A stretch of DNA of 64,000 nucleotides, taken from positions 1,736,001 to 1,800,000 of the forward strand of contig CP034120.1 of the NCBI GenBank assembly GCA_003856375.1, given 5' to 3'. The position numbers and the translations under genes were made by a program. The DNA is from Glaciecola amylolytica. GTDB lineage: Bacteria; Bacteroidota; Bacteroidia; Flavobacteriales_D; Crocinitomicaceae. A model generated the notes under the pieces. The model ran no database searches. It saw only the letters and a program-made list of their open reading frames with translations, and was not told where the DNA came from. Every line of letters begins with the position of its first letter. The first letter of the stretch is position 1. Positions 1 to 64,000 of the stretch are shown one piece after another.

Positions 1-731
1 GAAAATTGAGTATCGGATGGATTTCTTCGGTGGCGGCAATTCTGATCATTTCTTTTGGTGCTGTTCTCTATTTTCTGAATTCAGATGGAGAAAAGAAGGT
101 TTTTACTGCCGGAAAAGAAAAAAAGAACATTGAATTGAACGACGGAACCGACATTCAACTGGCAGCGCATTCGAGTGTGGAGCTGTCGGCAGGTTACGGA
201 AAGAAAAACCGTTCGTTGACATTGAAAGGTTCAGGCCATTTCTCGGTAAAACACAGCGAAAAACTGCCGTTTATCATTGATGCCGGACCGATTCATATCA
301 AGGATCTCGGAACGAAATTCGATGTGAAGACAACCGAGGATACGATTTATGTCCGCGTTGAAGAAGGAATCGTAGTGATCTACGACAACAAAGGAATGAA
401 ACTCACGCTTCATGCAAATGAAAGTGCTCATTACGTGATTTCCAGCGGAGATCTGAAATTGGATGTGCTGGCAGAGAATCTGAAAAAGCAGTATAAAACA
501 ATTCTGCTGGATAACCAGCGATTAGAAGACGTGGTTGAGTTGCTCAACAAAACCTATAAGGTAAATATTCGAATTGATAATCCGGTGCTGAAGGATTGCA
601 GGATTACGACTGAGTTTTTGAATGAAGATCTGGATACTGTTTTAATGGTAATCTCTCAAACACTTGAAGTAACCATAATCAAGGAAAAGACAAATGTTTA
701 TGTGATTAAAGGATTGGCATGTATACAATGA
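1..731 (+). CDS. FecR-family anti-sigma factor, 5'-truncated by the window edge
   Basis: The frame is open to the left edge, so the true start lies outside the window; the TTG at position 6 is simply an internal Leu codon. The visible part begins with a single membrane segment (about residues 5-24, IGWISSVAAILIISFGAVLY), followed by a FecR domain (about 30-145) with the usual 'LNDGTDIQL' and 'LKGSGHFSV' type strands, and a C-terminal segment resembling an STN-like DUF4974 domain (about 165-240). Family knowledge: FecR proteins are inner-membrane anti-sigma factors that transmit a signal from an outer-membrane receptor to an ECF sigma factor, so a sigma gene probably lies just upstream. The stop overlaps the next gene (ATGA at 728-731), indicating coupling. 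Confidence 0.88.
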   Translation, partial: KLSIGWISSVAAILIISFGAVLYFLNSDGEKKVFTAGKEKKNIELNDGTDIQLAAHSSVELSAGYGKKNRSLTLKGSGHFSVKHSEKLPFIIDAGPIHIKDLGTKFDVKTTEDTIYVRVEEGIVVIYDNKGMKLTLHANESAHYVISSGDLKLDVLAENLKKQYKTILLDNQRLEDVVELLNKTYKVNIRIDNPVLKDCRITTEFLNEDLDTVLMVISQTLEVTIIKEKTNVYVIKGLACIQ

Positions 732-2608
732 TCCGTTTTTTAAGTGTGTTTTTTCTTTGCTGCGTTGCTGTTTCTTATTCCAGCGCGCAAACTCCTTATT
801 TGGAGAAAGGGGTCACGATCCGATCCGGAAACTATTCATACGAAGAATTGTTTAAGCAAATCTCCAATCAAACCGGAGTAGTGTTCTCGTATACAGCTTT
901 TGATGATAAACAACGCGCGTCGGTAAAGTTTGACAAACAACCGCTCCGAATTGTTTTGAATACGCTTTTCGATAATGGAAATTGTACGTGGAAACTGAAA
1001 GGAAAATATGTTATTGTTAATTGTAAATCAGTGACAAAACCAAAGCCGGATAATTCTTCGGCAAACAAGTCCAATGTTATTTTGAACGGGTACATTTTGA
1101 ATGCGGAAGATTCGACAGAAGTAGTTGAATCCAGTGTTTATCTTCGGCAAAACAAACAGTCGGCTCTCACTGACGAATACGGTTATTTCAATATGTCGTT
1201 TCCGAAAACGGCTGATGTGCTGTCAATTTCTGTGGCAAAAGAAGATTTTAAAGACACTACGGTGGTGATATTCTCTCAGCAGCGAAATACGCTAGTCATT
1301 TATCTGCAGCCTAAATCAGCTCCGGTGAGTGTCATGATGAATGATTCCATCCGTGTAACTCTTTCAATCGACTCCATAAAACAACCATTGGAAACACAGG
1401 TCAAAGACACGACACCATATGTAAGTCCGTTTTGGAGAAGATTCGGAAAACACCGCGCCAATTTGAGAAACATTTCCGACACTTTGTTTACAAATGTTGC
1501 GTTTTCATTTGTTCCGCCTTTAAGTACCAACCGCTTGCTTTCCGTGAATACGGTGAACCGGTTTTCATTCAATATTCTGGTCGGTTCATCCAAAGGGATT
1601 AATGGTTTTGAATTGGGTGGTTTGGTCAATCTCGATTACGGAAACGTGCAATACGTGCAGATCGCCGGTTTGGTGAACCTGGTTTCAGGAACATCAACCG
1701 GAGTGCAGGTGGCAGGCTTGGTCAATACGGTTGGAGAAGATGTGGACGGAGTTCAGGTTGCCGGCTTGGTGAATCTCGACCGTGGGAAAGTAACGCGTTT
1801 TCAGGCTGCGGGAATTGCCAATTTGGTAAAAGATACCGTTATTGCCGTTCAGATCGGTGGAATTGCGAATTTGAATCATTCCTATACCAAAGGAGTTCAG
1901 ATAGCAGGAATTTATAATCAGGCAAAAAATGTGCTTGGGGGTCAGTTTGCCGGAATTGCGAATGTGGGTGATACCATTTATGGAAGTCAGATCTCCGGAT
2001 TGGCAAATATTGGTCGTGTAGTGAATGGATTTCAGCTTTCGGGTTTGTTCAACAGAGCCCGGAAAGTGAACGGTTCGCAGCTTGGTTTCCTCAACGTAGC
2101 CGATTCAATCTCCGGAATACCTATCGGATTTTTGAGTTTTGTGAAAACAGGGTATCACAAAGCTGAAATCGCCTGCGACGAAAATTTACTGGGAACACTC
2201 AGCTTCAGAACCGGTGTGGATGCGTTTCACAATATTTTCATCGGTGGAATGCAGATTGAAGGAGGGCGTTCCTTGTGGACATTTGGTTACGGAGTAGGAT
2301 CAGCCCTTCGATTAGGAAGAAAATGGTATTTGAATCTGGATCTCACGACGCAGCATCTCTATTTGAACAACACCGACTTTGCATATAACATGCTGACGAA
2401 AGGTTTTCTGGGAATTGAATACCGCTTCGGAAAGAATTTCAGTATTGCAGCCGGACCAACATTCAACTGGTACAATGCTGAAATCACTGACCCGGAAATT
2501 GATCCGATCTGGAGCAGAATCAAGCAACGCACAGTTCATAATTCCGTTAACGGCTCTTATTCCAATCGTTTATGGGTTGGGGCAAAACTGGCTTTGCGAT
2601 TTTTCTAG
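719..2608 (+). CDS. STN + carboxypeptidase-regulatory-like protein with 15-16-residue 'QxAGLxN' repeats
   Basis: A signal peptide (cleavage near SSAQ) is followed by an STN/secretin-like domain (about residues 30-105), a CarboxypepD_reg-like beta-sandwich (about 120-200), a linker, and then about twelve consecutive repeats (about 295-475) of the form hydrophobic-Q-hydrophobic-A/S-G-L/I-x-N, first with period 16 and then 15. The last 150 residues look like short beta-barrel strands ending in Phe. The repeats resemble the LA_2272-type surface repeats known from spirochaete and Bacteroidota outer-membrane proteins (recalled, not searched). It overlaps the FecR gene, and ATG 728 (ATGA overlap) is an equally good start. 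The pairing suggests a FecR-coupled cell-surface sensor or transducer without a full TonB barrel; the ligand is unknown. Confidence 0.8.
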   Translation: MYTMIRFLSVFFLCCVAVSYSSAQTPYLEKGVTIRSGNYSYEELFKQISNQTGVVFSYTAFDDKQRASVKFDKQPLRIVLNTLFDNGNCTWKLKGKYVIVNCKSVTKPKPDNSSANKSNVILNGYILNAEDSTEVVESSVYLRQNKQSALTDEYGYFNMSFPKTADVLSISVAKEDFKDTTVVIFSQQRNTLVIYLQPKSAPVSVMMNDSIRVTLSIDSIKQPLETQVKDTTPYVSPFWRRFGKHRANLRNISDTLFTNVAFSFVPPLSTNRLLSVNTVNRFSFNILVGSSKGINGFELGGLVNLDYGNVQYVQIAGLVNLVSGTSTGVQVAGLVNTVGEDVDGVQVAGLVNLDRGKVTRFQAAGIANLVKDTVIAVQIGGIANLNHSYTKGVQIAGIYNQAKNVLGGQFAGIANVGDTIYGSQISGLANIGRVVNGFQLSGLFNRARKVNGSQLGFLNVADSISGIPIGFLSFVKTGYHKAEIACDENLLGTLSFRTGVDAFHNIFIGGMQIEGGRSLWTFGYGVGSALRLGRKWYLNLDLTTQHLYLNNTDFAYNMLTKGFLGIEYRFGKNFSIAAGPTFNWYNAEITDPEIDPIWSRIKQRTVHNSVNGSYSNRLWVGAKLALRFF

Positions 2609-2919
2609 ACTAGAATAGTCACTGATTTTTCAGAAACAAGGATATCCTCCCCCTTAGTCCCCCTCCAAAGGGGGAAATTGAGAATCCACTCAGTAAATCG
2701 AGCTTAGCTTCGAAATTTTAATCAGTTTTAAAATGATTCTTTCTCCTTGAAAGAGGAATTAAAGTCTCCCCCTTTGGAGGGGGACCAAGGGGGAGGAAGA
2801 AACAAATTGTATTGAATGACACAAATATGTAACGTAATGAAGTCATTTTTTTTCATTTCGAAATAGGGGTAAACCCAAACTGAATTGTCATAGATACAAC
2901 TAACAAAATAAAAGTCTTT
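2609..2919. other. Intergenic region with REP-like inverted pair
   Basis: No coding sequence is supported here. The region holds two facing copies of a C/G-rich element (listed separately) separated by about 90 bases of A/T-rich sequence, then an A/T-rich stretch leading to the GIN-domain lipoprotein gene. I saw no convincing promoter with the TAnnTTTG element. Confidence 0.6.
2646..2796. repeat. REP-like inverted repeat pair, 30-base arms
   Basis: The arm at 2646-2675 and the arm at 2767-2796 are reverse complements with 29 of 30 positions matching. Each arm is itself built round a CCCCCTCCAAAGGGGG-type palindrome, so single arms can also fold. The loop between arms is 91 bases. This layout (two head-to-head palindromic units) is like a BIME made of REP elements; similar CCCCCTTTGGAGGGGG elements are scattered in many Bacteroidota genomes (recollection, not a search). 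Confidence 0.75.
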
Positions 2920-3645
2920 ATGAAAAGTTTAAAATTGATAATTCCGGCAGTTTTGATTCTTGCGGTGTCATTCACATCTTGTAAGAAACATCTATTCAAT
3001 TCAATTAAAGGAAAAGGAGGAACGGTTACTGAAACCCGGGATTTGAGTGGTTTCAACAAGATTTCATTGTCTATCGATGCGGATGTAAATTATGTGCAGG
3101 ACTCCGTTTATTTCGTTGAAATTTCAGCACAGCAAAATGTGATTGATGTGATTACAACCGATATCAATGGGGGAGAATTGGAAATTGAATTCAGTAAATG
3201 GGTTCGTAAACACAGTAATATCACGATCGTTATTCACTCTCCGGATCTGCGAGCGATTGATTTGAGCGGAAGTGGAAACGTTGAGTCATCATCCGATATT
3301 TTAACAACAGATCTGGAATTGAATGTAAGTGGTTCGGGAAATATCGTACTTGCTTCGGTTCATTCGGATGAATTGGAAGCAAAGATTAGCGGTTCAGGGA
3401 ATATCTCTGTTTCAGGCGGAGAAGTAACAAACCAAAAAGCAACAATCAGCGGTTCAGGAAGTGTTGAAATGGAGAATCTGAAAGCAAATAATTCAGATGC
3501 AAAAATCAGCGGTTCGGGATCAATTTCTGTTTGGGCAGTGGATCAATTGAAAGCAACTATTTCCGGAAGCGGAGATATCAGATACAAAGGAAATCCGATT
3601 GTAAACACAAATATCAGTGGTTCCGGTTCTGTAATCCATATTTAA
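2920..3645 (+). CDS. GIN-domain (DUF2807) lipoprotein
   Basis: A lipoprotein signal peptide ends in SFTSC, with the lipidated Cys at residue 21 followed by KK. The mature part is a DUF2807/GIN domain: seven 'SGSG' turns spaced 20-30 residues apart between short beta strands, a pattern known to fold as a right-handed beta-helix. Length 241 residues is normal for the family ('head GIN domain-containing protein'). Family members are periplasmic or surface proteins of unsettled function. It stands alone between two repeat-bearing spacers, with the TonB receptor 150 bases downstream. Confidence 0.9.
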   Translation: MKSLKLIIPAVLILAVSFTSCKKHLFNSIKGKGGTVTETRDLSGFNKISLSIDADVNYVQDSVYFVEISAQQNVIDVITTDINGGELEIEFSKWVRKHSNITIVIHSPDLRAIDLSGSGNVESSSDILTTDLELNVSGSGNIVLASVHSDELEAKISGSGNISVSGGEVTNQKATISGSGSVEMENLKANNSDAKISGSGSISVWAVDQLKATISGSGDIRYKGNPIVNTNISGSGSVIHI

Positions 3646-3661
3646 TTCATTGCGAATTCCC

Positions 3662-3769
3662 AATTACGAGTTACGAATTGATTGATCTGAGTCAGGCTTA
3701 TAGATCTGTATGATTAGGAAAAGAGGTTTCATCCTTTAATTGCCTGTTTCTAATTCGTAATTCGTAATT
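3662..3769. repeat. Inverted copies of an AATTACGAATTACGAATT-like motif
   Basis: The 18-base motif at 3662-3679 is the reverse complement of 3752-3769 with one mismatch. A 14-base part of the same motif recurs at 32172-32185. It lies in the spacer between the GIN lipoprotein and the TonB receptor and could fold into a long hairpin; the second arm is followed by a T-rich run, so it may also work as a terminator for the lipoprotein gene. Confidence 0.55.
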
Positions 3770-3798
3770 TTTTTTCTCTCTTTTAATCTCTCAAAACC

Positions 3799-6162
3799 AT
3801 GTTTCAAAAAATGCTAACGAAATATTTCGTATCAGGATTACTATGTTTTATTGTCAATACCTGTTTCTCCCAAACACAAACGGTTCGCGGCACAGTTGTC
3901 GACAATATTACTCAGTCTTCTATTCCAGGTGCGATCATTAAAATAACCGGGTTGGATTCTGTCATTCATGCAGTAGCAAACGAGGACGGAAAATTCAACC
4001 TGTCACGCGTTCCGGTTGGAAGCAGAACCATTGAAATTACAGCCTACGATTACAAACCGGTGATTATGCAAAATGTCACGGTTAATGCCGGAAAGGAATT
4101 GGTTCTGGTAATCAATATGGAGGAAGACCTGAAAAAAATAAATGAGGTGGTGATCACTGCTAAAACAGATAAAAACAAACCTCTGAATGAACTTTCCACG
4201 GTCAGTACCAGAACGTTTTCTGTGGAAGAAACACAGAAATTCGCAGCGGCGGTAAATGATCCTGCCAGGATGGCAACCTCTTTTGCAGGTGTTGTAACTG
4301 CCGGCGACGGGAACAATCACATTTCGATTCGCGGAAATTCACCAAACGGGCTTTTATGGCGAATGGAAGGCGTGGAAATCCCGAATCCGAACCATTTTTC
4401 GAATGTTGGAACAGCTGGCGGCGGAATCTCTATCCTAAGTGCACAACTTTTGAGTAATTCTGATTTTTCAACCGGAGCTTTTGCCGCAGAATATGGAAAT
4501 GCACTTTCAGGCGTGTTCGACCTGCGATTGAGAAAAGGGAATAATGAAAAACGCGAATACACTGTACAGCTGGGAATTATGGGAATGGATTTGGCAACCG
4601 AAGGTCCGTTCAAAAAAGGGTATGAAGGATCATACCTCATTAATTACCGCTATTCGACATTAAACATATTGGGAAAAATAGGAATTCCGATCGGCGATGC
4701 AAACACCAATTTTCAGGATATGTCATTCAATTTGTATCTCCCGACCAGGAAACTGGGGAAGTTTACCATCTTCGGTTTTGGTGGATTGAGCTATCAGACA
4801 ACTACCGCTGAAAAAGATTCTGTTCGTTGGCAGGAAGATGACTTTCTACGCTTAAATACAAATTTTTATAGTAATACGGGAGCTGTCGGAGTGACGAACA
4901 CGAAGCTTTTCCGGAACAAATCATATCTAAAAACGGCGTTGGTGTTTTCCGGAACCGAAAATGGTTATAAGCAGGATAGACTTCAGGATGATTACAGTTC
5001 TTTGGTCCGGGAATATGAACAGCGGTTTTTGCAGAACAAGTTGACGCTTTCAAGTACATACACTCAAAAGATCAACGCAAAGAACAATATCCGAACCGGA
5101 TTTATCCTGAATCATCTGGGCTATAGCTTAAAACAGAGCGATATGGGGGATTCGACGGTTTTATTGGAGGAGATCAATGAGAAAGGCGGAACTGAAACCA
5201 TGCAGGTGTTTTTTCAATGGAATTCCCACCTCACTGAAAAACTGACGGCAAATGTCGGGATTCATTACTTTCAACTATTCCTGAATAACAGTCATTCGAT
5301 TGAACCGCGGGCATCGATACGTTACGATTTGCATCCGAAGCATCACCTTACTTTGGGTTATGGTTTACACAGTCAGTTGCAGCCGATTGGTGTTTATTTT
5401 GTGGAGAATACGGAGAATGGAATAACCAGACTTCCGAACCGAAATCTGAAGTTAAGTAAGGCACATCATGCGGTTTTCGGATACGATTTCGTTTTGAATG
5501 AACACGAACACATCAAAACAGAAGTGTATTACCAGCATTTGTTTCACGTTCCGATCAGTAAAGATCCCACAAGTACCTATTCGATTTTAAATTCTACGGA
5601 TGGTTTTCCTTCTGAAGCGCTGAGTAATTCCGGGCTTGGGAGAAATTATGGACTTGAACTGACTTATGAGCGATTCCTGTTCAAAAACCTCTATTATTTG
5701 TTGTCCGCATCATTGTATGAATCAAAATACAAAGCAGCTGACGGAAATTGGTATGATACACGATTCAATACCAATTATGCGACTTCATTAACCATCGGAA
5801 AAGAATGGAGTCTGAGAAACAAGAAGAAAAACAGAACCATTGGTTTCAATATTAAATCCATCTACGTCGGAGGGTTCCGTTACACACCGATAGATCTGGA
5901 TGCATCCATAGCAACCGGTGAAACGAAATTTGTAACGTCGCAGACCTATGGAAAACGAATGCCTGATTATTACAGATTGGATATCCGTTTAAGTTTGAAA
6001 CGCAACTACAAAAGACTTACAAGTACTGTAGCGCTCGATATTCAGAATACGACAAACAGAAAAAATGTCGGAGGACAATATTTCGATGACAAAACGGGAG
6101 CTGTAAAGTATTGGTATCAAACGTCTTTGATTCCGATTCTGAGTTATCGTTTGGAGTTCTGA
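3799..6162 (+). CDS. TonB-dependent receptor with CarboxypepD_reg-like N-terminus
   Basis: The protein has a signal peptide (cleavage near CFSQ), a carboxypeptidase-regulatory-like domain (about residues 28-110, with 'VRGTVVDNITQSSIPGA'), a plug domain (about 120-245, with 'NHISIRGNSPNGLLWRMEGV' and 'GALSGVFDLRLRKGN'-like strands), and a beta-barrel of alternating aromatic/polar strands that ends in Phe (LSYRLEF), the usual outer-membrane insertion signal. Family role: energised uptake of a large ligand across the outer membrane together with TonB-ExbBD. At 787 residues it is of normal size. No SusD-like partner is adjacent, so this is not a standard polysaccharide locus; the ligand cannot be told from sequence. 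Confidence 0.9.
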   Translation: MFQKMLTKYFVSGLLCFIVNTCFSQTQTVRGTVVDNITQSSIPGAIIKITGLDSVIHAVANEDGKFNLSRVPVGSRTIEITAYDYKPVIMQNVTVNAGKELVLVINMEEDLKKINEVVITAKTDKNKPLNELSTVSTRTFSVEETQKFAAAVNDPARMATSFAGVVTAGDGNNHISIRGNSPNGLLWRMEGVEIPNPNHFSNVGTAGGGISILSAQLLSNSDFSTGAFAAEYGNALSGVFDLRLRKGNNEKREYTVQLGIMGMDLATEGPFKKGYEGSYLINYRYSTLNILGKIGIPIGDANTNFQDMSFNLYLPTRKLGKFTIFGFGGLSYQTTTAEKDSVRWQEDDFLRLNTNFYSNTGAVGVTNTKLFRNKSYLKTALVFSGTENGYKQDRLQDDYSSLVREYEQRFLQNKLTLSSTYTQKINAKNNIRTGFILNHLGYSLKQSDMGDSTVLLEEINEKGGTETMQVFFQWNSHLTEKLTANVGIHYFQLFLNNSHSIEPRASIRYDLHPKHHLTLGYGLHSQLQPIGVYFVENTENGITRLPNRNLKLSKAHHAVFGYDFVLNEHEHIKTEVYYQHLFHVPISKDPTSTYSILNSTDGFPSEALSNSGLGRNYGLELTYERFLFKNLYYLLSASLYESKYKAADGNWYDTRFNTNYATSLTIGKEWSLRNKKKNRTIGFNIKSIYVGGFRYTPIDLDASIATGETKFVTSQTYGKRMPDYYRLDIRLSLKRNYKRLTSTVALDIQNTTNRKNVGGQYFDDKTGAVKYWYQTSLIPILSYRLEF

Positions 6163-6183
6163 CGGGTCGACACAAATTCAGAA

Positions 6184-8631
6184 TCAATTCGCATTGACGC
6201 GCTGTTTCTCCGAGTCGGAAGCCCCGGATTGACGCGCGTTGAGTGCTTTTCCTTTGCTGAATCGGTACGAAAAACTCAGGGTAAGAACCCGCGTATCCAA
6301 ACGACTTTTCCAATTGGCTTTGGAGTTTGCGATGTTCCGGATATCTCCGCCGGGTTGATAGGTATACAACATATCTGAAATATTCAATTTAACAGAACCT
6401 TTTTCTTTCAGAATCTTGTATGCAAACCCGGCTCTCAATTGTCCGACCGGAATGGTCAAAAACTGACCGGATAAAATGCGCGTTTGATACGAACCTGCCA
6501 GTTCAGCTGAAAATTTTGGAGTGATGATGAATTTAAAAGCCGGACCAACGTACCAATACCAGCGGTTTTCCTTTAGCGGTTGATTGTAAATGGAAGTATT
6601 GTACCCGATGTTCTTCAACTCTGAATAATACTGAACACTCCACCATTTGAATATATTGAATTCACCGCTGACACTAATTCCGTAGGCTGTTTGATTGCCG
6701 TAATTCCCCGGTCGGCTGTAATAAATATTGTTTACCTGTTCGTTGGTTTCGTTAATGAGGTTGTGCACGAGACTGTAATCGATGGTGGTCGAAAAGACAT
6801 TTTTGTAAGAATAGGTCAGTTCGAAGTTATAAGAGAAAGTCGGTTTCAGAAATGGATTTCCGGCGTAATACGTGTAAGCATCCATCGGATAAGTAAAAGG
6901 ATTCATATCCTGATAATTCGGATAATCGATTCTTCGTCCGAAAGACAAGCCAATCTGATGCTGTTTCAAATTGTCCGGATTATAGGAAAAATAAGCCGTC
7001 GGAAACAAGCTGTTGTACATCCGTGTGAAACTCGAATCTGCGACCAGTGGGTTGCCTAATTGTTCTCCCTGCATTTGGATGCTTTCAAAGCGCAAACCAA
7101 TCTGGAGGGCAAATTTCCCCCATTCCTGCGCATAGTTTGCATAAGCCGCATTGTTGTTCTCCTTGTAAAGAAAACGGTTGGAGAATGTGTAATTCGGAAT
7201 TTGCGAACCATTAACGACATCGTAAAAATCTGCCGTGTTGTCCGTACTCACAAAAGCCGTTTTTACTCCGAATTCCAGTCGGTTATTCTTTTTAAACGGG
7301 TTCACATAATCAATCTTGGCTGTTTTGATATCAATATCTGCCGGCAGTGAAGACGAAAGATCGAGTGAATTCATCAGTGTGCCGTCCAATGCGCGCGTTT
7401 TATTATCCAGCGTTTGTGAATGCTCGGATTTGTAACGAATATAATCCGCATTGACCGTCAATTCTTTTCCCAAACTGTCGATTTTCAGTGAATAATTAAT
7501 GTTGGCGCTCCCGTTATACCAAAGATTATCGGAAGTACTGTGAGCTGAAACCAATGCTGCAACAGAATTATCGGCAGCTAAGATATCAGCCTGATTGGTT
7601 TGTGTTGTCATGGACGGATTGTGGAATCCCGAAAAAACAACTCCGATCGTTGATTTTTTGCTGACGTACCAATCCATCCCGATTTTTCCTGTTTTTCCGC
7701 CGTGTTGCCTCTTGATGTAGGAATGCTGCAAAAAGGCAGAACTGAATTGATTGGACGGAGTGTAATAATAACGGTTGATAGTCAGATCCTGAAAAGAATT
7801 ATTCTGACTCCATCCAAGCGTTGTGAACAAATTGATCTTATTCACGCGGTAATTGAGGCTGAAACTGTTGTTTGTGCGTAAATATCTTCCCTGGCCGTAG
7901 CTTAAAGTAATTCCTCCGTTAAATCCTTTTTCTTTCAGCTTTTTCAAAATGATATTGATAATTCCCGCATTTCCGGAAGCATCGTATCTGGCAGGTGGAT
8001 TGGTCATGATTTCGATCGAAGCAACCGAGTTTGAAGGCAAGGAACGCAGATAGGACGCAAGATCTTCCTGCGACATATAAGTGGGTCTGTTATCGATAAA
8101 AACCTGTACTCCGGATTTACCTTTCAGTGAAATATTTCCATTGAAATCTACGGTGATGCCCGGCGCTTTCTCCAAAAGATCAAGAGCCGTTGTTCCGGTA
8201 CCGCCAACCAAGGCGTCCGGATTGACAATTACGCGGTCAATTTTGCGTTCGATGAACGGTTTTTGGTTGGTAATTACGACATCTTCCAGTTCAGTTTCAG
8301 AAACAATCAGTGAAATATCCGGTAGTTGAATAAAGCTGGAATCTGCAGTAATTTCAATCGCTTGACTAACAAACTGTTTATAGCCTGTTTGCGCGATAAT
8401 CAGAATGAAAACGCCATTTTTTAGTCCTTCAAACTCAAATTTTCCTGTTGAATCCGAGATAGCTCCTTTTACGAGAGAAGAATCCGACGCATTGCACAAA
8501 CGAACAATCGGAGGGAGCTGCGGATCAATTCCAGAAATTTTACCCGCCACTGTTGAATGCTGAGCGGAAGCAAATTGAATTACAAAAAAAGAAAGAAGCA
8601 GAATGCCGTAGTTGAAGCCTTTGTTGATCAT
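6184..8631 (-). CDS. Outer-membrane beta-barrel family protein (TonB receptor-like, OMP_b-brl_3)
   Basis: A signal peptide (cleavage near FASAQ) precedes a CarboxypepD_reg-like domain (about 25-105) and a plug-like domain (about 115-230, with 'TALDLLEKAPGITVDFNGNI' and 'NPPARYDASGNAGIINIILKK' style strands). The remaining part is a long barrel of the OMP_b-brl_3 type, with the conserved 'GRRIDYPNYQDMNPF' region at about 565. Its C-terminal tail runs on past the last barrel strand (FSYRF, then about 25 polar residues). It converges on the TonB receptor gene (21 bases between stops). Upstream lies a divergence-free spacer and then an AraC regulator on the same strand, a plausible but unproven regulator. 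Confidence 0.88.
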   Translation of the reverse strand: MINKGFNYGILLLSFFVIQFASAQHSTVAGKISGIDPQLPPIVRLCNASDSSLVKGAISDSTGKFEFEGLKNGVFILIIAQTGYKQFVSQAIEITADSSFIQLPDISLIVSETELEDVVITNQKPFIERKIDRVIVNPDALVGGTGTTALDLLEKAPGITVDFNGNISLKGKSGVQVFIDNRPTYMSQEDLASYLRSLPSNSVASIEIMTNPPARYDASGNAGIINIILKKLKEKGFNGGITLSYGQGRYLRTNNSFSLNYRVNKINLFTTLGWSQNNSFQDLTINRYYYTPSNQFSSAFLQHSYIKRQHGGKTGKIGMDWYVSKKSTIGVVFSGFHNPSMTTQTNQADILAADNSVAALVSAHSTSDNLWYNGSANINYSLKIDSLGKELTVNADYIRYKSEHSQTLDNKTRALDGTLMNSLDLSSSLPADIDIKTAKIDYVNPFKKNNRLEFGVKTAFVSTDNTADFYDVVNGSQIPNYTFSNRFLYKENNNAAYANYAQEWGKFALQIGLRFESIQMQGEQLGNPLVADSSFTRMYNSLFPTAYFSYNPDNLKQHQIGLSFGRRIDYPNYQDMNPFTYPMDAYTYYAGNPFLKPTFSYNFELTYSYKNVFSTTIDYSLVHNLINETNEQVNNIYYSRPGNYGNQTAYGISVSGEFNIFKWWSVQYYSELKNIGYNTSIYNQPLKENRWYWYVGPAFKFIITPKFSAELAGSYQTRILSGQFLTIPVGQLRAGFAYKILKEKGSVKLNISDMLYTYQPGGDIRNIANSKANWKSRLDTRVLTLSFSYRFSKGKALNARQSGASDSEKQRVNAN

Positions 8632-8742
8632 TGGGTTTTTGAATAATAGAACTGTAGTACAAAGATGTTCTAATTCAGGAAAGGTTGTTTGTCAAATACT
8701 GCAATTTTATGTAAACGTTTGAAATAAGGTGTTGGACGGTTG

Positions 8743-9657
8743 TTAAATCTTAACGGAAGCGTACAAAGTGGGCGAAAGACCGAAATGTTTTTTAAACGCT
8801 TTACTGAACGAATGGATATCTGAAAATCCCATGGTAATGGCGACATCAGAAACAGAATAACCTGCTTGCAGCAAGAGAGAAGCATTGTTCAGTCTGCTGG
8901 AAAGAATGTATTGATAAGGAGTAGAACCGGTGGTTTGTTTAAACAAGCGGAAAAAATGGTATTCCGACATGCCTGCAATTCGCGCAATCTGCTCAATAGT
9001 GATGGATTCCGTGTAGCTCGAATCAATGAATTCTTTTCCTTTCAAAACGCGACGGCACAAATCTCTGCGGGTTTCTGCTTTGATAGAGGGAATCGACTGA
9101 AGCTGTTTGAAAACCTGAAGCTGATCTGCAACCAAACTTTCTGCCAAGAGGTAAAACAATTCGGGATTGATCTGATTGCTTGAAAAAGCATGATTTGTAA
9201 TGTGTTTGCTGATCTCCAGTAATTGTGAGCCTAAATGTGTATGAGCGGAAGAATACTTGTTTTCAAGAAAGTGTTCGGTGTAAAAGAAACGCGACAATTC
9301 CGGGTCGGAAACTGCGGTATCAGGAGCTTGAAGGGTGGAAATAACCTCCGAGATAAACTCATTGGAGACATTTAAGCAGATGCCTTTCACATTTTTACTG
9401 CTGTCAATTTCAACTTTGCCTTCCTTTTGTCCGTTCAGAAGCAAATAAGATCCGGGCGTGATACTGTAGGATTTATTGTTGATCGTGTACCGTTCAACCC
9501 CTTCATGAACAAACTTGATTGCAAACCCATGAGAGATAATCGGGCGGTCGAATTCTTTCAGAGACGATAAATTAAAGATATTTCCTTCACAACCGAATTT
9601 CACAATGGTTTGATCGTGATCGTAGAAGAAAGGATTTGCGTTACTCTGATTTGTCAT
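8743..9657 (-). CDS. AraC-family transcriptional regulator
   Basis: The last 100 residues (about 205-304) hold two helix-turn-helix units typical of AraC/XylS: 'ESITIEQIARIAGMSEYHFFRLFK' region, then 'YSVSDVAITMGFSDIHSFSKAFKKHFG'. The N-terminal 190 residues look like a cupin-type sensing domain (beta-rich, 'SYSITPGSYLLLNGQKEG'). 304 residues fits the family. It sits 111 bases upstream of the outer-membrane barrel gene on the same strand and may control it; the effector is unknown. Confidence 0.9.
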   Translation of the reverse strand: MTNQSNANPFFYDHDQTIVKFGCEGNIFNLSSLKEFDRPIISHGFAIKFVHEGVERYTINNKSYSITPGSYLLLNGQKEGKVEIDSSKNVKGICLNVSNEFISEVISTLQAPDTAVSDPELSRFFYTEHFLENKYSSAHTHLGSQLLEISKHITNHAFSSNQINPELFYLLAESLVADQLQVFKQLQSIPSIKAETRRDLCRRVLKGKEFIDSSYTESITIEQIARIAGMSEYHFFRLFKQTTGSTPYQYILSSRLNNASLLLQAGYSVSDVAITMGFSDIHSFSKAFKKHFGLSPTLYASVKI

Positions 9658-9819
9658 TCGAATTCCAATTCAACAGGTTTTCCAACGATACCAATTTATA
9701 GAAAATTGAAACAGTCTGAATCAAAATGAGATGTCATGTATTGAAATGTAGCAATGGGCGGATAAAAGGGTGTAAACCGGAATTAAAGAGGTTTGACAGT
9801 TTCCAAAAAGGTATAAATA

Positions 9820-9854
9820 AAAAATCCCCCCATCGATTGACGGAGGGATTTTTC
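9820..9854 (-). terminator. Rho-independent terminator of the HU gene
   Basis: A stem AAAATCCC.CC / GG.GGGATTTT closes over about ten bases, 18 bases past the HU stop on the minus strand, followed on that strand by a T-rich run. T-rich sequence on both sides means it could act in both directions. Confidence 0.75.
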
Positions 9855-9872
9855 TTTTTAAGAATATTCTTC

Positions 9873-10145
9873 TTAGTTAACTGCTCCAGAGGACTCAGCA
9901 CCAGCTTTGAAACGAATAACGTTCTTAGCTGCGATTTTGATTTCTTTTCCAGTTTGTGGATTACGACCAGTTCTAGCTTCACGCTTAGAAACTGAGAAAG
10001 AACCGAATCCTACTAAAGAAATACGGTCTCCTTTTTTTAATGCCCCTATTGTAGCACCTACAAATGCATCCAATGCTTTTTTAGCATCAGCCTTAGACAA
10101 TCCTGCTTCAGAAGCAATCGCATCAATTAATTCTGCTTTGTTCAT
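9873..10145 (-). CDS. hup: HU-family nucleoid DNA-binding protein
   Basis: This 90-residue protein is a standard HU/IHF chain: the N-terminal helices 'MNKAELIDAIASEAGLSKADAKKALDAF', the 'GDRISLVGFGSFSV' strand turn at about 40-52, and the DNA-binding arm 'REARTGRNPQTGKEI' with Pro at the tip (about 55-70). The intercalating-proline motif RNPQTG is intact. It works as a dimer that bends DNA and organises the nucleoid. A textbook promoter precedes it and a terminator follows, so it is monocistronic. Confidence 0.97.
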   Translation of the reverse strand: MNKAELIDAIASEAGLSKADAKKALDAFVGATIGALKKGDRISLVGFGSFSVSKREARTGRNPQTGKEIKIAAKNVIRFKAGAESSGAVN

Positions 10146-10185
10146 AGTTTGGTTTTTTTTGAATGATTTCTAATAATTAACACAA

Positions 10186-10215
10186 CAAAAATATAGGAAT
10201 ATGCTTCTCTACCAA
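10186..10215 (-). promoter_or_regulatory. Bacteroidota-type promoter of the HU gene
   Basis: Read on the minus strand, TTG (10215-10213), a 19-base spacer and TATTTTTG (10193-10186) match the TTG-N19-TAnnTTTG consensus of Bacteroidota primary promoters exactly. The HU start codon lies 40 bases downstream. Confidence 0.75.
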
Positions 10216-10328
10216 GGCTAAACACTAAAAAGCGTTGATTTTGTTGATAAATAAACGTATTTGTTGATAAACCTCCCTGTTTTTGGGGCTTCGCCGACCA
10301 ATTTAGGGTTTTCTTCGATGAAAATTAA

Positions 10329-11282
10329 TCAAAATAAAATGCTCCAGTCAGCTGCGGAATTCCCCACCAGCCACTCTTTTGCGCTCATTTTTTTCTTTCC
10401 TTCGACCTGAAACTCGACGATTTCCAACTTTTGTTCGTTTGTATCAACGAACAATTGCGTTTTAGTTGAACCTAATTGAAACGTTCCATTTCCGTTTTCA
10501 CCGCTCAAACGTGTTTGAAATACTTTCACGTTCTTGATTTCTCCTTTAGCATTTTTCCAGGTCGTCCAGGCAGAAGGGTACGGACATAAACCGCGAACCA
10601 GGTTGTGAATCGTTGCCGGATTTTCCGTCCATTCTATTTTCGTATTCTCCTTAAACAATTTCGGAGCGGGTCTTTTAGGTGAATGCGTAAATTCTGCTTG
10701 TGGAATAGGAGTAACGGAGTCGGATGAAATGTCATTTAAAGTGTCAACAACTAATTTACCTCCTTCAATGATCATCCGGTCGTGTAGTTCGCCTGCAGAT
10801 TCATTTTCACCAATCGGCATCCGGACTTGCTTAATCACATTTCCGGTATCGATTTCTTCATCTATAAAGAAGGTGCTTAATCCTGTTTCAGTATCTCCGT
10901 TGATAATGGTCCAGTTGATAGGAGCTGCGCCGCGGTAATCGGGCAGAAGAGATGCGTGTAGATTAAAGGTTCCTTTCTTCGGCATTTTCCATACTTCTGC
11001 CGGAAGCATTCTGAAAGCTACTACAACGAAAACATCTGCATTCAACGCTTCCAGTTCGGAAATGAACTCCGGATCTTTCAGTTTTAAAGGCTGCAAAACC
11101 GGAATGTTGTTTTGAACTCCGAATTGTTTTACCGGACTTTCGTGCATCAACTGACCTCTTCCTGCGGGTTTATCGGCAACAGTTACAATTCCGGCCAGAT
11201 TCAAACCGGCAGATTGAATTGCTTCCAATATTCCAACCGAAAAATGGGGTGTTCCCATAAAAACTATGCGCAAGTTATTCAT
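10329..11282 (-). CDS. fmt: Methionyl-tRNA formyltransferase
   Basis: Transfers a formyl group from 10-formyl-tetrahydrofolate to Met-tRNA(fMet), making the initiator tRNA. The N-terminal formyltransferase domain (1-~205) carries the catalytic set Asn107, His109 and Asp145 in 'FNLHASLLPDYRGAAPINW' and 'DEEIDTGNVI', at nearly the E. coli positions. The C-terminal OB-like domain (~210-317) is present. Length 317 is normal. It is the last gene of a three-gene minus-strand unit: its ATG overlaps the MATE gene stop by four bases. Confidence 0.97.
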   Translation of the reverse strand: MNNLRIVFMGTPHFSVGILEAIQSAGLNLAGIVTVADKPAGRGQLMHESPVKQFGVQNNIPVLQPLKLKDPEFISELEALNADVFVVVAFRMLPAEVWKMPKKGTFNLHASLLPDYRGAAPINWTIINGDTETGLSTFFIDEEIDTGNVIKQVRMPIGENESAGELHDRMIIEGGKLVVDTLNDISSDSVTPIPQAEFTHSPKRPAPKLFKENTKIEWTENPATIHNLVRGLCPYPSAWTTWKNAKGEIKNVKVFQTRLSGENGNGTFQLGSTKTQLFVDTNEQKLEIVEFQVEGKKKMSAKEWLVGNSAADWSILF

Positions 11283-12613
11283 GATATTTTAGGTTCTTTC
11301 GTCCAGTTAAACAATTTCAGATATCCGAAGGCAAAAACGCCCATCGAGATAAAGTAAACGTATTCTACGAGCCACACCATGTGGATTGGCCAGTTCCAGA
11401 TTTTGATGAAAAGATAGGCCGAAAGAACGTACAAAAAAGTGGAAATACATTCGACCAATAAAGTAATCCGCGTTTGTCCGCTTCCGCTGATGGTTTGGAA
11501 ATAAACGCTTACAAAACCATAAACGAGAATCGATCCGCTGACAATGCGCAGGATTTTTGCGCTTTCCGCCACATGATCAGAATGATCTGAAACCAATCGG
11601 ATCAGTGTTTCAGGATAAAGAACGGCTCCATGAAAAGTCAGAATGAGGAAACTGATCGTCAGGAACTGAATCCGGCGCTGAATGGTGGGAATGAAGAGAA
11701 ATTCCTTCGCTCCGTAATATTGTGCGATATACGTTTTCGTGGTTGCCGCAAATCCCCAGATGGGAATAAAAGCAAGGAAATAAATATACCGGATGTTTAA
11801 TGAAACCGTCAGATTGTCTCCACCCATTTGTTCAATCCAGATAAAGAAGATCGTCCAGATGGAAAGGGCGATAATTCCCTGAAACAATAGGGGCATTCCG
11901 ATTATCAGGTTTTTCTTAATCTGGAATTTACTGATGAAATTTGCCTGTAAAACCGGATAGTGTTTTCTCAACTTTCCTCCGAGAAGGGTGCTTAAGAGAA
12001 ACAGCATCGCCAAAAATTCAGCACTTGTAGATGCAATAGCCGCACCTTCAAGACCCAATCGGGGAAAGGGGCCGATTCCGAAAACGAGGAAGTAGTCCAG
12101 AACAATGTTGGAAACAGCTGCGATCAGAGCGGCAAGTAAAACCAGCGTTGTTTTACCAACTGCCAGATAGGAAGCCTGAATGCTTAACGTAATGGTTGCA
12201 GCCCAAAAAGAATAACTTCTGATTTCCAAAAAAGATTGCTCTGCTTTTGCCAGTTCAGGATTGGTGACCAGATAACGCATCAATGCAGGCATTCCCAGCT
12301 GTACCAAAATGGTCATGAAAATTGCCGCAGTAACTAAAATGACAAAATTGGATTGAAAAACGGCCGCGAATCCCTTCGTGTTTTTTTCTCCGACTTTTTG
12401 AGCCATTGCAATTTGTGCTCCGTCTCCCAATCCGGTGAAAACCATGTAAAAAGTAATGTACCACAAACCGGCACTTCCTGAAGCGTCATAGGCAAGTGTA
12501 CTGTATCGGCTTAGAAATGCGGCATCTGTAATGGAAATAATGGATTGGATGAATCCACTTAACATCATAGGTAAAGCCATTCTGAGAATGGACTTATATT
12601 GAATATCGAGCAT
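11279..12613 (-). CDS. MATE-family multidrug/toxin efflux transporter
   Basis: At 444 residues with about twelve hydrophobic segments arranged in two homologous halves, this has the usual MATE shape; typical features are 'MALPMMLSGFIQSIISITDAAF' at the N-terminus and 'GLGDGAQIAMAQKVGEK' in the first half. MATE proteins export cationic compounds in exchange for H+ or Na+ across the inner membrane. The start overlaps the upstream methyltransferase stop (TAATG) and the stop overlaps fmt by four bases, so the three genes are translated from one message. The substrate is not predictable. Confidence 0.9.
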   Translation of the reverse strand: MLDIQYKSILRMALPMMLSGFIQSIISITDAAFLSRYSTLAYDASGSAGLWYITFYMVFTGLGDGAQIAMAQKVGEKNTKGFAAVFQSNFVILVTAAIFMTILVQLGMPALMRYLVTNPELAKAEQSFLEIRSYSFWAATITLSIQASYLAVGKTTLVLLAALIAAVSNIVLDYFLVFGIGPFPRLGLEGAAIASTSAEFLAMLFLLSTLLGGKLRKHYPVLQANFISKFQIKKNLIIGMPLLFQGIIALSIWTIFFIWIEQMGGDNLTVSLNIRYIYFLAFIPIWGFAATTKTYIAQYYGAKEFLFIPTIQRRIQFLTISFLILTFHGAVLYPETLIRLVSDHSDHVAESAKILRIVSGSILVYGFVSVYFQTISGSGQTRITLLVECISTFLYVLSAYLFIKIWNWPIHMVWLVEYVYFISMGVFAFGYLKLFNWTKEPKIS

Positions 12614-13782
12614 TAAATAATTTGTAAAAGCAGTCCTTTTAAATATTCTCCTTCCGGGTGAAATGCATTGATAGGATGATCTGCAGGCTGGTGCAGCTGT
12701 TCCAATATTTTAACCGTCCTTCCGGATTCGATTGCAGCGGCGATAATGGTATTGTTAAACAATTGCTTGTCTACAACTTGCGAACAGCTGTACGTCATCA
12801 ATAATCCGCCGGGACGAATGTGCTGAATCGCCATGGCATTCAACCGCTTGTATCCCTGAACAGCCTGATGTCTTTTATCGCGGTGTTTGGCAAAAGCCGG
12901 AGGATCCAGAATGATGATATCGTATTCTTCACCTGTTTCACGAATAAAATTCATGGCATCCGCAACAATGGATTGGTGATTATTGAATCCGTTCAATTCG
13001 ATATTCGCGTCGGTAAGCTCAATGGCTTTTTTGGAACTGTCGAGTGAATGCACTTCTTTCGCTCCGTTTTTAAGAGCCGCCAAACTAAATCCTCCCGAAT
13101 AACAGAAGGTGTTCAGAATTTTAGCGCCTTCAGCATATTTCGCGAGCAAAGCTCTGTTTTCTCTTTGGTCGATGAAGAATCCGGTTTTTTGTCCTGTGAT
13201 CCAGTCCAATTGATATTTCACACCGTTTTCCAATGCAATATGAGGCGTTTCGCAAGAACCAAACAGGTAACCGTCTTCAACCGGAATTCTTCCCGGAAGG
13301 GTTTCCTTCGATTTGTTGTAAACTGCTTTTAAATCGCTCCCCAATGCATGAATCAAGGCATTTTTGATCAGGTCAATTTGCAGATACATTCCCAAACTGT
13401 GACATTGAATGACAGCAACTCCGCCATAAAAATCAATTACCAATCCCGGTAACTCGTCGCCTTCTCCGTGAATCAACCTGCAAACGTTATTGTCTTCTCT
13501 GAAAAGGTGCAGTTTCTTACGCAGTTCAACTGCATTCGAAATCCGCATATTGAAGAAATCCTGATCGATTGCTTCCTGATTGAACGTAAGAATACGCACT
13601 GCAATAGAGCCGTGTTGGAAATGTCCTTTGGCAATTTCATTGTTCCGGGAATCCAAAACAGCTACAACTTCTCCATCTTCAATTGATTTCGGCATTTCTT
13701 TTAAAGCACCCGAAAAGATCCACGGATGGCGTCTTTCCATTGATTGCGTTTTGTGCGGAAGTAATTGAACATTGGAGTACAT
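12613..13782 (-). CDS. rlmI: Class I SAM-dependent rRNA large-subunit (cytosine-C5) methyltransferase, RlmI-like
   Basis: An N-terminal PUA domain (about 5-80, with 'HPWIFSGALKEMP') is followed by a SAM-binding Rossmann domain with 'LNTFCYSGGFSLAALKNGA' (motif I) and 'IILDPPAFAKHRDKR' (motif IV), and the catalytic Cys in 'MTYSCSQVV'. RlmI methylates C1962 of 23S rRNA in E. coli. I chose ATG 13782: this gives 389 residues, the normal size, and begins at the PUA domain. A longer frame runs to 13959 but only through the 58-bp repeats, so those extra residues are not real. A TATCTTTG element (13806-13799, minus) sits 17 bases before this ATG. Confidence 0.9.
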   Translation of the reverse strand: MYSNVQLLPHKTQSMERRHPWIFSGALKEMPKSIEDGEVVAVLDSRNNEIAKGHFQHGSIAVRILTFNQEAIDQDFFNMRISNAVELRKKLHLFREDNNVCRLIHGEGDELPGLVIDFYGGVAVIQCHSLGMYLQIDLIKNALIHALGSDLKAVYNKSKETLPGRIPVEDGYLFGSCETPHIALENGVKYQLDWITGQKTGFFIDQRENRALLAKYAEGAKILNTFCYSGGFSLAALKNGAKEVHSLDSSKKAIELTDANIELNGFNNHQSIVADAMNFIRETGEEYDIIILDPPAFAKHRDKRHQAVQGYKRLNAMAIQHIRPGGLLMTYSCSQVVDKQLFNNTIIAAAIESGRTVKILEQLHQPADHPINAFHPEGEYLKGLLLQII

Positions 13783-13798
13783 ATTGCGATTTTTTGTG

Positions 13799-13806
13799 CA
13801 AAGATA
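13799..13806 (-). promoter_or_regulatory. Candidate -7 element of the rlmI-MATE-fmt operon
   Basis: TATCTTTG on the minus strand fits TAnnTTTG and lies 17 bases upstream of ATG 13782. No good TTG is present 19 bases further out; that position falls inside the first 58-bp tandem repeat unit. Confidence 0.45.
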
Positions 13807-13811
13807 AGAAA

Positions 13812-14014
13812 AAGCGCAGCTTTTGAAGACTGAGTTGCAACAAACGTTAGTGCGACAGCAACGATGGATAAGCGCAGCTTTTGAAGACTGAGTTGCAACA
13901 AACGTTAGTGCGACAGCAACGATGGATAAGCGCAGCTTTTGAAGACTGAGTTGCAACAAACGTTAGTGCGACAGCAACGATGGATAAGCGCAGCTTTTGA
14001 AGACTGAGTTGCAA
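13812..14014. repeat. 58-bp tandem repeat, 3.5 identical copies
   Basis: Units start at 13812, 13870, 13928 and 13986; the last is a half unit of 29 bases. The copies are identical base for base. Each unit contains short self-complementary stretches (AAGC-GCA-GCTT near its start, and GTTGC...GCAAC across its middle). With a 58-base period the reading frame shifts between copies, so this is not a protein repeat. There are no variable spacers, so it is not CRISPR. It sits directly upstream of the rlmI-like operon. Confidence 0.95.
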
Positions 14015-14251
14015 TCCTCTGTGCCCTGAATTAGTGAAGTAGTGGAGATGAAATCATTAAAAACCGGTAAAATGAAATGAGTAAAAACTGTTCTAGGGTT
14101 TATAACCCTAGAAGGGTGCTTAACTTTTTTTTACTTATTTTATATCAATGGAAAACGAAAAAATCAAAAACATAAAGCAAATCGTATGGTCAATTATACA
14201 TTCTAAATTTTCAATTATAAGTATCTTTGTGTCTGATCTCAAAAAAGAAAG
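14015..14251. other. Intergenic region upstream of the 14252 gene
   Basis: No gene is seen. It holds a perfect palindrome (14091-14113, listed separately) and, just before the next gene, TATCTTTG at 14222-14229, matching TAnnTTTG; no TTG lies at the ideal distance. Confidence 0.5.
14091..14113. repeat. Perfect 10-bp-stem palindrome TTCTAGGGTT-TAT-AACCCTAGAA
   Basis: Both arms match at all ten positions around a three-base loop. A T-rich run follows about ten bases later, which could make it a terminator, but no plus-strand gene ends upstream, so a dispersed REP-like element is more likely. Confidence 0.6.
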
Positions 14252-14671
14252 ATGTCTTATATCATTCAAGTGTTTTTAAAAAATAGTTCATTCTCTGAAG
14301 AATATGCCTTGGAGAAACATGAAGGGAAAGATTCACCTGAAAATATCCGCCATGAATGGGAGGATGAATTCAAATTGAAGGATGCTTCCGACGTACTTGA
14401 AATTGTAAGGGATCAGCCTTTCATTCTGGCAGGAGAAATGGGGGAGAACAAACCGTTTCATTACGAGATTCAGGATGTGATTCAATTCGTTTTTCATGGA
14501 GAAGAAAGTGCTACGGCGATTGTTTTCTCTGAGAAATGTCTGGATGAATATGTGATTGATCACGATAGAAAGAGATTAACCGTTTATCTGAATGATGACG
14601 AAGTGGTCGAAAATCCGGTTCCCGGAGTGTATATTGTACTAAGTGCTTTTCCAAAGGAATTGAGAAATTAA
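14252..14671 (+). CDS. Small acidic protein of unknown function
   Basis: I do not recognise this 139-residue protein. It has no signal peptide or membrane segment, is rich in Glu/Asp, and alternates short beta-like and helical stretches, so it is probably a soluble cytoplasmic protein. Its stop overlaps the ATG of the ABC ATPase gene (TAATG at 14669-14673), and that gene in turn overlaps a YihY membrane protein gene, so the three form one translation-coupled unit. A TAnnTTTG element lies 23 bases upstream of the start. A role linked to the transporter is only a guess from position. Confidence 0.75.
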   Translation: MSYIIQVFLKNSSFSEEYALEKHEGKDSPENIRHEWEDEFKLKDASDVLEIVRDQPFILAGEMGENKPFHYEIQDVIQFVFHGEESATAIVFSEKCLDEYVIDHDRKRLTVYLNDDEVVENPVPGVYIVLSAFPKELRN

Positions 14672-15609
14672 TGCTTTCAATAAAACAGCTTCATTTTTCC
14701 TACAGCGACCAGCAAAAAGTACTTCAGGGTATTTCTCTGGAACTAAAACCCGGTGAAATTTTCGGGATTGTTGGTGCAAGCGGAGACGGAAAATCAACAC
14801 TTCTCAAAATTATCGCAGGATTGAACGATCCTTCCAAAGGAAGTGTTTCGTGGAATGGCGTTCGGGTAAAAGGTCCGAGTGAAAAATTAATTCCCGGACA
14901 CGATGAAATTCAACTGGTAAACCAGGATTTCGGATTGGATTTGTTTCATACCGTAAAGGAGAATGTTTTAATCAAAATCCTTCATTTACCCGAAAGGGCA
15001 CGACTGCGTTTTTGCAAGGAATTGCTCGAGCTGGTTGAACTGAATCATCTTTCGGATAAGCAAGCCCGGTATTTATCGGGTGGAGAACAGCAGCGTTTGT
15101 CTATCGCACGGGCTTTGGCCATGGAATCAGAAGTTTTGCTTTTAGATGAGCCTTTTTCGCATCTGGATGCTCATTTGAGGTTGAAAATCGGAGCTTACAT
15201 CAAACAATTGGTTGAAGTTCGGAACACTTTGTGTATTTTGGTTTCTCATGAAGGAGCTGAAGTGATGCAATGGTGTGAGAAGATTGGTTTTCTGTATCAG
15301 GGGAAACTAAAGCGGATCGATACTCCGGAAGCATTTTATTTTCATCCTTCCAATATGAACGAAGGAGCATACTTCGGAGAATTAAATGAAATAAAAAAGG
15401 AGAAAACTAAAATATTATTTCGACCTTGTGAATACAAAATTGTAGAAAAAGGAGGTTTTGAATTGGAATTTACAGACGCTGTTTTCTTTGGCGCATACTG
15501 GAAATCATTCTTTAAGACCAAATCCGGTGAAACGATCGTTTTGTATGCAGATAAACCACTCAAAAAAGTAAAACGGATTGAGCTCAAAAGTAAAAATACG
15601 AAAGCTTAG
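14671..15609 (+). CDS. ABC transporter ATP-binding protein
   Basis: All ABC ATPase motifs are present in order: Walker A GASGDGKST (35-43), Q-loop Gln85, signature LSGGEQ (135-140), Walker B LLLDE (156-160) and the switch His193. The protein is 312 residues; the last 80 form a C-terminal extension that could be a TOBE-like regulatory domain, as in importers of the MalK/PotA type ('LFRPCEYKIVEKGGFELEFTD' region). No permease of classic ABC type is adjacent; the next gene encodes a YihY-type membrane protein, which is not a known ABC partner. Substrate and partner are therefore unknown. Confidence 0.9.
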   Translation: MLSIKQLHFSYSDQQKVLQGISLELKPGEIFGIVGASGDGKSTLLKIIAGLNDPSKGSVSWNGVRVKGPSEKLIPGHDEIQLVNQDFGLDLFHTVKENVLIKILHLPERARLRFCKELLELVELNHLSDKQARYLSGGEQQRLSIARALAMESEVLLLDEPFSHLDAHLRLKIGAYIKQLVEVRNTLCILVSHEGAEVMQWCEKIGFLYQGKLKRIDTPEAFYFHPSNMNEGAYFGELNEIKKEKTKILFRPCEYKIVEKGGFELEFTDAVFFGAYWKSFFKTKSGETIVLYADKPLKKVKRIELKSKNTKA

Positions 15610-16510
15610 CTGGAGAGAGATGCTGACACTCTTTAAACGGACTTTTCTGGAATTCTTCCAGGAGAATTCGTTTTTTCATGGAGCTGCTCTGGCATATTAC
15701 GCTGTTTTTGCAATCATTCCGATTATTTACCTTGCGGTGATCAGTTTCGGAAAAGTCATGGGACAGGAGGAAATCCTGCGTTTGATTAAAGTGTTACTTG
15801 AAGAGCAGGTCGGTTTAAAAGACAGTTCCGGTATTTTAGCTTTTTTATCTGAAGTTCATTTTGAGAAAAGCAGTTTGGTTCTGAATATTATCGGGATCGT
15901 TGCGCTGATGTTTTCAAGCTCTGCGTTGATTTCGTCATTGAGAATGAGTGTCAATGAGTTTTATGATATCCATGTTAAAATAGAGGATCAGAAAACGAAA
16001 ATATTCTATACGATCCTCACGAAATTGATTTCTGTTTTTATGCTTGCCGTGTTCGGTGTTTCGATCGTACTGCTTTATACCGGAGAAACGATTTTCATGT
16101 CGATCAGCGGAGAATTGTATAATTCCCTGCATTTAAAACAAAAGTGGATTCTTTCGGGAGTTGAATACCTGGTTGCAATCGGGATTAATACCGTTTTATT
16201 CGCTTTGGTATACAAATTCCTGCACGATGGGAAAGTGCTTTGGAAACTGGCTTTTGCCGGCGGACTGCTAACTTCTGTTTTATTGTATCTCGGACAAATC
16301 GGCTTAAAATTTTACTTAACGAAATACTTTTTCGGAAGCCAGATGGGAATCGCTGGAACCTTGCTGATTTTCCTTGCTTGGATGTATTATTCGTCTCAGA
16401 TTATTTTCCTCGGGGCAAAATTCGTCAAGGTTTATTCAGATCTGGTTGGCAGACCGATTACGTTTGAAGTTCATAAGTTGCTGCAGAAAATGCAGGAGAG
16501 AAGGAAATAA
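15578..16510 (+). CDS. YihY/BrkB-family inner-membrane protein
   Basis: Six hydrophobic segments and the family hallmark 'GAALAYYAVFAIIPIIYLAVI' (about 33-53) identify a YihY (formerly RNase BN) protein. 'LLIFLAWMYYSSQIIFLGAKF' near the C-terminus is the conserved last helix pair. These are integral membrane proteins of unknown function; the old RNase BN name is known to be wrong. The frame starts 32 bases inside the ABC gene; an alternative ATG at 15620 would leave a 10-base gap instead and still keep all membrane segments. Confidence 0.88.
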   Translation: MSSKVKIRKLSWREMLTLFKRTFLEFFQENSFFHGAALAYYAVFAIIPIIYLAVISFGKVMGQEEILRLIKVLLEEQVGLKDSSGILAFLSEVHFEKSSLVLNIIGIVALMFSSSALISSLRMSVNEFYDIHVKIEDQKTKIFYTILTKLISVFMLAVFGVSIVLLYTGETIFMSISGELYNSLHLKQKWILSGVEYLVAIGINTVLFALVYKFLHDGKVLWKLAFAGGLLTSVLLYLGQIGLKFYLTKYFFGSQMGIAGTLLIFLAWMYYSSQIIFLGAKFVKVYSDLVGRPITFEVHKLLQKMQERRK

Positions 16511-16734
16511 TTGGTTTTGTGCTGAATTTAGCAGTGAAAAGATAGATAGGCATGCGTCTATTTGCTTGTTGGGATAAGGCTTTCGGGATGTTTCGAAGAA
16601 CTCGTAAACCAATTTATTCAGGACTGTTTTTATGCCGGAAAATAAACTCATTCCTTTGACTTTGTTTAAATTAAATTCACTAAAACTTGTTTGGATTAAA
16701 AAATAATCATAGTTTTGATTAAAATTTGATCGTT
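16511..16734. other. Intergenic region before the S24 repressor gene
   Basis: No gene is supported. Near its end TTG (16687-16689), a 20-base spacer and TAGTTTTG (16710-16717) make a good promoter for the repressor gene. The short inverted repeat AATCA-N6-TGATT (16705-16720) overlaps the -7 element and could be its own operator. Confidence 0.45.
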
Positions 16735-17556
16735 ATGAAGTTGGGTAATAATTTAAAATTGATCCGCAAAAGCAAAAAAAAATCGCAGGAAGAAGTTTCA
16801 TCTGATTTGGGATTGACACGCAGTAGCTATTCCGGATATGAAAATCAAATCGCTGAACCCGGGATTGATACCTTGATTGCTTTAAGTAATTATTACGCTG
16901 TTCCGATTGACGATCTGTTGACAAAGGATTTCTCCGAATTCACGGAAAGTGACTGGACAACGATTAGTACAGGACTTTACGCAGATATTAACGGAAAAAA
17001 CCTACGCGTTCTGACTTCTTTGGTTGATGCGGAAGACAATGAAATGATCGAATTAATCCCGCAGCAGGCGAGAGCAGGTTACACAACTGGTTATGCTGAT
17101 CCGGATTATTTGAAAGTACTTCCGACCTTCAGTTTGCCATTCCTGTCAAAAAACAGAAAGTATCGTTCATTTCCAATTGTCGGGGATTCGATGCCTCCTG
17201 TAGATGAAGGTTCTTTTGTTGTTGCTGAATACATTCAGAATTGGGGAAGCGTAAGAAGCGGCACTCCTTGCATTGTAGTGACGAAAGATGATGGAATTGT
17301 CTTTAAAATTGTGAATAATCACATCGAATCTGCACAGTCTTTTGAGCTTTGTTCAACAAATCCATTGTACTTGCCTTATTTTGTAAAAGTCAATGATATT
17401 GTTGAAATGTGGAAATTTGTGAACTACATTTCTCCGAGCTTACCTGAAATGCGCATTGATGATTCCTTGCTGACAAGAAGTATTCAGGACCTGCAAAGAG
17501 AAATCATGGACTTAAAAAGAACGGTTACCGCGGGAGGGAAAAATGTTTCCCACTGA
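16735..17556 (+). CDS. LexA/CI-like transcriptional repressor: XRE helix-turn-helix plus S24 self-cleaving domain
   Basis: The N-terminus (about 3-62) is an XRE-type helix-turn-helix ('SQEEVSSDLGLTRSSYSGYEN'). The C-terminal half is a peptidase S24 domain with Ser152 in GDSM, Lys191 in GIVFK and an Ala114-Gly115 pair placed 37-38 residues before the Ser, matching the cleavage-site geometry of LexA. The C-terminal ~20 residues look like a short coiled coil. I chose ATG 16735; a TTG nine bases earlier lies in frame but is less likely. The protein is probably a damage- or stress-responsive repressor; a possible operator overlaps its own promoter. Its 3' end overlaps recQ by 32 bases on the opposite strand. 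Confidence 0.87.
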   Translation: MKLGNNLKLIRKSKKKSQEEVSSDLGLTRSSYSGYENQIAEPGIDTLIALSNYYAVPIDDLLTKDFSEFTESDWTTISTGLYADINGKNLRVLTSLVDAEDNEMIELIPQQARAGYTTGYADPDYLKVLPTFSLPFLSKNRKYRSFPIVGDSMPPVDEGSFVVAEYIQNWGSVRSGTPCIVVTKDDGIVFKIVNNHIESAQSFELCSTNPLYLPYFVKVNDIVEMWKFVNYISPSLPEMRIDDSLLTRSIQDLQREIMDLKRTVTAGGKNVSH

Positions 17557-19417
17557 ATTGAATACGCTCCTGAGTAATCAGCTCTCTTAATGTGTTTTTG
17601 ATCTTGGCAGCAAAAGAGGTGTCAAATTGACCAACAATCTCTGCTAAAGTCAGTTCTTTCTGAGTCAGAAGTGCAATGAGTTCCAATTCCAGTCGGGGAT
17701 GCTTTTCAAGCAGATTTTGTTCCAGACAGTAATCGCATTTTCCGCAAGGTTCACTTTCCTGCCCGAAATAGGAGATAATGAAACGAGGTCTGCAATGTTT
17801 TTGCTCCAGATAGTTTTTCATTACATTCATACGGTCCAGCGCACGTTCTTTGCGGAAATGATACACTTCAGGTCTCAGTTCGATGTAATCATCCGGAAGC
17901 CGTTCGTGAAGAAAAGTAACCATCGGCAATTCTGTTCGCCAGGTGATGTCAATGATTCCATGTTCTTCCAGGTGTTTCAACTGGCGTTCCAATTCCGAAG
18001 TTGAAATCTTCAAACGCTGGCAAGCTTCATTTTCATCGATTTCGGAAAAAGAATCAAATACATCCGTGTAGTTCCGGCAAACCCAGGTAATCAAAGGATC
18101 CAAAACCGGATTTTTCAACTGATAGCCATACAAATGTGTTTTGTCGATGCTGATCTTAATCCGGGAACCTCTCAATCCTTGTTCGGAAAACAGAATGCTT
18201 CCGTTCATTTCCAACAACTTAAAAGCCGGGTAAACTTCTGTGATGTTCAGATTGAATTTCTTCACGAAATCGTTGAACTTCAATTCGTATGATTCATGTT
18301 CTCCCGATCCGATTGCAATTTTCAGGTAATTGCAAAGCGCTCTGTAAATCAACCGAATGGTATCCGGACTTGGAAATTGAGTCAGTACGCGTTCTGCAAT
18401 TTCATCCAGATCAACAGGTTCGATGAAAGCAAAGGTTCTGGATTCTTTTCCGTCTCTTCCAGCCCTTCCTGCTTCCTGAAAATAAGATTCAGGATTGTTC
18501 GGAACTTCGAAATGCGCCACAAAACGTACGTTTGGTTTGTCGATTCCCATTCCAAAAGCATTGGTAGCAACCATAATCGGAGTTTTCTCAGACAACCAGT
18601 TCGAAAGCGCAAGGCTTCGTTCTTTGCTGTTCATTCCGCCATGATACATGTTCGCTTTTACCTTTTGCGATTGCAAATAGATCATCACGTCCTTCACGCT
18701 TTTACGCGTTTGACAATAAACAATCCCAACGTCATTCGGATTTTTGTGAATCCATTTGGTAATTGCATCTAACTTATTGGAAACATGGTAAACCTCGTAA
18801 CTGACATTATTTCTTTCGAAAGAAGCTTCAAACAGCTCCGGATTCTTAAGCTTCAAATGAGTGGCAATGTCTTCCTTAACTTTTGGAGTTGCCGTTGCCG
18901 TAACAGCTATGATCGGAACTTCAGGATGGAACTCGCGGAGTTTGGGAATTTCCATATAAGCCGGTCTGAAATCGTGTCCCCATTCCGAGATGCAATGCGC
19001 TTCATCCACCACAAACAAACCGATTTCCATTTGTTTCACCCGTTCCTGAAATAATCTTGTCTGAATTCGTTCAGGTGAAATGTACAGAAAATCGACTCCT
19101 CCGAATTTGGCATTGTCGAGTAAAATGTCGATTTCTCTGAATGATAAACCGCTCGTGAGAGCTTTTGCGCGAATTCCTCTTTTTTGCAATTGATTGACCT
19201 GATCTTCCATGAGTGCGATCAACGGAGAAACCACAATCGTAATTCCTTCGCGTGCGATTCCCGGAATCTGAAAGCAGATGGACTTTCCGCCGCCGGTAGG
19301 CAAAAGAGCAATTACATCTTTTCCGTAAATAGAAGCATCGATAATCTCTTCCTGTAAAGGTCGAAATTGAGAATAGCCCCAATAATTGGATAGAATTTCT
19401 TCGCTCTTTTTTGACAT
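17525..19417 (-). CDS. recQ: RecQ-family ATP-dependent DNA helicase
   Basis: A 3'-5' DNA helicase for recombination and fork repair. Helicase motif I TGGGKS is at 41-46, the DEAH box at 138-141, followed by the aromatic-rich loop 'CISEWGHDFRPAY', and motif VI 'QEAGRAGRDG' at about 316. The RQC domain has its four zinc cysteines (near 535-562: KHC..., EPCGKCDYC). No HRDC domain follows; the last 65 residues are a short winged-helix-like tail, so this is the RecQ form lacking HRDC. Length 630. It converges with the S24 repressor gene, with overlapping ends. Confidence 0.95.
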   Translation of the reverse strand: MSKKSEEILSNYWGYSQFRPLQEEIIDASIYGKDVIALLPTGGGKSICFQIPGIAREGITIVVSPLIALMEDQVNQLQKRGIRAKALTSGLSFREIDILLDNAKFGGVDFLYISPERIQTRLFQERVKQMEIGLFVVDEAHCISEWGHDFRPAYMEIPKLREFHPEVPIIAVTATATPKVKEDIATHLKLKNPELFEASFERNNVSYEVYHVSNKLDAITKWIHKNPNDVGIVYCQTRKSVKDVMIYLQSQKVKANMYHGGMNSKERSLALSNWLSEKTPIMVATNAFGMGIDKPNVRFVAHFEVPNNPESYFQEAGRAGRDGKESRTFAFIEPVDLDEIAERVLTQFPSPDTIRLIYRALCNYLKIAIGSGEHESYELKFNDFVKKFNLNITEVYPAFKLLEMNGSILFSEQGLRGSRIKISIDKTHLYGYQLKNPVLDPLITWVCRNYTDVFDSFSEIDENEACQRLKISTSELERQLKHLEEHGIIDITWRTELPMVTFLHERLPDDYIELRPEVYHFRKERALDRMNVMKNYLEQKHCRPRFIISYFGQESEPCGKCDYCLEQNLLEKHPRLELELIALLTQKELTLAEIVGQFDTSFAAKIKNTLRELITQERIQFSGKHFSLPR

Positions 19418-19492
19418 GGTTTGTTTTATGAATGTTCATCCTTCGACAAGCTTAGGATATTTTTGAACCTTTTAACTATTGAACTTGTAAAA

Positions 19493-20650
19493 TTAGGGTT
19501 TCAACCGAATCAATTTACTGTAGAATTCAGGTTTTATCAATTCTTTCAATTCTGAATAGGGTATAACAGCCCATTCAGGATCCATACAGGGAGCCATATA
19601 ATGAGAAAATGACGGGTGAAGTTTTAATCCTTCATGCGTAAATGTGAAACTGCAATCGGTAGTCCAGAGCTCCGGGTTATAGTATTCACAGTCATATCCG
19701 GGATCATCCTGATTGGATTCTGCATCCGGATTAAAATATCCGGGATTCATTTTGGATAAGTATGCCAAAACGCGTTTTTGAAATAATTCGTCCTTGTCAG
19801 CAATGAGATAATCAGTTGATGTAATTCTTCTGGAGGTGTTTAAATAGTAGTTCACCCCATAATTGGTCTCGTCGGGATGTGCACCGCCGCAATAGAATGC
19901 AGCAAAAACAGAAAAGCAGATCAACTCATTTGAAAGACCAATGTTTGAAGTGCTGAAATTGTAATCGGAGCCGGATGTAGAATAGGAAGCGCATTCCAGG
20001 GATGTCAGAAATTCCGATATGTGAAAATTTTCCAGGTATAGATTCGCGTCCTTTTGCTTGTCAGCTACCAGCCCGGAATCTATGCGGAACAAGTTGATTC
20101 CTGTGCTAACCTCTGTAAAGTAGCGGATTTTGATATGATTGATAACTTCCGGATTTCCGTCTTCTTTTAACTTGAAAAGACCGATCTTCACTTTGGTCAT
20201 ATCACCGATGTCCGGATTCTCCTTTACAAGATAAGGATTGGAACATTTAGGACTTCCGGTTTCCTTTGCGGTCAATGGCAACAGTTTTAACTCGAGTAAT
20301 TTCCCGTTGTTACCCCAGCTTCCTTCAGGAGCTTTACTGGGCCATTTGAACTTGAAAGTCTCGGGAGATTCCGGTGCATCTCCAAAAGCATCCTTGGTGT
20401 TGACAGTGATCAATCCGGTTTTGTAAGTTCCGGCAAAAGAAATGTCAATCAGCTTGTTTTTGTAAAAGTAATAACCGTCTACTTTACTTCCTTCGATCTT
20501 CATATAGAGGTAAATCGGATATTTCCCGATCCTTCCGCTGAAGGAATGTGTTTGTGCGAAGCTCTTGAAAAAAGTGCTGCTTAAGAGGAATAAAATGATT
20601 GTTCCGATCCGGAAAAAAGCAGTAAATGAATGAGTAGTAAGTTTATGCAT
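19493..20650 (-). CDS. Secreted protein with DUF3298/RsiV-like C-terminal domain
   Basis: A signal peptide (cleavage near FKSFAQ) leads into a beta-rich N-terminal part (about 35-135) resembling a lipocalin-like strand set. The C-terminal half carries the pattern 'FAAFYCGGAHPDE' (about 255) and 'YLNTSRRITSTDYL', typical of the DUF3298/DUF4163 fold. Such domains occur in periplasmic or anti-sigma-like proteins (RsiV binds lysozyme), but no sigma factor is nearby, so a comparable role is not supported. It is monocistronic and divergent from ilvE. Confidence 0.72.
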   Translation of the reverse strand: MHKLTTHSFTAFFRIGTIILFLLSSTFFKSFAQTHSFSGRIGKYPIYLYMKIEGSKVDGYYFYKNKLIDISFAGTYKTGLITVNTKDAFGDAPESPETFKFKWPSKAPEGSWGNNGKLLELKLLPLTAKETGSPKCSNPYLVKENPDIGDMTKVKIGLFKLKEDGNPEVINHIKIRYFTEVSTGINLFRIDSGLVADKQKDANLYLENFHISEFLTSLECASYSTSGSDYNFSTSNIGLSNELICFSVFAAFYCGGAHPDETNYGVNYYLNTSRRITSTDYLIADKDELFQKRVLAYLSKMNPGYFNPDAESNQDDPGYDCEYYNPELWTTDCSFTFTHEGLKLHPSFSHYMAPCMDPEWAVIPYSELKELIKPEFYSKLIRLKP

Positions 20651-20759
20651 TTGTTTGGATACATTAAAGATAGTTGTTGTTACAAATATTGGAATTACTT
20701 CCGGAATCGTAATGGAATCCTCAACTTATTTAGGTATATTCGCGTAACTATTAGTCGTT

Positions 20760-21827
20760 ATGATACATCAAGACACAATAAAAGTGACTCGATCCCAAGA
20801 GTCAAAATTAAGTGCTGTTGATTGGAATAATTTACCATTTGGAAAAGTCTTTTCTGATCATATGCTAATCATGGATTACAGAGATGGTGCATGGCAAGAA
20901 CCGGAAATTATGCCTTTCGGTCCTCTTTCGATGCATCCGGCTACGTCTGTGATTCATTACGGTCAATCCATCTTTGAGGGATTGAAAGCGTATAGAATGG
21001 ATAACGGTGAAGTTGCGATCTTCCGTCCGGATATGAATGCGAAGCGTTTTGAGGAATCGTGTGCACGTATGTGTATGCCAGTGATTCCTGAAAATGTATT
21101 TGTAGAACTGACACGTAAGTTTGTAGAGATCGAAAGTGACTGGATTCCAACAAAAGAAGGTTATTCTTTGTATTTAAGACCTTTTTTGTTCGGAATTGAC
21201 GAATATATCGGGATTAAACCGTCAGATACGTATCGCTTCGTGATTTTCGCTTGTCCGGTTGGAGCTTATTATAACGAACCCGTAAATGTGAAAATCGAGG
21301 AGTTCTACACCAGAGCATCTGCCGGTGGTGTCGGAAGAGCAAAAACTGCAGGTAATTACGCCGCAGCTTTGTATCCTGCAAGATTAGGACAGCAAAAAGG
21401 ATATCATCAGTTGATCTGGACAGACGGAAAAACACACGAATACATTGAAGAATCAGGAACAATGAACGTGATGTTTGTAATCGACGGGAAATTGATTACA
21501 CCTTCTGAAGAAAGTGATACGATTTTGAGAGGAATCACGAAACGTTCGGTTGTTGAAGTTGCTCAAATGTGGGGAATGCCTGTTGAAGAACGCAAGGTAT
21601 CTGTAGCCGAAGTGGTACAGGCACATAAAGAAGGTCGTTTGACAGAAGCTTTCGGAGCAGGAACGGCTGCAACTATTGCACACATTGCAAAAATCGGATA
21701 CCGCGATGAAGATTTGATTCTTCCTCCGATTGAATCCAGAACTTTCTCATTGAAAGTTCATGCTTATCTGGATGATTTGAAAGCAGGAAAAGTAGAAGAT
21801 ACTTTTGGCTGGCTTTGTAAAATATAG
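20760..21827 (+). CDS. ilvE: Branched-chain amino acid aminotransferase
   Basis: PLP-dependent fold-type IV enzyme making Leu, Ile and Val from their 2-oxo acids with glutamate as donor. It is of the larger eukaryote-like subtype (355 residues), with the PLP lysine in 'GRAKTAGNYA' (about residue 197), 'EESGTMNVMFV' (about 234) and 'EAFGAGTAATIAHI' (about 300). The start ATG 20760 is preceded by a near-match to the -7 element (TATATTCG). A strong terminator follows, so it is a single-gene unit. Confidence 0.96.
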   Translation: MIHQDTIKVTRSQESKLSAVDWNNLPFGKVFSDHMLIMDYRDGAWQEPEIMPFGPLSMHPATSVIHYGQSIFEGLKAYRMDNGEVAIFRPDMNAKRFEESCARMCMPVIPENVFVELTRKFVEIESDWIPTKEGYSLYLRPFLFGIDEYIGIKPSDTYRFVIFACPVGAYYNEPVNVKIEEFYTRASAGGVGRAKTAGNYAAALYPARLGQQKGYHQLIWTDGKTHEYIEESGTMNVMFVIDGKLITPSEESDTILRGITKRSVVEVAQMWGMPVEERKVSVAEVVQAHKEGRLTEAFGAGTAATIAHIAKIGYRDEDLILPPIESRTFSLKVHAYLDDLKAGKVEDTFGWLCKI

Positions 21828-21842
21828 TATTTGTTTTTATAG

Positions 21843-21882
21843 AAAAAGCAGGGGTGAAAAATTTTTTACCCCTGCTTTTTTA
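21843..21882 (+). terminator. Rho-independent terminator of ilvE
   Basis: An almost perfect hairpin (AAAAAGCAGGGGT... / ...ACCCCTGCTTTTT) starts 16 bases after the stop and ends in a T run. The arms also pair through the central A/T stretch. Confidence 0.88.
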
Positions 21883-21932
21883 TTTTTTATGGAAATTTGC
21901 ATTCAACTGCATCTTTATCGAAATTCGCGGCC

Positions 21933-23312
21933 ATGAAATCTATTTTGCTTTTTGTCATTCCGGTTTTACTTTCCATTCCTGTATTCAGTCAGACAACTGT
22001 TCGAATCATTGCAAAAGACAGGAGTAACGGAGATGCTGTCTCACGCGTTTTCATCCGTCAATATCAGGGCGATTCTCTTATCAAGTCTCAATATACCAAC
22101 CTGAAAGGAACTGCTTACTTTTCTGTTTCAACCAAAACGGCTACAAGTTTCGAGCTGGAGCATATTGCATTTAACCCGCTTGATGATATCCAGACCAAGA
22201 TCTATTCCGGAAAACCAAACGATACGCTTACGATTCATGTGAGGATGCATTACAGCAAAGAGCATTTGATTAGCGAAGTTGTAATTAAACCGGTCGGAGT
22301 TCCGGATACGGTTTTTGAATCCAATCGCGTTTCGGTGACTGATTTCGAGTTTATGCCGAACGACAATCTGCTTTTATTGACTTACCCGAAAAATTTGAAA
22401 AAAGGAACCGAATTGGTGCTTTTCGACGGATTCAATTTGTTGGGAGAAATTCCGTTGCCTGAGAAAGGGCAGGAGCTCATCCGGGATTACAGAGGGAATC
22501 CGCATGTGGTTACTGAAAAGAATGTTTTCGGAATCACGGAAACGAATAAACGAATCCAGATCGCGCAAATTGAAAAGCAATACTACATGACATATATTGC
22601 TCCGATTGTTGACACGTCATTCACCAAATATTATTTCTCCAATTTCAATCCGAATTATCCTGCATTTGATTATTTCACCTTTGATATCATTGATTCAACC
22701 TACCGAAAAATTGCGAAAGTGCAGGATGATTTAATGATGGAGTTGTACCGCTCTGAGTTCAAATGGGTAGATGTACGCACGAAATTATGGGCAAAGGAAA
22801 AAGAGAACGAAACCGGGATTGACAAAGAAGTCTGGGTAGGAATGTACTATTTCACAAATTCCATTTATTACAAAGAATTGTATGCGCCGATATTTGAACG
22901 AAACGATTCTGTATTCTTGTTTGATCATTACAAAAATTTGCTGTTCACTTATTCTTATCAGGGAGATTTATTAGACAGTATTCCGATTTATTATCATCTG
23001 CAGCCAAAAGAAAATGGTTGGAAAAAACAGCTGATTCAGGATTATGAAACGGGAGAAGTTTTTGTTCAATATGAAGTTGCAGGAAAAGCACAACTCAGAC
23101 ATGTCAATACAAAGACAGGGAAATTGAGTCCGCCGATCCAATTAAATTTCAAGTATCCGGAAAATATTCAGATTAAAGGAAACAGCGTTTATTATATCTA
23201 CAGACCTTTTGAATCTACTCAGAAAAAGTATTTATACAGAGAGCGTCTTCCTTTTGAATTTAAGTCTCAGAAAACAAATAAGGGTACTTTGGTGGAGATG
23301 GTAAAGCCCTAA
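21933..23312 (+). CDS. Secreted protein of unknown function, CarboxypepD-like N-terminus
   Basis: I chose ATG 21933, which gives a clean signal peptide (MKSILLFVIPVLLSIPVFSQ) and 459 residues; the frame reaches 36 bases further upstream without a good start. The N-terminal 90 mature residues look like a CarboxypepD_reg/Ig-like strand domain with 'DGRSNGDAVSRV'-type turn. The rest has repeated beta-hairpins with aromatic ends (about 120-455), suggestive of a beta-propeller-like fold, but no family comes to mind. It stands alone between ilvE and a convergent wbqC gene. Confidence 0.72.
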   Translation: MKSILLFVIPVLLSIPVFSQTTVRIIAKDRSNGDAVSRVFIRQYQGDSLIKSQYTNLKGTAYFSVSTKTATSFELEHIAFNPLDDIQTKIYSGKPNDTLTIHVRMHYSKEHLISEVVIKPVGVPDTVFESNRVSVTDFEFMPNDNLLLLTYPKNLKKGTELVLFDGFNLLGEIPLPEKGQELIRDYRGNPHVVTEKNVFGITETNKRIQIAQIEKQYYMTYIAPIVDTSFTKYYFSNFNPNYPAFDYFTFDIIDSTYRKIAKVQDDLMMELYRSEFKWVDVRTKLWAKEKENETGIDKEVWVGMYYFTNSIYYKELYAPIFERNDSVFLFDHYKNLLFTYSYQGDLLDSIPIYYHLQPKENGWKKQLIQDYETGEVFVQYEVAGKAQLRHVNTKTGKLSPPIQLNFKYPENIQIKGNSVYYIYRPFESTQKKYLYRERLPFEFKSQKTNKGTLVEMVKP

Positions 23313-23502
23313 AAGCGTAAATGGAGTCAAGACGGGCGTCCTAACTCCATTCACTAATCAACCTAACCTAACCACCTAAATCATAACAAATATACAACAA
23401 GAAATTTAATATGCAATATCCCGCATAGAAAAAAGCAGATAAAAAATCGTTAAAAAAGTTATTCTATTAAAAATCAGTTAATTAATTTTTAAGAAAATAC
23501 CG

Positions 23503-24096
23503 TTAAATGATTGTCTTTCGTCCAATAGGGCCTTCACAGAACAATAAATCCAGGATGGATACATTTGCATGAAAGTGTTTTTCACCAAACAAAACTTGCG
23601 GATATGTTCCATTCATTTCCAGAATTTCATAGTCTGAATTTCGGAAATCAGCCGGATGGGAAAATTGATATTCTTCCGTATAGGATGAAGAAAAGGGCAG
23701 TTGGTAAATCGTTAAAAAGAATTGAGTAATCTCCTGATCAAAATCGACCAGAAAGCGGTGCTTTTGAAATAACAGTTGTTCAATATCCGAAGCGTAATGC
23801 TCGAAATACGGGGCAGAGGAATAAGCCGTTTTCAACGCTTTCCAATGAACCAAAGGCCAATTCTGCTGATAGGAAACCAATACATCTTTGGTAACTGTTT
23901 TAGAGCCATTGGGTCTTTCGAGAGGCATTGTCAGAATCTGAGGACCCTGAGATCCGAGGATTACCGTCCGGTTTCGAAAAGTCTGTTTCGGAAAATGATC
24001 ACATACTTCAAAGTCGACCTGCTGATGTTGCACCAGATCCTGAAAATACCGAACACTTCCGAAATAAGCTATAGGAAATATAGCTTGTGAATCCAT
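23503..24096 (-). CDS. WbqC-family protein
   Basis: Conserved features of the WbqC-like family: 'FPIAYFGSVRYFQDLVQH' at the N-terminus and 'LTMPLERPNGSKTVTKDV' plus 'WPLVHWKALKTAYSSAPYFEHY' in the middle. 197 residues is usual for Bacteroidota members. Function is not established; some homologues sit in O-antigen clusters. Its ATG overlaps the lepB stop (TAATG), so it is the last gene of the parA-parB-...-lepB unit. Confidence 0.85.
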   Translation of the reverse strand: MDSQAIFPIAYFGSVRYFQDLVQHQQVDFEVCDHFPKQTFRNRTVILGSQGPQILTMPLERPNGSKTVTKDVLVSYQQNWPLVHWKALKTAYSSAPYFEHYASDIEQLLFQKHRFLVDFDQEITQFFLTIYQLPFSSSYTEEYQFSHPADFRNSDYEILEMNGTYPQVLFGEKHFHANVSILDLLFCEGPIGRKTII

Positions 24097-25967
24097 TATT
24101 TGATCACATTAAAGACACGATCCCAACGGATTCCGTTTGAACCTTTCGAGAACCAAACAATTGAAGCTCTTCCCACTACGTGATCTTCCGGAACACAACC
24201 CCAAACTCTTGAATCTGCTGAGTTGTAGCGATTATCTCCCATTAACCAATAGTAATTCATAGCAAACTTGTAAGTCGTTGCTTTTTTACCATCAATGTAA
24301 ATTCCGTCTGCTTTCTCCTGAAGTTTGTGACCTTCGTAAGCCGTAATGATTCTTCGGTACCACGCAATGTTCTCCTTTGTCAACTTCACCACAGCTCCTT
24401 TTTTTGGGATTCTGAATTTCGTAAAATCGGTTGTTGTGTTGTTCACATGAATGTCTTTCGGGAAATAATCCAGGTTACGGATCAGTTCTGAATTGGTCGG
24501 CTTGCTGCCCGGAGTATCTGAATATTGTGATTGTATGCTTAAAGTGAAGATTGTTTTTGATGCCATTTTCTTCAATTCTGCTAATTTGGAGTCTGTTAAA
24601 TAAACAACTTCCACTCCGTTTTGACCGATCACATAATCACCGTCATATTGATTCAACCCGATTGCATTTAATTTGCTTTCTGATAATGCTTCACCGGAAA
24701 GAGTATATGCCATATTTTGGTTCGGAGCTTTGTAAGCCGGTTTCCCATTGATAAACAAAATAGATTTTTTGATCTCGATTTCGTCTCCCGGAAGTGCAAC
24801 ACAACGCTTGATGTAGTTTTCGCGTTTGTCTACAGGTCGATAAACGATTCCGGCATGCTTGATGTAATTCAATCCTGCTTCAGGCATTCCTCCGCGTGAG
24901 TAAGTTACACCGCTTGCAATTCCGATTCGTGCTTTTTGTCTCCATGATTCAATGTTGGAAATGAATTCACCTCCCAAACTATCCAGAATCAGTGTTTCAA
25001 AATTCGAACCTGTTGCTGCTGATTGTTGCTGTAAGACTTGAATTGCTTCTGAATGATTTTGTCCCAAACTTTGGAACCAATAGTACAATGCTTCGCTGTT
25101 TACCACCTGATGATAATCATGCCCCATCAATCCGTTAGGAACTCTCGGGTCATAAATTGCGGTATCTCCGGAAGGATAATTGAAAACCATTACATCATTT
25201 CGTTGTACGTTTCCAAAACCCGGAAGACGATAGTAATTGGACGTTTCAATCGTCAAATAAGATTTCACATTGATCCATGGAATCGTATTGTGAACCAAAG
25301 GAAAGGAGAGAGGAGTTACGGGAACTTTCGCTCCGTAAGACAATTTGTTTACAAACAGGAAATCTCCGACCAATAAGGTTTTCTCCATCGAACCTGTAGG
25401 AATCTGGAACGGTTCGAAGACGTAAGTACGAATAATACTTGCTGCTACCAAAGCAAAAACAATGGAATCTCCCCATTCTTTAATCGCTGATTTCTTCCCG
25501 ATACGTTTCGATCTGAAGGAAAGAACATACGCAACAGCATGTCCGATTATCGGTAAAGCCAAAAACAAAACAACGTGATCACTATTCGTTCTTTTTCCTG
25601 CTTCAACCGGACTAGCCCAATTCGTTGGAGCTAAAACAGGTAGAGTAGAATCATTCGCATTGGCAATTTTCCACAGAATCAGGTACGGGAAAAAGATTCC
25701 CTGTAAAGTGTCGCCGATGGAAAAGAATCCGAATCTTCTGATATAAGAAAGGTTTGCAACCATCCACATCACCAAATGAATTCCCGGAATGAACATCAAT
25801 AAAGACCACCAGGGTTTTCCCGATCCGAATTTGAAAATGATATAGTAATTGTAAACCGGTACAAATGCCTGCCAGCTTTTCGCTCCGATTCGATCAAAGG
25901 ATTTCCACCAAAGTGCAATAATCGGGTGAATAAGGATTAAGAATAGGAAATAATAAAGTACGTTCAT
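24096..25967 (-). CDS. lepB: Signal peptidase I with large insertion
   Basis: Cleaves Sec signal peptides at the outer face of the inner membrane. Three or four hydrophobic segments with a DUF5684-like pattern make the first 150 residues. The catalytic Ser193 lies in 'PTGSMEKTLLVGDF' and the general base Lys387 in 'NYIKRCVALPGDE'; the C-terminal 'MGDNRYNSADSRVWG' box is intact. The Ser-Lys spacing of 194 residues is far longer than in E. coli because of an insertion of about 140 residues, normal for Bacteroidota LepB. Five bases separate it from the dapB stop. Confidence 0.95.
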   Translation of the reverse strand: MNVLYYFLFLILIHPIIALWWKSFDRIGAKSWQAFVPVYNYYIIFKFGSGKPWWSLLMFIPGIHLVMWMVANLSYIRRFGFFSIGDTLQGIFFPYLILWKIANANDSTLPVLAPTNWASPVEAGKRTNSDHVVLFLALPIIGHAVAYVLSFRSKRIGKKSAIKEWGDSIVFALVAASIIRTYVFEPFQIPTGSMEKTLLVGDFLFVNKLSYGAKVPVTPLSFPLVHNTIPWINVKSYLTIETSNYYRLPGFGNVQRNDVMVFNYPSGDTAIYDPRVPNGLMGHDYHQVVNSEALYYWFQSLGQNHSEAIQVLQQQSAATGSNFETLILDSLGGEFISNIESWRQKARIGIASGVTYSRGGMPEAGLNYIKHAGIVYRPVDKRENYIKRCVALPGDEIEIKKSILFINGKPAYKAPNQNMAYTLSGEALSESKLNAIGLNQYDGDYVIGQNGVEVVYLTDSKLAELKKMASKTIFTLSIQSQYSDTPGSKPTNSELIRNLDYFPKDIHVNNTTTDFTKFRIPKKGAVVKLTKENIAWYRRIITAYEGHKLQEKADGIYIDGKKATTYKFAMNYYWLMGDNRYNSADSRVWGCVPEDHVVGRASIVWFSKGSNGIRWDRVFNVIK

Positions 25968-25972
25968 AAGGC

Positions 25973-26695
25973 TTAAAATGCTAGTACGTCACGCATCGTG
26001 TAAATTCCTTTCTTACCGAAAAGGAATTCTGCTGCAATAACGGAGCCCAGAGCAAAACCATCTCTGGAATGTGCTTCATGACTCAAGGTTAAAGTATCTA
26101 TTTTTGAAATATACGAAATCGTATGTGTACCGGGAACATCCGGTTCTCTGAGTGCCTGAATGGGAAGTTCTTCAGCAGCAACTTCCGGCCACGAACCGGT
26201 TTCGGATTTCCAGGAAGCGTAATTCTCATTGTTTTCAATAAGTCCTTGTGCTAAGGAAACAGCTGTTCCGCTCGGAGCATCTAACTTCTGAATATGGTGA
26301 ATTTCTTCGATTTGTGCTTTGTATTCCGGATGGGAAGACATCAAAGCCGCAAGCTTCTCGTTGATATTGAACAAAATGTTCACGCCAACACTGAAATTGG
26401 AAGCATGAAGCAGGGAACCGTTCTTTTCGGAAACAACCCGGGAAACACGCTCCAATTCACTTTGCCATGCGGTGGTTCCAACTACAATCGGAACCTGCTT
26501 TTCAATACAGGTTTCAATGTGCTTAATCACCAATCCCGGCTGTGTGAATTCGATTGCAACATCTGCAACCGTCAGATCAACCTGATCAATCGTGTTTTTA
26601 GAATCAATTTTGTAAACAACCGAATGTCCTCTTTCCAAAGCAATTCGCTCGATTGCTTTTCCCATCTTTCCGTATCCGATTAATCCTATTTTCAT
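25973..26695 (-). CDS. dapB: 4-hydroxy-tetrahydrodipicolinate reductase
   Basis: NAD(P)H-dependent step of the lysine/diaminopimelate pathway. Nucleotide-binding 'IGLIGYGKMGKAIERI' opens the protein and the active-site segment 'EIHHIQKLDAPSGTA' (about 140) holds the His and Lys. ATG 26695 gives 240 residues; a TTG nine bases earlier is in frame but unnecessary. It lies between a DUF5683 gene (40-base gap) and lepB (5-base gap), so it is part of one transcript. Confidence 0.95.
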   Translation of the reverse strand: MKIGLIGYGKMGKAIERIALERGHSVVYKIDSKNTIDQVDLTVADVAIEFTQPGLVIKHIETCIEKQVPIVVGTTAWQSELERVSRVVSEKNGSLLHASNFSVGVNILFNINEKLAALMSSHPEYKAQIEEIHHIQKLDAPSGTAVSLAQGLIENNENYASWKSETGSWPEVAAEELPIQALREPDVPGTHTISYISKIDTLTLSHEAHSRDGFALGSVIAAEFLFGKKGIYTMRDVLAF

Positions 26696-26735
26696 GTAGC
26701 GCAAAAATACTGTTTTCAGCTTCCTATTCTAACTT

Positions 26736-27287
26736 TTAACGAAATTTAAATTGAAAGGAAACTCCATATGACATGGAATTATACATCGTTGGATGAATGG
26801 AAAGCGATAAATCCTCACTGATGTCAAAATTGACGAAGTGAGCTTCAATACTTGCATCCACGATATTCAATAAATAAACCAATCCGATTCCGAGGATTGC
26901 AAAATCCCGTCTGTTCCGATGCTGGGCGTACAACGTCAATAAACTCTGACTGTCGTACTCCAGAAAATTTGCCGGAGCATTTCCGATTTTTCTGGATTCA
27001 TACTCCGCACGATAATCGTTCTTCAGGGAATTGTTTTTGATCGCAAAGTAAGTGGTTGCCCCCAAACCTGCGTATATCAACGGAACTTTCCAAAACGCTT
27101 TCTTTTTGCCTTTCGGCATTGCGATATGGTTGTAAATTTGCCCTGATCCGGGAACAACTGCTGAGAAAAGAGCCGCTTTTTTCCAGGAATGAGTTTTCAC
27201 CGTATCAGCCTTAACAGTCAGTGAATCTTGTGCATTGACTTTTGCAGAAAGGCAAAACAGGATGATGACTCCAAGGAAATAACGCAT
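26736..27287 (-). CDS. DUF5683 membrane-associated protein
   Basis: A signal peptide (cleavage near VNAQ) and then 'KKAALFSAVVPGSGQIYN' with 'KVPLIYAGLGATTYFAI' (two hydrophobic stretches), the DUF5683 signature common in Bacteroidota. 183 residues. Function unknown; the family resembles P-13-like membrane proteins. Its ATG overlaps the parB stop (TAATG), so it is translationally coupled to parB. Confidence 0.85.
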   Translation of the reverse strand: MRYFLGVIILFCLSAKVNAQDSLTVKADTVKTHSWKKAALFSAVVPGSGQIYNHIAMPKGKKKAFWKVPLIYAGLGATTYFAIKNNSLKNDYRAEYESRKIGNAPANFLEYDSQSLLTLYAQHRNRRDFAILGIGLVYLLNIVDASIEAHFVNFDISEDLSLSIHPTMYNSMSYGVSFQFKFR

Positions 27288-28207
27288 TAGTTGGATTTGT
27301 TCAATAACTCAATGATTCGGTTTAAATCTACTTCAGATGAGAAATTGATCATGATTTTTCCGCTTCCCGAATGCGCTTTTTTGATCTCTACTTTCGAAGA
27401 AATGCGGTCGCTCAAATGGTTTTTGAACACTTCCTGAATAGAAGTAAGTTCAGGTGAAGCAGCCGTTTTCGGTGCATTCGGAACTTCTTCAGTACCTCTG
27501 GAAGTATTTGTGCGGATCAATTCTTCAATTTCCCGAACGGATAACTGGAAATCAATAATCTGACGATACAGATCCAATTGTCGGTTTTCATCACCTGCAG
27601 AAACAAGTGAGCGGGCATGGCCCATGGAAATTAAGTTATCACGTACTCCCAACTGAATTTCAGCAGGAAGTTTCAATAAACGCAAATGGTTGGTAATACT
27701 TGTTCTTCCTTTGGAAATCTTTTGAGACAACTGATCTTGCGTCAATCCGATCTCGTCGATCAATCGTTGGTAGGAAAGTGCCACTTCGATTGCATTCAGG
27801 TCTTCACGCTGAATGTTTTCAACCAAAGCCATTTCAAGCATTGCCTGATCGTTTGCAACACGAATGTATGCGGGAACTTCTTCTAATCCGGCTAATTGAG
27901 AAGCTCTGAAACGTCTTTCACCGGAGATTAGCTGATATTTATCTTTTCCAAGTTTACGAACGGTCAATGGCTGAATGATTCCATGAATCGCGATGGATTC
28001 TTTCAATTCATTCAAGGCATCTTTTTCGAAATTAGTTCGCGGGTTAAACGGGTTAGCCTCAATCGAACCGATAGGAAGAAGAGCAACGCCTCCGGAACTA
28101 GCTGCCGGTGCAGTTGATGATGTTGTTGTAATATCATTTGAGGAACCGTCCAATAGAGCTCCCAAACCTTTACCTAAAGCTGAACGTTTTTTCGGATTAG
28201 ATGTCAT
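27287..28207 (-). CDS. parB: Chromosome-partitioning protein ParB
   Basis: The N-terminal half holds ParB box I/II, including 'GERRFRASQLAGL' (CTP-binding), followed by a helix-turn-helix ('LTQDQLSQKISKGRTSITNHLRLLKLP', about 175-200). The C-terminal 50 residues (dimerisation) begin near 'PELTSIQEVFKNHL'. It loads on parS and slides as a clamp, with ParA driving segregation. It starts 11 bases inside parA. No parS site was recognised in the window. Confidence 0.96.
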   Translation of the reverse strand: MTSNPKKRSALGKGLGALLDGSSNDITTTSSTAPAASSGGVALLPIGSIEANPFNPRTNFEKDALNELKESIAIHGIIQPLTVRKLGKDKYQLISGERRFRASQLAGLEEVPAYIRVANDQAMLEMALVENIQREDLNAIEVALSYQRLIDEIGLTQDQLSQKISKGRTSITNHLRLLKLPAEIQLGVRDNLISMGHARSLVSAGDENRQLDLYRQIIDFQLSVREIEELIRTNTSRGTEEVPNAPKTAASPELTSIQEVFKNHLSDRISSKVEIKKAHSGSGKIMINFSSEVDLNRIIELLNKSN

Positions 28208-29009
28208 TTCCTACTTGAAATTGTTTGTCGTTATTACCGATTTTAGTCAAATCGTTTCGTTGAAGAATTTCACGGGCGAAATTCAAATAATTGATCGCAC
28301 CTTTGCTCGTAGCATCATGCAGTACGATGGTTTCTCCAAAACTAGGAGCTTCTCCTAATTTGGTATTTCGGTGAATTACCGTATCGAAAACCAGATCCTG
28401 GAAGTGAGTTTTTACTTCTTCAACAACCTGATTGGCAAGTCTCAAACGCGTATCGTACATAGTCAATACGATTCCTTCGATCTCCAGTTCCGGGTTCAAT
28501 CTTCCCTGAACAATTTTGATGGTATTCAATAATTTCCCCAAACCTTCCAAAGCGAAGTATTCACATTGAACGGGAACCATTACAGAATCTGCAGCAGTAA
28601 GCGCATTTACGGTAATTAATCCAAGAGAAGGGGAGCAGTCGATAATGATAAAATCATATTGATCTTTGATCTTATCCAAAGCCTGCTTTAACATGTGCTC
28701 TCTGTTGGGCATATTGATCATTTCCAATTCAGCACCAACCAGGTCAATGTGAGAAGGAATAATGTCCAGATTCGGATTGTTTGTCGGAATAATCAACTCG
28801 GACGGATGTACGTCATTGATTAAGCAATCGTAGATATTGCGTGAGTTTTTAGGGTCTAAACCAACACCAGACGTAGCATTTGCCTGCGGATCGGCATCGA
28901 CCAACAATGTTTTGTACTCCAAAACACCAAAACAACCACCCAGGTTAATTGCTGTAGTTGTTTTACCAACACCACCTTTTTGATTCGCTATTGCGATTAT
29001 TTTACCCAT
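28197..29009 (-). CDS. parA: Chromosome-partitioning ATPase ParA (Soj-like)
   Basis: The deviant Walker A box 'KGGVGKTTTAINLG' (about 10-23) with the signature Lys, the 'LLVDADPQANAT' A' box (about 37-48) and 'DFIIIDCSPSLGLITVNAL' Walker B (about 117-135) define a Soj/ParA ATPase of 270 residues. It is the first gene of the parA-parB-DUF5683-dapB-lepB-wbqC cluster. A near-match to the -7 element (TATCTTTA, minus, around 29040) is the only promoter hint. Confidence 0.96.
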   Translation of the reverse strand: MGKIIAIANQKGGVGKTTTAINLGGCFGVLEYKTLLVDADPQANATSGVGLDPKNSRNIYDCLINDVHPSELIIPTNNPNLDIIPSHIDLVGAELEMINMPNREHMLKQALDKIKDQYDFIIIDCSPSLGLITVNALTAADSVMVPVQCEYFALEGLGKLLNTIKIVQGRLNPELEIEGIVLTMYDTRLRLANQVVEEVKTHFQDLVFDTVIHRNTKLGEAPSFGETIVLHDATSKGAINYLNFAREILQRNDLTKIGNNDKQFQVGNDI

Positions 29010-29121
29010 AAGAGCACTGTAAATTTGAGGATAAAGATACGTTATTGAAATGACCTAAACGGTATTTGTTTTCGCTATTTTTTCAACGAACAGGATGTTG
29101 AAAGATTGTTTGGAAGTTTTC

Positions 29122-29433
29122 CTATAAATCTTCAAACTTAACGCCACTTGCGTAAGATGAATCCGATGTGTCGTTTGTATTCAGTTCATTTGCTTTATTC
29201 ATTACCTCTAAAAGTGTTTCCGCAAACTTCTCAAAATCCTCTTTGTAAAGAAATATTTTATGCTTTTGAAAGACTTCTTTTCCGTTTAAAAGAACTTTTT
29301 TGCTTTCGGTAACCGTAATATAGTGGTCTTGCCCTTTAGTGGCTTTTATATCAAAGAAATAGGTCCGTTTCCCGGCTTTCACAACTTTGGTAAACACCTC
29401 TCTCTGGGCATCATAATCTTGTTCGTTTTGCAT
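29122..29433 (-). CDS. DUF3276 Pur-alpha-like nucleic-acid-binding protein
   Basis: At 103 residues, with 'EVFTKVVKAGKRTYFFDIKATKGQDHYITVTESKK' beginning and 'FLYKEDFEKFAETLLEVM' end, it matches the one-domain bacterial PUR-alpha family (DUF3276). Crystal structures of family members show a Whirly-like dimer that binds ssDNA/RNA. It stands alone between parA and an unknown secreted gene; the cellular role is not established. Confidence 0.88.
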   Translation of the reverse strand: MQNEQDYDAQREVFTKVVKAGKRTYFFDIKATKGQDHYITVTESKKVLLNGKEVFQKHKIFLYKEDFEKFAETLLEVMNKANELNTNDTSDSSYASGVKFEDL

Positions 29434-29506
29434 AGTTTTATTTAAGGTTGCAGCAAAACAAATATGCTTTTTTATTTGCTCAAATACAAGATTTCGGAGA
29501 ATAATT

Positions 29507-30622
29507 TTACTTTTTCGCTTTTTTCTTTTTGCGATATCCCATCGTGGAAGAAGGGTCTTTTTCTTTCTTGTTGCCTTTTCTGGCCTCGTATTTTTCCAAA
29601 GCGGTCATTTCTTTCGAATTCTTTTTGACCGGCTTTTTAGCTTCTTCAGTTGTGTTCTTCGTCTCAGAGTCAGGTAGTACGGCAACGTGCACATCATTTT
29701 TTCCGCTTCCGGAACCTCCCGTCGGGTCAACCCATTTGTTTTCGACTGTGTAAGTGGAAACATCGCCGCTTTTTTCATCGAACTGACTCACTGAAACTGT
29801 TTGCGGGTTTTTGTTGATTCCGATCACATCTTCTTTCAAAACCCAGCGATTGCCTTCCAGAATGAAAGCATCGTAAGACATGTCCGGAACATAGAATTCG
29901 TAGAAACCAACCATTGTTGGAGTTTCCGGCATTAAATGATCGAAAATAATGCGCTTGTATTCGTCTTCGTATCGCAAAGACATGACAGATCTTTCAGAAT
30001 GTTCGTAAAACATCCGTTTTGCTGTTTTATCTCCTGATTTGAAAAGAGGGTAGCCCAATTTGAGGCTGTTTCCGCTGAAATAAAGTACGTCGATCAATTT
30101 GGTGTTGCTCATGCGTGTTCCGCCATCCCAGCCCAAAAGCGTGTAATATGTTTTGTTTGCTTTTTCAACCGGAATGATCTGATAGTACAAAGCTCCGTAC
30201 CACATATTGGCCTCCAGGGTTTCCTCCGGTTTTCCCGGTAGCATCATGGAATTGTCGATCAACTCGATGACTTTGTGCTCTTCTTTTTTCAGATTCTTGT
30301 GAAGCACATATGCGAAGTACTTTTGAGATCCGTCTTCCTGCTCCACATTCCAATTCACAATGCGCACCATTTTGTCCGGACTGTCAATTACTCCCAAGGT
30401 TCTCAGCTTGGTAAAAGTGATGTCGAAAATGGATGGCTCGTTTAAGGTTTGTTCGACCAGTGTTTTGAATTGTTTGTTCCAGAAATCTTTTCGGTCGTTT
30501 TTCCGTGAAGCACGCAAGGAGTCCAGCAGAACAGACAATTCCTGCTCTCTCGCCAAGGCATCAAATTGCCCCAGTGATTGAAAACTCAGAGTGAGTATAA
30601 GAACGAGTAACGAAACTTTCAT
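29507..30622 (-). CDS. Secreted protein of unknown function, Lys-rich tail
   Basis: A signal peptide (MKVSLLVLILTLSFQSLG) leads a 371-residue protein. The middle part is beta-rich with a conserved-looking 'YYTLLGWDGGTRMSNTKLIDVLYF' core (about 160-183), a pattern I associate with conserved Bacteroidota hypothetical proteins. The last 70 residues are low complexity and Lys-rich, ending in KKKKAKK. I cannot assign a function. Confidence 0.78.
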   Translation of the reverse strand: MKVSLLVLILTLSFQSLGQFDALAREQELSVLLDSLRASRKNDRKDFWNKQFKTLVEQTLNEPSIFDITFTKLRTLGVIDSPDKMVRIVNWNVEQEDGSQKYFAYVLHKNLKKEEHKVIELIDNSMMLPGKPEETLEANMWYGALYYQIIPVEKANKTYYTLLGWDGGTRMSNTKLIDVLYFSGNSLKLGYPLFKSGDKTAKRMFYEHSERSVMSLRYEDEYKRIIFDHLMPETPTMVGFYEFYVPDMSYDAFILEGNRWVLKEDVIGINKNPQTVSVSQFDEKSGDVSTYTVENKWVDPTGGSGSGKNDVHVAVLPDSETKNTTEEAKKPVKKNSKEMTALEKYEARKGNKKEKDPSSTMGYRKKKKAKK

Positions 30623-30679
30623 AACACTAAAACGCTTAAAAAGTAAATGTGTTACATCCGAAAGCAGAAAAGTTGCTTC

Positions 30680-31027
30680 TTAAAGGTGCATGAAATCCTT
30701 CTTTGCAAGCAATTCGTCTTCGCTTTCACGATAATCAGGATCATCTACACAGCAATCAACAGGACAAACAGCAGCACATTGAGGTTCGTCATGAAAGCCT
30801 ACACATTCGGTACATTTATCTGTAACGATGTAATAAACATCCATGTCTTTCGGTTCAAAGTTATCATCTGCCTGAACTTCCTCTCCGTTTAATGTTGTAA
30901 TCAATCCTTTTAATGACGTGCCATCCGCATATGTCCATTCCGCGCCACCTTCGTAAATTGCGTTGTTCGGACATTCCGGTTCGCATGCACCACAATTGAT
31001 GCATTCGTCTGTAATCATGATTGCCAT
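30680..31027 (-). CDS. Dicluster 4Fe-4S ferredoxin
   Basis: Two cluster-binding Cys sets: 'CINCGACEPECP' near the N-terminus and 'CTECVGF...CAAVCPVDC' further on, with an insertion between them, as in the Allochromatium-type ferredoxins. 115 residues from ATG 31027; the frame reaches 165 bases further upstream but that part lacks any ferredoxin feature. TATATTTG on the minus strand (31051-31044) fits the -7 element, giving a short leader. Electron carrier, partner unknown. Confidence 0.92.
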   Translation of the reverse strand: MAIMITDECINCGACEPECPNNAIYEGGAEWTYADGTSLKGLITTLNGEEVQADDNFEPKDMDVYYIVTDKCTECVGFHDEPQCAAVCPVDCCVDDPDYRESEDELLAKKDFMHL

Positions 31028-31126
31028 AATAGCTTTTTTTGTGCAAATATACGGAGGGTTCAGATTTAAATAGTGAATTATTACAAAAAAATGATGGATT
31101 TGTCGCAGACCAATTAATTTTGCAGC

Positions 31127-32173
31127 GTGGAAAAAACAGCAATTATTCAAGTTTTCGACCAGCTTCGAAAAACAATCCAATTCATTATTCAAAATGATTC
31201 CTGGCCGGGTTACGAATGCGGACTAACGGAAGAGGAGTTTCTGAACTTCAAGAAAACGATCAATAAGGAAGTGCAGCATAATCCGTGGTTTACAAAAGAT
31301 AATTGCTATAAAGCTTTAAGCGGGATTGTTCATTTAACTGAAAAAGAATCGCTTATTGCGTTTTCAAACAAGTATTCATTTACCGAAAATCCAAAGACTG
31401 TTGCTTTGATCATGGCCGGAAACCTTCCTTTTGTGGGATTTCATGATTTGCTGTGTGTGTTAATTACAGGAAACAAAGCGTTGTGTAAACTGAGTAGTTC
31501 CGATTCCAGAATTCCCTTGAAAATCATTGAATGGATGCTGCAATGGAATCCGGAGTTGAAAGAATACATTCAGATTTCATTGGGACCGATCAAGAATTAC
31601 GATGCCGTTATTGCAACGGGAAGTAATAATTCGATTGCTCAGTTTGAAACGTATTTCAGTCATGTTCCGCATCTGTTCAGAAAAAACAGAACGTCCGTTG
31701 CTTTGCTGGATGGAACGGAAACCGATGAAGAATTGAGAGCTTTGAGCTCTGATTGTTTCGACTTTTTTGGAATGGGCTGCCGCAACATTTCCAAATTGTA
31801 CCTTCCGGAAGGATTTAATCTGCACCGCATTTTCGAAAACTTCCTCGAACAGGCACATTTGATTCAACATCATAAATACGGGAACAATTACGATTACAAT
31901 CGAACAATGTTTTTAATGAATCAAATTCCGTTTTTAGATAACAATGCATTCATGCTGAAGGAAGATACCGGACTTCATGCACCGCTTTCTGTTATTTATT
32001 ATGAGTATTACTCAGATAAAAATGCGATTGTCAATCAATTAAACGAGCTGCAGGAGAGTATTCAGGCACTTGTTGGCCACGGTTTTATTCCTTTTGGAAA
32101 AGCGCAGGCTCCGGACATTACTGATTTTGCAGATGGAGTAGATACGTGTAAGTGGTTGAACTCTTTGGTTTAA
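31127..32173 (+). CDS. Acyl-CoA reductase, LuxC-like
   Basis: 'KTVALIMAGNLPFVGFHDLLCVLITGNKALCKLSSSDS' (about 88-125) and 'DFFGMGCRNISKLYLPEG' (about 214-232, with the active-site Cys in GMGCRN) are the signatures of the LuxC/acyl-CoA reductase family, here 348 residues. In Bacteroidota these enzymes probably make aldehydes for lipid metabolism, not light; no luxD/luxE/luxAB genes are near. The start is GTG 31127: an in-frame stop lies 12 bases upstream and there is no nearby ATG. TAATTTTG (31115-31122) is so close that the mRNA may be leaderless. It is divergent from the ferredoxin gene. Confidence 0.9.
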   Translation: MEKTAIIQVFDQLRKTIQFIIQNDSWPGYECGLTEEEFLNFKKTINKEVQHNPWFTKDNCYKALSGIVHLTEKESLIAFSNKYSFTENPKTVALIMAGNLPFVGFHDLLCVLITGNKALCKLSSSDSRIPLKIIEWMLQWNPELKEYIQISLGPIKNYDAVIATGSNNSIAQFETYFSHVPHLFRKNRTSVALLDGTETDEELRALSSDCFDFFGMGCRNISKLYLPEGFNLHRIFENFLEQAHLIQHHKYGNNYDYNRTMFLMNQIPFLDNNAFMLKEDTGLHAPLSVIYYEYYSDKNAIVNQLNELQESIQALVGHGFIPFGKAQAPDITDFADGVDTCKWLNSLV

Positions 32174-32451
32174 TTACGAATTACGCTTTCTGTAAACTCC
32201 GTTATAATCAAACGGAGCAATTAATGGGTTTTGGCTGAGAAATAATAATGCAGTAATCCAGTAATCCAACGGATTTTTACTGGCTCAACCCAATTTCCCC
32301 AAATTGGGACAGAATCACTATAAACTATGATATCTCCTCTTTTTCGTCTCTTTAAAACTCAATCTTTCCTGAGTTATTAACAATTGAAACAAGAGTTTTC
32401 AACATTTTTTGTAACCAAGTTTCTACTTTTGCGTATTCCAGACAGAATTCA
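32174..32451. other. Intergenic region with several hairpins
   Basis: No gene is supported. It starts with AATTACGAATTACG (32172-32185), then three inverted repeats: 32197-32217, 32258-32283 and 32289-32308. A TACTTTTG -7 element for the next gene lies at 32424-32431. Confidence 0.55.
32289..32308. repeat. Perfect palindrome CCCAATTT-CCCC-AAATTGGG
   Basis: Both eight-base arms match fully. Two further hairpins lie just upstream: CTCCGTT...AACGGAG (32197-32217) and CCAGTAATCC...GGATTTTTACTGG (32258-32283). No T run follows, so these are not ordinary terminators; they look like a dispersed palindromic element or folded mRNA tail of the acyl-CoA reductase gene. Confidence 0.55.
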
Positions 32452-33441
32452 ATGCCTTTTGATATGAAAAAAAGCTTAGCAATTGTAGGATTTGGAATTT
32501 CTTTTCTCTCTTTCGGATCAGGAACTCCAGCAAAAATGAGTCAGAGTGATTACGTAAATATGTGGTCCAACGTGGCAGTTGAGCACATGCTGACTTATCG
32601 GATTCCTGCCAGTATTACTTTAGCTCAGGGATTACTTGAGAGCGGAAACGGGAATTCTCCTTTGGCGACTCAGGCAAACAATCATTTCGGAATTAAATGC
32701 AGTGATTGGACCGGAGAGAAGATCTATTTCGATGATGATGCAAAAGGAGAGTGTTTCAGAAAATATCCGAGTGCAACCGAATCCTATAACGATCATAGTT
32801 TATTCTTGACAAAGAAACCGCGTTATGCCTCTTTGTTTCAATTTCCGGTAGATGATTACAAATCATGGGCGAAAGGCTTGAAAAAAGCAGGTTACGCAAC
32901 ACATCCGGAATACGCCGAAAAGCTAATTGATTTGATTGAACGTTTGAAGTTGTATGAATACGATGAGAAAACAGCTCCGTCAACCAGCGGTACTGAATTG
33001 CTTGCAAATAATGCGAAAGAAAGCAAGGAAAAAGGATCTGCCGGGAAGAACACCGTTTCAATGAAAATTGATGAATCGTGTTTGAAATACCAGGCGCACA
33101 GCGCAAAAGAGAATAAGAATGATGTGAAATTCATCATCGCACGAAAAGGAGATACTTATTATAAGATTGCAAAGGAATTTGATCTGGCTTTGTGGCAGAT
33201 GTACAAGTACAATGACTTTGTAGATAAAAAAGACATGCTCGAGGAAGGGGATATCGTTTACCTTGAACCGAAAAGAAACAAAGCAAGAAGTAAAGGGGCG
33301 ACTTATGTTGCCAAAAAAGAGATCACTTTGATCGAGATTTCTCAAGCGGAAGGAATCAAACTGAAAAAATTGGTGAAAATGAACGGATATACATCCGGAA
33401 AAGTGATTGTCCAAAAAGGACAAAAGGTCCTTCTTCGTTAG
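32452..33441 (+). CDS. Glucosaminidase-domain protein with LysM repeats
   Basis: A signal peptide (from ATG 32464 at the latest) precedes a glucosaminidase-type domain (about 28-165) with 'PASITLAQGLLESGNGNSPLATQANNHFGIK', the catalytic Glu being in LLESG. Two LysM modules follow (about 215-265 'IIARKGDTYYKIAKEFDL', and 280-329). It cleaves or remodels peptidoglycan in the periplasm and binds it through LysM. Length 329 is normal. TACTTTTG lies 20 bases upstream, and a terminator follows directly. Confidence 0.93.
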   Translation: MPFDMKKSLAIVGFGISFLSFGSGTPAKMSQSDYVNMWSNVAVEHMLTYRIPASITLAQGLLESGNGNSPLATQANNHFGIKCSDWTGEKIYFDDDAKGECFRKYPSATESYNDHSLFLTKKPRYASLFQFPVDDYKSWAKGLKKAGYATHPEYAEKLIDLIERLKLYEYDEKTAPSTSGTELLANNAKESKEKGSAGKNTVSMKIDESCLKYQAHSAKENKNDVKFIIARKGDTYYKIAKEFDLALWQMYKYNDFVDKKDMLEEGDIVYLEPKRNKARSKGATYVAKKEITLIEISQAEGIKLKKLVKMNGYTSGKVIVQKGQKVLLR

Positions 33442-33477
33442 TTTCAATGGCGTTGAAGTTTATTGTTGTTGTTTGTG

Positions 33478-33505
33478 AAAGGTTGTGTTATGCAACCTTT
33501 TTTTA
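33478..33505 (+). terminator. Rho-independent terminator of the glucosaminidase gene
   Basis: AAAGGTTG, a seven-base loop and CAACCTTT followed by a T run, 37 bases after the stop. Confidence 0.85.
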
Positions 33506-33675
33506 TTTACTGAAGTTTGAACAGTTTGGAGTGTTGAACCGATTGAACTTTTTCTTTAGGATTTCAATAACTAAAATCTCAATCGTACTGCATTTAGAGA
33601 AGATAGCTTGCCAAAATGTTTTAAAAAAACATCTAGGATTGAAAGATATTGTTAAATTTGAGAAACTCCTGTGTT

Positions 33676-35208
33676 ATGAAACCCTCAAACGAACTGTATA
33701 AGCTAATTAAGTCGTTGACAAAATCTGAGAAACGGTTTTTTAAGCTTTCATCTGCTCTCCAATCAGGTGAAAAAAACTACCTGAAAATTTTTGATTTCAT
33801 TGAAAAACAAGGCGCTTACAAAGAAGAGGACCTGAAAGAATTTTTTCAAAATGAAACATTTGTAAAACATTTACCTTCTGAAAAAAACCATCTTTACCGT
33901 TTGATTCTGAAAAGCTTGCGTGTCTATTATTCGGAACAATCGGCCTCCAGTATTTTGAAGCAGGAGCTGAAGAATGTCGAGATCTTATACAATAAAGCAC
34001 TTTATAAAGAATGCGAGAAATTTGTTCAGCGTGCAAAAAGTTTGGCCGTTGAACACGAAGAATTTTATTACTGGTATGAATTGATTTCCTGGGAGAAGAA
34101 ATTGCTGGAAGCAGCATATGAAGACGGGGAATTTTCCCGAAACCTGGATGACATCATTACCGAAGAAGAAGCGGTAATTGCGAAATTGCGGAATCTTGCC
34201 GAATACCAGGTGATTTATTCCAAGATCAACCTGATCTTCCGGGCTGGAGGATTTACGCGCAATGAAGAAGAGCGTAAAATTGTAGATGACATTGCTGATT
34301 ATCATCTGATAAAAGGAAAAAACACGGCTCTTTCTACAAGAGCTTCATCGATGTGTTACTATATCAAAGGCTTGTGTGCAGCGACGAACCGGAATTACGA
34401 AGACAGTTTTCAGTTCTTTAACCGCACAAAAGATATTCTGGATAATAATCCTCTGATTAAGGAAGATCTGGGACAGCGTTATATTTTGACTTTGTCTCAT
34501 CTTTTAAGATGTTATATCGACAACAAGCAATTCAAGGAAGCAGCAAATATTATTCATGAAATCCGAGCTCTGGAAGGGAAGAAAGGATTCAATTCAATGG
34601 ATTTGTCTTTGAGAATCTTCACAATTTCCTACAATGGTGAATTCGCGTTGAATCATGCAACCGGGAATTTCGAAGCATCTGCAAAACTGGCGGATGAAGT
34701 GCGCGCAAGACTTCGTGACCTCGACGATAAAGTTTCGAAAGAACAGAATATTTTGTTCAGCTACAATCAGGCGTATACGTATTTTGGAATCGGGGATTAT
34801 AAAAAAGCCTTGTCTACCTTGAATGAGGTTTTGAATGACAACGAACAGCGTTTAAGACAGGATATCTATAGTTTTGCCCGGATTTTCAACCTGATTATTC
34901 ACCTGGAACTGGAAAATTATGATTTCTTGGAATATGTCATTAAATCCACGAACCGTTACTTGAGCAAGCACGACCGCGATTACGAAATTGAAAACGTAGT
35001 GATCAAACATCTGAGAAAACTAGCGAAAAGCATGAATATCACTCAGAGAAATGAGATCCTTGCCAAAATGAAAACGGAAGTAACTGAATTGATGAAAGAT
35101 CAGCAGGAACGCGTTATTCTGGATTATTTCCACCTTCCTGCATGGATCGACTCAAAATTGGATAAAACCGACTTCTCGAAATCGATCAAAAGTTACAATC
35201 ATTTGTAA
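33676..35208 (+). CDS. TPR-like helical protein of unknown function
   Basis: The protein is nearly all alpha-helical, with repeated pairs of helices of TPR type from about residue 90 to 440 (for instance 'YIKGLCAATNRNYEDSFQFFNRTKDIL'), 510 residues from ATG 33676. A frame continues 27 bases upstream only through a TTG; TAAATTTG (33653-33660) lies 15 bases before the ATG and argues for that start. No enzyme motif or signal peptide is visible, so a cytosolic scaffold protein is the likely kind. It ends ten bases inside the convergent FadL-type gene. Confidence 0.8.
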   Translation: MKPSNELYKLIKSLTKSEKRFFKLSSALQSGEKNYLKIFDFIEKQGAYKEEDLKEFFQNETFVKHLPSEKNHLYRLILKSLRVYYSEQSASSILKQELKNVEILYNKALYKECEKFVQRAKSLAVEHEEFYYWYELISWEKKLLEAAYEDGEFSRNLDDIITEEEAVIAKLRNLAEYQVIYSKINLIFRAGGFTRNEEERKIVDDIADYHLIKGKNTALSTRASSMCYYIKGLCAATNRNYEDSFQFFNRTKDILDNNPLIKEDLGQRYILTLSHLLRCYIDNKQFKEAANIIHEIRALEGKKGFNSMDLSLRIFTISYNGEFALNHATGNFEASAKLADEVRARLRDLDDKVSKEQNILFSYNQAYTYFGIGDYKKALSTLNEVLNDNEQRLRQDIYSFARIFNLIIHLELENYDFLEYVIKSTNRYLSKHDRDYEIENVVIKHLRKLAKSMNITQRNEILAKMKTEVTELMKDQQERVILDYFHLPAWIDSKLDKTDFSKSIKSYNHL

Positions 35209-36665
35209 TCAAACTTATACTGAAGTCCGATATTGAAGGTCGTATTGATAATATTCATTTCAGTACGACTTTCATAAAATGCTTTGTAAACACTGCTTTG
35301 CATCAAGTATCTCACGGATAAATCCAGATAAACACGATTCACCCGGAATCCGAGTCCGCCGCTGATCGTTTGATTGTAGTTTTTTCCATAACTGCGTGCC
35401 AGCGTGTCTCCCTTCGGGTAATAACCATATCCTGCGCGAATGAAAAACGTGTTGTTGATCGCCCATTCACCACCAACGCGAATATTCAGAGCATCAATCA
35501 ACTGAGCTTTTATGACACTGTTTTCTGCTGCAAAATCGTAATCTGCATAAGCTCCGTCTGTTGTTGTTTTCAAGCGGCCCCAGCCGTAGTTAATATATTC
35601 CACATCGACATTAATGCAGCCATTGTCTTGAAATACAAGCCCAAGAGAACCAACGAATTTGGGAGGTGTCCAGATTCTGTATTTGTATCTGTCGGCCGGA
35701 ACAAAACTCGGATCAACTTTTCTAATACCGTCATTATGCAAAGCCTCCATGTTTGCGGTATACTGATCCGTTAATTGATAAAAAACAGGTGTATGAATGG
35801 CAATTCCCAATCTTAAAAATTCCGTAGGCAAAAAGATTGCTCCGATCTTCGCGTTCAAACCACCGCCTTTTGTTTTGTAATCATACTGATAGATGAAAGA
35901 TCTTAAACTCACACCGCTTGTATCTGTCAAGGTTTCTTTGTGGACGTATGATTCCGAGAAATTAAGTGTGTTATAGGAAATGGATGCTCCAAAATAGATC
36001 TTATCAAGATAATTGGCGCTTAATGCAACATAGTATTCGTTAATCCCGCCCTTGTTGAAAACAGTCCGATTATGAGTCACATCTCCATTCAGTCTTGGAT
36101 AGTAAACATTGTTTGGATAATCATCGATCGTATAAGTCTGATAGGCAAGGGAAGAGGTATAGGGAAGATAATCGTATAAATTGCTCGGATCAATTCCGTT
36201 TGCGCTTGATGCAAAAACATCCAGTAAGGACTCGAATTGAGTTCCGCTGTAATTGAATGAGTTGTTGAAGTTGGCTACTCTGTTTATTCCCAAACTGATC
36301 TGCGTATAAATCAAACCTGAATTGGAGCTTGAAACATCGCTGACAATCGTTCCTGCAATATTGGGAACCCGGACTTTTAATGCATCCATGGATGAGCTGT
36401 TTCCGTTGAAAAGTGCATCTGTTTTTACCTGTGTTCCGGAAAGCCCGAACGAGAAGGAACTCACTGAGGATCTTCCGAATCCGGCAGGGTTTATCCCGAT
36501 ACAGCCGCTTTCAGCTCCAAGAGCACCGAATGAACCGCCCATTGCATCAAAACGCGCTGATCCCTGCACATAAGTATTTGACAATCTGTAGACATCTACT
36601 TCATTTTGTCCGAACGCAAAAAAGGCTCCGGTAAAAACTGAAGCCAAAAGGGTTTTGTTTATCAT
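35199..36665 (-). CDS. OmpP1/FadL-type outer-membrane protein
   Basis: A signal peptide (cleavage near FAFGQ) precedes 'SARFDAMGGSFGALGAESGCIGINPAGFG', the N-terminal hatch motif of OmpP1/FadL/TodX proteins ('INPAG' box), then a beta-barrel ending in 'LQYKFDYK'. 488 residues. FadL-type channels move hydrophobic compounds such as fatty acids across the outer membrane. It is 9 bases downstream of a Tyr/Gly-rich lipoprotein on the same strand, so the two are co-transcribed. Confidence 0.88.
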   Translation of the reverse strand: MINKTLLASVFTGAFFAFGQNEVDVYRLSNTYVQGSARFDAMGGSFGALGAESGCIGINPAGFGRSSVSSFSFGLSGTQVKTDALFNGNSSSMDALKVRVPNIAGTIVSDVSSSNSGLIYTQISLGINRVANFNNSFNYSGTQFESLLDVFASSANGIDPSNLYDYLPYTSSLAYQTYTIDDYPNNVYYPRLNGDVTHNRTVFNKGGINEYYVALSANYLDKIYFGASISYNTLNFSESYVHKETLTDTSGVSLRSFIYQYDYKTKGGGLNAKIGAIFLPTEFLRLGIAIHTPVFYQLTDQYTANMEALHNDGIRKVDPSFVPADRYKYRIWTPPKFVGSLGLVFQDNGCINVDVEYINYGWGRLKTTTDGAYADYDFAAENSVIKAQLIDALNIRVGGEWAINNTFFIRAGYGYYPKGDTLARSYGKNYNQTISGGLGFRVNRVYLDLSVRYLMQSSVYKAFYESRTEMNIINTTFNIGLQYKFDYK

Positions 36666-36674
36666 GTAATTCGT

Positions 36675-37703
36675 TTATCGTCTTCCACCGGTTCTTCCTC
36701 CACCTCCAGTACTTGGTGTAGTGCCTCCGCCGGAACCACCGCTTCCTCCTCTGATTGTTGGAGTGCTTGTTCTTGCAGGAGCATTATTTACTGGATTGTT
36801 AATTGTTCTTGTATTTGAATTCTGATTGGAATTTACGTTGGGATTAGCTGTGCGCTGATAATCACCGCGAGGTGCTGAAATGGTAGGGCGTGCAGATGTT
36901 GTTGGTCTTGCAACCGAAACTCTGTTAACTGGTGTTGCTACCCGTCCTGAGTTTACGACCGGTGAAATTCCTTCATTGGCACGTACTGCAGTGTTTCTTC
37001 CAACGCCATTGTATGGAGTAGAAGAAGGTTTTCCGGGATTTATCATCATTTTATTGGGGTAGTTCACAACTTCACCACTTGTTGTGGAACCCATTCTTCC
37101 TGCTGAAGTTCCTGCATGTGAGCTTCCAAGATTTCCTGCCGTATTTGGTTTTCCTTTCTGCGTATATGTATATCCGCCACCGTAGTAACCACCGCCATAA
37201 TATCCGCCTCCTCCGTAATTGTTGTAGTAAGGAGAGTTCCAATAGGGATCATATCCATAAGGATTGTAACCGTAATTGCCATAGTAACCGCCGTAAGGGT
37301 TGTAGCCGTATGGATTGTAATTGTAATAATTTCCGAAACCGATCGATGAAGAGAAACCGTTACCGAATCCGGAATAGTGATTCGGGTAGCCGTATCCGAT
37401 ATAACTTAATCCCGGAGCAATGGCATATGGAGGATAACCATAGTACATGAACTGGGAATAGTAGAAAAAGTCGCGGTATTCACGCGGAGAAACATAGGTT
37501 GTTCTTTCCGGTGGTGTTTCAGTTTGTTCTTTTTTTGCAACAAAAGTCGCATAATCAGTCACATCATTCAAATCCGTTCCCGGAGGCATTACCGGAGTAC
37601 GGGTATTGTAAACGTCATCCTGCATAAAGTGCTCGGAAGTTCCACAACTCACAAGAGAAGTTGCAACTCCGACATAGATCCCGATTTTCAATACTTTATT
37701 CAT
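36675..37703 (-). CDS. Tyr/Gly/Asn-rich lipoprotein of unknown function
   Basis: A lipobox ends in SLVSCG, with Cys at residue 20. The middle (about 80-185) is a dense run of Gly, Tyr, Asn and Pro ('YNPYG', 'YGGGY' repeats), and the C-terminal third is Ser/Thr/Asn/Arg-rich, ending in GGRTGGRR. Such composition is typical of unstructured or self-associating surface proteins. The gene is upstream of and co-oriented with the FadL-type gene, and divergent from proS. Function unknown. Confidence 0.8.
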   Translation of the reverse strand: MNKVLKIGIYVGVATSLVSCGTSEHFMQDDVYNTRTPVMPPGTDLNDVTDYATFVAKKEQTETPPERTTYVSPREYRDFFYYSQFMYYGYPPYAIAPGLSYIGYGYPNHYSGFGNGFSSSIGFGNYYNYNPYGYNPYGGYYGNYGYNPYGYDPYWNSPYYNNYGGGGYYGGGYYGGGYTYTQKGKPNTAGNLGSSHAGTSAGRMGSTTSGEVVNYPNKMMINPGKPSSTPYNGVGRNTAVRANEGISPVVNSGRVATPVNRVSVARPTTSARPTISAPRGDYQRTANPNVNSNQNSNTRTINNPVNNAPARTSTPTIRGGSGGSGGGTTPSTGGGGRTGGRR

Positions 37704-37789
37704 AATGAGAAAGATTAAATGGTTGTTTAAAGATAGCTGATTTATTTATAATTTTACGGTTTTATTCTTAAAATTTAACATACTCAAAA

Positions 37790-39265
37790 ATGTCACAGAA
37801 GTACGCTACTCGCGCCGAAGATTATTCAAAGTGGTATAATGATTTAATTTCCAGAGCTGATCTTGCAGAACACTCGGATGTTAAAGGAATGATGGTGATT
37901 AAGCCCTATGGTTATGCTATTTGGGAAAACATGCGGGATATCCTGGATGCAAAATTCAAAGAAACCGGTCACCAAAACGCGTACTTCCCCTTACTTATAC
38001 CCAAAAGCTACCTGAGCAAAGAGGCATCTCACGTGGATGGATTTGCAAAAGAATGTGCTGTTGTAACGCATTACCGCTTGAAAAATGATCCGAATGGAGG
38101 AGGAGTAATCGTTGATCCGGATGCAAAGCTGGAAGAAGAACTGATCGTTCGTCCGACTTCTGAAACGATTATCTGGAATTCGTACAAAAAATGGATTCAA
38201 TCCTACCGCGATTTGCCGATTTTGATCAATCAATGGGCAAACGTAGTGCGTTGGGAAATGAAAACAAGATTGTTCCTGCGTACTTCGGAGTTTTTGTGGC
38301 AGGAAGGCCATACGGCTCATGCTACAAAAGAAGAGGCGATTCAGGAAACAGAACAAATGTTGGATGTTTACGCTGAGTTTGCGGAGAAATATATGGCAAT
38401 GCCCGTAATTAAAGGGCATAAAACTGAAAGTGAGCGTTTTGCAGGAGCGGATGATACGTATTGTATCGAAGCAATGATGCAGGACGGAAAAGCGCTTCAG
38501 GCAGGAACTTCCCATTTTCTGGGGCAAAACTTTGCGAAGGCTTTTGAAGTTAAATTCAGCGACGCGCAAGGAAAACAGGAATACGTTTGGGCAACTTCAT
38601 GGGGTGTTTCAACCCGTTTGATGGGAGCCTTGATTATGACGCATTCAGACGACGAAGGATTGGTTGTACCTCCATTATTGGCACCAATTCAAGTGGTGAT
38701 TGTTCCGATTTACAAAACGGAAGAAGAACTTCAGGCAATCAATGAAGCGGTTGCTAAAATCTCTGCCGAACTGAAAGGATTGAGCATTAAAGTAAAATAT
38801 GATGCTGATGATCAGAAACGTCCGGGATGGAAGTTTGCTGAATACGAAGCAAAAGGTGTTCCGGTTCGTGTTGCAATCGGACCAAGAGATCTGGCGAATG
38901 GAGTAGTGGAAATTGCCCGTCGTGATACGAAGGAGAAATACGCGATGAATATTGAAAACATTGGAAATTCGATCAAGGATTTGCTTTCGGATATTCAGGA
39001 CAACCTCCTTAAAAGAGCTCAGCGGTTCAGAGTTGACAACATGCACGAAGTAGACACTTACGAAGAGTTTAAAACACAACTCGAAAAAGTAGGAGGGTTC
39101 TATCTGGCGCATTGGGACGGAACGAAAGAAACTGAAGCTAAGATCAAAGAAGAAACAAAAGCAACCATTCGCTGTATTCCTATTGACATTGCTTCCGAAC
39201 CGGGAGTTTGTATGGTTACAGGAGCTCCGTCAAAAGGGCGCGTAGTGTTTGCGAAAGCATATTAA
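37790..39265 (+). CDS. proS: Prolyl-tRNA synthetase, archaeal/eukaryotic type
   Basis: Class II synthetase of the type without the bacterial INS editing domain. Visible are motif 1 region '[23 protein letters not shown]', motif 2 '[16 protein letters not shown]' (about 163-178) and the C-terminal Pro-binding and zinc-like domain. 491 residues, with 'SRVVFAKAY'-type end. This ProS form is usual in Bacteroidota. Divergent from the Tyr/Gly-rich lipoprotein gene. A strong hairpin terminator follows. Confidence 0.96.
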
Positions 39266-39289
39266 CATCATTGAAAATGTAGCATTTAA

Positions 39290-39340
39290 AATTGAAAAGG
39301 GAGATTGTTAGCTTTTGAGCAAGTCTCCCTTTTTCAATTT
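39290..39340 (+). terminator. Hairpin terminator downstream of proS
   Basis: AATTGAAAAGGGAGA pairs with TCTCCCTTTTTCAATT, one bulged T apart, across a 19-base loop; it lies 24 bases after the proS stop. Confidence 0.75.
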
Positions 39341-39368
39341 CCATTTTCAATTCTTAATTCAAAAGACA

Positions 39369-40049
39369 ATGGAAGAAGCACGGAAAATAATACAGACCAT
39401 TTTAGAGCAAAAAGCGGGCTTGAAACAAGATATTTTTCAGGATACCAAAAATCACTTTGAGCGCTTTAAAAAACAACTGCTGGAAGAAATCGGTTCGTTG
39501 AGATCTTTGGTTGAAGACAGCAGGATCAGACTTCATGTAGAGTACAAGGGAGAGTTTCAGGCGCAGGTTTTTGTAGGAAGTGATGTTTTGATCTTCCAGA
39601 TGCACACAAACGTCTTTAAATTGCCTGATGAGCATCCTTTGTGGCAGACGGATTACCTGAAGGAAGATAAAACACGTGGTTATTTTGGAATCATCAATAT
39701 CTACAACTTTCTGGCGGAATCCTATCTGAAGAACCGGATGAACGATTTAGGCTATCTCATAGGCCGTGTTTTCATCAATAAGGACGAACACTTCATGGTG
39801 GAAGGAAAAGGTCAGCTGGGCTTTTTATTTCGCGATTTGACGAATTCTGTGTTGACGGATTCGATCCTGACACACATCATTCAGGTCTCAATTGCCTATG
39901 CTTTGGAGTTCGATTTATTGACTCCGCCTTATGAAATCGTTTCAAAAGTGACCGTTTTCCAGATGCACGAGATCGAAGCGAACAGTCAATTGTCAACCGG
40001 TAAAAGACTGGGTTTCAAATTTGAAGCAGAAGACACTGATATTTTTTAG
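39369..40049 (+). CDS. Conserved protein of unknown function
   Basis: I do not recognise this 226-residue protein. It has no signal peptide. It begins with amphipathic helices ('KNHFERFKKQLLEEIGSLRSLVEDS'), then a beta-rich core with 'VFVGSDVLIFQMHTNVFKLPDEHPLW' (about 65-95). ATG 39369 was chosen because the frame upstream of it is only preceded by a TTG inside the proS terminator. Probably cytoplasmic. It ends 69 bases before the tRNA-Glu pair. Confidence 0.72.
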   Translation: MEEARKIIQTILEQKAGLKQDIFQDTKNHFERFKKQLLEEIGSLRSLVEDSRIRLHVEYKGEFQAQVFVGSDVLIFQMHTNVFKLPDEHPLWQTDYLKEDKTRGYFGIINIYNFLAESYLKNRMNDLGYLIGRVFINKDEHFMVEGKGQLGFLFRDLTNSVLTDSILTHIIQVSIAYALEFDLLTPPYEIVSKVTVFQMHEIEANSQLSTGKRLGFKFEAEDTDIF

Positions 40050-40069
40050 AAAAAAAAGCGCGGAAAGTG

Positions 40070-40099
40070 TTGCATACAGGAAAAATCTAGCTATATTTG
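40070..40099 (+). promoter_or_regulatory. Promoter of the tRNA-Glu/rpsT unit
   Basis: TTG (40070-40072), 19 bases and TATATTTG (40092-40099) match the Bacteroidota consensus exactly. The first tRNA starts 20 bases downstream. Confidence 0.8.
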
Positions 40100-40118
40100 C
40101 ACTCCGAAATTCAAAAAC

Positions 40119-40190
40119 GGCCCATTCGTCTAGTGGTTAGGACGCCAGGTTTTCATCCTGGAAACAGGAGTTCGATTCTCCTATGGGCTG
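40119..40190 (+). tRNA. tRNA-Glu (anticodon TTC), copy 1, CCA encoded
   Basis: The full cloverleaf is seen: acceptor GGCCCAT/ATGGGCT, D-arm, anticodon stem CCAGG/CCTGG around TTTTCAT (anticodon TTC), T-arm AGGAG-TTCGATT-CTCCT and discriminator G. Bases 40191-40193 are CCA, so this copy encodes its 3' end. Confidence 0.97.
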
Positions 40191-40201
40191 CCAACTTAGT
40201 T

Positions 40202-40273
40202 GGCCCATTCGTCTAGTGGTTAGGACGCCAGGTTTTCATCCTGGAAACAGGAGTTCGATTCTCCTATGGGCTG
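40202..40273 (+). tRNA. tRNA-Glu (anticodon TTC), copy 2, CCA not encoded
   Basis: The 72 bases are identical to the copy 83 bases upstream. The next bases are CAA, not CCA, so the 3' end must be finished by the CCA-adding enzyme. The pair is likely transcribed together, and with rpsT 29 bases downstream. Confidence 0.97.
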
Positions 40274-40302
40274 CAAATTTTAGTTTGTAATAAAAGAAAA
40301 AA

Positions 40303-40554
40303 ATGGCAAATCACAAGTCAGCACAAAAAAGAATCCGTTCTAACGATGTTAAGCGTTTGCGTAACAAATACCAACATAAAACAACACGTAATGCAGTACG
40401 TAAACTTCGCTCTTTGAAAGACAAGAAAGAAGCAAGCGATTTGTTGCCGGTTGTTACGTCTATGTTGGATAAATTAGCAAAACGTAATATCATTCACAAA
40501 AACAAGGCTGCAAACCTTAAGTCAGGTTTGATGGTTGCGGTGAATAAATTGTAA
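40303..40554 (+). CDS. rpsT: 30S ribosomal protein S20
   Basis: Small (83 residues), Lys/Arg-rich and almost fully helical, with '[22 protein letters not shown]' at the N-terminus and '[22 protein letters not shown]' at the end: typical S20. It binds the 5' domain of 16S rRNA. It is downstream of the tRNA-Glu pair without a promoter of its own that I can see, and a terminator follows. Confidence 0.97.
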
Positions 40555-40574
40555 GAATATTCATTAAGAAATCA

Positions 40575-40612
40575 GAAGGGTCTTGTCAGCCAACGGCGAT
40601 GAGACCTTTTTT
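40575..40612 (+). terminator. Rho-independent terminator of rpsT
   Basis: GGTCT...AGACC with extra AAG/CTT pairs at the base, an inner GCC-AAC-GGC hairpin, then a T run, starting 20 bases after the stop. Confidence 0.78.
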
Positions 40613-40630
40613 GTGTTTTAATAAAGTTTC

Positions 40631-42337
40631 ATGAAGAAATGGGCTTTGTTACTTGTTGTGCTTTCCTGTCAGCTCTATAGTCTGGCACAATCTCCCTTTG
40701 GAAACTATTTTCAGGATACACTAAAACCCGGACATCGGATTTCCGGAACCTTAGATTCTGTCGATGTAAATCTTGCATCCTATCAGCACACACTTCCAGG
40801 AGATTTTAATCCGTTTTTATTTCAGTTCTCCTATTCTGATCTGAATACCAACTGGCAAAAACTATTGCCGAGAAGATTTTCTACCATTCCCCACATTGCT
40901 TTTGAATATTCCATGGGATCCAAGCTGGCTCAGTTCGGTCGGATCACATATACTCAGGCATTGGATTCAAATACATTTATCCAGTTTGATTATATCCGGA
41001 ATACAACAAACGGAAACCTTCGTAATTCCAGTTTTGAACGCAATTCTGTTCAGCTTTCATTAATGCACCGTTCACGGTATTACGGAACCATTCTGGATGT
41101 TTCGTTTTACGGAAACAACAATCAATTGAGTAATGGTTTACTCGGCGATTCTGTTCGGGAAGGCTTCGCGCTCGATTTCCAGGAAGTGGAGAAATCCAAT
41201 GCCGGAAACAAAATAAAGGAATTACATGCTGATTGGAAGAATTACATTTCTTTCACGAAAGATTCTCTTCAGAAAGTAGGTGTGTTGCTGCAATCCCGAT
41301 TGGATATCCGAAATCAGCGTTATTTCGAAAGAGATACACTGGAAGGGATTTACGGGTTCTACAATTACGATACGCTTTATTCGTACGATTACTGGGAATT
41401 ATCTTCCCTGCGTATGAACGGAGGATTGTTCTATAAAAACCGCGGAATTAATTTTGAAGCAGGTATCGGAACACGTTATTGGGATTATGACAATATGGTC
41501 ATTCACCAGGATACGACGGAAGCGTACGGCTTTGCGGCATTGGATATGATTGTGAAAGGATTCTCTCTGAAGGCTACTGCAAATTATACGTTTGTCGGAG
41601 CGAATGGAGAAACAGCGATTACTGCAGATCTGAGAAAACAAATCAAAGCCAATATTTTTTCTTTCCACGGAGACTTTTCCCGACAATATCCGGATAATTA
41701 CCAAAGAACGTATTACGCCAATACGGTCAATTATTTGTGGACCGACAAGCAGCTCAGCACAAGAACTACCGGAAGATTCAATTGGTCAAATAAGAACCGG
41801 ATCATTCCTTTCTTTGCAGAAGCATTCGTTGAATCCAATACGAAGATGCCTGTTTTTGTGAAAAACAGATGGCGGCAAGATACCTTGACACAATTGAGTG
41901 TCATGGGAATTCAAATCGGATTTGAATATTCCTACAAGAAATTATTGATTCAATCCAGAGCGGCTTATCGTGAAAGTACAGGAGATTTACTTCCGAATTT
42001 GTTGATCTCCGGACGAATTGCTTACAACGGAGGTTTGTTTAAAGCGAAGAAATTGAAAACCGTTACCGGAATTGAAATCGGATACATCAGTTCTTATCAG
42101 TTGCTTGATTTCACTCCGATGATGAATACCTATTCATTTGTGAATTCAGGAAGAACTTTTAACAACATGATGAAACTGCATTTCTTCACTCAGTTTGATC
42201 TGGGATATTTCCGTTGGTTTATCCGTGTTGAAAACATCGAGCAAACTTTCGTGAGTCCGACCAATTATGAAGGTCTGGGCTATCCTGTCACACCACTTCA
42301 ATTCAGATTCGGGGTTTCTTGGGACTTTTTTAATTAA
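40631..42337 (+). CDS. Putative outer-membrane porin (Porin_10-like)
   Basis: A signal peptide (cleavage near YSLAQ) leads a 568-residue protein of amphipathic beta strands with aromatic ends that finishes 'QFRFGVSWDFFN', as in outer-membrane barrels. The segment 'IPHIAFEYSMGSKLAQFGRITYTQAL' and the many 'TYYANTVNYLW'-type strands resemble the Bacteroidota 'putative porin' family; I am not certain of the family. No plug or SusD. Starts 76 bases after rpsT, beyond its terminator; a terminator follows. Confidence 0.75.
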   Translation: MKKWALLLVVLSCQLYSLAQSPFGNYFQDTLKPGHRISGTLDSVDVNLASYQHTLPGDFNPFLFQFSYSDLNTNWQKLLPRRFSTIPHIAFEYSMGSKLAQFGRITYTQALDSNTFIQFDYIRNTTNGNLRNSSFERNSVQLSLMHRSRYYGTILDVSFYGNNNQLSNGLLGDSVREGFALDFQEVEKSNAGNKIKELHADWKNYISFTKDSLQKVGVLLQSRLDIRNQRYFERDTLEGIYGFYNYDTLYSYDYWELSSLRMNGGLFYKNRGINFEAGIGTRYWDYDNMVIHQDTTEAYGFAALDMIVKGFSLKATANYTFVGANGETAITADLRKQIKANIFSFHGDFSRQYPDNYQRTYYANTVNYLWTDKQLSTRTTGRFNWSNKNRIIPFFAEAFVESNTKMPVFVKNRWRQDTLTQLSVMGIQIGFEYSYKKLLIQSRAAYRESTGDLLPNLLISGRIAYNGGLFKAKKLKTVTGIEIGYISSYQLLDFTPMMNTYSFVNSGRTFNNMMKLHFFTQFDLGYFRWFIRVENIEQTFVSPTNYEGLGYPVTPLQFRFGVSWDFFN

Positions 42338-42343
42338 TGATAG

Positions 42344-42386
42344 AAAAACCAGAGGAGTGAAAAATTTTTCGCCTCTGCTAGTTTTA
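42344..42386 (+). terminator. Imperfect hairpin terminator downstream of the porin-like gene
   Basis: AAAACCAGAGGAGTGAAAAA pairs imperfectly with TTTTTCGCCTCTGCTAGTTTT and ends in a T run; it lies six bases after the stop. Confidence 0.65.
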
Positions 42387-42453
42387 AACCTTTTGAACTT
42401 CCTTTTGAGGATAAGTTCAGTTAAGAATTCATTTATATCCAAGAAACCTTTCC

Positions 42454-42461
42454 TATATTTG
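42454..42461 (+). promoter_or_regulatory. Candidate -7 element of fabG
   Basis: TATATTTG matches TAnnTTTG and ends 18 bases before the fabG ATG. No convincing TTG lies 19 bases upstream. Confidence 0.5.
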
Positions 42462-42479
42462 AAGACCAAAAAAACATTC

Positions 42480-43226
42480 ATGGGATTATTAGATAATAAA
42501 GTTGTATTAATTACCGGAGCATCCAGAGGGATCGGGAAATCAATTGCGGAAGAATGTGTGAAACAAGGAGCTAAAGTTGCTTTTACATATTTATCTTCTG
42601 AAGAAAAAGCACGTGCTTTGGAAGCAGAACTAACGGCAAATGGTGGAGTAGCAGTTGGATTCAAATCAGATGCGGCAAATTTTGACCAGGCACAAAAATT
42701 GGTTGATGATGTAGTTGAAAAATTTGGAACGATTGATGTTCTTGTAAACAACGCCGGAATTACCCGTGATACACTTTTAATGCGTATGACTGAAGAACAA
42801 TGGGACGAAGTCATCAATACAAACCTGAAATCAGCATTTAATTTAACGAAGGCAGTTCAGCGTCCGATGTTGAAAGCTCGTTTAGGATCAATTATCAATA
42901 TGTCTTCTGTTGTTGGAGTAAGCGGAAATGCTGGTCAGGCAAATTATGCGGCTTCCAAAGCAGGATTGATCGGTTTCACGAAGTCAGTAGCTCAGGAATT
43001 AGGTTCAAGAAGCATTCGTTGCAACGCAATTGCTCCGGGATTCATCGAAACTGAAATGACTGGTGCCTTGGATCAGAAAGTGGTTGAAGAGTGGAGAAAC
43101 TCGATTCCTTTGAAAAGAGGAGGACAGCCAATTGATGTAGCAAATGCAGTTGTTTTCTTAGCGTCAGATATGTCTGCTTACATTACAGGACAAACAATTC
43201 ACGTATGTGGAGGAATGTTGATGTAA
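42480..43226 (+). CDS. fabG: 3-oxoacyl-ACP reductase
   Basis: Short-chain dehydrogenase/reductase of 248 residues with TGASRGIG (12-19), the 'NNAG' motif (90-93) and the catalytic Ser/Tyr/Lys set (Ser142-143, Tyr156 and Lys160 in YAASK). It reduces the 3-oxoacyl-ACP intermediate in fatty-acid elongation. ATG 42480 was chosen because the 213 bases upstream in the same frame cover the terminator and the promoter. A perfect terminator follows. Confidence 0.94.
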   Translation: MGLLDNKVVLITGASRGIGKSIAEECVKQGAKVAFTYLSSEEKARALEAELTANGGVAVGFKSDAANFDQAQKLVDDVVEKFGTIDVLVNNAGITRDTLLMRMTEEQWDEVINTNLKSAFNLTKAVQRPMLKARLGSIINMSSVVGVSGNAGQANYAASKAGLIGFTKSVAQELGSRSIRCNAIAPGFIETEMTGALDQKVVEEWRNSIPLKRGGQPIDVANAVVFLASDMSAYITGQTIHVCGGMLM

Positions 43227-43246
43227 AACAACAAATAAATAGATTT

Positions 43247-43280
43247 TAAAAAGCCCCGACGATTTCGTCGGGGCTTTTGT
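43247..43280 (+). terminator. Strong terminator between fabG and the T9SS cargo gene
   Basis: AAAAGCCCCGACGA pairs without mismatch with TCGTCGGGGCTTTT round a tiny loop, with A/T runs at both sides, so it probably ends transcription for both converging genes. Confidence 0.9.
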
Positions 43281-43330
43281 TTTTCCTCAAATTCAGAAGA
43301 CACATATTCATTTTTCATGAAGAAGAATGA

Positions 43331-45400
43331 TTAGTTCTTGATGAACCTGATATATTGATTTTCTCCTTCCGAAATAAGATTTACAAAGTATATCCCATTG
43401 GGAAGATGATTGATATTGATTTCTATCGATTTAGCTTCGCTGCTTTGGATCATGCTAACGGGTAACTGTGCTCCATTCAGATTAAAAACTTTGATTGAAG
43501 TGTTCTCTATATTTTGACCGGAAGTTACTGTTACGGATTCTTGTGCCGGATTGGGGTAAATGGTCCAATTCGTACCTTTTGTTTCTTCGTCCAGATTGAG
43601 GATGTCCATAGTGATGCAAGACGATGTGTCAGAACATCCGTTTTGTGTAACAATTACAGCATAGCTACCATTTGCAGCCGGAGAAAAACTTTGACTGGTA
43701 GCTCCGGATACCGGAGAATTACCGGAATTACAATTAATCCATTGGTAGCTGGCTCCACTCAATACAGCAGAAATGGTTGCTCCGATTTGTGTAACGGATG
43801 TGTTCGGATTGATCGTTAAATCCAATAATACGATTGAGTCACAACCTTCCGTATTGGACAATACATGCGAATAAGTTCCTGAAGCAGTATAGGTTGAATT
43901 GTTTAAAGGCCAGGTATAATTCTGACATTCACTTACGCTTTCAATAGAACCATTGCTGCATTCGTTCATTTTAAGCAGGTATTTGTACGTTTCTAAAGGT
44001 GCCGGAGTTACATTAAAAACACCCGTTCCCGGTTCAAAATCAATTGTCCGGTCAAAGACTCCAAGAGTATAAAACGAATTGTTCAAACCGAAACAAAGCG
44101 GAGCTCTGCTTCCGAGAGTTTCTGAAGTTCCTAATTTGAATGTGTAAGAAAAATTTCCGGAAGGATCCAGTTTTCGAATGAAAAAAGACAAATCTCCGTT
44201 ACTATCGAGTGTAGATGTGCCGGAGCTCGGATCAAGGTCAACGATTCCTCTAAAAGAACCTGAAATAAAAGAGTTTCCATAAGTGTCTACTGAAAAATTA
44301 TCCAGACTGAATGATGCTCCCAGGATATTTGGGTCAATAGGCCGAAAGGTATTGGCCCACTGAAATTCACCATTATTAGTGTATTTTGCCGTGAAGGAAT
44401 TTCCGTTTGTTAGAACTAAATTGTAGACTTGAGTTGGAGAGAGATCAAAATCAAGCGTATTGGACCCGAAAACACCTGAGAGATACACATTTCCTGAATA
44501 ATCAACCTCGAGACGAAGCGCTCGCTCAGATCCCGTACTTCCAATAACTTTTGCCCAGATTAGTTCTCCGTCGGGAGTTAGTTTACTGAATATAATGTCA
44601 TCATTTCCGTTTGTGGGGTAAGGCATATGTTCAATTCCCGGATCCAGATCTGTGGAGCCATTGAAGGAGCCTGCAAAATAGATGTTCCCCTGAGCATCAC
44701 GCTCGTGATCATGCAAACTTTCGGAAACCGGCCCTCCCCAACATTTTAACCAGTGATAGTTCAATCCGCTGTCCAGATTTATGAGGAAGTGGTCTCTGTT
44801 GGCAGAAGTTTTTGTCTCCCCGGAAATGAATGTTGCAGTGCCACCATAGTTTCCGGCAACTGTGACTTCACCATCCGGCATTACGTAAAGACTAAAATTA
44901 ATGAGTAAAGAACCTTCAATCAGTCTTTTTGCCGCCAGAAAATCACCGGACGAATTTAATTTCATTAGAAAAGCAGCATCTGAATTGGATGTAAGGGTAA
45001 AAACGGAAGTTCCCGGATCAAAATCTGTCGTACCACCATATTTTCCGGTCATATAAATATTGCCGGAGGAGTCTGTCATAAATGCAAAATTACCTCCCGG
45101 ATCAAAATTGAAGCCCCATTGCTTCACCCACAAAAAATTTCCGTCGCTGTCAAATTTGCTTAGAAAACAGTCTTCACCACTTGATACGCTGGTGCTTGTA
45201 AGTATCGCACTACCGGATCCGGGATCAAAATCATGAGTTCCGTTAAATGAGCCTGCCATGTAAATGTTTCCGTTCAAATCTGAGGATAAGAAACTACCAT
45301 AAACATTTTCGGTAGTTTTTAGCCAATCTAAAGTTGGAAGCTGACAATAACTATATACAGACAATTGTAAAAGTGCAATTGTCAAAAATGATTTAAGCAT
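43331..45400 (-). CDS. T9SS cargo protein with SBBP-type repeats and Ig-like region
   Basis: A signal peptide (cleavage near SYCQ) is followed by seven repeats of the form 'GNIYMAGSFNGT.DFDPG' (about residues 35-430), SBBP-type beta-propeller-like units. Then come a Cys-containing 'CQNYTWPLNNSTYTASGTYSH' module and an Ig-like stretch ending near 590, and finally a type A T9SS sorting domain (about 615-689, 'WTIYPNPAQESVTV' ... 'NGIYFVNLISEGENQYIRFIKN'). It is secreted by the type IX system and cleaved and anchored at the surface. 689 residues. Function otherwise unknown; a role in binding or adhesion is likely. Confidence 0.9.
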   Translation of the reverse strand: MLKSFLTIALLQLSVYSYCQLPTLDWLKTTENVYGSFLSSDLNGNIYMAGSFNGTHDFDPGSGSAILTSTSVSSGEDCFLSKFDSDGNFLWVKQWGFNFDPGGNFAFMTDSSGNIYMTGKYGGTTDFDPGTSVFTLTSNSDAAFLMKLNSSGDFLAAKRLIEGSLLINFSLYVMPDGEVTVAGNYGGTATFISGETKTSANRDHFLINLDSGLNYHWLKCWGGPVSESLHDHERDAQGNIYFAGSFNGSTDLDPGIEHMPYPTNGNDDIIFSKLTPDGELIWAKVIGSTGSERALRLEVDYSGNVYLSGVFGSNTLDFDLSPTQVYNLVLTNGNSFTAKYTNNGEFQWANTFRPIDPNILGASFSLDNFSVDTYGNSFISGSFRGIVDLDPSSGTSTLDSNGDLSFFIRKLDPSGNFSYTFKLGTSETLGSRAPLCFGLNNSFYTLGVFDRTIDFEPGTGVFNVTPAPLETYKYLLKMNECSNGSIESVSECQNYTWPLNNSTYTASGTYSHVLSNTEGCDSIVLLDLTINPNTSVTQIGATISAVLSGASYQWINCNSGNSPVSGATSQSFSPAANGSYAVIVTQNGCSDTSSCITMDILNLDEETKGTNWTIYPNPAQESVTVTSGQNIENTSIKVFNLNGAQLPVSMIQSSEAKSIEININHLPNGIYFVNLISEGENQYIRFIKN

Positions 45401-45439
45401 TGTTTTAGGTTTAAAGGTTAATTGTCGATTGAATTGAAT

Positions 45440-48400
45440 TTAGATACTGTTTTTAGATTTCACCTTAGAGAATAATCCCAGGAATTTTCGAAGAATATCG
45501 TAATACAACGCAATAATCAGCAAAACGGTCATTCCCCATAGAACCATTACGTTCGCCGCGAAAGTACTCATCGGAATTCCCAACCAGTATTTCTTGTGGG
45601 CATAAAACGGTGCATTGAGCAAACGGGTGTTTTTAGGATCGATGTAGATCGGATCGTCTTTTTGGATCAATTCATCATTCGTTACGATGATTTTCTGAAC
45701 TTCTGTGCGGTTTGTGACCAAATCCTGTAAACTCTCATTCACATAATCAGCTTGGGAATCTTCAAAGGATTTTTCGCCCATTTTCACCACCAAACGATCC
45801 AATTTTTCCGTTGTTCTGTTGTAAGTAAGGTTGTATTGCTTTTTCATCATTTCTAAAAAAGCACCCACATTGAACTGTACTTCCTGAACGGATGTTTTTC
45901 CTTTTTTCTGCGCTTTAAGACCTTCAATACAATTCTTGCATTCCAATCCCTTCCACAAATTGATTTCCTGCTTGATTTCATTTGCTAAAATGCGTTTTGC
46001 TCTTTCAAAGTCAACCTCAGAAGATTTCTTGTCAGCCAGAATAGTCAGCTGATTCTTCATTTCAGGAATCCAGTAATCTCTTTTCCAGCTGGCGTTGCTT
46101 TGTTTCTGATGCAAATCGAACTGCATTTTTTCATGCTTGTTATCTGCTGCCTGAACCACAGCTAAAGCTTCGTAAGCCCAACGTGATGCCATTGCATTTC
46201 CAACCCACGGAACTTCATTGTTTGAAGAGAAAATAGGATGGAGTTTGTCAAATTTCACGATCACTCCGGAAAAGAGTAATTGAGGAATAATCAACAAGGG
46301 AACAATGATGTAAATAACTTTCGCAGAGTTAAAGGCACTTGAAATATTCAAACCAAGCACATTCGCCATGCAGGAAGTAGAGAAGAGCACAATCCAATAC
46401 TCAAACCAAAGTCCGTGAATCTCCAGAATCAGGTTTCCGATCAAAACAAAGAAAGCAGTTTGAATAGCGGAAATAATGAACATGATCAGAATCTTCGACC
46501 ACAAATAAGAACCCAGGGAAAGATTCAGAAAGCTTTCGCGTTTCAGGATCTTCTTATCCTTGATGATTTCTTCGGCGGCTACGGTTAATCCGAGGAAAAG
46601 TGCCACAACAACCGAAATAAACAGGTATTGAGGAATGTTCTCATTTTCATAAAAGACATAGTCTTCATTTCCTTTTCCGTCAGAATTGAAAAACTTGACG
46701 AAGAAAGAAAGAATTGCGGCCAAAACCGGAGCTTCCAGCATGTTGATGAACATATATTGCTTGTTCGCCAGCTTACTTAAAAGATCTCTCAGGAAAAACA
46801 CCTTGAATTGCCGCATCTTATTGGCAATGTGAGATGTGCCTTTTACCGGTTCAACAATTTCTTCAATATCAGGTGTTTTGTAATTCGATAAATAACGCTC
46901 GTTCCATTCACGCGGACTGACTTTTCGAACCTTGGTCTGATTTCCGTATTCGTCCACAACTTTGGATTCGATGATATTGAAGATCTGCTCCGGATTTACA
47001 TTTCCACAAATCGGGCATTCCCGTTCGTTGGCGTTTACATGATGAACGTGTGTTTTGAAATAAACCACCGCATCAATCGGATTGCCGTCAAAAATAGGGT
47101 AGCCGCCCTGATCCAGAATCATCAATTTGTCGAACATCTTGAAAATTTCGGAAGAAGGCTGATGGATTACCACAAAGATCAACTTTCCTTTCAGCGAAAG
47201 TTCTTTGAGCATATCCATGATATTTTCGGAATCCCGGGAAGAAAGTCCCGAAGTTGGTTCGTCCACAAACATTACTGCCGGCTGACGAATTAATTCCAGA
47301 GCAATATTCAGACGCTTTCGCTGTCCGCCCGAAATGGTTTTTTCCAACGGACTTCCGACTTTCAGATTCTTGGCATCTCCCAAACCGATGTCGGAAAGCA
47401 AATCCAATACTTTTTTCTTCAGCTGTGATTCTGATAAATCGTTGAAACACAGTTTGGCGTTGAAATACAGGTTTTGAAATACCGTTAATTCCTCGATCAA
47501 CAAATCGTCTTGGGAAACAAAACCGATTACACCTTCCAGTTTCGATTTTTCACGATGCAAGTCAACGCCGTTAATGGTTACAGCGCCGTGAGTAGGAGTG
47601 TAATTTCCATTCAATACGTTCAGGAAAGTCGATTTTCCAGCTCCTGAACCTCCCATTACTCCGATTAACTTTCCGGATTGTTCAATGAAATTGATTTCAT
47701 GAAGACCGACCTTTCCGCTGTTGAAATGAAATTGGAGATGATCAACTTTAAAAGTGATTTTTTCCTGATTTGCGTCATTCAAGAAGCGGGAAATCACATC
47801 GCTGTAGTAAATCGGTGCAGACTTATTGGTACGTAGCGTTGACCCTTGATTTAAAATATGTCTTCTGACATTAGATACAATTTGTCCGTTCAGAACCAAT
47901 TCCCCGCGGCCGAAGTATTTAAAGAACAAAATATTGACACTTTCAAGACGGATCACTAAAATAGCGCCTTCCAAACCATCCTGCTTGATCAGTTTTGCAT
48001 GTTTCAGATCGATGATCTTATCGCTGATGTACATGAAATGCTCGTCGTCCAGAATCGTTTTTTCATTCGATTCCACAAATGCTTTCAACTGCTGATATTC
48101 AAAATCAGGAATGTTGAACGATTCCGAAACGGTGTGAACGAATTCCTGTTCCTGCTCATGAACATGTTCATTTGCGTGGATAAAGTCGAAAATTCGCAGC
48201 AATACAATCATTTTCTGACGCTGTGTCAACTCCTCGTTGATTTGCGCACAGATTCGTAAAACTTTCACGGAATTAACGGACGTTCTCTTACGCAAACTAT
48301 CTTTCTTTCCGGAACCCTGGTGATGGATCAACAGGAATTCATCAAACAATTGAATGTATCTCTGAAGCAATTCATCATTTAGTTCCGTACGTAAAAAAGC

Positions 48401-48520
48401 TTCTACGATCCGTCGGCCATTAGAACTTTCTATGGCTTCACTAGTAGGGTCGGTAACTTCATCAACTTTCGCTATAATAGCGAATAACTGCATTAGAGCG
48501 CGGAGTATGCGTTCACTCAT
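45440..48520 (-). CDS. ABC transporter half (ATPase + ABC-2 permease) with TerB-like and FHA-like N-terminus
   Basis: The 1026-residue protein combines a TerB-like helical region (about 1-150), an FHA-like beta stretch (about 160-245), an ABC ATPase domain with Walker A GGSGAGKST (290-298), signature 'ISGGQRKRLNIA' and Walker B 'VMFVDEPTSGLS', then a CxxC linker (ECPICGN) and an ABC-2-type membrane part with about six segments (about 590-750), a cysteine pair 'LECKNCIEG', and a final segment. The order ATPase then membrane resembles ABCG-type exporters, but the N-terminus is unusual. It may be co-transcribed with two small secreted proteins upstream. Substrate unknown. Confidence 0.82.
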   Translation of the reverse strand: MSERILRALMQLFAIIAKVDEVTDPTSEAIESSNGRRIVEAFLRTELNDELLQRYIQLFDEFLLIHHQGSGKKDSLRKRTSVNSVKVLRICAQINEELTQRQKMIVLLRIFDFIHANEHVHEQEQEFVHTVSESFNIPDFEYQQLKAFVESNEKTILDDEHFMYISDKIIDLKHAKLIKQDGLEGAILVIRLESVNILFFKYFGRGELVLNGQIVSNVRRHILNQGSTLRTNKSAPIYYSDVISRFLNDANQEKITFKVDHLQFHFNSGKVGLHEINFIEQSGKLIGVMGGSGAGKSTFLNVLNGNYTPTHGAVTINGVDLHREKSKLEGVIGFVSQDDLLIEELTVFQNLYFNAKLCFNDLSESQLKKKVLDLLSDIGLGDAKNLKVGSPLEKTISGGQRKRLNIALELIRQPAVMFVDEPTSGLSSRDSENIMDMLKELSLKGKLIFVVIHQPSSEIFKMFDKLMILDQGGYPIFDGNPIDAVVYFKTHVHHVNANERECPICGNVNPEQIFNIIESKVVDEYGNQTKVRKVSPREWNERYLSNYKTPDIEEIVEPVKGTSHIANKMRQFKVFFLRDLLSKLANKQYMFINMLEAPVLAAILSFFVKFFNSDGKGNEDYVFYENENIPQYLFISVVVALFLGLTVAAEEIIKDKKILKRESFLNLSLGSYLWSKILIMFIISAIQTAFFVLIGNLILEIHGLWFEYWIVLFSTSCMANVLGLNISSAFNSAKVIYIIVPLLIIPQLLFSGVIVKFDKLHPIFSSNNEVPWVGNAMASRWAYEALAVVQAADNKHEKMQFDLHQKQSNASWKRDYWIPEMKNQLTILADKKSSEVDFERAKRILANEIKQEINLWKGLECKNCIEGLKAQKKGKTSVQEVQFNVGAFLEMMKKQYNLTYNRTTEKLDRLVVKMGEKSFEDSQADYVNESLQDLVTNRTEVQKIIVTNDELIQKDDPIYIDPKNTRLLNAPFYAHKKYWLGIPMSTFAANVMVLWGMTVLLIIALYYDILRKFLGLFSKVKSKNSI

Positions 48521-48596
48521 GCCTGGTATGTATTATTAGGCAGTGCTCCGGAAAGTCTTTGTTTCTTTACGAAACCGAAGAAGCTCAAACAGATGA

Positions 48597-48630
48597 AAAG
48601 GTTCAAAAAGACAATGCTTCCTGAACCTTT
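48597..48630. repeat. Hairpin between the 48712 gene and the ABC transporter gene
   Basis: AAAGGTTCA at 48597-48605 pairs with TGAACCTTT at 48622-48630, nine of nine. Read on the minus strand it lies in the 191-base gap between two co-oriented genes and is followed by TTTT then C, so it could act as a weak terminator or attenuator between them. Confidence 0.45.
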
Positions 48631-48711
48631 CAAATAATTAAACTCACTTACGTCAAACAAGAAGAAGAACTTCTTTCCGGGACAAAGCATAGAATTAAAA
48701 AATAGTTTGGT

Positions 48712-49134
48712 TTAACGTTTAAATCCGATCATCATCACGGCACACCCGGTGATTTTTTTGTCCATGTCCAACTCCGTTTCAACAATAACCGGAATGGTTC
48801 TCGGAACTTTGAAATCCCAGTAGGTCGAATTTTTATGCTTTTTATTGGTAAACAATACATTGCCGTCCAAATCCTTCACCGTAAAAATAACGTATTCGTC
48901 ATCTGTTCCGGCAGTTGTTGCGATCCGGTAAGTGGTACCTCCAAAAAAAGTGGTTTTGAACTCAGCTTTTTCACGATCCAAAAACGCCGTGTAAACCTGT
49001 CCGTCCGAAATAAAATTCTGTTCTTTTCCCTTCAGGATCTTTTCACAATCCTTCACCAGGGTTTCACAATCCTGTGCGCTTACTCCAAATCCGAAGAACA
49101 GGGTGAAAATACTATATAAGGCTAACTTTTTCAT
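48712..49134 (-). CDS. Small secreted protein of unknown function
   Basis: A signal peptide (MKKLALYSIFTLFFGFGVSAQ) leads a 119-residue mature protein with two Cys close to its start ('DCETLVKDCEK'). The remainder is a beta-sandwich-like core with 'KTTFFGGTTYRIATTAGTDDEYVIF', similar in feel to bacterial C2-like or jelly-roll domains; I do not know the family. It is 17 bases downstream of a lipoprotein gene and 191 bases upstream of the ABC transporter gene, all on the minus strand. Confidence 0.72.
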   Translation of the reverse strand: MKKLALYSIFTLFFGFGVSAQDCETLVKDCEKILKGKEQNFISDGQVYTAFLDREKAEFKTTFFGGTTYRIATTAGTDDEYVIFTVKDLDGNVLFTNKKHKNSTYWDFKVPRTIPVIVETELDMDKKITGCAVMMIGFKR

Positions 49135-49151
49135 ATTGACTCGTGTTTTTG

Positions 49152-50039
49152 TTATTCAGTTACCTGTGTACGGATTGCTTCAATTTTCTGATTGATAAAA
49201 TTCAATACATTGGAGTCAATCGTGACAACAGTTTTATGGCGTAAAGTTGTTGTTTTTGTTCTTACGTTCGTTACCGGAGCCACATATTCATAGTTGATGG
49301 TGATCTGATCGAAGTAGAATTTCAAATCCTTCATGTCTTTGATCAGTTCGTCCCATTCACCTTTTTTGTTGTAATCAGTCAACAAAGCTACGATGGTGTT
49401 CAACGTTTCTGTTTGTTCCGCAATTCGATCCAGAATCTTTTGATTTGAATGCTGTTTGTTGATGTTGCAGGCAAGATACATGGATTCAATCCATCCGCCA
49501 ACCAGAATCAAAGCAGAAACGCTTTTGCGGTTATTGGATTTCAGGAAATTGTCCGACTTCTTAAATGCGTCCGAAACAATCACCATCATGGAATCCTTGT
49601 TGGTTGAATTCTTTTCAAAGCGCGACATGAAGTCCTTATCAAAAGCACCTTCCAATCCCAGTTTGCTGGTTAATTTCTCAATAGTTGAAAGATACTTTAG
49701 TGCTGTGCTGTTTTGTTTGTAAATGGAAACGTATCCCAAATCGGTACCGTAAATTCCTAAATTCAAGGCTTTTTTATACTCGGAAGTGTAATCGTCCACC
49801 TTTTCAAGATCATTCAACAGAAACTCGTTGTAAGTAGATTTGGATTCTTCCAGCAAAAGAGCCATTTGCATCGGAGAGGGGATACTGAAGATTTTGTCAT
49901 CGAATTTAGCATTCAAGGAACTATTGGGGTCAGTCACTTCCTTGCTTATTTCCGGCTTCTTTTCTTCTTCCGTACCACAAGAACTGATTATAAGTACAAT
50001 TCCGGTACTTAATGTGAAAGTAGTTAATAGCTTATTCAT
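49152..50039 (-). CDS. Predicted helical lipoprotein of unknown function
   Basis: ATG 50039 gives a lipobox ending in LIISSCG (Cys about residue 21); 45 bases upstream in frame add an unlikely leader. The mature protein (about 275 residues) is mostly long helices ('MLVEEFLLNDLEKVDDYTSEYKKAL' style) with little beta structure, probably a helical-bundle periplasmic lipoprotein. It heads a minus-strand group with the small secreted protein and ABC transporter. Function unknown. Confidence 0.72.
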   Translation of the reverse strand: MNKLLTTFTLSTGIVLIISSCGTEEEKKPEISKEVTDPNSSLNAKFDDKIFSIPSPMQMALLLEESKSTYNEFLLNDLEKVDDYTSEYKKALNLGIYGTDLGYVSIYKQNSTALKYLSTIEKLTSKLGLEGAFDKDFMSRFEKNSTNKDSMMVIVSDAFKKSDNFLKSNNRKSVSALILVGGWIESMYLACNINKQHSNQKILDRIAEQTETLNTIVALLTDYNKKGEWDELIKDMKDLKFYFDQITINYEYVAPVTNVRTKTTTLRHKTVVTIDSNVLNFINQKIEAIRTQVTE

Positions 50040-50305
50040 AAGTTGTATTGTTTCTTTCGTTAACATATAGACGAAAATATGCAAAAAAACGTTAACGAAA
50101 CTTTCTTGTTGATAATTCTGAATCAGAATTGTTTAAAACGCTGATTTGAGCGAATAGTTCCGGATTCTGATTAACTTTGTGTCGCTTGAATGAGAGTGTA
50201 AGTGAGGTTCAAAATACAATATGGTATTATTGTTTTAAAGTCATTCGCAGGATACTCGAATTGACCCAAATGAACCTTCCATTTTCTTTTTATAAAAACT
50301 GATTT

Positions 50306-51277
50306 ATGAATATTCGTCCCCGCAGAAATCGCAAAAGTGCAGCTATCAGAGCAATGGTTGAAGAAACACAATTGGGTCCTCAACATTTGATTTATCCGTT
50401 GTTTTTAAAAGACGGAAAGAATATCCGGGAAGAAGTTTCTTCACTGCCGGGCAATTACCGCTGGAGTATTGATCAATTGCTTCCTGAATTTGAAAAATGG
50501 ATGAATCTGGGGATTAAAACTTTTGATTTGTTTCCTGCGGTTGACGAACATTTGAAAGACGAGACTGGAAGTTATAGTTATGCTGATGAAAACTTCTATC
50601 TGCACATTATTCGCACACTCAAAGAAAAATTCCCGGAAGCAGTTTTAATGTCGGATGTGGCTTTGGATCCGTATTCTTCTGATGGTCACGACGGATTGGT
50701 GATCGACGGAAAGATCGTGAATGATCCGACTTTGCATCTTCTTGGAAAAATGTCGGTAGCTCAGGCTCAGGCAGGAATCGATATTATCGGACCGTCGGAT
50801 ATGATGGACGGACGTGTAGGTTTTATCCGCGACGAATTGGATCAGGCCGGTTTTCAGGATGTTTCGATTATGTCTTATACGGCGAAATATGCCAGCGCAT
50901 TTTACGGACCATTCCGCGATGCCTTGAATTCAGCACCCAAAAGTGGAGATAAGAAAACATATCAGATGAATCCGGCAAACAAGCGCGAAGCATTGATCGA
51001 AGCGGAATTGGATGTGGCTGAAGGTGCAGATTTCATTATGGTGAAACCAGCTTTGTGTTACCTCGATATCATTCACTTGTTGAAAGAAAACTTTGCGACT
51101 CCTGTAACGGCTTACAATGTGAGCGGTGAATGCGCGATGGTTTATGCAGCAGCCAAAAACGGCTGGTTGGATTATGATCGTGCAGTGATGGAAATGTTGT
51201 TAAGTATCCGCCGGGCAGGAGCAGATGGGATTTTAACCTATTTCGCACCAGATGCGGCAAGATTGATGAAAAAATAG
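50306..51277 (+). CDS. hemB: Delta-aminolevulinic acid dehydratase (porphobilinogen synthase)
   Basis: Condenses two 5-aminolevulinate molecules to porphobilinogen, an early step of heme synthesis. Schiff-base lysines are Lys194 ('YTAKYASAFYGPFR') and Lys247 ('IMVKPALCYLDI'). The metal loop reads 'DVALDPYSSDGHDG' (117-130): the cysteines of the zinc form are replaced by Ala and Asp, so this is the Mg/K-type enzyme. 323 residues. TAACTTTG at 50172-50179 is a possible promoter with a leader of about 120 bases. Confidence 0.96.
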   Translation: MNIRPRRNRKSAAIRAMVEETQLGPQHLIYPLFLKDGKNIREEVSSLPGNYRWSIDQLLPEFEKWMNLGIKTFDLFPAVDEHLKDETGSYSYADENFYLHIIRTLKEKFPEAVLMSDVALDPYSSDGHDGLVIDGKIVNDPTLHLLGKMSVAQAQAGIDIIGPSDMMDGRVGFIRDELDQAGFQDVSIMSYTAKYASAFYGPFRDALNSAPKSGDKKTYQMNPANKREALIEAELDVAEGADFIMVKPALCYLDIIHLLKENFATPVTAYNVSGECAMVYAAAKNGWLDYDRAVMEMLLSIRRAGADGILTYFAPDAARLMKK

Positions 51278-51371
51278 AAGGAAATTTAAACGGTTACAGT
51301 TTCTTCTGATGGATCTTGACTTGAATCAATGAATAGTGTTTTTTGATACAACAACTTTATCTGAAAACGAA

Positions 51372-51986
51372 ATGACTAAAAAACTGCATTATTTCTCCGG
51401 GCTGACGATTACTGTTTTCGTAGCTCTCCATCTGTTCAATCATCTGATTAGTATTTGGGGGATTGATGGACACATTGAAACAATGACTTCACTGCGATCG
51501 TTTTATCGCAATACCTTCATTGAAATCATTTTATTATTGGCTGTCGTAATTCAAATCATATCAGGTTTAAAACTATTCGTTGCCGGGAGAAGAAAAGCTG
51601 TTTCAAAATTGGATAAACTGCATATCTGGACCGGTTTGTATTTGGCATTTTTCCTGATCATTCATGTGGCGGCGGTAATGGTAGGACGATTTATTTTAAA
51701 CCTTGATACTAATTTTTATTTTGGGGCCGCAGGAATAAACAGTTTTCCGTTTAATCTCTTTTTTATTCCATATTACGCATTGGCAATTGTCTCATTCTTT
51801 GGTCATATCGCAGCCATTCATTCTAAGAAAATGAAGAGCAATATTCTAAGTTTGTCACCTGAAAAACAGGCAAAAATCATATTGATTGGAGGAATCTTAT
51901 TGACTTTGCTTATTTTCTATGGGTTGACGAACCATTTTGACGGAATAGTTCTGCCAAAAGAATACAATGTCCTTGTTGGAAGATAA
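51372..51986 (+). CDS. Four-helix inner-membrane protein, possible heme b site
   Basis: ATG 51372 (the frame reaches 36 bases further upstream) gives 204 residues with about five hydrophobic segments. Histidines fall inside several of these: 'ALHLFNHLIS' (about 17-26), 'LHIWTGLYLAFFLIIHVAAV' (about 82-101) and 'FFGHIAAIHSKK' (about 145-156), a layout like two-heme cytochrome b proteins such as succinate dehydrogenase subunit C. No family is certain. It stands alone, next to hemB, but that adjacency may be chance. Confidence 0.65.
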   Translation: MTKKLHYFSGLTITVFVALHLFNHLISIWGIDGHIETMTSLRSFYRNTFIEIILLLAVVIQIISGLKLFVAGRRKAVSKLDKLHIWTGLYLAFFLIIHVAAVMVGRFILNLDTNFYFGAAGINSFPFNLFFIPYYALAIVSFFGHIAAIHSKKMKSNILSLSPEKQAKIILIGGILLTLLIFYGLTNHFDGIVLPKEYNVLVGR

Positions 51987-51993
51987 AAAACAA

Positions 51994-52554
51994 TCATTTT
52001 TCTAAAAAATCCCTCAAAACCATTTCGTCTTCAAATTGCTTCAGGAAAACACGCATTGATTCATCGGTACGAATCCCATACTCAATGTAATCATCCTTGG
52101 AATAGGTGATAAATTGCTTTCCTTTCCAGGTGGAGAGCGTGTAAGAGATGTAAGTCACTTTATCCTTGCTGGCTTTATAGTTCGTTGGTATTTCAATGTC
52201 TGAATATGAAAGTGTATTTTCCGATACGACAACTTCTCCGTTGGTTCTTAAAATCAGTTGATCTCCGAATGTCAGATAATTCCCCTTCACATACGTGTCT
52301 CCTTCCAAACAACGAACGATAAAAATAAACGAAGAATCATTGATAAAAGCCAGATCGCTTGCACAGCAGTCGCACTCGGCAACAACTTCCGCATGCAGAG
52401 AATCAATTTCCGGCCCGATGAAAAACACTTCTCCGCTCAGATCAACAGTTTCAAATTGAATCGGAGAGATAGGAACCATCACTTTTTGCTTTGAGGAAGA
52501 TCCCGAACAGCTGATGGTAAAAGCACCAAGAATAAAAACAAAAAAGCGGAACAT
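51994..52554 (-). CDS. Predicted lipoprotein of unknown function
   Basis: A lipobox ends in AFTISC (Cys at residue 16). 186 residues. The mature region is beta-rich and contains a tight 'ECDCCASD' cysteine cluster (about residue 60), which could bind metal or form disulfides. No family recognised. It converges with the cytochrome b-like gene (7-base gap) on the opposite strand. Confidence 0.7.
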   Translation of the reverse strand: MFRFFVFILGAFTISCSGSSSKQKVMVPISPIQFETVDLSGEVFFIGPEIDSLHAEVVAECDCCASDLAFINDSSFIFIVRCLEGDTYVKGNYLTFGDQLILRTNGEVVVSENTLSYSDIEIPTNYKASKDKVTYISYTLSTWKGKQFITYSKDDYIEYGIRTDESMRVFLKQFEDEMVLRDFLEK

Positions 52555-52703
52555 ATCGTGCGTGTTTGTTTAAGTAAAAATAGCCTTTAGAATGAATTAA
52601 CACTAGTTCAGGCTAAAGAAAAGAGACGGATGGTAAGCGCCTCCCGAATTTGTGCATTTGCGGGAAAAACAGAATAGGGTAGCAATTATGGCTGATTCCC
52701 TTA

Positions 52704-52711
52704 TATCTTTG
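52704..52711 (+). promoter_or_regulatory. Candidate -7 element (TATCTTTG)
   Basis: Fits TAnnTTTG and lies 33 bases before ATG 52745; no good -33 TTG. Confidence 0.4.
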
Positions 52712-52744
52712 TCTTCATTCTAACAGTTCTCAAAACCATCGGTG

Positions 52745-53410
52745 ATGAATCACGAAAAAGATTTTCAAGCTTATCAAACTTTTCAAAGTAAGGACGAATT
52801 CAACGATTTTGTTTTGCTTTTAGATGATCATAAAATTGATTTTGAAACAGAAGATTATCCAATCAACTTTATTTCCGATATCCGGAATGATCGGTTTTCA
52901 CATGAATACATTGTCAAATTAAAAATGGAAGATTTTCCACGTGCGGATAAGATTCAGGAAGAACTTGCTATGGAACAATTGGACAATATTCCTTCCGATT
53001 ATTATCTTTTTGATTTTACAGATGATGAGTTGTTTGATATTCTGGAAGCGAAAGACGAATGGAGTAAGCTGGATTATGTTTTCGCACAGGAAATCTTAAA
53101 ACAAAGAGGAATTACTGTTTCCGACAAAGAACTTTCCATGATTCAGATGGAGCGGATTGAAAAATTGTCGGAGCCCGAAAAACATTCACCTGTTTGGATT
53201 GGAATCGGATATACTTTTGCAGCTTTGGGTGGTTTGGTCGGAATTATGATCGGGTGGCATCTTTACAATGCAAAAAAAGTATTGCCGAATGGAGAACGGA
53301 TTCCGGTTTATGCCCAAACAGACAGGAATCATGGCTTCCGCATCTTTGTAGTCGGAATTATTGTGCTGCTGATCGCACTTGCGATTCGGGTGATATCCAA
53401 TATGCCTTAA
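52745..53410 (+). CDS. DUF2007-like protein with two membrane segments
   Basis: ATG 52745 gives 221 residues (a GTG three bases earlier is in frame). The N-terminal 70 residues ('YQTFQSKDEFNDFVLLLDDHKIDFETEDY') resemble the DUF2007 ferredoxin-like domain proposed to bind small signals. Two membrane segments lie near the C-terminus ('GIGYTFAALGGLVGIMIGWHL', 'IFVVGIIVLLIALAIRVI'), both within the last 75 residues. It is a plausible inner-membrane sensor with a cytoplasmic domain; nothing nearby supports a specific role. Confidence 0.75.
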   Translation: MNHEKDFQAYQTFQSKDEFNDFVLLLDDHKIDFETEDYPINFISDIRNDRFSHEYIVKLKMEDFPRADKIQEELAMEQLDNIPSDYYLFDFTDDELFDILEAKDEWSKLDYVFAQEILKQRGITVSDKELSMIQMERIEKLSEPEKHSPVWIGIGYTFAALGGLVGIMIGWHLYNAKKVLPNGERIPVYAQTDRNHGFRIFVVGIIVLLIALAIRVISNMP

Positions 53411-53522
53411 CTTCAGATGAGTTTGTCAGTAATACCACTTCCAGTCAGTTCGAGTAACGCAGTATATCGAGAACAACTGGAAACCTAAAAAAAAACTGAA
53501 GATTTTTCCGTATTTTGGTTTT

Positions 53523-54992
53523 ATGCAAATTTTAAGTGCAAAGCAACAGCGCGATCTTGATCGGTTTACCATTGAAAACGAACCAATTTCATCAGTTGAT
53601 CTGATGAACCGGGCAGCGAGTCTTTGTGCAGATGAAATTATCGGAGAATTAAAACCCGGAAATTCCGTTGTTCTGCTTTGTGGAACGGGAAATAACGGGG
53701 GAGACGGATTTGTTCTGTTCCGATATTTCAAGTTGCTGCCGATTCCGGTAAGCTGCTACCTCGTTCCTTTTGGTCAGATGAGTGAAGATTGCCGGATTCA
53801 ATACGAATTGGTTAAAAACGATGTGCTGGTCTGGGATGCGGAAACGAATCCGGAATCGGATGAAAACACCATTGTGATTGATGCACTCCTGGGAATCGGT
53901 TCGAATAAAACTCCGCTCAATGAATTGAAAAATGCCATCGAATGGACGAACAAAACGTCTTGTACGGTTTATTCCATCGATATGCCCTCCGGTTTGCCGG
54001 CGGATGAAATTCCTTCGCATCAAATCATTGTTCAGGCAAGTAAAACATTCACCTTTCATGCACCCAAATTGACCTTTTTCCTTCCGGAAACAGCAGAATA
54101 TACAGGCGATTGGAAAGTTCTTGATATCGGATTACTATCTGACCCGGATTTAGAGCAATCTTCCCGGTCGTGGATTCGGGAAAACGAAGTGAAATCATTG
54201 ATTCCAAACCGAAAACGCTTTTCCCATAAAGGAACTTATGGTCATGGCTTACTCATTGCTGGCAGTAACGGAAAAATGGGAGCGTGTTTACTGAGTTCAG
54301 AGGCCGCGCTTCGTTCCGGACTTGGTTTGTTGACCGTCCACACTGTTTCTCAGGGGAAATTTCAATTGCACCAACGCATTCCCGAAGCAATGGCTCATTG
54401 GGATTCGAATGAAAATGAACTCAGCGGAGAAAATCTGCCGGATTTACGATCATTTTTAGCAATCGGGATCGGCCCCGGATTGGGGCAGGGAAAGGGAACG
54501 CGACTTGCTTTGGAGAAAGTACTGGATTCCAAATTGCCTTGTGTGATTGATGCGGATGCTTTGAATGTCTTGTCGGAAAATGCCGATTTATTGAAAAAAC
54601 TGCACGAGCATTGCATTTTGACTCCGCACCCGAAGGAATTTGGACGTTTGGCAGGTTCTTTTGAAAACAGCCTGGACCGATTGGAACGAGCTGTTCATTT
54701 CTCCCGGAAGTTCGGATGTGTATTGGTGTTGAAAGATGCGATCACTGCCGTTATTAACCCAAAAGGAGAAGTACATTTCAATACGACGGGAAATCCGGGA
54801 ATGGCGAAAGGCGGTTCCGGAGATGTACTGACGGGAATCATTCTGGGATGTTTAGCACAAAAGTTTCCTCCGTTTGATGCTGCCTGTATTGCTGTTTTCC
54901 ATCACGGATCTGCCGGAGACAAAGCAAAGAAGCTAAAAGGAGAAAGAGCGATGCTTCCGGGTGATCTGACAGCAAATTTGCAGATTGAATAA
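53523..54992 (+). CDS. nnrD: Bifunctional NAD(P)H-hydrate repair enzyme (epimerase + dehydratase)
   Basis: A YjeF_N epimerase domain (1-~205, with 'GTGNNGGDGFVLFRYF' binding loop) is fused to a C-terminal dehydratase of the ribokinase-like fold (~215-489, 'GTYGHGLLIAGSNGKMGA', and 'NPGMAKGGSGDVLTGII' with the catalytic Asp near residue 440). Together they repair damaged NAD(P)HX. 489 residues is the standard fused form. It stands alone between unrelated genes. Confidence 0.95.
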   Translation: MQILSAKQQRDLDRFTIENEPISSVDLMNRAASLCADEIIGELKPGNSVVLLCGTGNNGGDGFVLFRYFKLLPIPVSCYLVPFGQMSEDCRIQYELVKNDVLVWDAETNPESDENTIVIDALLGIGSNKTPLNELKNAIEWTNKTSCTVYSIDMPSGLPADEIPSHQIIVQASKTFTFHAPKLTFFLPETAEYTGDWKVLDIGLLSDPDLEQSSRSWIRENEVKSLIPNRKRFSHKGTYGHGLLIAGSNGKMGACLLSSEAALRSGLGLLTVHTVSQGKFQLHQRIPEAMAHWDSNENELSGENLPDLRSFLAIGIGPGLGQGKGTRLALEKVLDSKLPCVIDADALNVLSENADLLKKLHEHCILTPHPKEFGRLAGSFENSLDRLERAVHFSRKFGCVLVLKDAITAVINPKGEVHFNTTGNPGMAKGGSGDVLTGIILGCLAQKFPPFDAACIAVFHHGSAGDKAKKLKGERAMLPGDLTANLQIE

Positions 54993-55135
54993 GAAGTTGA
55001 TTTGCAGAAGAATCTGTTAAATCTGAAGATCAGTCATTCAAACAATTCGTTTGGAAAGTTACCCTGCTGAAAACACAAACGGATCGGTTTCTATTCTATA
55101 TTTACACCTCATATTAACTTAAAATACTCTAAAAC

Positions 55136-55417
55136 ATGAAACTTAAACAAGTTCTTTTATCCGTTGCATTTTTATTTGTAGTTCAAATTGCGAGTGCATT
55201 TACGATTCGTTACTACAATCAGGATTCTAAAAATTACACAATGGAAGTTCGTTCCAACGGGTCTACTCAAAAGGTTGAATTTACCAGCTCAACAACTGGT
55301 TCATCGTCCATTCAGACAAGTGCTTCTGAAGTTGAAATCAAAACTGAATGTGGTTGGGTGAAAGTAAAAGATGGTGCAAAAATCAGCATCAAAAACGGTT
55401 GTATCAAAATCGAATGA
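55136..55417 (+). CDS. Small secreted protein of unknown function
   Basis: A signal peptide (cleavage near IASAF) precedes about 70 residues of alternating polar/hydrophobic strands, Ser/Thr-rich in the middle with two Cys near the end ('TECGWVKVKDGAKISIKNGC'). The fold may be a small beta barrel. TATATTTA upstream is a weak -7 match. A terminator follows. No family recognised. Confidence 0.68.
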   Translation: MKLKQVLLSVAFLFVVQIASAFTIRYYNQDSKNYTMEVRSNGSTQKVEFTSSTTGSSSIQTSASEVEIKTECGWVKVKDGAKISIKNGCIKIE

Positions 55418-55433
55418 TCTAAGATAATCTTAA

Positions 55434-55478
55434 AAAATCCCCGGTCATTGAGAGTAGTCGAAATGCCGGGGATTTTCT
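55434..55478 (+). terminator. Terminator with REP-like loop downstream of 55136 gene
   Basis: AAAATCCCCGG pairs with CCGGGGATTTT and ends in a T-rich run. The loop, CATTGAGAGTAGTCGAAATG, is itself partly palindromic and like a dispersed Bacteroidota element. Confidence 0.78.
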
Positions 55479-55506
55479 GTTTTATGCCAAAATAAAACAG
55501 AAATAT

Positions 55507-55537
55507 TTTGCAGAATCAAAATTCGGTTCTACATTTG
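55507..55537 (+). promoter_or_regulatory. Promoter of the histidine operon
   Basis: TTTG (55507-55510), 19 bases and TACATTTG (55530-55537) match the Bacteroidota consensus exactly. The expected start of transcription, four to six bases after the G, falls almost on the leader-peptide ATG at 55542. Confidence 0.8.
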
Positions 55538-55541
55538 CCCC

Positions 55542-55586
55542 ATGAAAATGACACAATTACATCATCATCATCACATGCATCGCTAG
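55542..55586 (+). CDS. hisL: Histidine operon leader peptide, MKMTQLHHHHHMHR
   Basis: A 14-codon reading frame, ATG 55542 to TAG 55584-55586, with five histidine codons in a row (CAT CAT CAT CAT CAC) and a sixth two codons later. Leader peptides of this kind act by attenuation: scarcity of charged tRNA-His stalls the ribosome on the His run and shifts the RNA fold downstream. A second ATG (55548) lies in frame if the mRNA starts a little later. Its position 126 bases before hisG and after a promoter supports a working leader. This is too short to be found by length alone, but the His run and the terminator leave little doubt. Confidence 0.9.
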   Translation: MKMTQLHHHHHMHR

Positions 55587-55623
55587 GCGCTTTGGTGAGA
55601 TGATCGTATATCTATAAATCTTT

Positions 55624-55655
55624 AACCCGCTTGGCAATCAGGCGGGTTTTTTGTT
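55624..55655 (+). terminator. Attenuator (terminator hairpin) of the his operon
   Basis: AACCCGCTTG pairs with CAGGCGGGTT (55639-55648) around GCAAT, followed by a T run. The competing pairing GGTGAGAT (55594-55601) with ATCTTTAACC (55618-55627) would trap the left arm; GATGAT (55599-55604) can instead pair with the His-codon run. This is the standard anti-anti/anti/terminator arrangement. Confidence 0.88.
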
Positions 55656-55711
55656 GTCATTTTCATCACTTCATTTGATTCTTCCGATTGTCAGGCATTT
55701 CAAAAAAATAC

Positions 55712-56569
55712 ATGAAACGTTTGATTATTGCGGTCCAGAAATCGGGCCGATTACAAGAAGAATCTCTGGAACTGCTCAGAGAATGCGGATTGAAAGTAAA
55801 CTACCGCAACGGACAATTAAAAGTCATTACTTCAGATTACCCGGCTGAAATTCTCTTTCTCAGAAACTCGGACATTCCGGGATATGTTGCCGATGGAGTA
55901 GTAGATCTTGGAATTGTAGGTTCAAACCTATTGGAAGAGGAAGAGAGCGAAACAGAAGTGGTTCTGGGACTTAATTTCTCCAAATGCAGGTTGTCATTTG
56001 CCGTTCCGAAAAACTCAAAAATCCGTCAAACAGCTGATTTGGAAGGAATGCGGATTGCAACTTCGTACCCCAATTCAGTCAGTAAATTCTTGTCAGGTGA
56101 AGGAATTACGGCGGATATCCACACCATTTCGGGATCTGTTGAAATTGCTCCGACTCTTGATCTGGCAGATGCCATTGCAGACATTGTTTCAACCGGAAAC
56201 ACCTTGTTTCAGAATAATTTAAGAGAGGTTTTTTCTTTTCTCGATTCGGAAGCTGTTTTGATCAAAGGGAAACTATTTGATCCGGAAAAACAGGAATTGT
56301 TAGATCAGCTTGTGTTCCGGATTCAATCTGTTCTGGCGGCTAAAGAGTTCAAATACATTCTGCTGAATGCTCCGAAAGAGAAACTGGATGCGATTTGCAA
56401 TGTGCTTCCCGGAATGAAAAGCCCGACAATTCTTCCTTTGGCAATCGATGGATGGGTGAGTGTGCATTCAGTTGTGAAACAAAAAGAAGTCTGGGAAGTT
56501 GTCCGGAAGCTCAAAACCGAAGGAGCTCAGGGAATTCTGGTTTGTCCCATCGAAAAAATGGTTTCCTGA
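55712..56569 (+). CDS. hisG: ATP phosphoribosyltransferase, long form
   Basis: First step of histidine synthesis: joins PRPP and ATP. The long form has the C-terminal regulatory ACT-like HisG_C domain (about 215-285), so no HisZ is needed. Conserved: 'AVQKSGRLQEESLELLRECGL' at the start, 'DLGIVGSNLLEE' (about 70), and 'ADIVSTGNTL' (about 160). ATG 55712 gives 285 residues and starts at the family's usual place. The stop overlaps the next gene (TGATG). Confidence 0.96.
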   Translation: MKRLIIAVQKSGRLQEESLELLRECGLKVNYRNGQLKVITSDYPAEILFLRNSDIPGYVADGVVDLGIVGSNLLEEEESETEVVLGLNFSKCRLSFAVPKNSKIRQTADLEGMRIATSYPNSVSKFLSGEGITADIHTISGSVEIAPTLDLADAIADIVSTGNTLFQNNLREVFSFLDSEAVLIKGKLFDPEKQELLDQLVFRIQSVLAAKEFKYILLNAPKEKLDAICNVLPGMKSPTILPLAIDGWVSVHSVVKQKEVWEVVRKLKTEGAQGILVCPIEKMVS

Positions 56570-58902
56570 TGATGAAAACAATTGTAAATCCGGGACCGGA
56601 AGAACTTCGAACGATTTTGAAACGCCCTGAATTGGAAAGCACGGATCTTGAAACGACAATCGCAGAGATTTTCCGGGAAGTGGAGCAGAAAGGCGACGAG
56701 GCTTTGAAGCTTTTTGCCTTGAAATTTGATCAGGTTGAACTGGATTCTTTTGAAGTGACAGCAGAAGAAATCGAGCAATCGGCAAGTGTTTTAGATGAAG
56801 ATTTGAAACAGGCAATTCAAACCGCTGCTTACAATATTGAATTGTTTCATGCGAGTCAACAATCAATTGAAAAGGAAATTGAAACAACATCCGGAGTTTT
56901 TTGCTGGAGAAAATCGATTGGAATCCAAACCGTAGGAATGTACATTCCGGGCGGAACAGCGCCCTTGTTCTCAACGGTTTTGATGTTGGGAATTCCGGCA
57001 AGACTGGCCGGATGTACAAATCGTATTCTGTGTACTCCTTCAAACCGGGATGGAATGATCGACCCTGCGATTCTGTATGCCGCGAAAGTTGCAGGAATCA
57101 CGCGGGTTTTCAAGATCGGTGGTGCGCAGGCAATTGCAGCAATGGCGTTGGGAACCGAAAGTATTCCCAAGGCAGATAAATTATTTGGTCCGGGAAATCA
57201 ATACGTGACTGCAGCAAAACTGTTTGCTCAGAAATCCGGAATTCCGATTGATATGCCGGCCGGACCTTCAGAAGTGCTTGTTGCTGCTGATGAGACGATT
57301 TCTCCAACAATTATTGCTTCCGACTTGTTGGCTCAGGCAGAGCACGGAGTTGATTCTCAGGTTGTTTTTCTGACTGATTTCGAGGGTTTTGTTGATGAAG
57401 TGAACTCTGAGTTAACGAAACAACTTTCGGGTCTTCCACGGGCAGCTATTGCTTCAAAAGCTCTTGAAAACAGTATTGCAATCGTTGAAGACTCTGAAAA
57501 GTGGGTTGAAATCATCAATGAATATGCGCCGGAACACTTAATCGCAATGGGGAAATACGAAGATCAGATAGCTGAAAACGTGGTGAATGCCGGAAGTGTT
57601 TTTATTGGTGTGAATACGGCCGAAAGTTTTGGTGATTACGCTTCCGGAACGAATCACACCTTGCCGACGAATGGATTTGCCCGTGCATACAGCGGAGTTT
57701 CACTCGATTCGTTTGTGAAAAAGGTCACTTATCAACGTGTTTCAAAATCAGGTCTGAAGAATTTAGGTCCAACGGTTATCAGAATGGCAGAAGCAGAGAA
57801 ATTGCAGGGGCACGCCAATGCAGTTAAAACCCGGCTTGCATTGCTTCAAACATCTGATGAAAATAAACAGGATAATCAAAAAAGTATTGATAAATGGATT
57901 CGGCCTGATCTGAGAAATATTCGTTCATATACTTCTGCTCGTGATGAATTTGAAGGTATCGGTGAAGTTTTTCTGGATGCGAATGAAAATGGGCTTCTGA
58001 ATAAATATAACCGCTATCCTGATCCTTTGCAGCGTGAATTGAAGCAGGAAATTGCGGATGTAAAGGGAATTGCAGTTCAGAACCTGTTTTTGGGAAATGG
58101 CTCGGATGAAGTTTTGGATTTGATTCTGCGGCTGACAACGACACCATATCGCGATTCGATAGCATACCTGAATCCTTCTTATGGAATGTATTCCGTGCTT
58201 GCAAGGATGAATGCGCTTGAAACGAAAGAGATCTGCCTCGATAAATCCTTTTCGATCAGTACTTCTCAACTTTTAAATGAAGCTTCCGGGGCTAAAGTGT
58301 TGATCATCTGTAATCCGAATAATCCGACAGGAAATGTGATTCGCAAAGAAGAATTGCTCGAAATAGCCTGGAAATTCAAAGGTGTTTTGGTAATTGATGA
58401 AGCCTATGTAGATTTCTGTCCGGAGTTTTCTTTGGCAGATGAAGTAGAAAATTTCCCGAATTTGATTGTTGTACAAACGCTTTCCAAAGCTTATGCAATG
58501 GCAGGATTGAGAGTGGGAATGGCCATCGCGTCTGAAGATTGGATTGAAGCATTGAATCGCATCAAACCTCCCTACAATTTGAGCAGCCTGGTTCAGCAAA
58601 AAGCCATTTCAGTATTAAAATCAAACGATTGGCAACAGCTGAAATCGACACTTGTTTCTGAACGGGAGAAAATGGGAAAAGTGCTGAAATCGCTTCCTGT
58701 TGTTCAGCAAATCTTTCCTTCTGAAGCCAATTTTCTGCTGTTCCGGGTCAATGATGCCGACAAAATGTATCACAAGTTAATTGAAAACGGAGTCGTGGTT
58801 CGCAATAGAAGTACTCATTACAATTGCGAAAACACCTTAAGGGTAAGTATTGGAAATCCCGGGGAAAACGCACGCTTTATTGAAATAATGAAAGAATTAT
58901 GA
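56569..58902 (+). CDS. hisD: Histidinol dehydrogenase fused to histidinol-phosphate aminotransferase
   Basis: One uninterrupted 777-residue frame carries HisD (about 1-420) and HisC (about 435-777). HisD evidence: 'GIQTVGMYIPGGTAPLFSTV' region, zinc His in 'LLAQAEHGVDSQ' and the catalytic pair in 'NEYAPEHLIAMG' (about 310-325). HisC evidence: 'PYTSARDEF' near 445, 'NPNNPTGNVI' (about 580) and the PLP lysine Lys640 in 'QTLSKAYAMAGLRVG'. HisD makes histidine from histidinol in two steps; HisC makes histidinol phosphate. The fusion turns on an A6 run at 57878-57883: one more A would give separate, overlapping hisD and hisC genes. Start ATG overlaps the hisG stop. Confidence 0.9.
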   Translation: MMKTIVNPGPEELRTILKRPELESTDLETTIAEIFREVEQKGDEALKLFALKFDQVELDSFEVTAEEIEQSASVLDEDLKQAIQTAAYNIELFHASQQSIEKEIETTSGVFCWRKSIGIQTVGMYIPGGTAPLFSTVLMLGIPARLAGCTNRILCTPSNRDGMIDPAILYAAKVAGITRVFKIGGAQAIAAMALGTESIPKADKLFGPGNQYVTAAKLFAQKSGIPIDMPAGPSEVLVAADETISPTIIASDLLAQAEHGVDSQVVFLTDFEGFVDEVNSELTKQLSGLPRAAIASKALENSIAIVEDSEKWVEIINEYAPEHLIAMGKYEDQIAENVVNAGSVFIGVNTAESFGDYASGTNHTLPTNGFARAYSGVSLDSFVKKVTYQRVSKSGLKNLGPTVIRMAEAEKLQGHANAVKTRLALLQTSDENKQDNQKSIDKWIRPDLRNIRSYTSARDEFEGIGEVFLDANENGLLNKYNRYPDPLQRELKQEIADVKGIAVQNLFLGNGSDEVLDLILRLTTTPYRDSIAYLNPSYGMYSVLARMNALETKEICLDKSFSISTSQLLNEASGAKVLIICNPNNPTGNVIRKEELLEIAWKFKGVLVIDEAYVDFCPEFSLADEVENFPNLIVVQTLSKAYAMAGLRVGMAIASEDWIEALNRIKPPYNLSSLVQQKAISVLKSNDWQQLKSTLVSEREKMGKVLKSLPVVQQIFPSEANFLLFRVNDADKMYHKLIENGVVVRNRSTHYNCENTLRVSIGNPGENARFIEIMKEL

Positions 58903-60035
58903 AAAAGAAAATCTTGTTTATCGACAGAGACGGAACGATTATCAAAGAACCGGCGGGTTATCAAATCGATTCCTATGAAAAACTTTGTTTTTTGGAAGGT
59001 GCAATTTCTGTGCTGAAAACGATTGTTTCCTGGGAAGAATACGAATTGGTACTGGTATCCAATCAGGATGCTTTGGGAACGAATACTTTTCCTTTTGAGG
59101 ATTTCATTGGTCCGCACCGTTTGATGCTTGACACGCTTGCAAGTGAAGGAATCACTTTTCTGGAAGAATGTATCGACCGTTCTGTTCCGGAAGATCGTTC
59201 CCCGAATCGGAAACCGCGTACAGGCATGCTGTCAAAATACTTTTCGGAAGCATATGATCTGGAAAACTCCTTTGTGATCGGCGATAGATGGACAGATGTT
59301 GAATTGGCGAAAAATCTCGGATGCAAGGCCTTTTTGTTTCAAAACGGAGAAATCGAAGTGAGTTCTGAATTGAGTTATTCCATAACCGAATTAGAGACGC
59401 AGATCCAACGAAAAGTAAGCAATTGGGAAGAAATAGTGGTCAATCTGCGCATGGGAGTTCGTCAGGTTTCAATCCGTCGAACAACTGCTGAAACAGATTG
59501 CAGCATTACACTTGATCTTGATGGTTCCGGGATTTCCAGAATCGAAACGGGAATCGCTTTTTTTGATCATATGCTGGATCAATTGGCCCGACACGGTCAG
59601 TTGAATCTGGATCTCCGGATGAATGGTGACTTAGAGATTGACGAGCACCATACGATTGAAGATACTGCGTTGACACTCGGAATGGCTTTCGATCAGGCTT
59701 TGGGTTCAAAACGTGGAATCGAACGTTACGGGTTTTGTCTTCCGATGGACGATTGTCTGGCGACTTGCGCTATCGATTTTGGCGGTCGGGCTGAACTAAT
59801 CTGGGATGTGGAATTGAAGCGGGAATATATCGGTAAACTTCCAACTGAAATGATTAAACACTTCTTTAAATCATTTTGTTTTACAGCGCGTTGCAATATC
59901 TATATTCAAGCTTTAGGTGAAAATGAACACCACAAAGTAGAATCCATTTTCAAAGCCTTTGCAAAGACGATTTTAATGGCAAAACGCCGCTCCGGAAATT
60001 TTGATTTACTACCGACAACCAAAAACGAATTGTGA
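58899..60035 (+). CDS. hisB: Bifunctional histidinol-phosphatase / imidazoleglycerol-phosphate dehydratase
   Basis: N-terminal HAD phosphatase (about 1-170) with DRDGT at 8-12 and 'GDRWTDVELAKNLG' near 127; C-terminal IGPD domain (about 178-378) with the metal-binding 'HHTIEDTALTLG' (about 246) and 'EHHKVESIFKAFAKT'. The two steps flank HisC in the pathway. Odd: the zinc loop of E. coli-type HisB (four Cys/His ligands before RKP) is replaced by 'IDRSVPEDRSPNRKP', with Asp/Ser/Ser/Asn at the ligand positions. The start ATG overlaps the hisDC stop by four bases. Confidence 0.95.
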   Translation: MKKKILFIDRDGTIIKEPAGYQIDSYEKLCFLEGAISVLKTIVSWEEYELVLVSNQDALGTNTFPFEDFIGPHRLMLDTLASEGITFLEECIDRSVPEDRSPNRKPRTGMLSKYFSEAYDLENSFVIGDRWTDVELAKNLGCKAFLFQNGEIEVSSELSYSITELETQIQRKVSNWEEIVVNLRMGVRQVSIRRTTAETDCSITLDLDGSGISRIETGIAFFDHMLDQLARHGQLNLDLRMNGDLEIDEHHTIEDTALTLGMAFDQALGSKRGIERYGFCLPMDDCLATCAIDFGGRAELIWDVELKREYIGKLPTEMIKHFFKSFCFTARCNIYIQALGENEHHKVESIFKAFAKTILMAKRRSGNFDLLPTTKNEL

Positions 60036-60625
60036 TGAAAGTAGTGATCATAGATTATGGTGCTGGGAATATCTTTTCCGTTAAACAAGCTTTTCTCCGC
60101 ATTGGAGCAGAAGTTGTTTTATCAGATAATGAAGCGGAAATACGGGCGGCTTCGCATGTGATTTTCCCTGGAGTCGGCCACGCCAGATCTGCCATGGAAC
60201 GACTATCTGAAAGCGGTTTGAATAAAGTTATTCCGCAATTAACGCAGCCTGTTTTGGGAATCTGTCTGGGAATGCAGTTGATGTGTGACTTTACGGAGGA
60301 AGGAAATACGAGTGGCTTGGGGATATTCCCGGTACAGGTAAGGAATTTGGAAAAAATGCAAACTGGCAAACAAAAGAACTGTGCGCCAAATTATCCTATT
60401 CCACATATGGGTTGGAACGATGTGAAAACACAAAACAGAATCGATTCTTATTATTTCGTTCACAACTACGCAGCAGAAATCTGCTCGGAAACGATTGGAA
60501 CCACAGAATATCCGCTTCCGTTTTCCGCAATTTTAAAGAAAGACAATTTCACAGGAGTACAGTTTCACCCCGAAAAAAGCGGAAAAGCAGGAGTGGATTT
60601 ATTAAAACAATTTTTAGCATTATGA
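60035..60625 (+). CDS. hisH: Imidazole glycerol phosphate synthase glutaminase subunit
   Basis: Class I glutamine amidotransferase of 196 residues; it feeds ammonia to HisF. The nucleophile Cys is in 'GICLGMQLM' and the His/Glu in 'VQFHPEKSG'; 'DYGAGNIFSVKQAF' opens the protein. ATG 60035 overlaps the hisB stop (TGATG); an in-frame GTG three bases earlier is less likely. hisA starts inside its stop (ATGA). Confidence 0.96.
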   Translation: MKVVIIDYGAGNIFSVKQAFLRIGAEVVLSDNEAEIRAASHVIFPGVGHARSAMERLSESGLNKVIPQLTQPVLGICLGMQLMCDFTEEGNTSGLGIFPVQVRNLEKMQTGKQKNCAPNYPIPHMGWNDVKTQNRIDSYYFVHNYAAEICSETIGTTEYPLPFSAILKKDNFTGVQFHPEKSGKAGVDLLKQFLAL

Positions 60626-61350
60626 TAGCAATACCGGCAATCGATTTAATCGACGGAAAAGTAGTCCGACTGTTTCAGGGGGATTATCAACAACAAACGG
60701 ATTATAGTCTGGATCCTCTTGAATACGCCAGATCAATCAAACAAAACGGCTTGGAGTATTTACACCTTGTGGATTTATCCGGAGCCAAATCAGGAAAAAT
60801 AATTCACGATGAACTCTTGAAAAGAATCGTTCCCGAAACAGCATTGAAAGTCGATTTTGGAGGCGGAGTGAAAACCAAAGAAGATTTGGTGAAATTGTTT
60901 GAATCTGGTGCAAATCAGGTGGTTCTTGGAAGTTTATGCGTAAAAAATCCTGAAATGGTCGTTTCATGGATTAATGAATTCGGAACGGAAAAGTTCATTC
61001 TAGCTTTGGATACCGACGGAACAAACCTCAAAATAAACGGATGGCAGGATCAATCGGATCTGACATTGGAAAATGCAATGACGAATTTCTCTGCTTTTGA
61101 AAACCTGATGATTCTGACAACGGATATTCGTCAGGATGGGACAGGGAAAGGTCCGAACGTTGATTTGTATCGTTCTCTGGTTTTGCAGTTTCCTTCACAA
61201 AAATGGATTGCAAGCGGAGGAGTGGAATCGATTCAGGATCTGATTGATTTGAGAGAAAGCGGTTGTTACGGATGTGTTGTCGGAAAAGCTCTTCTGGAAG
61301 GAAAAATTGCGTTAAACGAACTAAAGAAATTCAACGATGCAGGTGTATAA
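60622..61350 (+). CDS. hisA: Phosphoribosylformimino-AICAR ribotide isomerase
   Basis: A (beta-alpha)8 barrel of 242 residues with the catalytic Asp pair in 'IPAIDLIDGKVVRL' (about 8) and 'ILALDTDG' (about 129), and 'GCYGCVVGKALLEGK' near the end. Isomerises ProFAR to PRFAR. ATG 60622 overlaps the hisH stop (ATGA); the frame also reaches back into hisH but without HisA features. hisF starts 14 bases inside it. Confidence 0.96.
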   Translation: MIAIPAIDLIDGKVVRLFQGDYQQQTDYSLDPLEYARSIKQNGLEYLHLVDLSGAKSGKIIHDELLKRIVPETALKVDFGGGVKTKEDLVKLFESGANQVVLGSLCVKNPEMVVSWINEFGTEKFILALDTDGTNLKINGWQDQSDLTLENAMTNFSAFENLMILTTDIRQDGTGKGPNVDLYRSLVLQFPSQKWIASGGVESIQDLIDLRESGCYGCVVGKALLEGKIALNELKKFNDAGV

Positions 61351-62092
61351 ACGAATTATTCCCTGTTTGGATATTCAAAACGGGAGAACCGTGAAAGGAG
61401 TGAATTTTGAATCAATCCGCGATGCAGGAAATCCGGTTGAATTGGCCCAATTGTATGCCGGACAAGGTGCAGATGAATTGGTTTTACTGGATATTTCCGC
61501 AACGAATGAAAACCGGAATACCTTCTTGCCGATTGTAGAAGCAGTTGCAAGTCAGGTAAACATTCCTTTTACTGTTGGTGGGGGAATCTCATCGCTTGAA
61601 ACAGCCAGAAAGCTTTTGCGCAGTGGAGCGGATAAGATTTCCGTGAATTCATCTGCTGTAGCTCGTCCGGAATTGATTTCAGAATTGGCAGAAAACTTCG
61701 GAAGCCAGTGTGTCGTTGTTGCTGTTGATATCCGCAGAACAACAAATGGCTGGACGGTATATACGCATGGAGGGAAAACCGATACCGGATTGGACGCTCT
61801 GAATTGGTGCGAAGAAGTGGTGAAACGCGGCGCGGGAGAATTACTGATTACATCGATGGATGGAGACGGAACCAAAAACGGATTTGCGATTGATTTTTAC
61901 CAAAAGCTTGAAAAGCTGGTTTCTGTTCCGCTTATAGCTTCCGGAGGAGCAGGATCTGTAGAGCATTTTGAAGCGCTTTTTACTGAAACAGCTGTCACCG
62001 GAGGATTAGCAGCAAGCATTTTTCACTTCGGAGAAATCCGGATTCCGGAATTAAAGAACGGATTAAAAGACACTATTAAAATAAGAATTTGA
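61337..62092 (+). CDS. hisF: Imidazole glycerol phosphate synthase cyclase subunit
   Basis: A (beta-alpha)8 barrel of 251 residues with Asp11 in 'CLDIQNGRTVKGVNF', and the second catalytic Asp in 'VVAVDIRR' (about 129). Uses ammonia from HisH to close the imidazole ring. Overlaps hisA by 14 bases, and its stop overlaps a TTG just before hisIE. Confidence 0.96.
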   Translation: MQVYKRIIPCLDIQNGRTVKGVNFESIRDAGNPVELAQLYAGQGADELVLLDISATNENRNTFLPIVEAVASQVNIPFTVGGGISSLETARKLLRSGADKISVNSSAVARPELISELAENFGSQCVVVAVDIRRTTNGWTVYTHGGKTDTGLDALNWCEEVVKRGAGELLITSMDGDGTKNGFAIDFYQKLEKLVSVPLIASGGAGSVEHFEALFTETAVTGGLAASIFHFGEIRIPELKNGLKDTIKIRI

Positions 62093-62097
62093 AAACG

Positions 62098-62685
62098 ATG
62101 AAATACGACGATATGGGATTAATCCCTGCAATTATTCAACATGCACAAACCAAAGAGGTGCTGATGCTCGGTTATATGAACGAGGAAGCTTTTGAATTGA
62201 CGAAGCAAACACAACGAATTACCTTCTTTTCCAGATCGCGAAACGAAATCTGGATCAAAGGAGAAAGTTCCGGAAATTGGTTGACTTTGGTTGACTGGAA
62301 ACTGGATTGCGATCAGGATTCTTTGCTTATTCAGGCTCTTCCGGCCGGACCAACTTGTCACAAAGGCACTTCAAGTTGCTGGGGAGAAACGTCATGCAGT
62401 GATTTTTCTGTTTTGGAGCAATTGATTCAGACAATTGACACACGCTTTTCTGTTCCGAAAGAGGGTTCTTATGTTCAGTCTCTGATTGAAAAGGGATTAT
62501 CGAAAATTGCTCAGAAAGTCGGGGAAGAAGGAGTGGAGCTGGTGATTGAAGCGATGAGAGATGAACCAAGATTATTCAGAGAAGAAGCTGCCGATTTGTT
62601 GTTCCATTATTTGATTCTGTTAAAAGCTAAAGACGTTGATTTTAAAGATGTTTTGGAAGTTTTAAAACAAAGATCTAAATTGTAA
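62098..62685 (+). CDS. hisI: Bifunctional phosphoribosyl-AMP cyclohydrolase / phosphoribosyl-ATP pyrophosphatase
   Basis: Steps 2 and 3 of the pathway in one chain (hisIE). HisI: 'GPTCHKGTSSCW' (about 85-96) with the zinc cysteines, and 'TQRITFFSRSRNEIWIKGE'. HisE: 'KVGEEGVELVIEAMR' (about 140-155) and 'EEAADLLFHYLILLKAK'. ATG 62098 gives 195 residues; a TTG nine bases earlier overlaps the hisF stop and is possible. It completes a set covering all steps from PRPP to histidine. Confidence 0.95.
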   Translation: MKYDDMGLIPAIIQHAQTKEVLMLGYMNEEAFELTKQTQRITFFSRSRNEIWIKGESSGNWLTLVDWKLDCDQDSLLIQALPAGPTCHKGTSSCWGETSCSDFSVLEQLIQTIDTRFSVPKEGSYVQSLIEKGLSKIAQKVGEEGVELVIEAMRDEPRLFREEAADLLFHYLILLKAKDVDFKDVLEVLKQRSKL

Positions 62686-62730
62686 TTAGCTGATTGAAGT
62701 CAAAAATGAAACCTTATAAATTGTTAAAAA

Positions 62731-62750
62731 TTAAATTGTGTACAATTTAA
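62731..62750 (+). promoter_or_regulatory. OhrR-type palindromic operator
   Basis: TTAAATTGT-GT-ACAATTTAA has perfect nine-base arms around two bases. The core resembles the AATTGTA-TACAATT boxes of OhrR operators. It overlaps the -33 region of the ohrR promoter (-7 element TACCTTTG at 62766-62773), so a bound repressor would block it. Confidence 0.8.
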
Positions 62751-62765
62751 TTTGAAAAAACAGTT

Positions 62766-62773
62766 TACCTTTG
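62766..62773 (+). promoter_or_regulatory. Candidate -7 element of ohrR-ohr
   Basis: TACCTTTG matches TAnnTTTG and lies 21 bases before ATG 62795. No good TTG is 19 bases upstream; the palindromic operator occupies that place. Confidence 0.55.
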
Positions 62774-62794
62774 AACTATCAAACAAACAGAAGA

Positions 62795-63220
62795 ATGGAA
62801 AACTTATTGAAATTGGACAAACAGATTTGCTTCCCGATCTACGCACTTTCAAGGGAAGTGATCCAACGCTATCGTCCGTTTTTGGATGAATTGGATCTGA
62901 CTTATCCGCAATACCTGGTTTTTCTGGTTTTGTGGGAAAAAGATAATCAAACGGTGAATCAAATCGGTGAAAAACTGTTGTTGGACAGCGGAACTTTAAC
63001 TCCTTTATTAAAGCGATTGGAGCAAAAGAACCTGATCATTAGACAGCGAAAAAAAACGGATGAAAGAGTCGTGGAGATTATCCTGACAAAACAAGGAAAA
63101 GAATTAGAGCAAAAGGCCAAAGATATTCCGGAGAAATTGTTGGAAGAACTCAATATTTCATTGGACGAACTGAAAACAATGAGAACAATCGCACATAAAA
63201 TTTTAAACATCAACAAATAA
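62795..63220 (+). CDS. ohrR: MarR-family organic-hydroperoxide-sensing repressor
   Basis: 141-residue MarR-type winged helix. The N-terminal sensing Cys12 sits in 'LDKQICFPIYALSREVI', the reactive-Cys signature of OhrR; the recognition region is 'LLLDSGTLTPLLKRLEQKNLI' (about 62-82). When oxidised, OhrR leaves its operator and lets ohr be made. ATG 62795 starts just after the promoter; the frame extends upstream only through a TTG that overlaps the -7 element. ohr is nine bases downstream. Confidence 0.93.
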   Translation: MENLLKLDKQICFPIYALSREVIQRYRPFLDELDLTYPQYLVFLVLWEKDNQTVNQIGEKLLLDSGTLTPLLKRLEQKNLIIRQRKKTDERVVEIILTKQGKELEQKAKDIPEKLLEELNISLDELKTMRTIAHKILNINK

Positions 63221-63229
63221 TCAATAGAA

Positions 63230-63652
63230 ATGAAAACGTTATATACAGCTTCGGCAACAGCAACAGGAGGAAGAAACGGACACGTGAAAAGTGAAAACGG
63301 AATTTTGGATTTACAGGTAAGAATGCCAAAAGCATTGGGTGGTGCAAATGATGATTATACCAATCCTGAAATGCTCTTCGCAGCAGGATATTCAGCATGT
63401 TTTGACAGCGCATTGAATCGTGTGATTACGCTTTCCAAAACAAAAACAGGTACAACAAGCGTAACAGCAAAAGTGAGTATTGGAGCAATCGAAAACGGAG
63501 GTTTCGGTTTGGCAGTTGAAATGGATGTCAATATTCCGGAAGTTAGTTTGGAAGAGGCAAAGCAACTGGTTGATAAGGCACATCAGATTTGTCCTTATTC
63601 AAATGCGACAAGAGGAAATATCGAAGTTTTACTATCAGTAACAAATAATTAA
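63230..63652 (+). CDS. ohr: Organic hydroperoxide reductase, OsmC/Ohr family
   Basis: 140 residues with the two redox-active cysteines Cys57 ('GYSACFDSAL') and Cys121 ('HQICPYSNATRG'), Arg15 in 'TGGRNGH' and Glu47 in 'NPEMLFAAG', all as in Ohr. It reduces organic hydroperoxides with a lipoyl donor. It is paired with ohrR and followed by a DUF1304 gene, probably one transcript. Confidence 0.96.
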   Translation: MKTLYTASATATGGRNGHVKSENGILDLQVRMPKALGGANDDYTNPEMLFAAGYSACFDSALNRVITLSKTKTGTTSVTAKVSIGAIENGGFGLAVEMDVNIPEVSLEEAKQLVDKAHQICPYSNATRGNIEVLLSVTNN

Positions 63653-63654
63653 TC

Positions 63655-64000
63655 ATGCACATAGCAGTACACATATTGGTGGCATTAGTAGCCATAGAAC
63701 ATTTGTACATTCTTTGGATCGAAATGTTCGCCTGGGAAACAGCAGGGAAGAAAAGCTTCAAATCACTTCCTGAAGATTTATTCGGGAAGACAAAAGCTCT
63801 GGCAGCAAATCAGGGACTTTACAATGGTTTTCTTGCCGCAGGTTTGATCTGGTCGTTTTTTATTCCGGATCCTGTTTGGAGTGAAAACATTCGTTTGTTC
63901 TTTCTGGGATGTGTTAGTGTTGCTGGTGTTTTTGGTGCTTTGACCGCTTCAAAATCAATCTTTTTCAAACAAGCATTGCCCGCAATTATTGCTTTGATAG
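63655..64000 (+). CDS. DUF1304 small membrane protein, 3'-truncated by the window edge
   Basis: The frame starts two bases after the ohr stop and is still open at the window end. 'MHIAVHILVALVAIEHLYILWIEMFAWET' and three to four hydrophobic segments match the DUF1304 family of about 120-residue inner-membrane proteins. About 115 codons are visible, so the protein is nearly complete. Co-transcription with ohrR-ohr suggests a link to peroxide stress, by context only. Confidence 0.85.
   Translation, partial: MHIAVHILVALVAIEHLYILWIEMFAWETAGKKSFKSLPEDLFGKTKALAANQGLYNGFLAAGLIWSFFIPDPVWSENIRLFFLGCVSVAGVFGALTASKSIFFKQALPAIIALI

Follow-up and report, generated by a model that had tools for sequence, protein, structure and literature searches.

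A probable ribosome-mediated his attenuator with a predicted near-leaderless leader peptide in a Fluviicola genome

The stretch 55507-55711 of the window (the whole 64,000-nucleotide stretch of DNA that was analysed) raises the question of whether a his operon in the Bacteroidota can be controlled by a leader peptide that is read from the very 5' end of its mRNA. Ribosome-mediated attenuation is a classical mechanism of his regulation; in hisL, as in the leader described here, a short leader peptide with a run of His codons and RNA strands that pair as 1:2, 2:3 and 3:4 are followed by a terminator before hisG. To our knowledge, Bacteroidota make no use of Shine-Dalgarno sites, and the coupling of transcription to translation has hardly been tested in this phylum. 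The first-pass annotation of this DNA had proposed a his attenuator, and the analysis upheld its pause pairing, its terminator and its near-leaderless start but found its antiterminator to be incomplete. Our reading is that the window element is probably a ribosome-mediated transcription attenuator of the his operon, with a leader mRNA that begins at, or within about 1 nt of, the start codon of the leader peptide.

Profile matches place a complete his operon (55712-62685) directly behind the leader stretch, with the following genes.

55712-56569, + strand: hisG with its C-terminal domain (TIGR00070 and TIGR03455 above cut-off)
56569-58902, + strand: hisD-hisC as a single open frame, start approximate (TIGR00069 and TIGR01141 above cut-off in one 835-residue frame)
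58899-60035, + strand: hisNB, bifunctional (NF003937 above cut-off)
60032-60625, + strand: hisH (TIGR01855 above cut-off)
60622-61350, + strand: hisA, start approximate (TIGR00007 above cut-off)
61337-62092, + strand: hisF (TIGR00735 above cut-off)
62089-62685, + strand: hisIE (NF002747 above cut-off)

The nearest relatives of the HisG protein are encoded on Fluviicola or Flavobacteriales contigs (79-81% identity), and the genome carrying the window is counted within Fluviicola here. The frame at 56569-58902 looks like a real HisD-HisC fusion. The hisD/hisC junction is read through in frame in five of 11 other Fluviicola loci, namely those in which a motif located the junction (L008, L010, L011, L012 and L017). 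An inverted repeat with a long loop, AATCCCCGG...CCGGGGATT, was seen by eye at 55436-55474, between the upstream 93-codon gene and the his promoter; it is absent from the output of the terminator scan.

The leader peptide and its sensor codons are as follows.

55542-55586, + strand: leader ORF MKMTQLHHHHHMHR with its stop, 14 codons, with a second in-frame ATG at 55548 (sequence; a His-rich leader is present in 12 of 12 Fluviicola)
55560-55574, + strand: five consecutive His codons, the sensor and strand 1 (sequence; chance control)

A sixth His codon follows at 55578-55580 and the stop codon lies at 55584-55586, so that the five His codons in a row plus one described in the first-pass annotation are indeed present in MKMTQLHHHHHMHR. 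The spread of such leaders was assessed in the 500 nt before hisG in 130 Bacteroidota loci from the window's own genome, 29 relatives and 100 further genomes (97 of 250 phylum matches and three from the same search as the relatives), a sample that leans towards HisG proteins close to that of the window. An ORF with at least three His in six codons occurs upstream of hisG in 121 of the 130 loci, compared with one of 130 reverse strands and 72 of 2600 dinucleotide shuffles, the chance control being confined to the last 350 nt before hisG; a few of the 121 may be chance occurrences at this threshold. With at least four His in six codons the figures are 106 of 130 loci, none of 130 reverse strands and five of 2600 shuffles. 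The nine loci in which no ORF reached three His are G088, G092, G191, G339, G239, G296, G153, G134 and G223. Loss of the His run in close relatives, which had been set beforehand as an observation that would count against an attenuator, was looked for and did not occur: the run is kept in all 12 Fluviicola.

The promoter ahead of this ORF comprises the following elements.

55507-55510, + strand: -33 element TTTG, 19 nt ahead of the -7 element (sequence)
55530-55537, + strand: -7 element TACATTTG of a Bacteroidota housekeeping promoter (sequence; consensus TANNTTTG or TAHHTTTG at -12 to -5)
55542, + strand: predicted transcription start at the A of the leader ATG, giving a 5' UTR of 0 nt (about +/-1) from the published spacing of 4-5 nt between -7 element and start

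The consensus promoter of the first-pass annotation was thus located, and it fits the Bacteroidota consensus TTTG/TANNTTTG. A generic sigma-70 scan listed nothing near the leader, the TACATTTG promoter included, as is expected for a promoter of the Bacteroidota type. In flavobacterial promoters the -7 element occupies positions -12 to -5 and transcription starts 4 or 5 nt past it (PMC6847099, PMC9723704). The window ATG lies 4 nt past the -7 element, which would place +1 on the A at 55542; a spacing of 5 nt would move it to the following base. Whether an mRNA is leaderless, in the sense of starting at or within a few nucleotides of its start codon, is therefore predicted here from the geometry of the -7 box. 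In the his leaders of 12 Fluviicola, which are related and not independent, the distance from box to ATG is 4 nt in ten and 5 nt in two, in keeping with the near-leaderless start proposed earlier at ATG 55542, which stands as a prediction. One of the two 5-nt cases, G004, has the box TAGTTTTG with a disfavoured G, and is left out under the strict box TAHHTTTG; a G at that position of the -7 element is virtually absent from the promoters of F. johnsoniae (PMC6847099). In G001 a longer in-frame leader start, lacking a box, also exists.

The background was taken from 464 kb of the window's own genome, where mechanical calling gave 332 ORFs with 110 codons or more; 69 of these have a box within 60 nt. 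The box lies 3-6 nt from the first ATG in ten of these 69, and the distances have a main mode near 14-20 nt and a separate peak at 4-5 nt. Genes laid out without a leader form a genuine minority class in this genome, and the attenuator leaders are among them. A Fisher test of this layout gives 9e-9, an overstatement because the 12 Fluviicola species are related.

Two rival explanations concern this start. The first is an ordinary leadered attenuator, in which the true promoter would lie upstream (for example in the gap 55417-55530) and TACATTTG would be a chance match. Longer leaders predominate among flavobacterial mRNAs, with 87% exceeding 10 nt in F. johnsoniae (PMC6847099) and 5.5% leaderless in F. 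psychrophilum (PMC9723704), but a box placed exactly 4-5 nt from the ATG in 12 of 12 Fluviicola, where the chance of a box at such spacing is about 0.0007 per start, and a TTG 18 or 19 nt before the box in the same 12, make this explanation very improbable. The second is that the attenuator is the same but not leaderless in use: transcription would begin one base later, or the ribosome would pass over the first ATG, and translation would begin at ATG 55548 behind a leader of 5-6 nt. Both spacings of 4 and 5 nt are published (PMC6847099), and a 5-nt spacing would deprive the mRNA of its first ATG and leave the second to be used. All six readable trp leaders and 11 of the 12 Fluviicola his leaders (G003 is the exception) have a second in-frame ATG inside the first seven codons, which may reflect chance or a backup start. 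Near-leaderless his leaders from other families, for example those of G054 (MKLNIQKHHHFFYS) and G041 (MIFSTQHFHHHLSGTGKG), have no second ATG, and we regard initiation at 55548 as unlikely. Initiation at the 5'-terminal ATG 55542 remains the preferred reading.

Downstream of the sensor codons, the leader contains the strands of three helices.

55558-55608, + strand: 1:2 hairpin of the His run with GGUGAGAUGAU, the pause or protector hairpin (minimum-energy fold)
55582-55589, + strand: antiterminator 5' strand GCUAGGCG (strand 2), over the Arg codon and stop and resembling the terminator 3' strand (covariation on 54 leaders; masking model)
55594-55601, + strand: GGUGAGAU, the inner portion of strand 2 (pairs with 55618-55627 inside the outer helix; 12 Fluviicola compared)
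55618-55627, + strand: AUCUUUAACC, partner in the inner helix (pairing in 12 Fluviicola; fold)
55628-55635, + strand: antiterminator 3' strand CGCUUGGC (strand 3), overlapping the terminator 5' strand (covariation)
55624-55648, + strand: intrinsic terminator stem AACCCGCUUG/CAGGCGGGUU, strands 3:4 (terminator scan; pairing in 54 leaders)
55647-55652, + strand: U tract (sequence)

The full window leader folds into the 1:2 hairpin and the terminator (z = -3.7; two of 200 shuffles fold as well), and the pairing of GATGAT with the His run that had been noted earlier is part of this minimum-energy fold. The terminator was likewise recovered, by the scan, at 55624-55648 with its U tract. When strands 2 and 3 are folded alone (55582-55640) they form the antiterminator (-16.2 kcal/mol, z = -2.2), in which an outer helix GCUAGGCG/CGCUUGGC adjoins an inner helix GGUGAGAU/AUCUUUAACC.

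The helices were compared in 54 leaders that were chosen by eye for an alignable layout and aligned with MAFFT without structure; the outer helix had already been noticed on some of these leaders before the counting. In this set pairing holds in 99.6% of 538 cells for the terminator helix and in 96.0% of 430 cells for the outer helix. Sliding the partner of the outer helix by 1-3 columns lowers its pairing to 24-44%. Changes on both sides were found in 44 cells of the outer helix, compared with a shuffled mean of 13.6 and at most six in slid copies, and its covariation is 0.424 as against at most 0.133 when slid. The number of its pairs with a double change (four) is not above that of the shuffles, 94 of 500 of which reach four. 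The antiterminator and the terminator are mutually exclusive, as the strand 55628-55633 is common to both and both helices covary; strand 2 (AGGCG) closely resembles strand 4 (AGGCGGG), and the two compete for pairing with strand 3. Leaders of family f17 have strand 2 inside the coding frame, which accounts for a repeated peptide ending in ...CSQA.

The inner helix is paired in 90.6% of cells in the 12 Fluviicola, with a single double change; covariation gave it no support, and its last two pairs are broken in three and six of the 12 leaders. Within the 12 Fluviicola alone neither half of the antiterminator covaries, and 289 of 500 shuffles do as well as the two helices combined. The inner half of the antiterminator rests on folding and conservation. 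The antiterminator of the first-pass annotation, GGTGAGAT/ATCTTTAACC, can pair, but it is the inner half only and misses the outer covarying helix GCUAGGCG/CGCUUGGC. As the whole antiterminator it was rejected for want of a covariation signal and was retained as the inner half of the longer helix.

To model the effect of a ribosome, the RNA was hidden as far as 12 nt beyond the first base of the codon in the A site (an assumed footprint) and the nascent RNA was folded to 55638. Folding with and without a masking ribosome had been suggested with the earlier annotation, and in these models the position of the ribosome selects the fold. For the window, the antiterminator has a probability of 1.00 while any of His7-His10 occupies the A site; this falls to 0.54 at the fifth His and to 0.00 from Met12 to the stop. 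Across the 54 leaders, a stall at the first His-His pair gives the antiterminator a modelled probability of at least 0.5 in 53 (the exception is L048), and a ribosome at the stop gives the antiterminator in none and the terminator in all 54. When the complete window leader is folded at equilibrium, the terminator prevails whichever mask is applied, which means that the switch would work only if the choice between folds is made while the RNA is being transcribed. With no ribosome in the model, the nascent antiterminator is favoured in ten of 12 Fluviicola, the window (0.76) included. In stepwise folding the 1:2 hairpin is present from about nt 60-65 onwards, and the antiterminator does not appear until about nt 95; with the hairpin appearing some 30 nt earlier, the reading of the ribosome-free value as a default-on state was dropped. 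Which fold wins without a ribosome is a matter of kinetics.

A third rival explanation is that attenuation is not ribosome-mediated and that a T-box, a riboswitch or a protein-binding attenuator is at work, with the His-rich ORF there by coincidence. Such a device would also be compatible with the terminator and the alternative fold taken by themselves, but His-rich ORFs accompany 121 of 130 loci, the antiterminator strand is blocked in all 54 modelled leaders when the ribosome stands at the stop, and Rfam 15 gave no family over the gathering score in the window stretch (14 weaker matches) or in 20 sampled his loci, including the window's own (L007); we consider this explanation the most improbable of those discussed. 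RF00514 (His_leader, threshold 49 bits) scored at best 17.4 bits, for 55429-55554 of the opposite strand, followed by 15.0 bits for 55420-55481, and exceeded its threshold in none of the 20 sampled loci. Identification of the leader as Rfam Trp_leader, His_leader or T-box was rejected, as none matched over threshold in the window stretch or the 20 loci.

The ribosome-mediated attenuator that we prefer would operate as follows. RNA polymerase would start at about 55542, and a ribosome would load on the 5'-terminal AUG without a Shine-Dalgarno site and trail the polymerase. When charged His-tRNA is scarce, the ribosome would stall on the first His codons (55560-55571) and hide strand 1; GCUAGGCG...GGUGAGAU would then be free to capture AUCUUUAACC-CGCUUGGC as the antiterminator, the terminator would be blocked and the his genes would be transcribed. 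When His-tRNA is charged, the ribosome would reach the stop at 55584-55586 and cover GCUAGGCG, leaving strand 3 to pair with CAGGCGGGUU as the terminator, and transcription would end near 55652. If no ribosome loads, the His run would pair with GGUGAGAUGAU about 30 nt before strand 3 is complete, which should again favour termination.

The leaderless layout extends to a second operon of the same genome. Its trpE-like gene has a Trp-Trp leader, MIFQQTMKFWWCLYPKKVADA, with a start codon 4 nt past the -7 box, and the same distance is found in all six Fluviicola trpE-like loci with a readable upstream region. In G003 one trpE-like match had too little upstream sequence and one was left out of the readable set; the search in the other Fluviicola (G001, G002, G005, G006, G008, G010 and G013) gave distant matches or none. 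A terminator-like repeat was seen before trpE in the trpE-like locus L137:1311-1440 and in the loci of five other Fluviicola. Of ten trpE loci read from outside the genus, nine have a Trp-Trp leader ORF ahead of the gene, with a box at 5-10 nt in six of these. A genome-wide pattern for similar layouts returned no matches, its gap limits being too short to fit even the his leader.

Among the his loci, 81 of 130 have a strict box TAHHTTTG within 3-40 nt of the start, at 3-6 nt in 23, at 7-10 nt in 16 and at more than 10 nt in 42; no strict box was found within 3-40 nt in 40 of the 121 loci with a His-rich ORF. Distances of 4-5 nt outside Fluviicola occur in families f1 (G024), f7 (one locus), f10 (two), f15 (one), f21 (one) and f34 (five, mostly with GTG starts), some of the ORF calls outside Fluviicola being weak. 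In f17, the largest sampled family, 25 of 26 loci have a box 17-35 nt upstream or no strict box. The idea of leaderless attenuation peptides in the Bacteroidota therefore applies to Fluviicola and a few other families but not to the phylum as a rule: distances range from 4 to 35 nt, f17 is built otherwise, and a phylum-wide rule was ruled out. We propose, tentatively, that Fluviicola and, separately, several other Bacteroidota families may have built his and trp attenuators as leaderless mRNAs, on which the ribosome would load as soon as the 5'-terminal AUG leaves the polymerase, so that the switch would report the capacity for leaderless (70S-type) initiation as well as charged tRNA.

Other amino-acid genes of the genome gave further observations. 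The region upstream of a metX-like gene (L190 and L191-L201; about 1416670-1416957 of G000:C1 in the own genome, outside the window) contains a SAM riboswitch: of 17 loci scanned, 16 reach or exceed the gathering score of RF00162, L194 being the exception. The gene itself matches TIGR01392 below cut-off. Behind the riboswitch, all 12 Fluviicola loci have an ORF of some 30-55 codons that ends in three to six consecutive Cys codons (two with a final Arg). In eight of the 12 loci these codons can form the same 11-bp duplex (Watson-Crick plus GU) with the sequence just before the next gene start, a count made without a chance control. The Cys ORF is a candidate cysteine-responsive translation attenuator; as a leader of the same kind as that of his it was rejected, the combination of SAM riboswitch and Cys ORF being another kind. 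The own genome (G000) has his, trpE-like and homoserine dehydrogenase genes and gave no match to dihydroxy-acid dehydratase (IlvD, PF00920) or prephenate dehydratase (PF00800). Its gene content hints at a possible auxotrophy for branched-chain amino acids and phenylalanine.

The window leader shares the principle of attenuation with hisL of E. coli and Salmonella (PMC9413887), and differs in matching no RF00514 model, in its predicted start at the mRNA 5' end, in having no Shine-Dalgarno site and in belonging to the Bacteroidota. The trpL transcript of Sinorhizobium meliloti (rnTrpL/peTrpL) likewise begins with the ATG of a 14-codon leader ORF (PMC7298713), although it responds to tryptophan, belongs to an alphaproteobacterium and is another RNA, and its released RNA and peptide have trans-acting roles as well. 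Streptomyces lividans has leaderless attenuator peptides in which the regulatory amino acid is enriched (PMC8079986); it differs in phylum and promoters, and the relevant passages of that paper mention no His leader. Poly-Cys leaderless sORFs occur in mycobacteria (PMC13236596), again with another phylum and other promoters, and are described there as translation attenuation. Within the Bacteroidota, amino-acid operon leaders of Flavobacterium psychrophilum show clues of leader-peptide attenuation (PMC9723704), the passage in question giving no operon, sequence or leaderless status, and Bacteroides thetaiotaomicron has sORFs reminiscent of leader peptides (PMC7366714). In its relevant sections, a survey of his genes across the superphylum published in 2021 brings up attenuation a single time, with reference to enterobacteria (PMC8305728), and a further account places leader-peptide systems in the Proteobacteria and Actinobacteria, with Firmicutes added (PMC2965389). 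Our literature search found no title or abstract on a leaderless his or trp attenuator in the Bacteroidota; subscription papers lay largely outside it, and the 2010 survey by Lopatovskaya et al. may cover the phylum. The earlier description of such peptides in the Bacteroidota as little studied is fair, but they are not unknown, given the clues in F. psychrophilum (PMC9723704). Attenuation of his and leaderless attenuator peptides elsewhere are known; the points of interest here are the 5'-terminal start and the wide spread.

Taken together, the leaders point to an RNA family that no Rfam 15 model recognises in the loci tried. An attenuator that reads the position of a ribosome works only if ribosomes follow RNA polymerase closely, and the presence of a His-rich leader in 121 of 130 loci would make transcription-translation coupling in the Bacteroidota directly testable. 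The leaderless version would be a natural assay for initiation at a 5'-terminal AUG in bacteria that do without Shine-Dalgarno sites.
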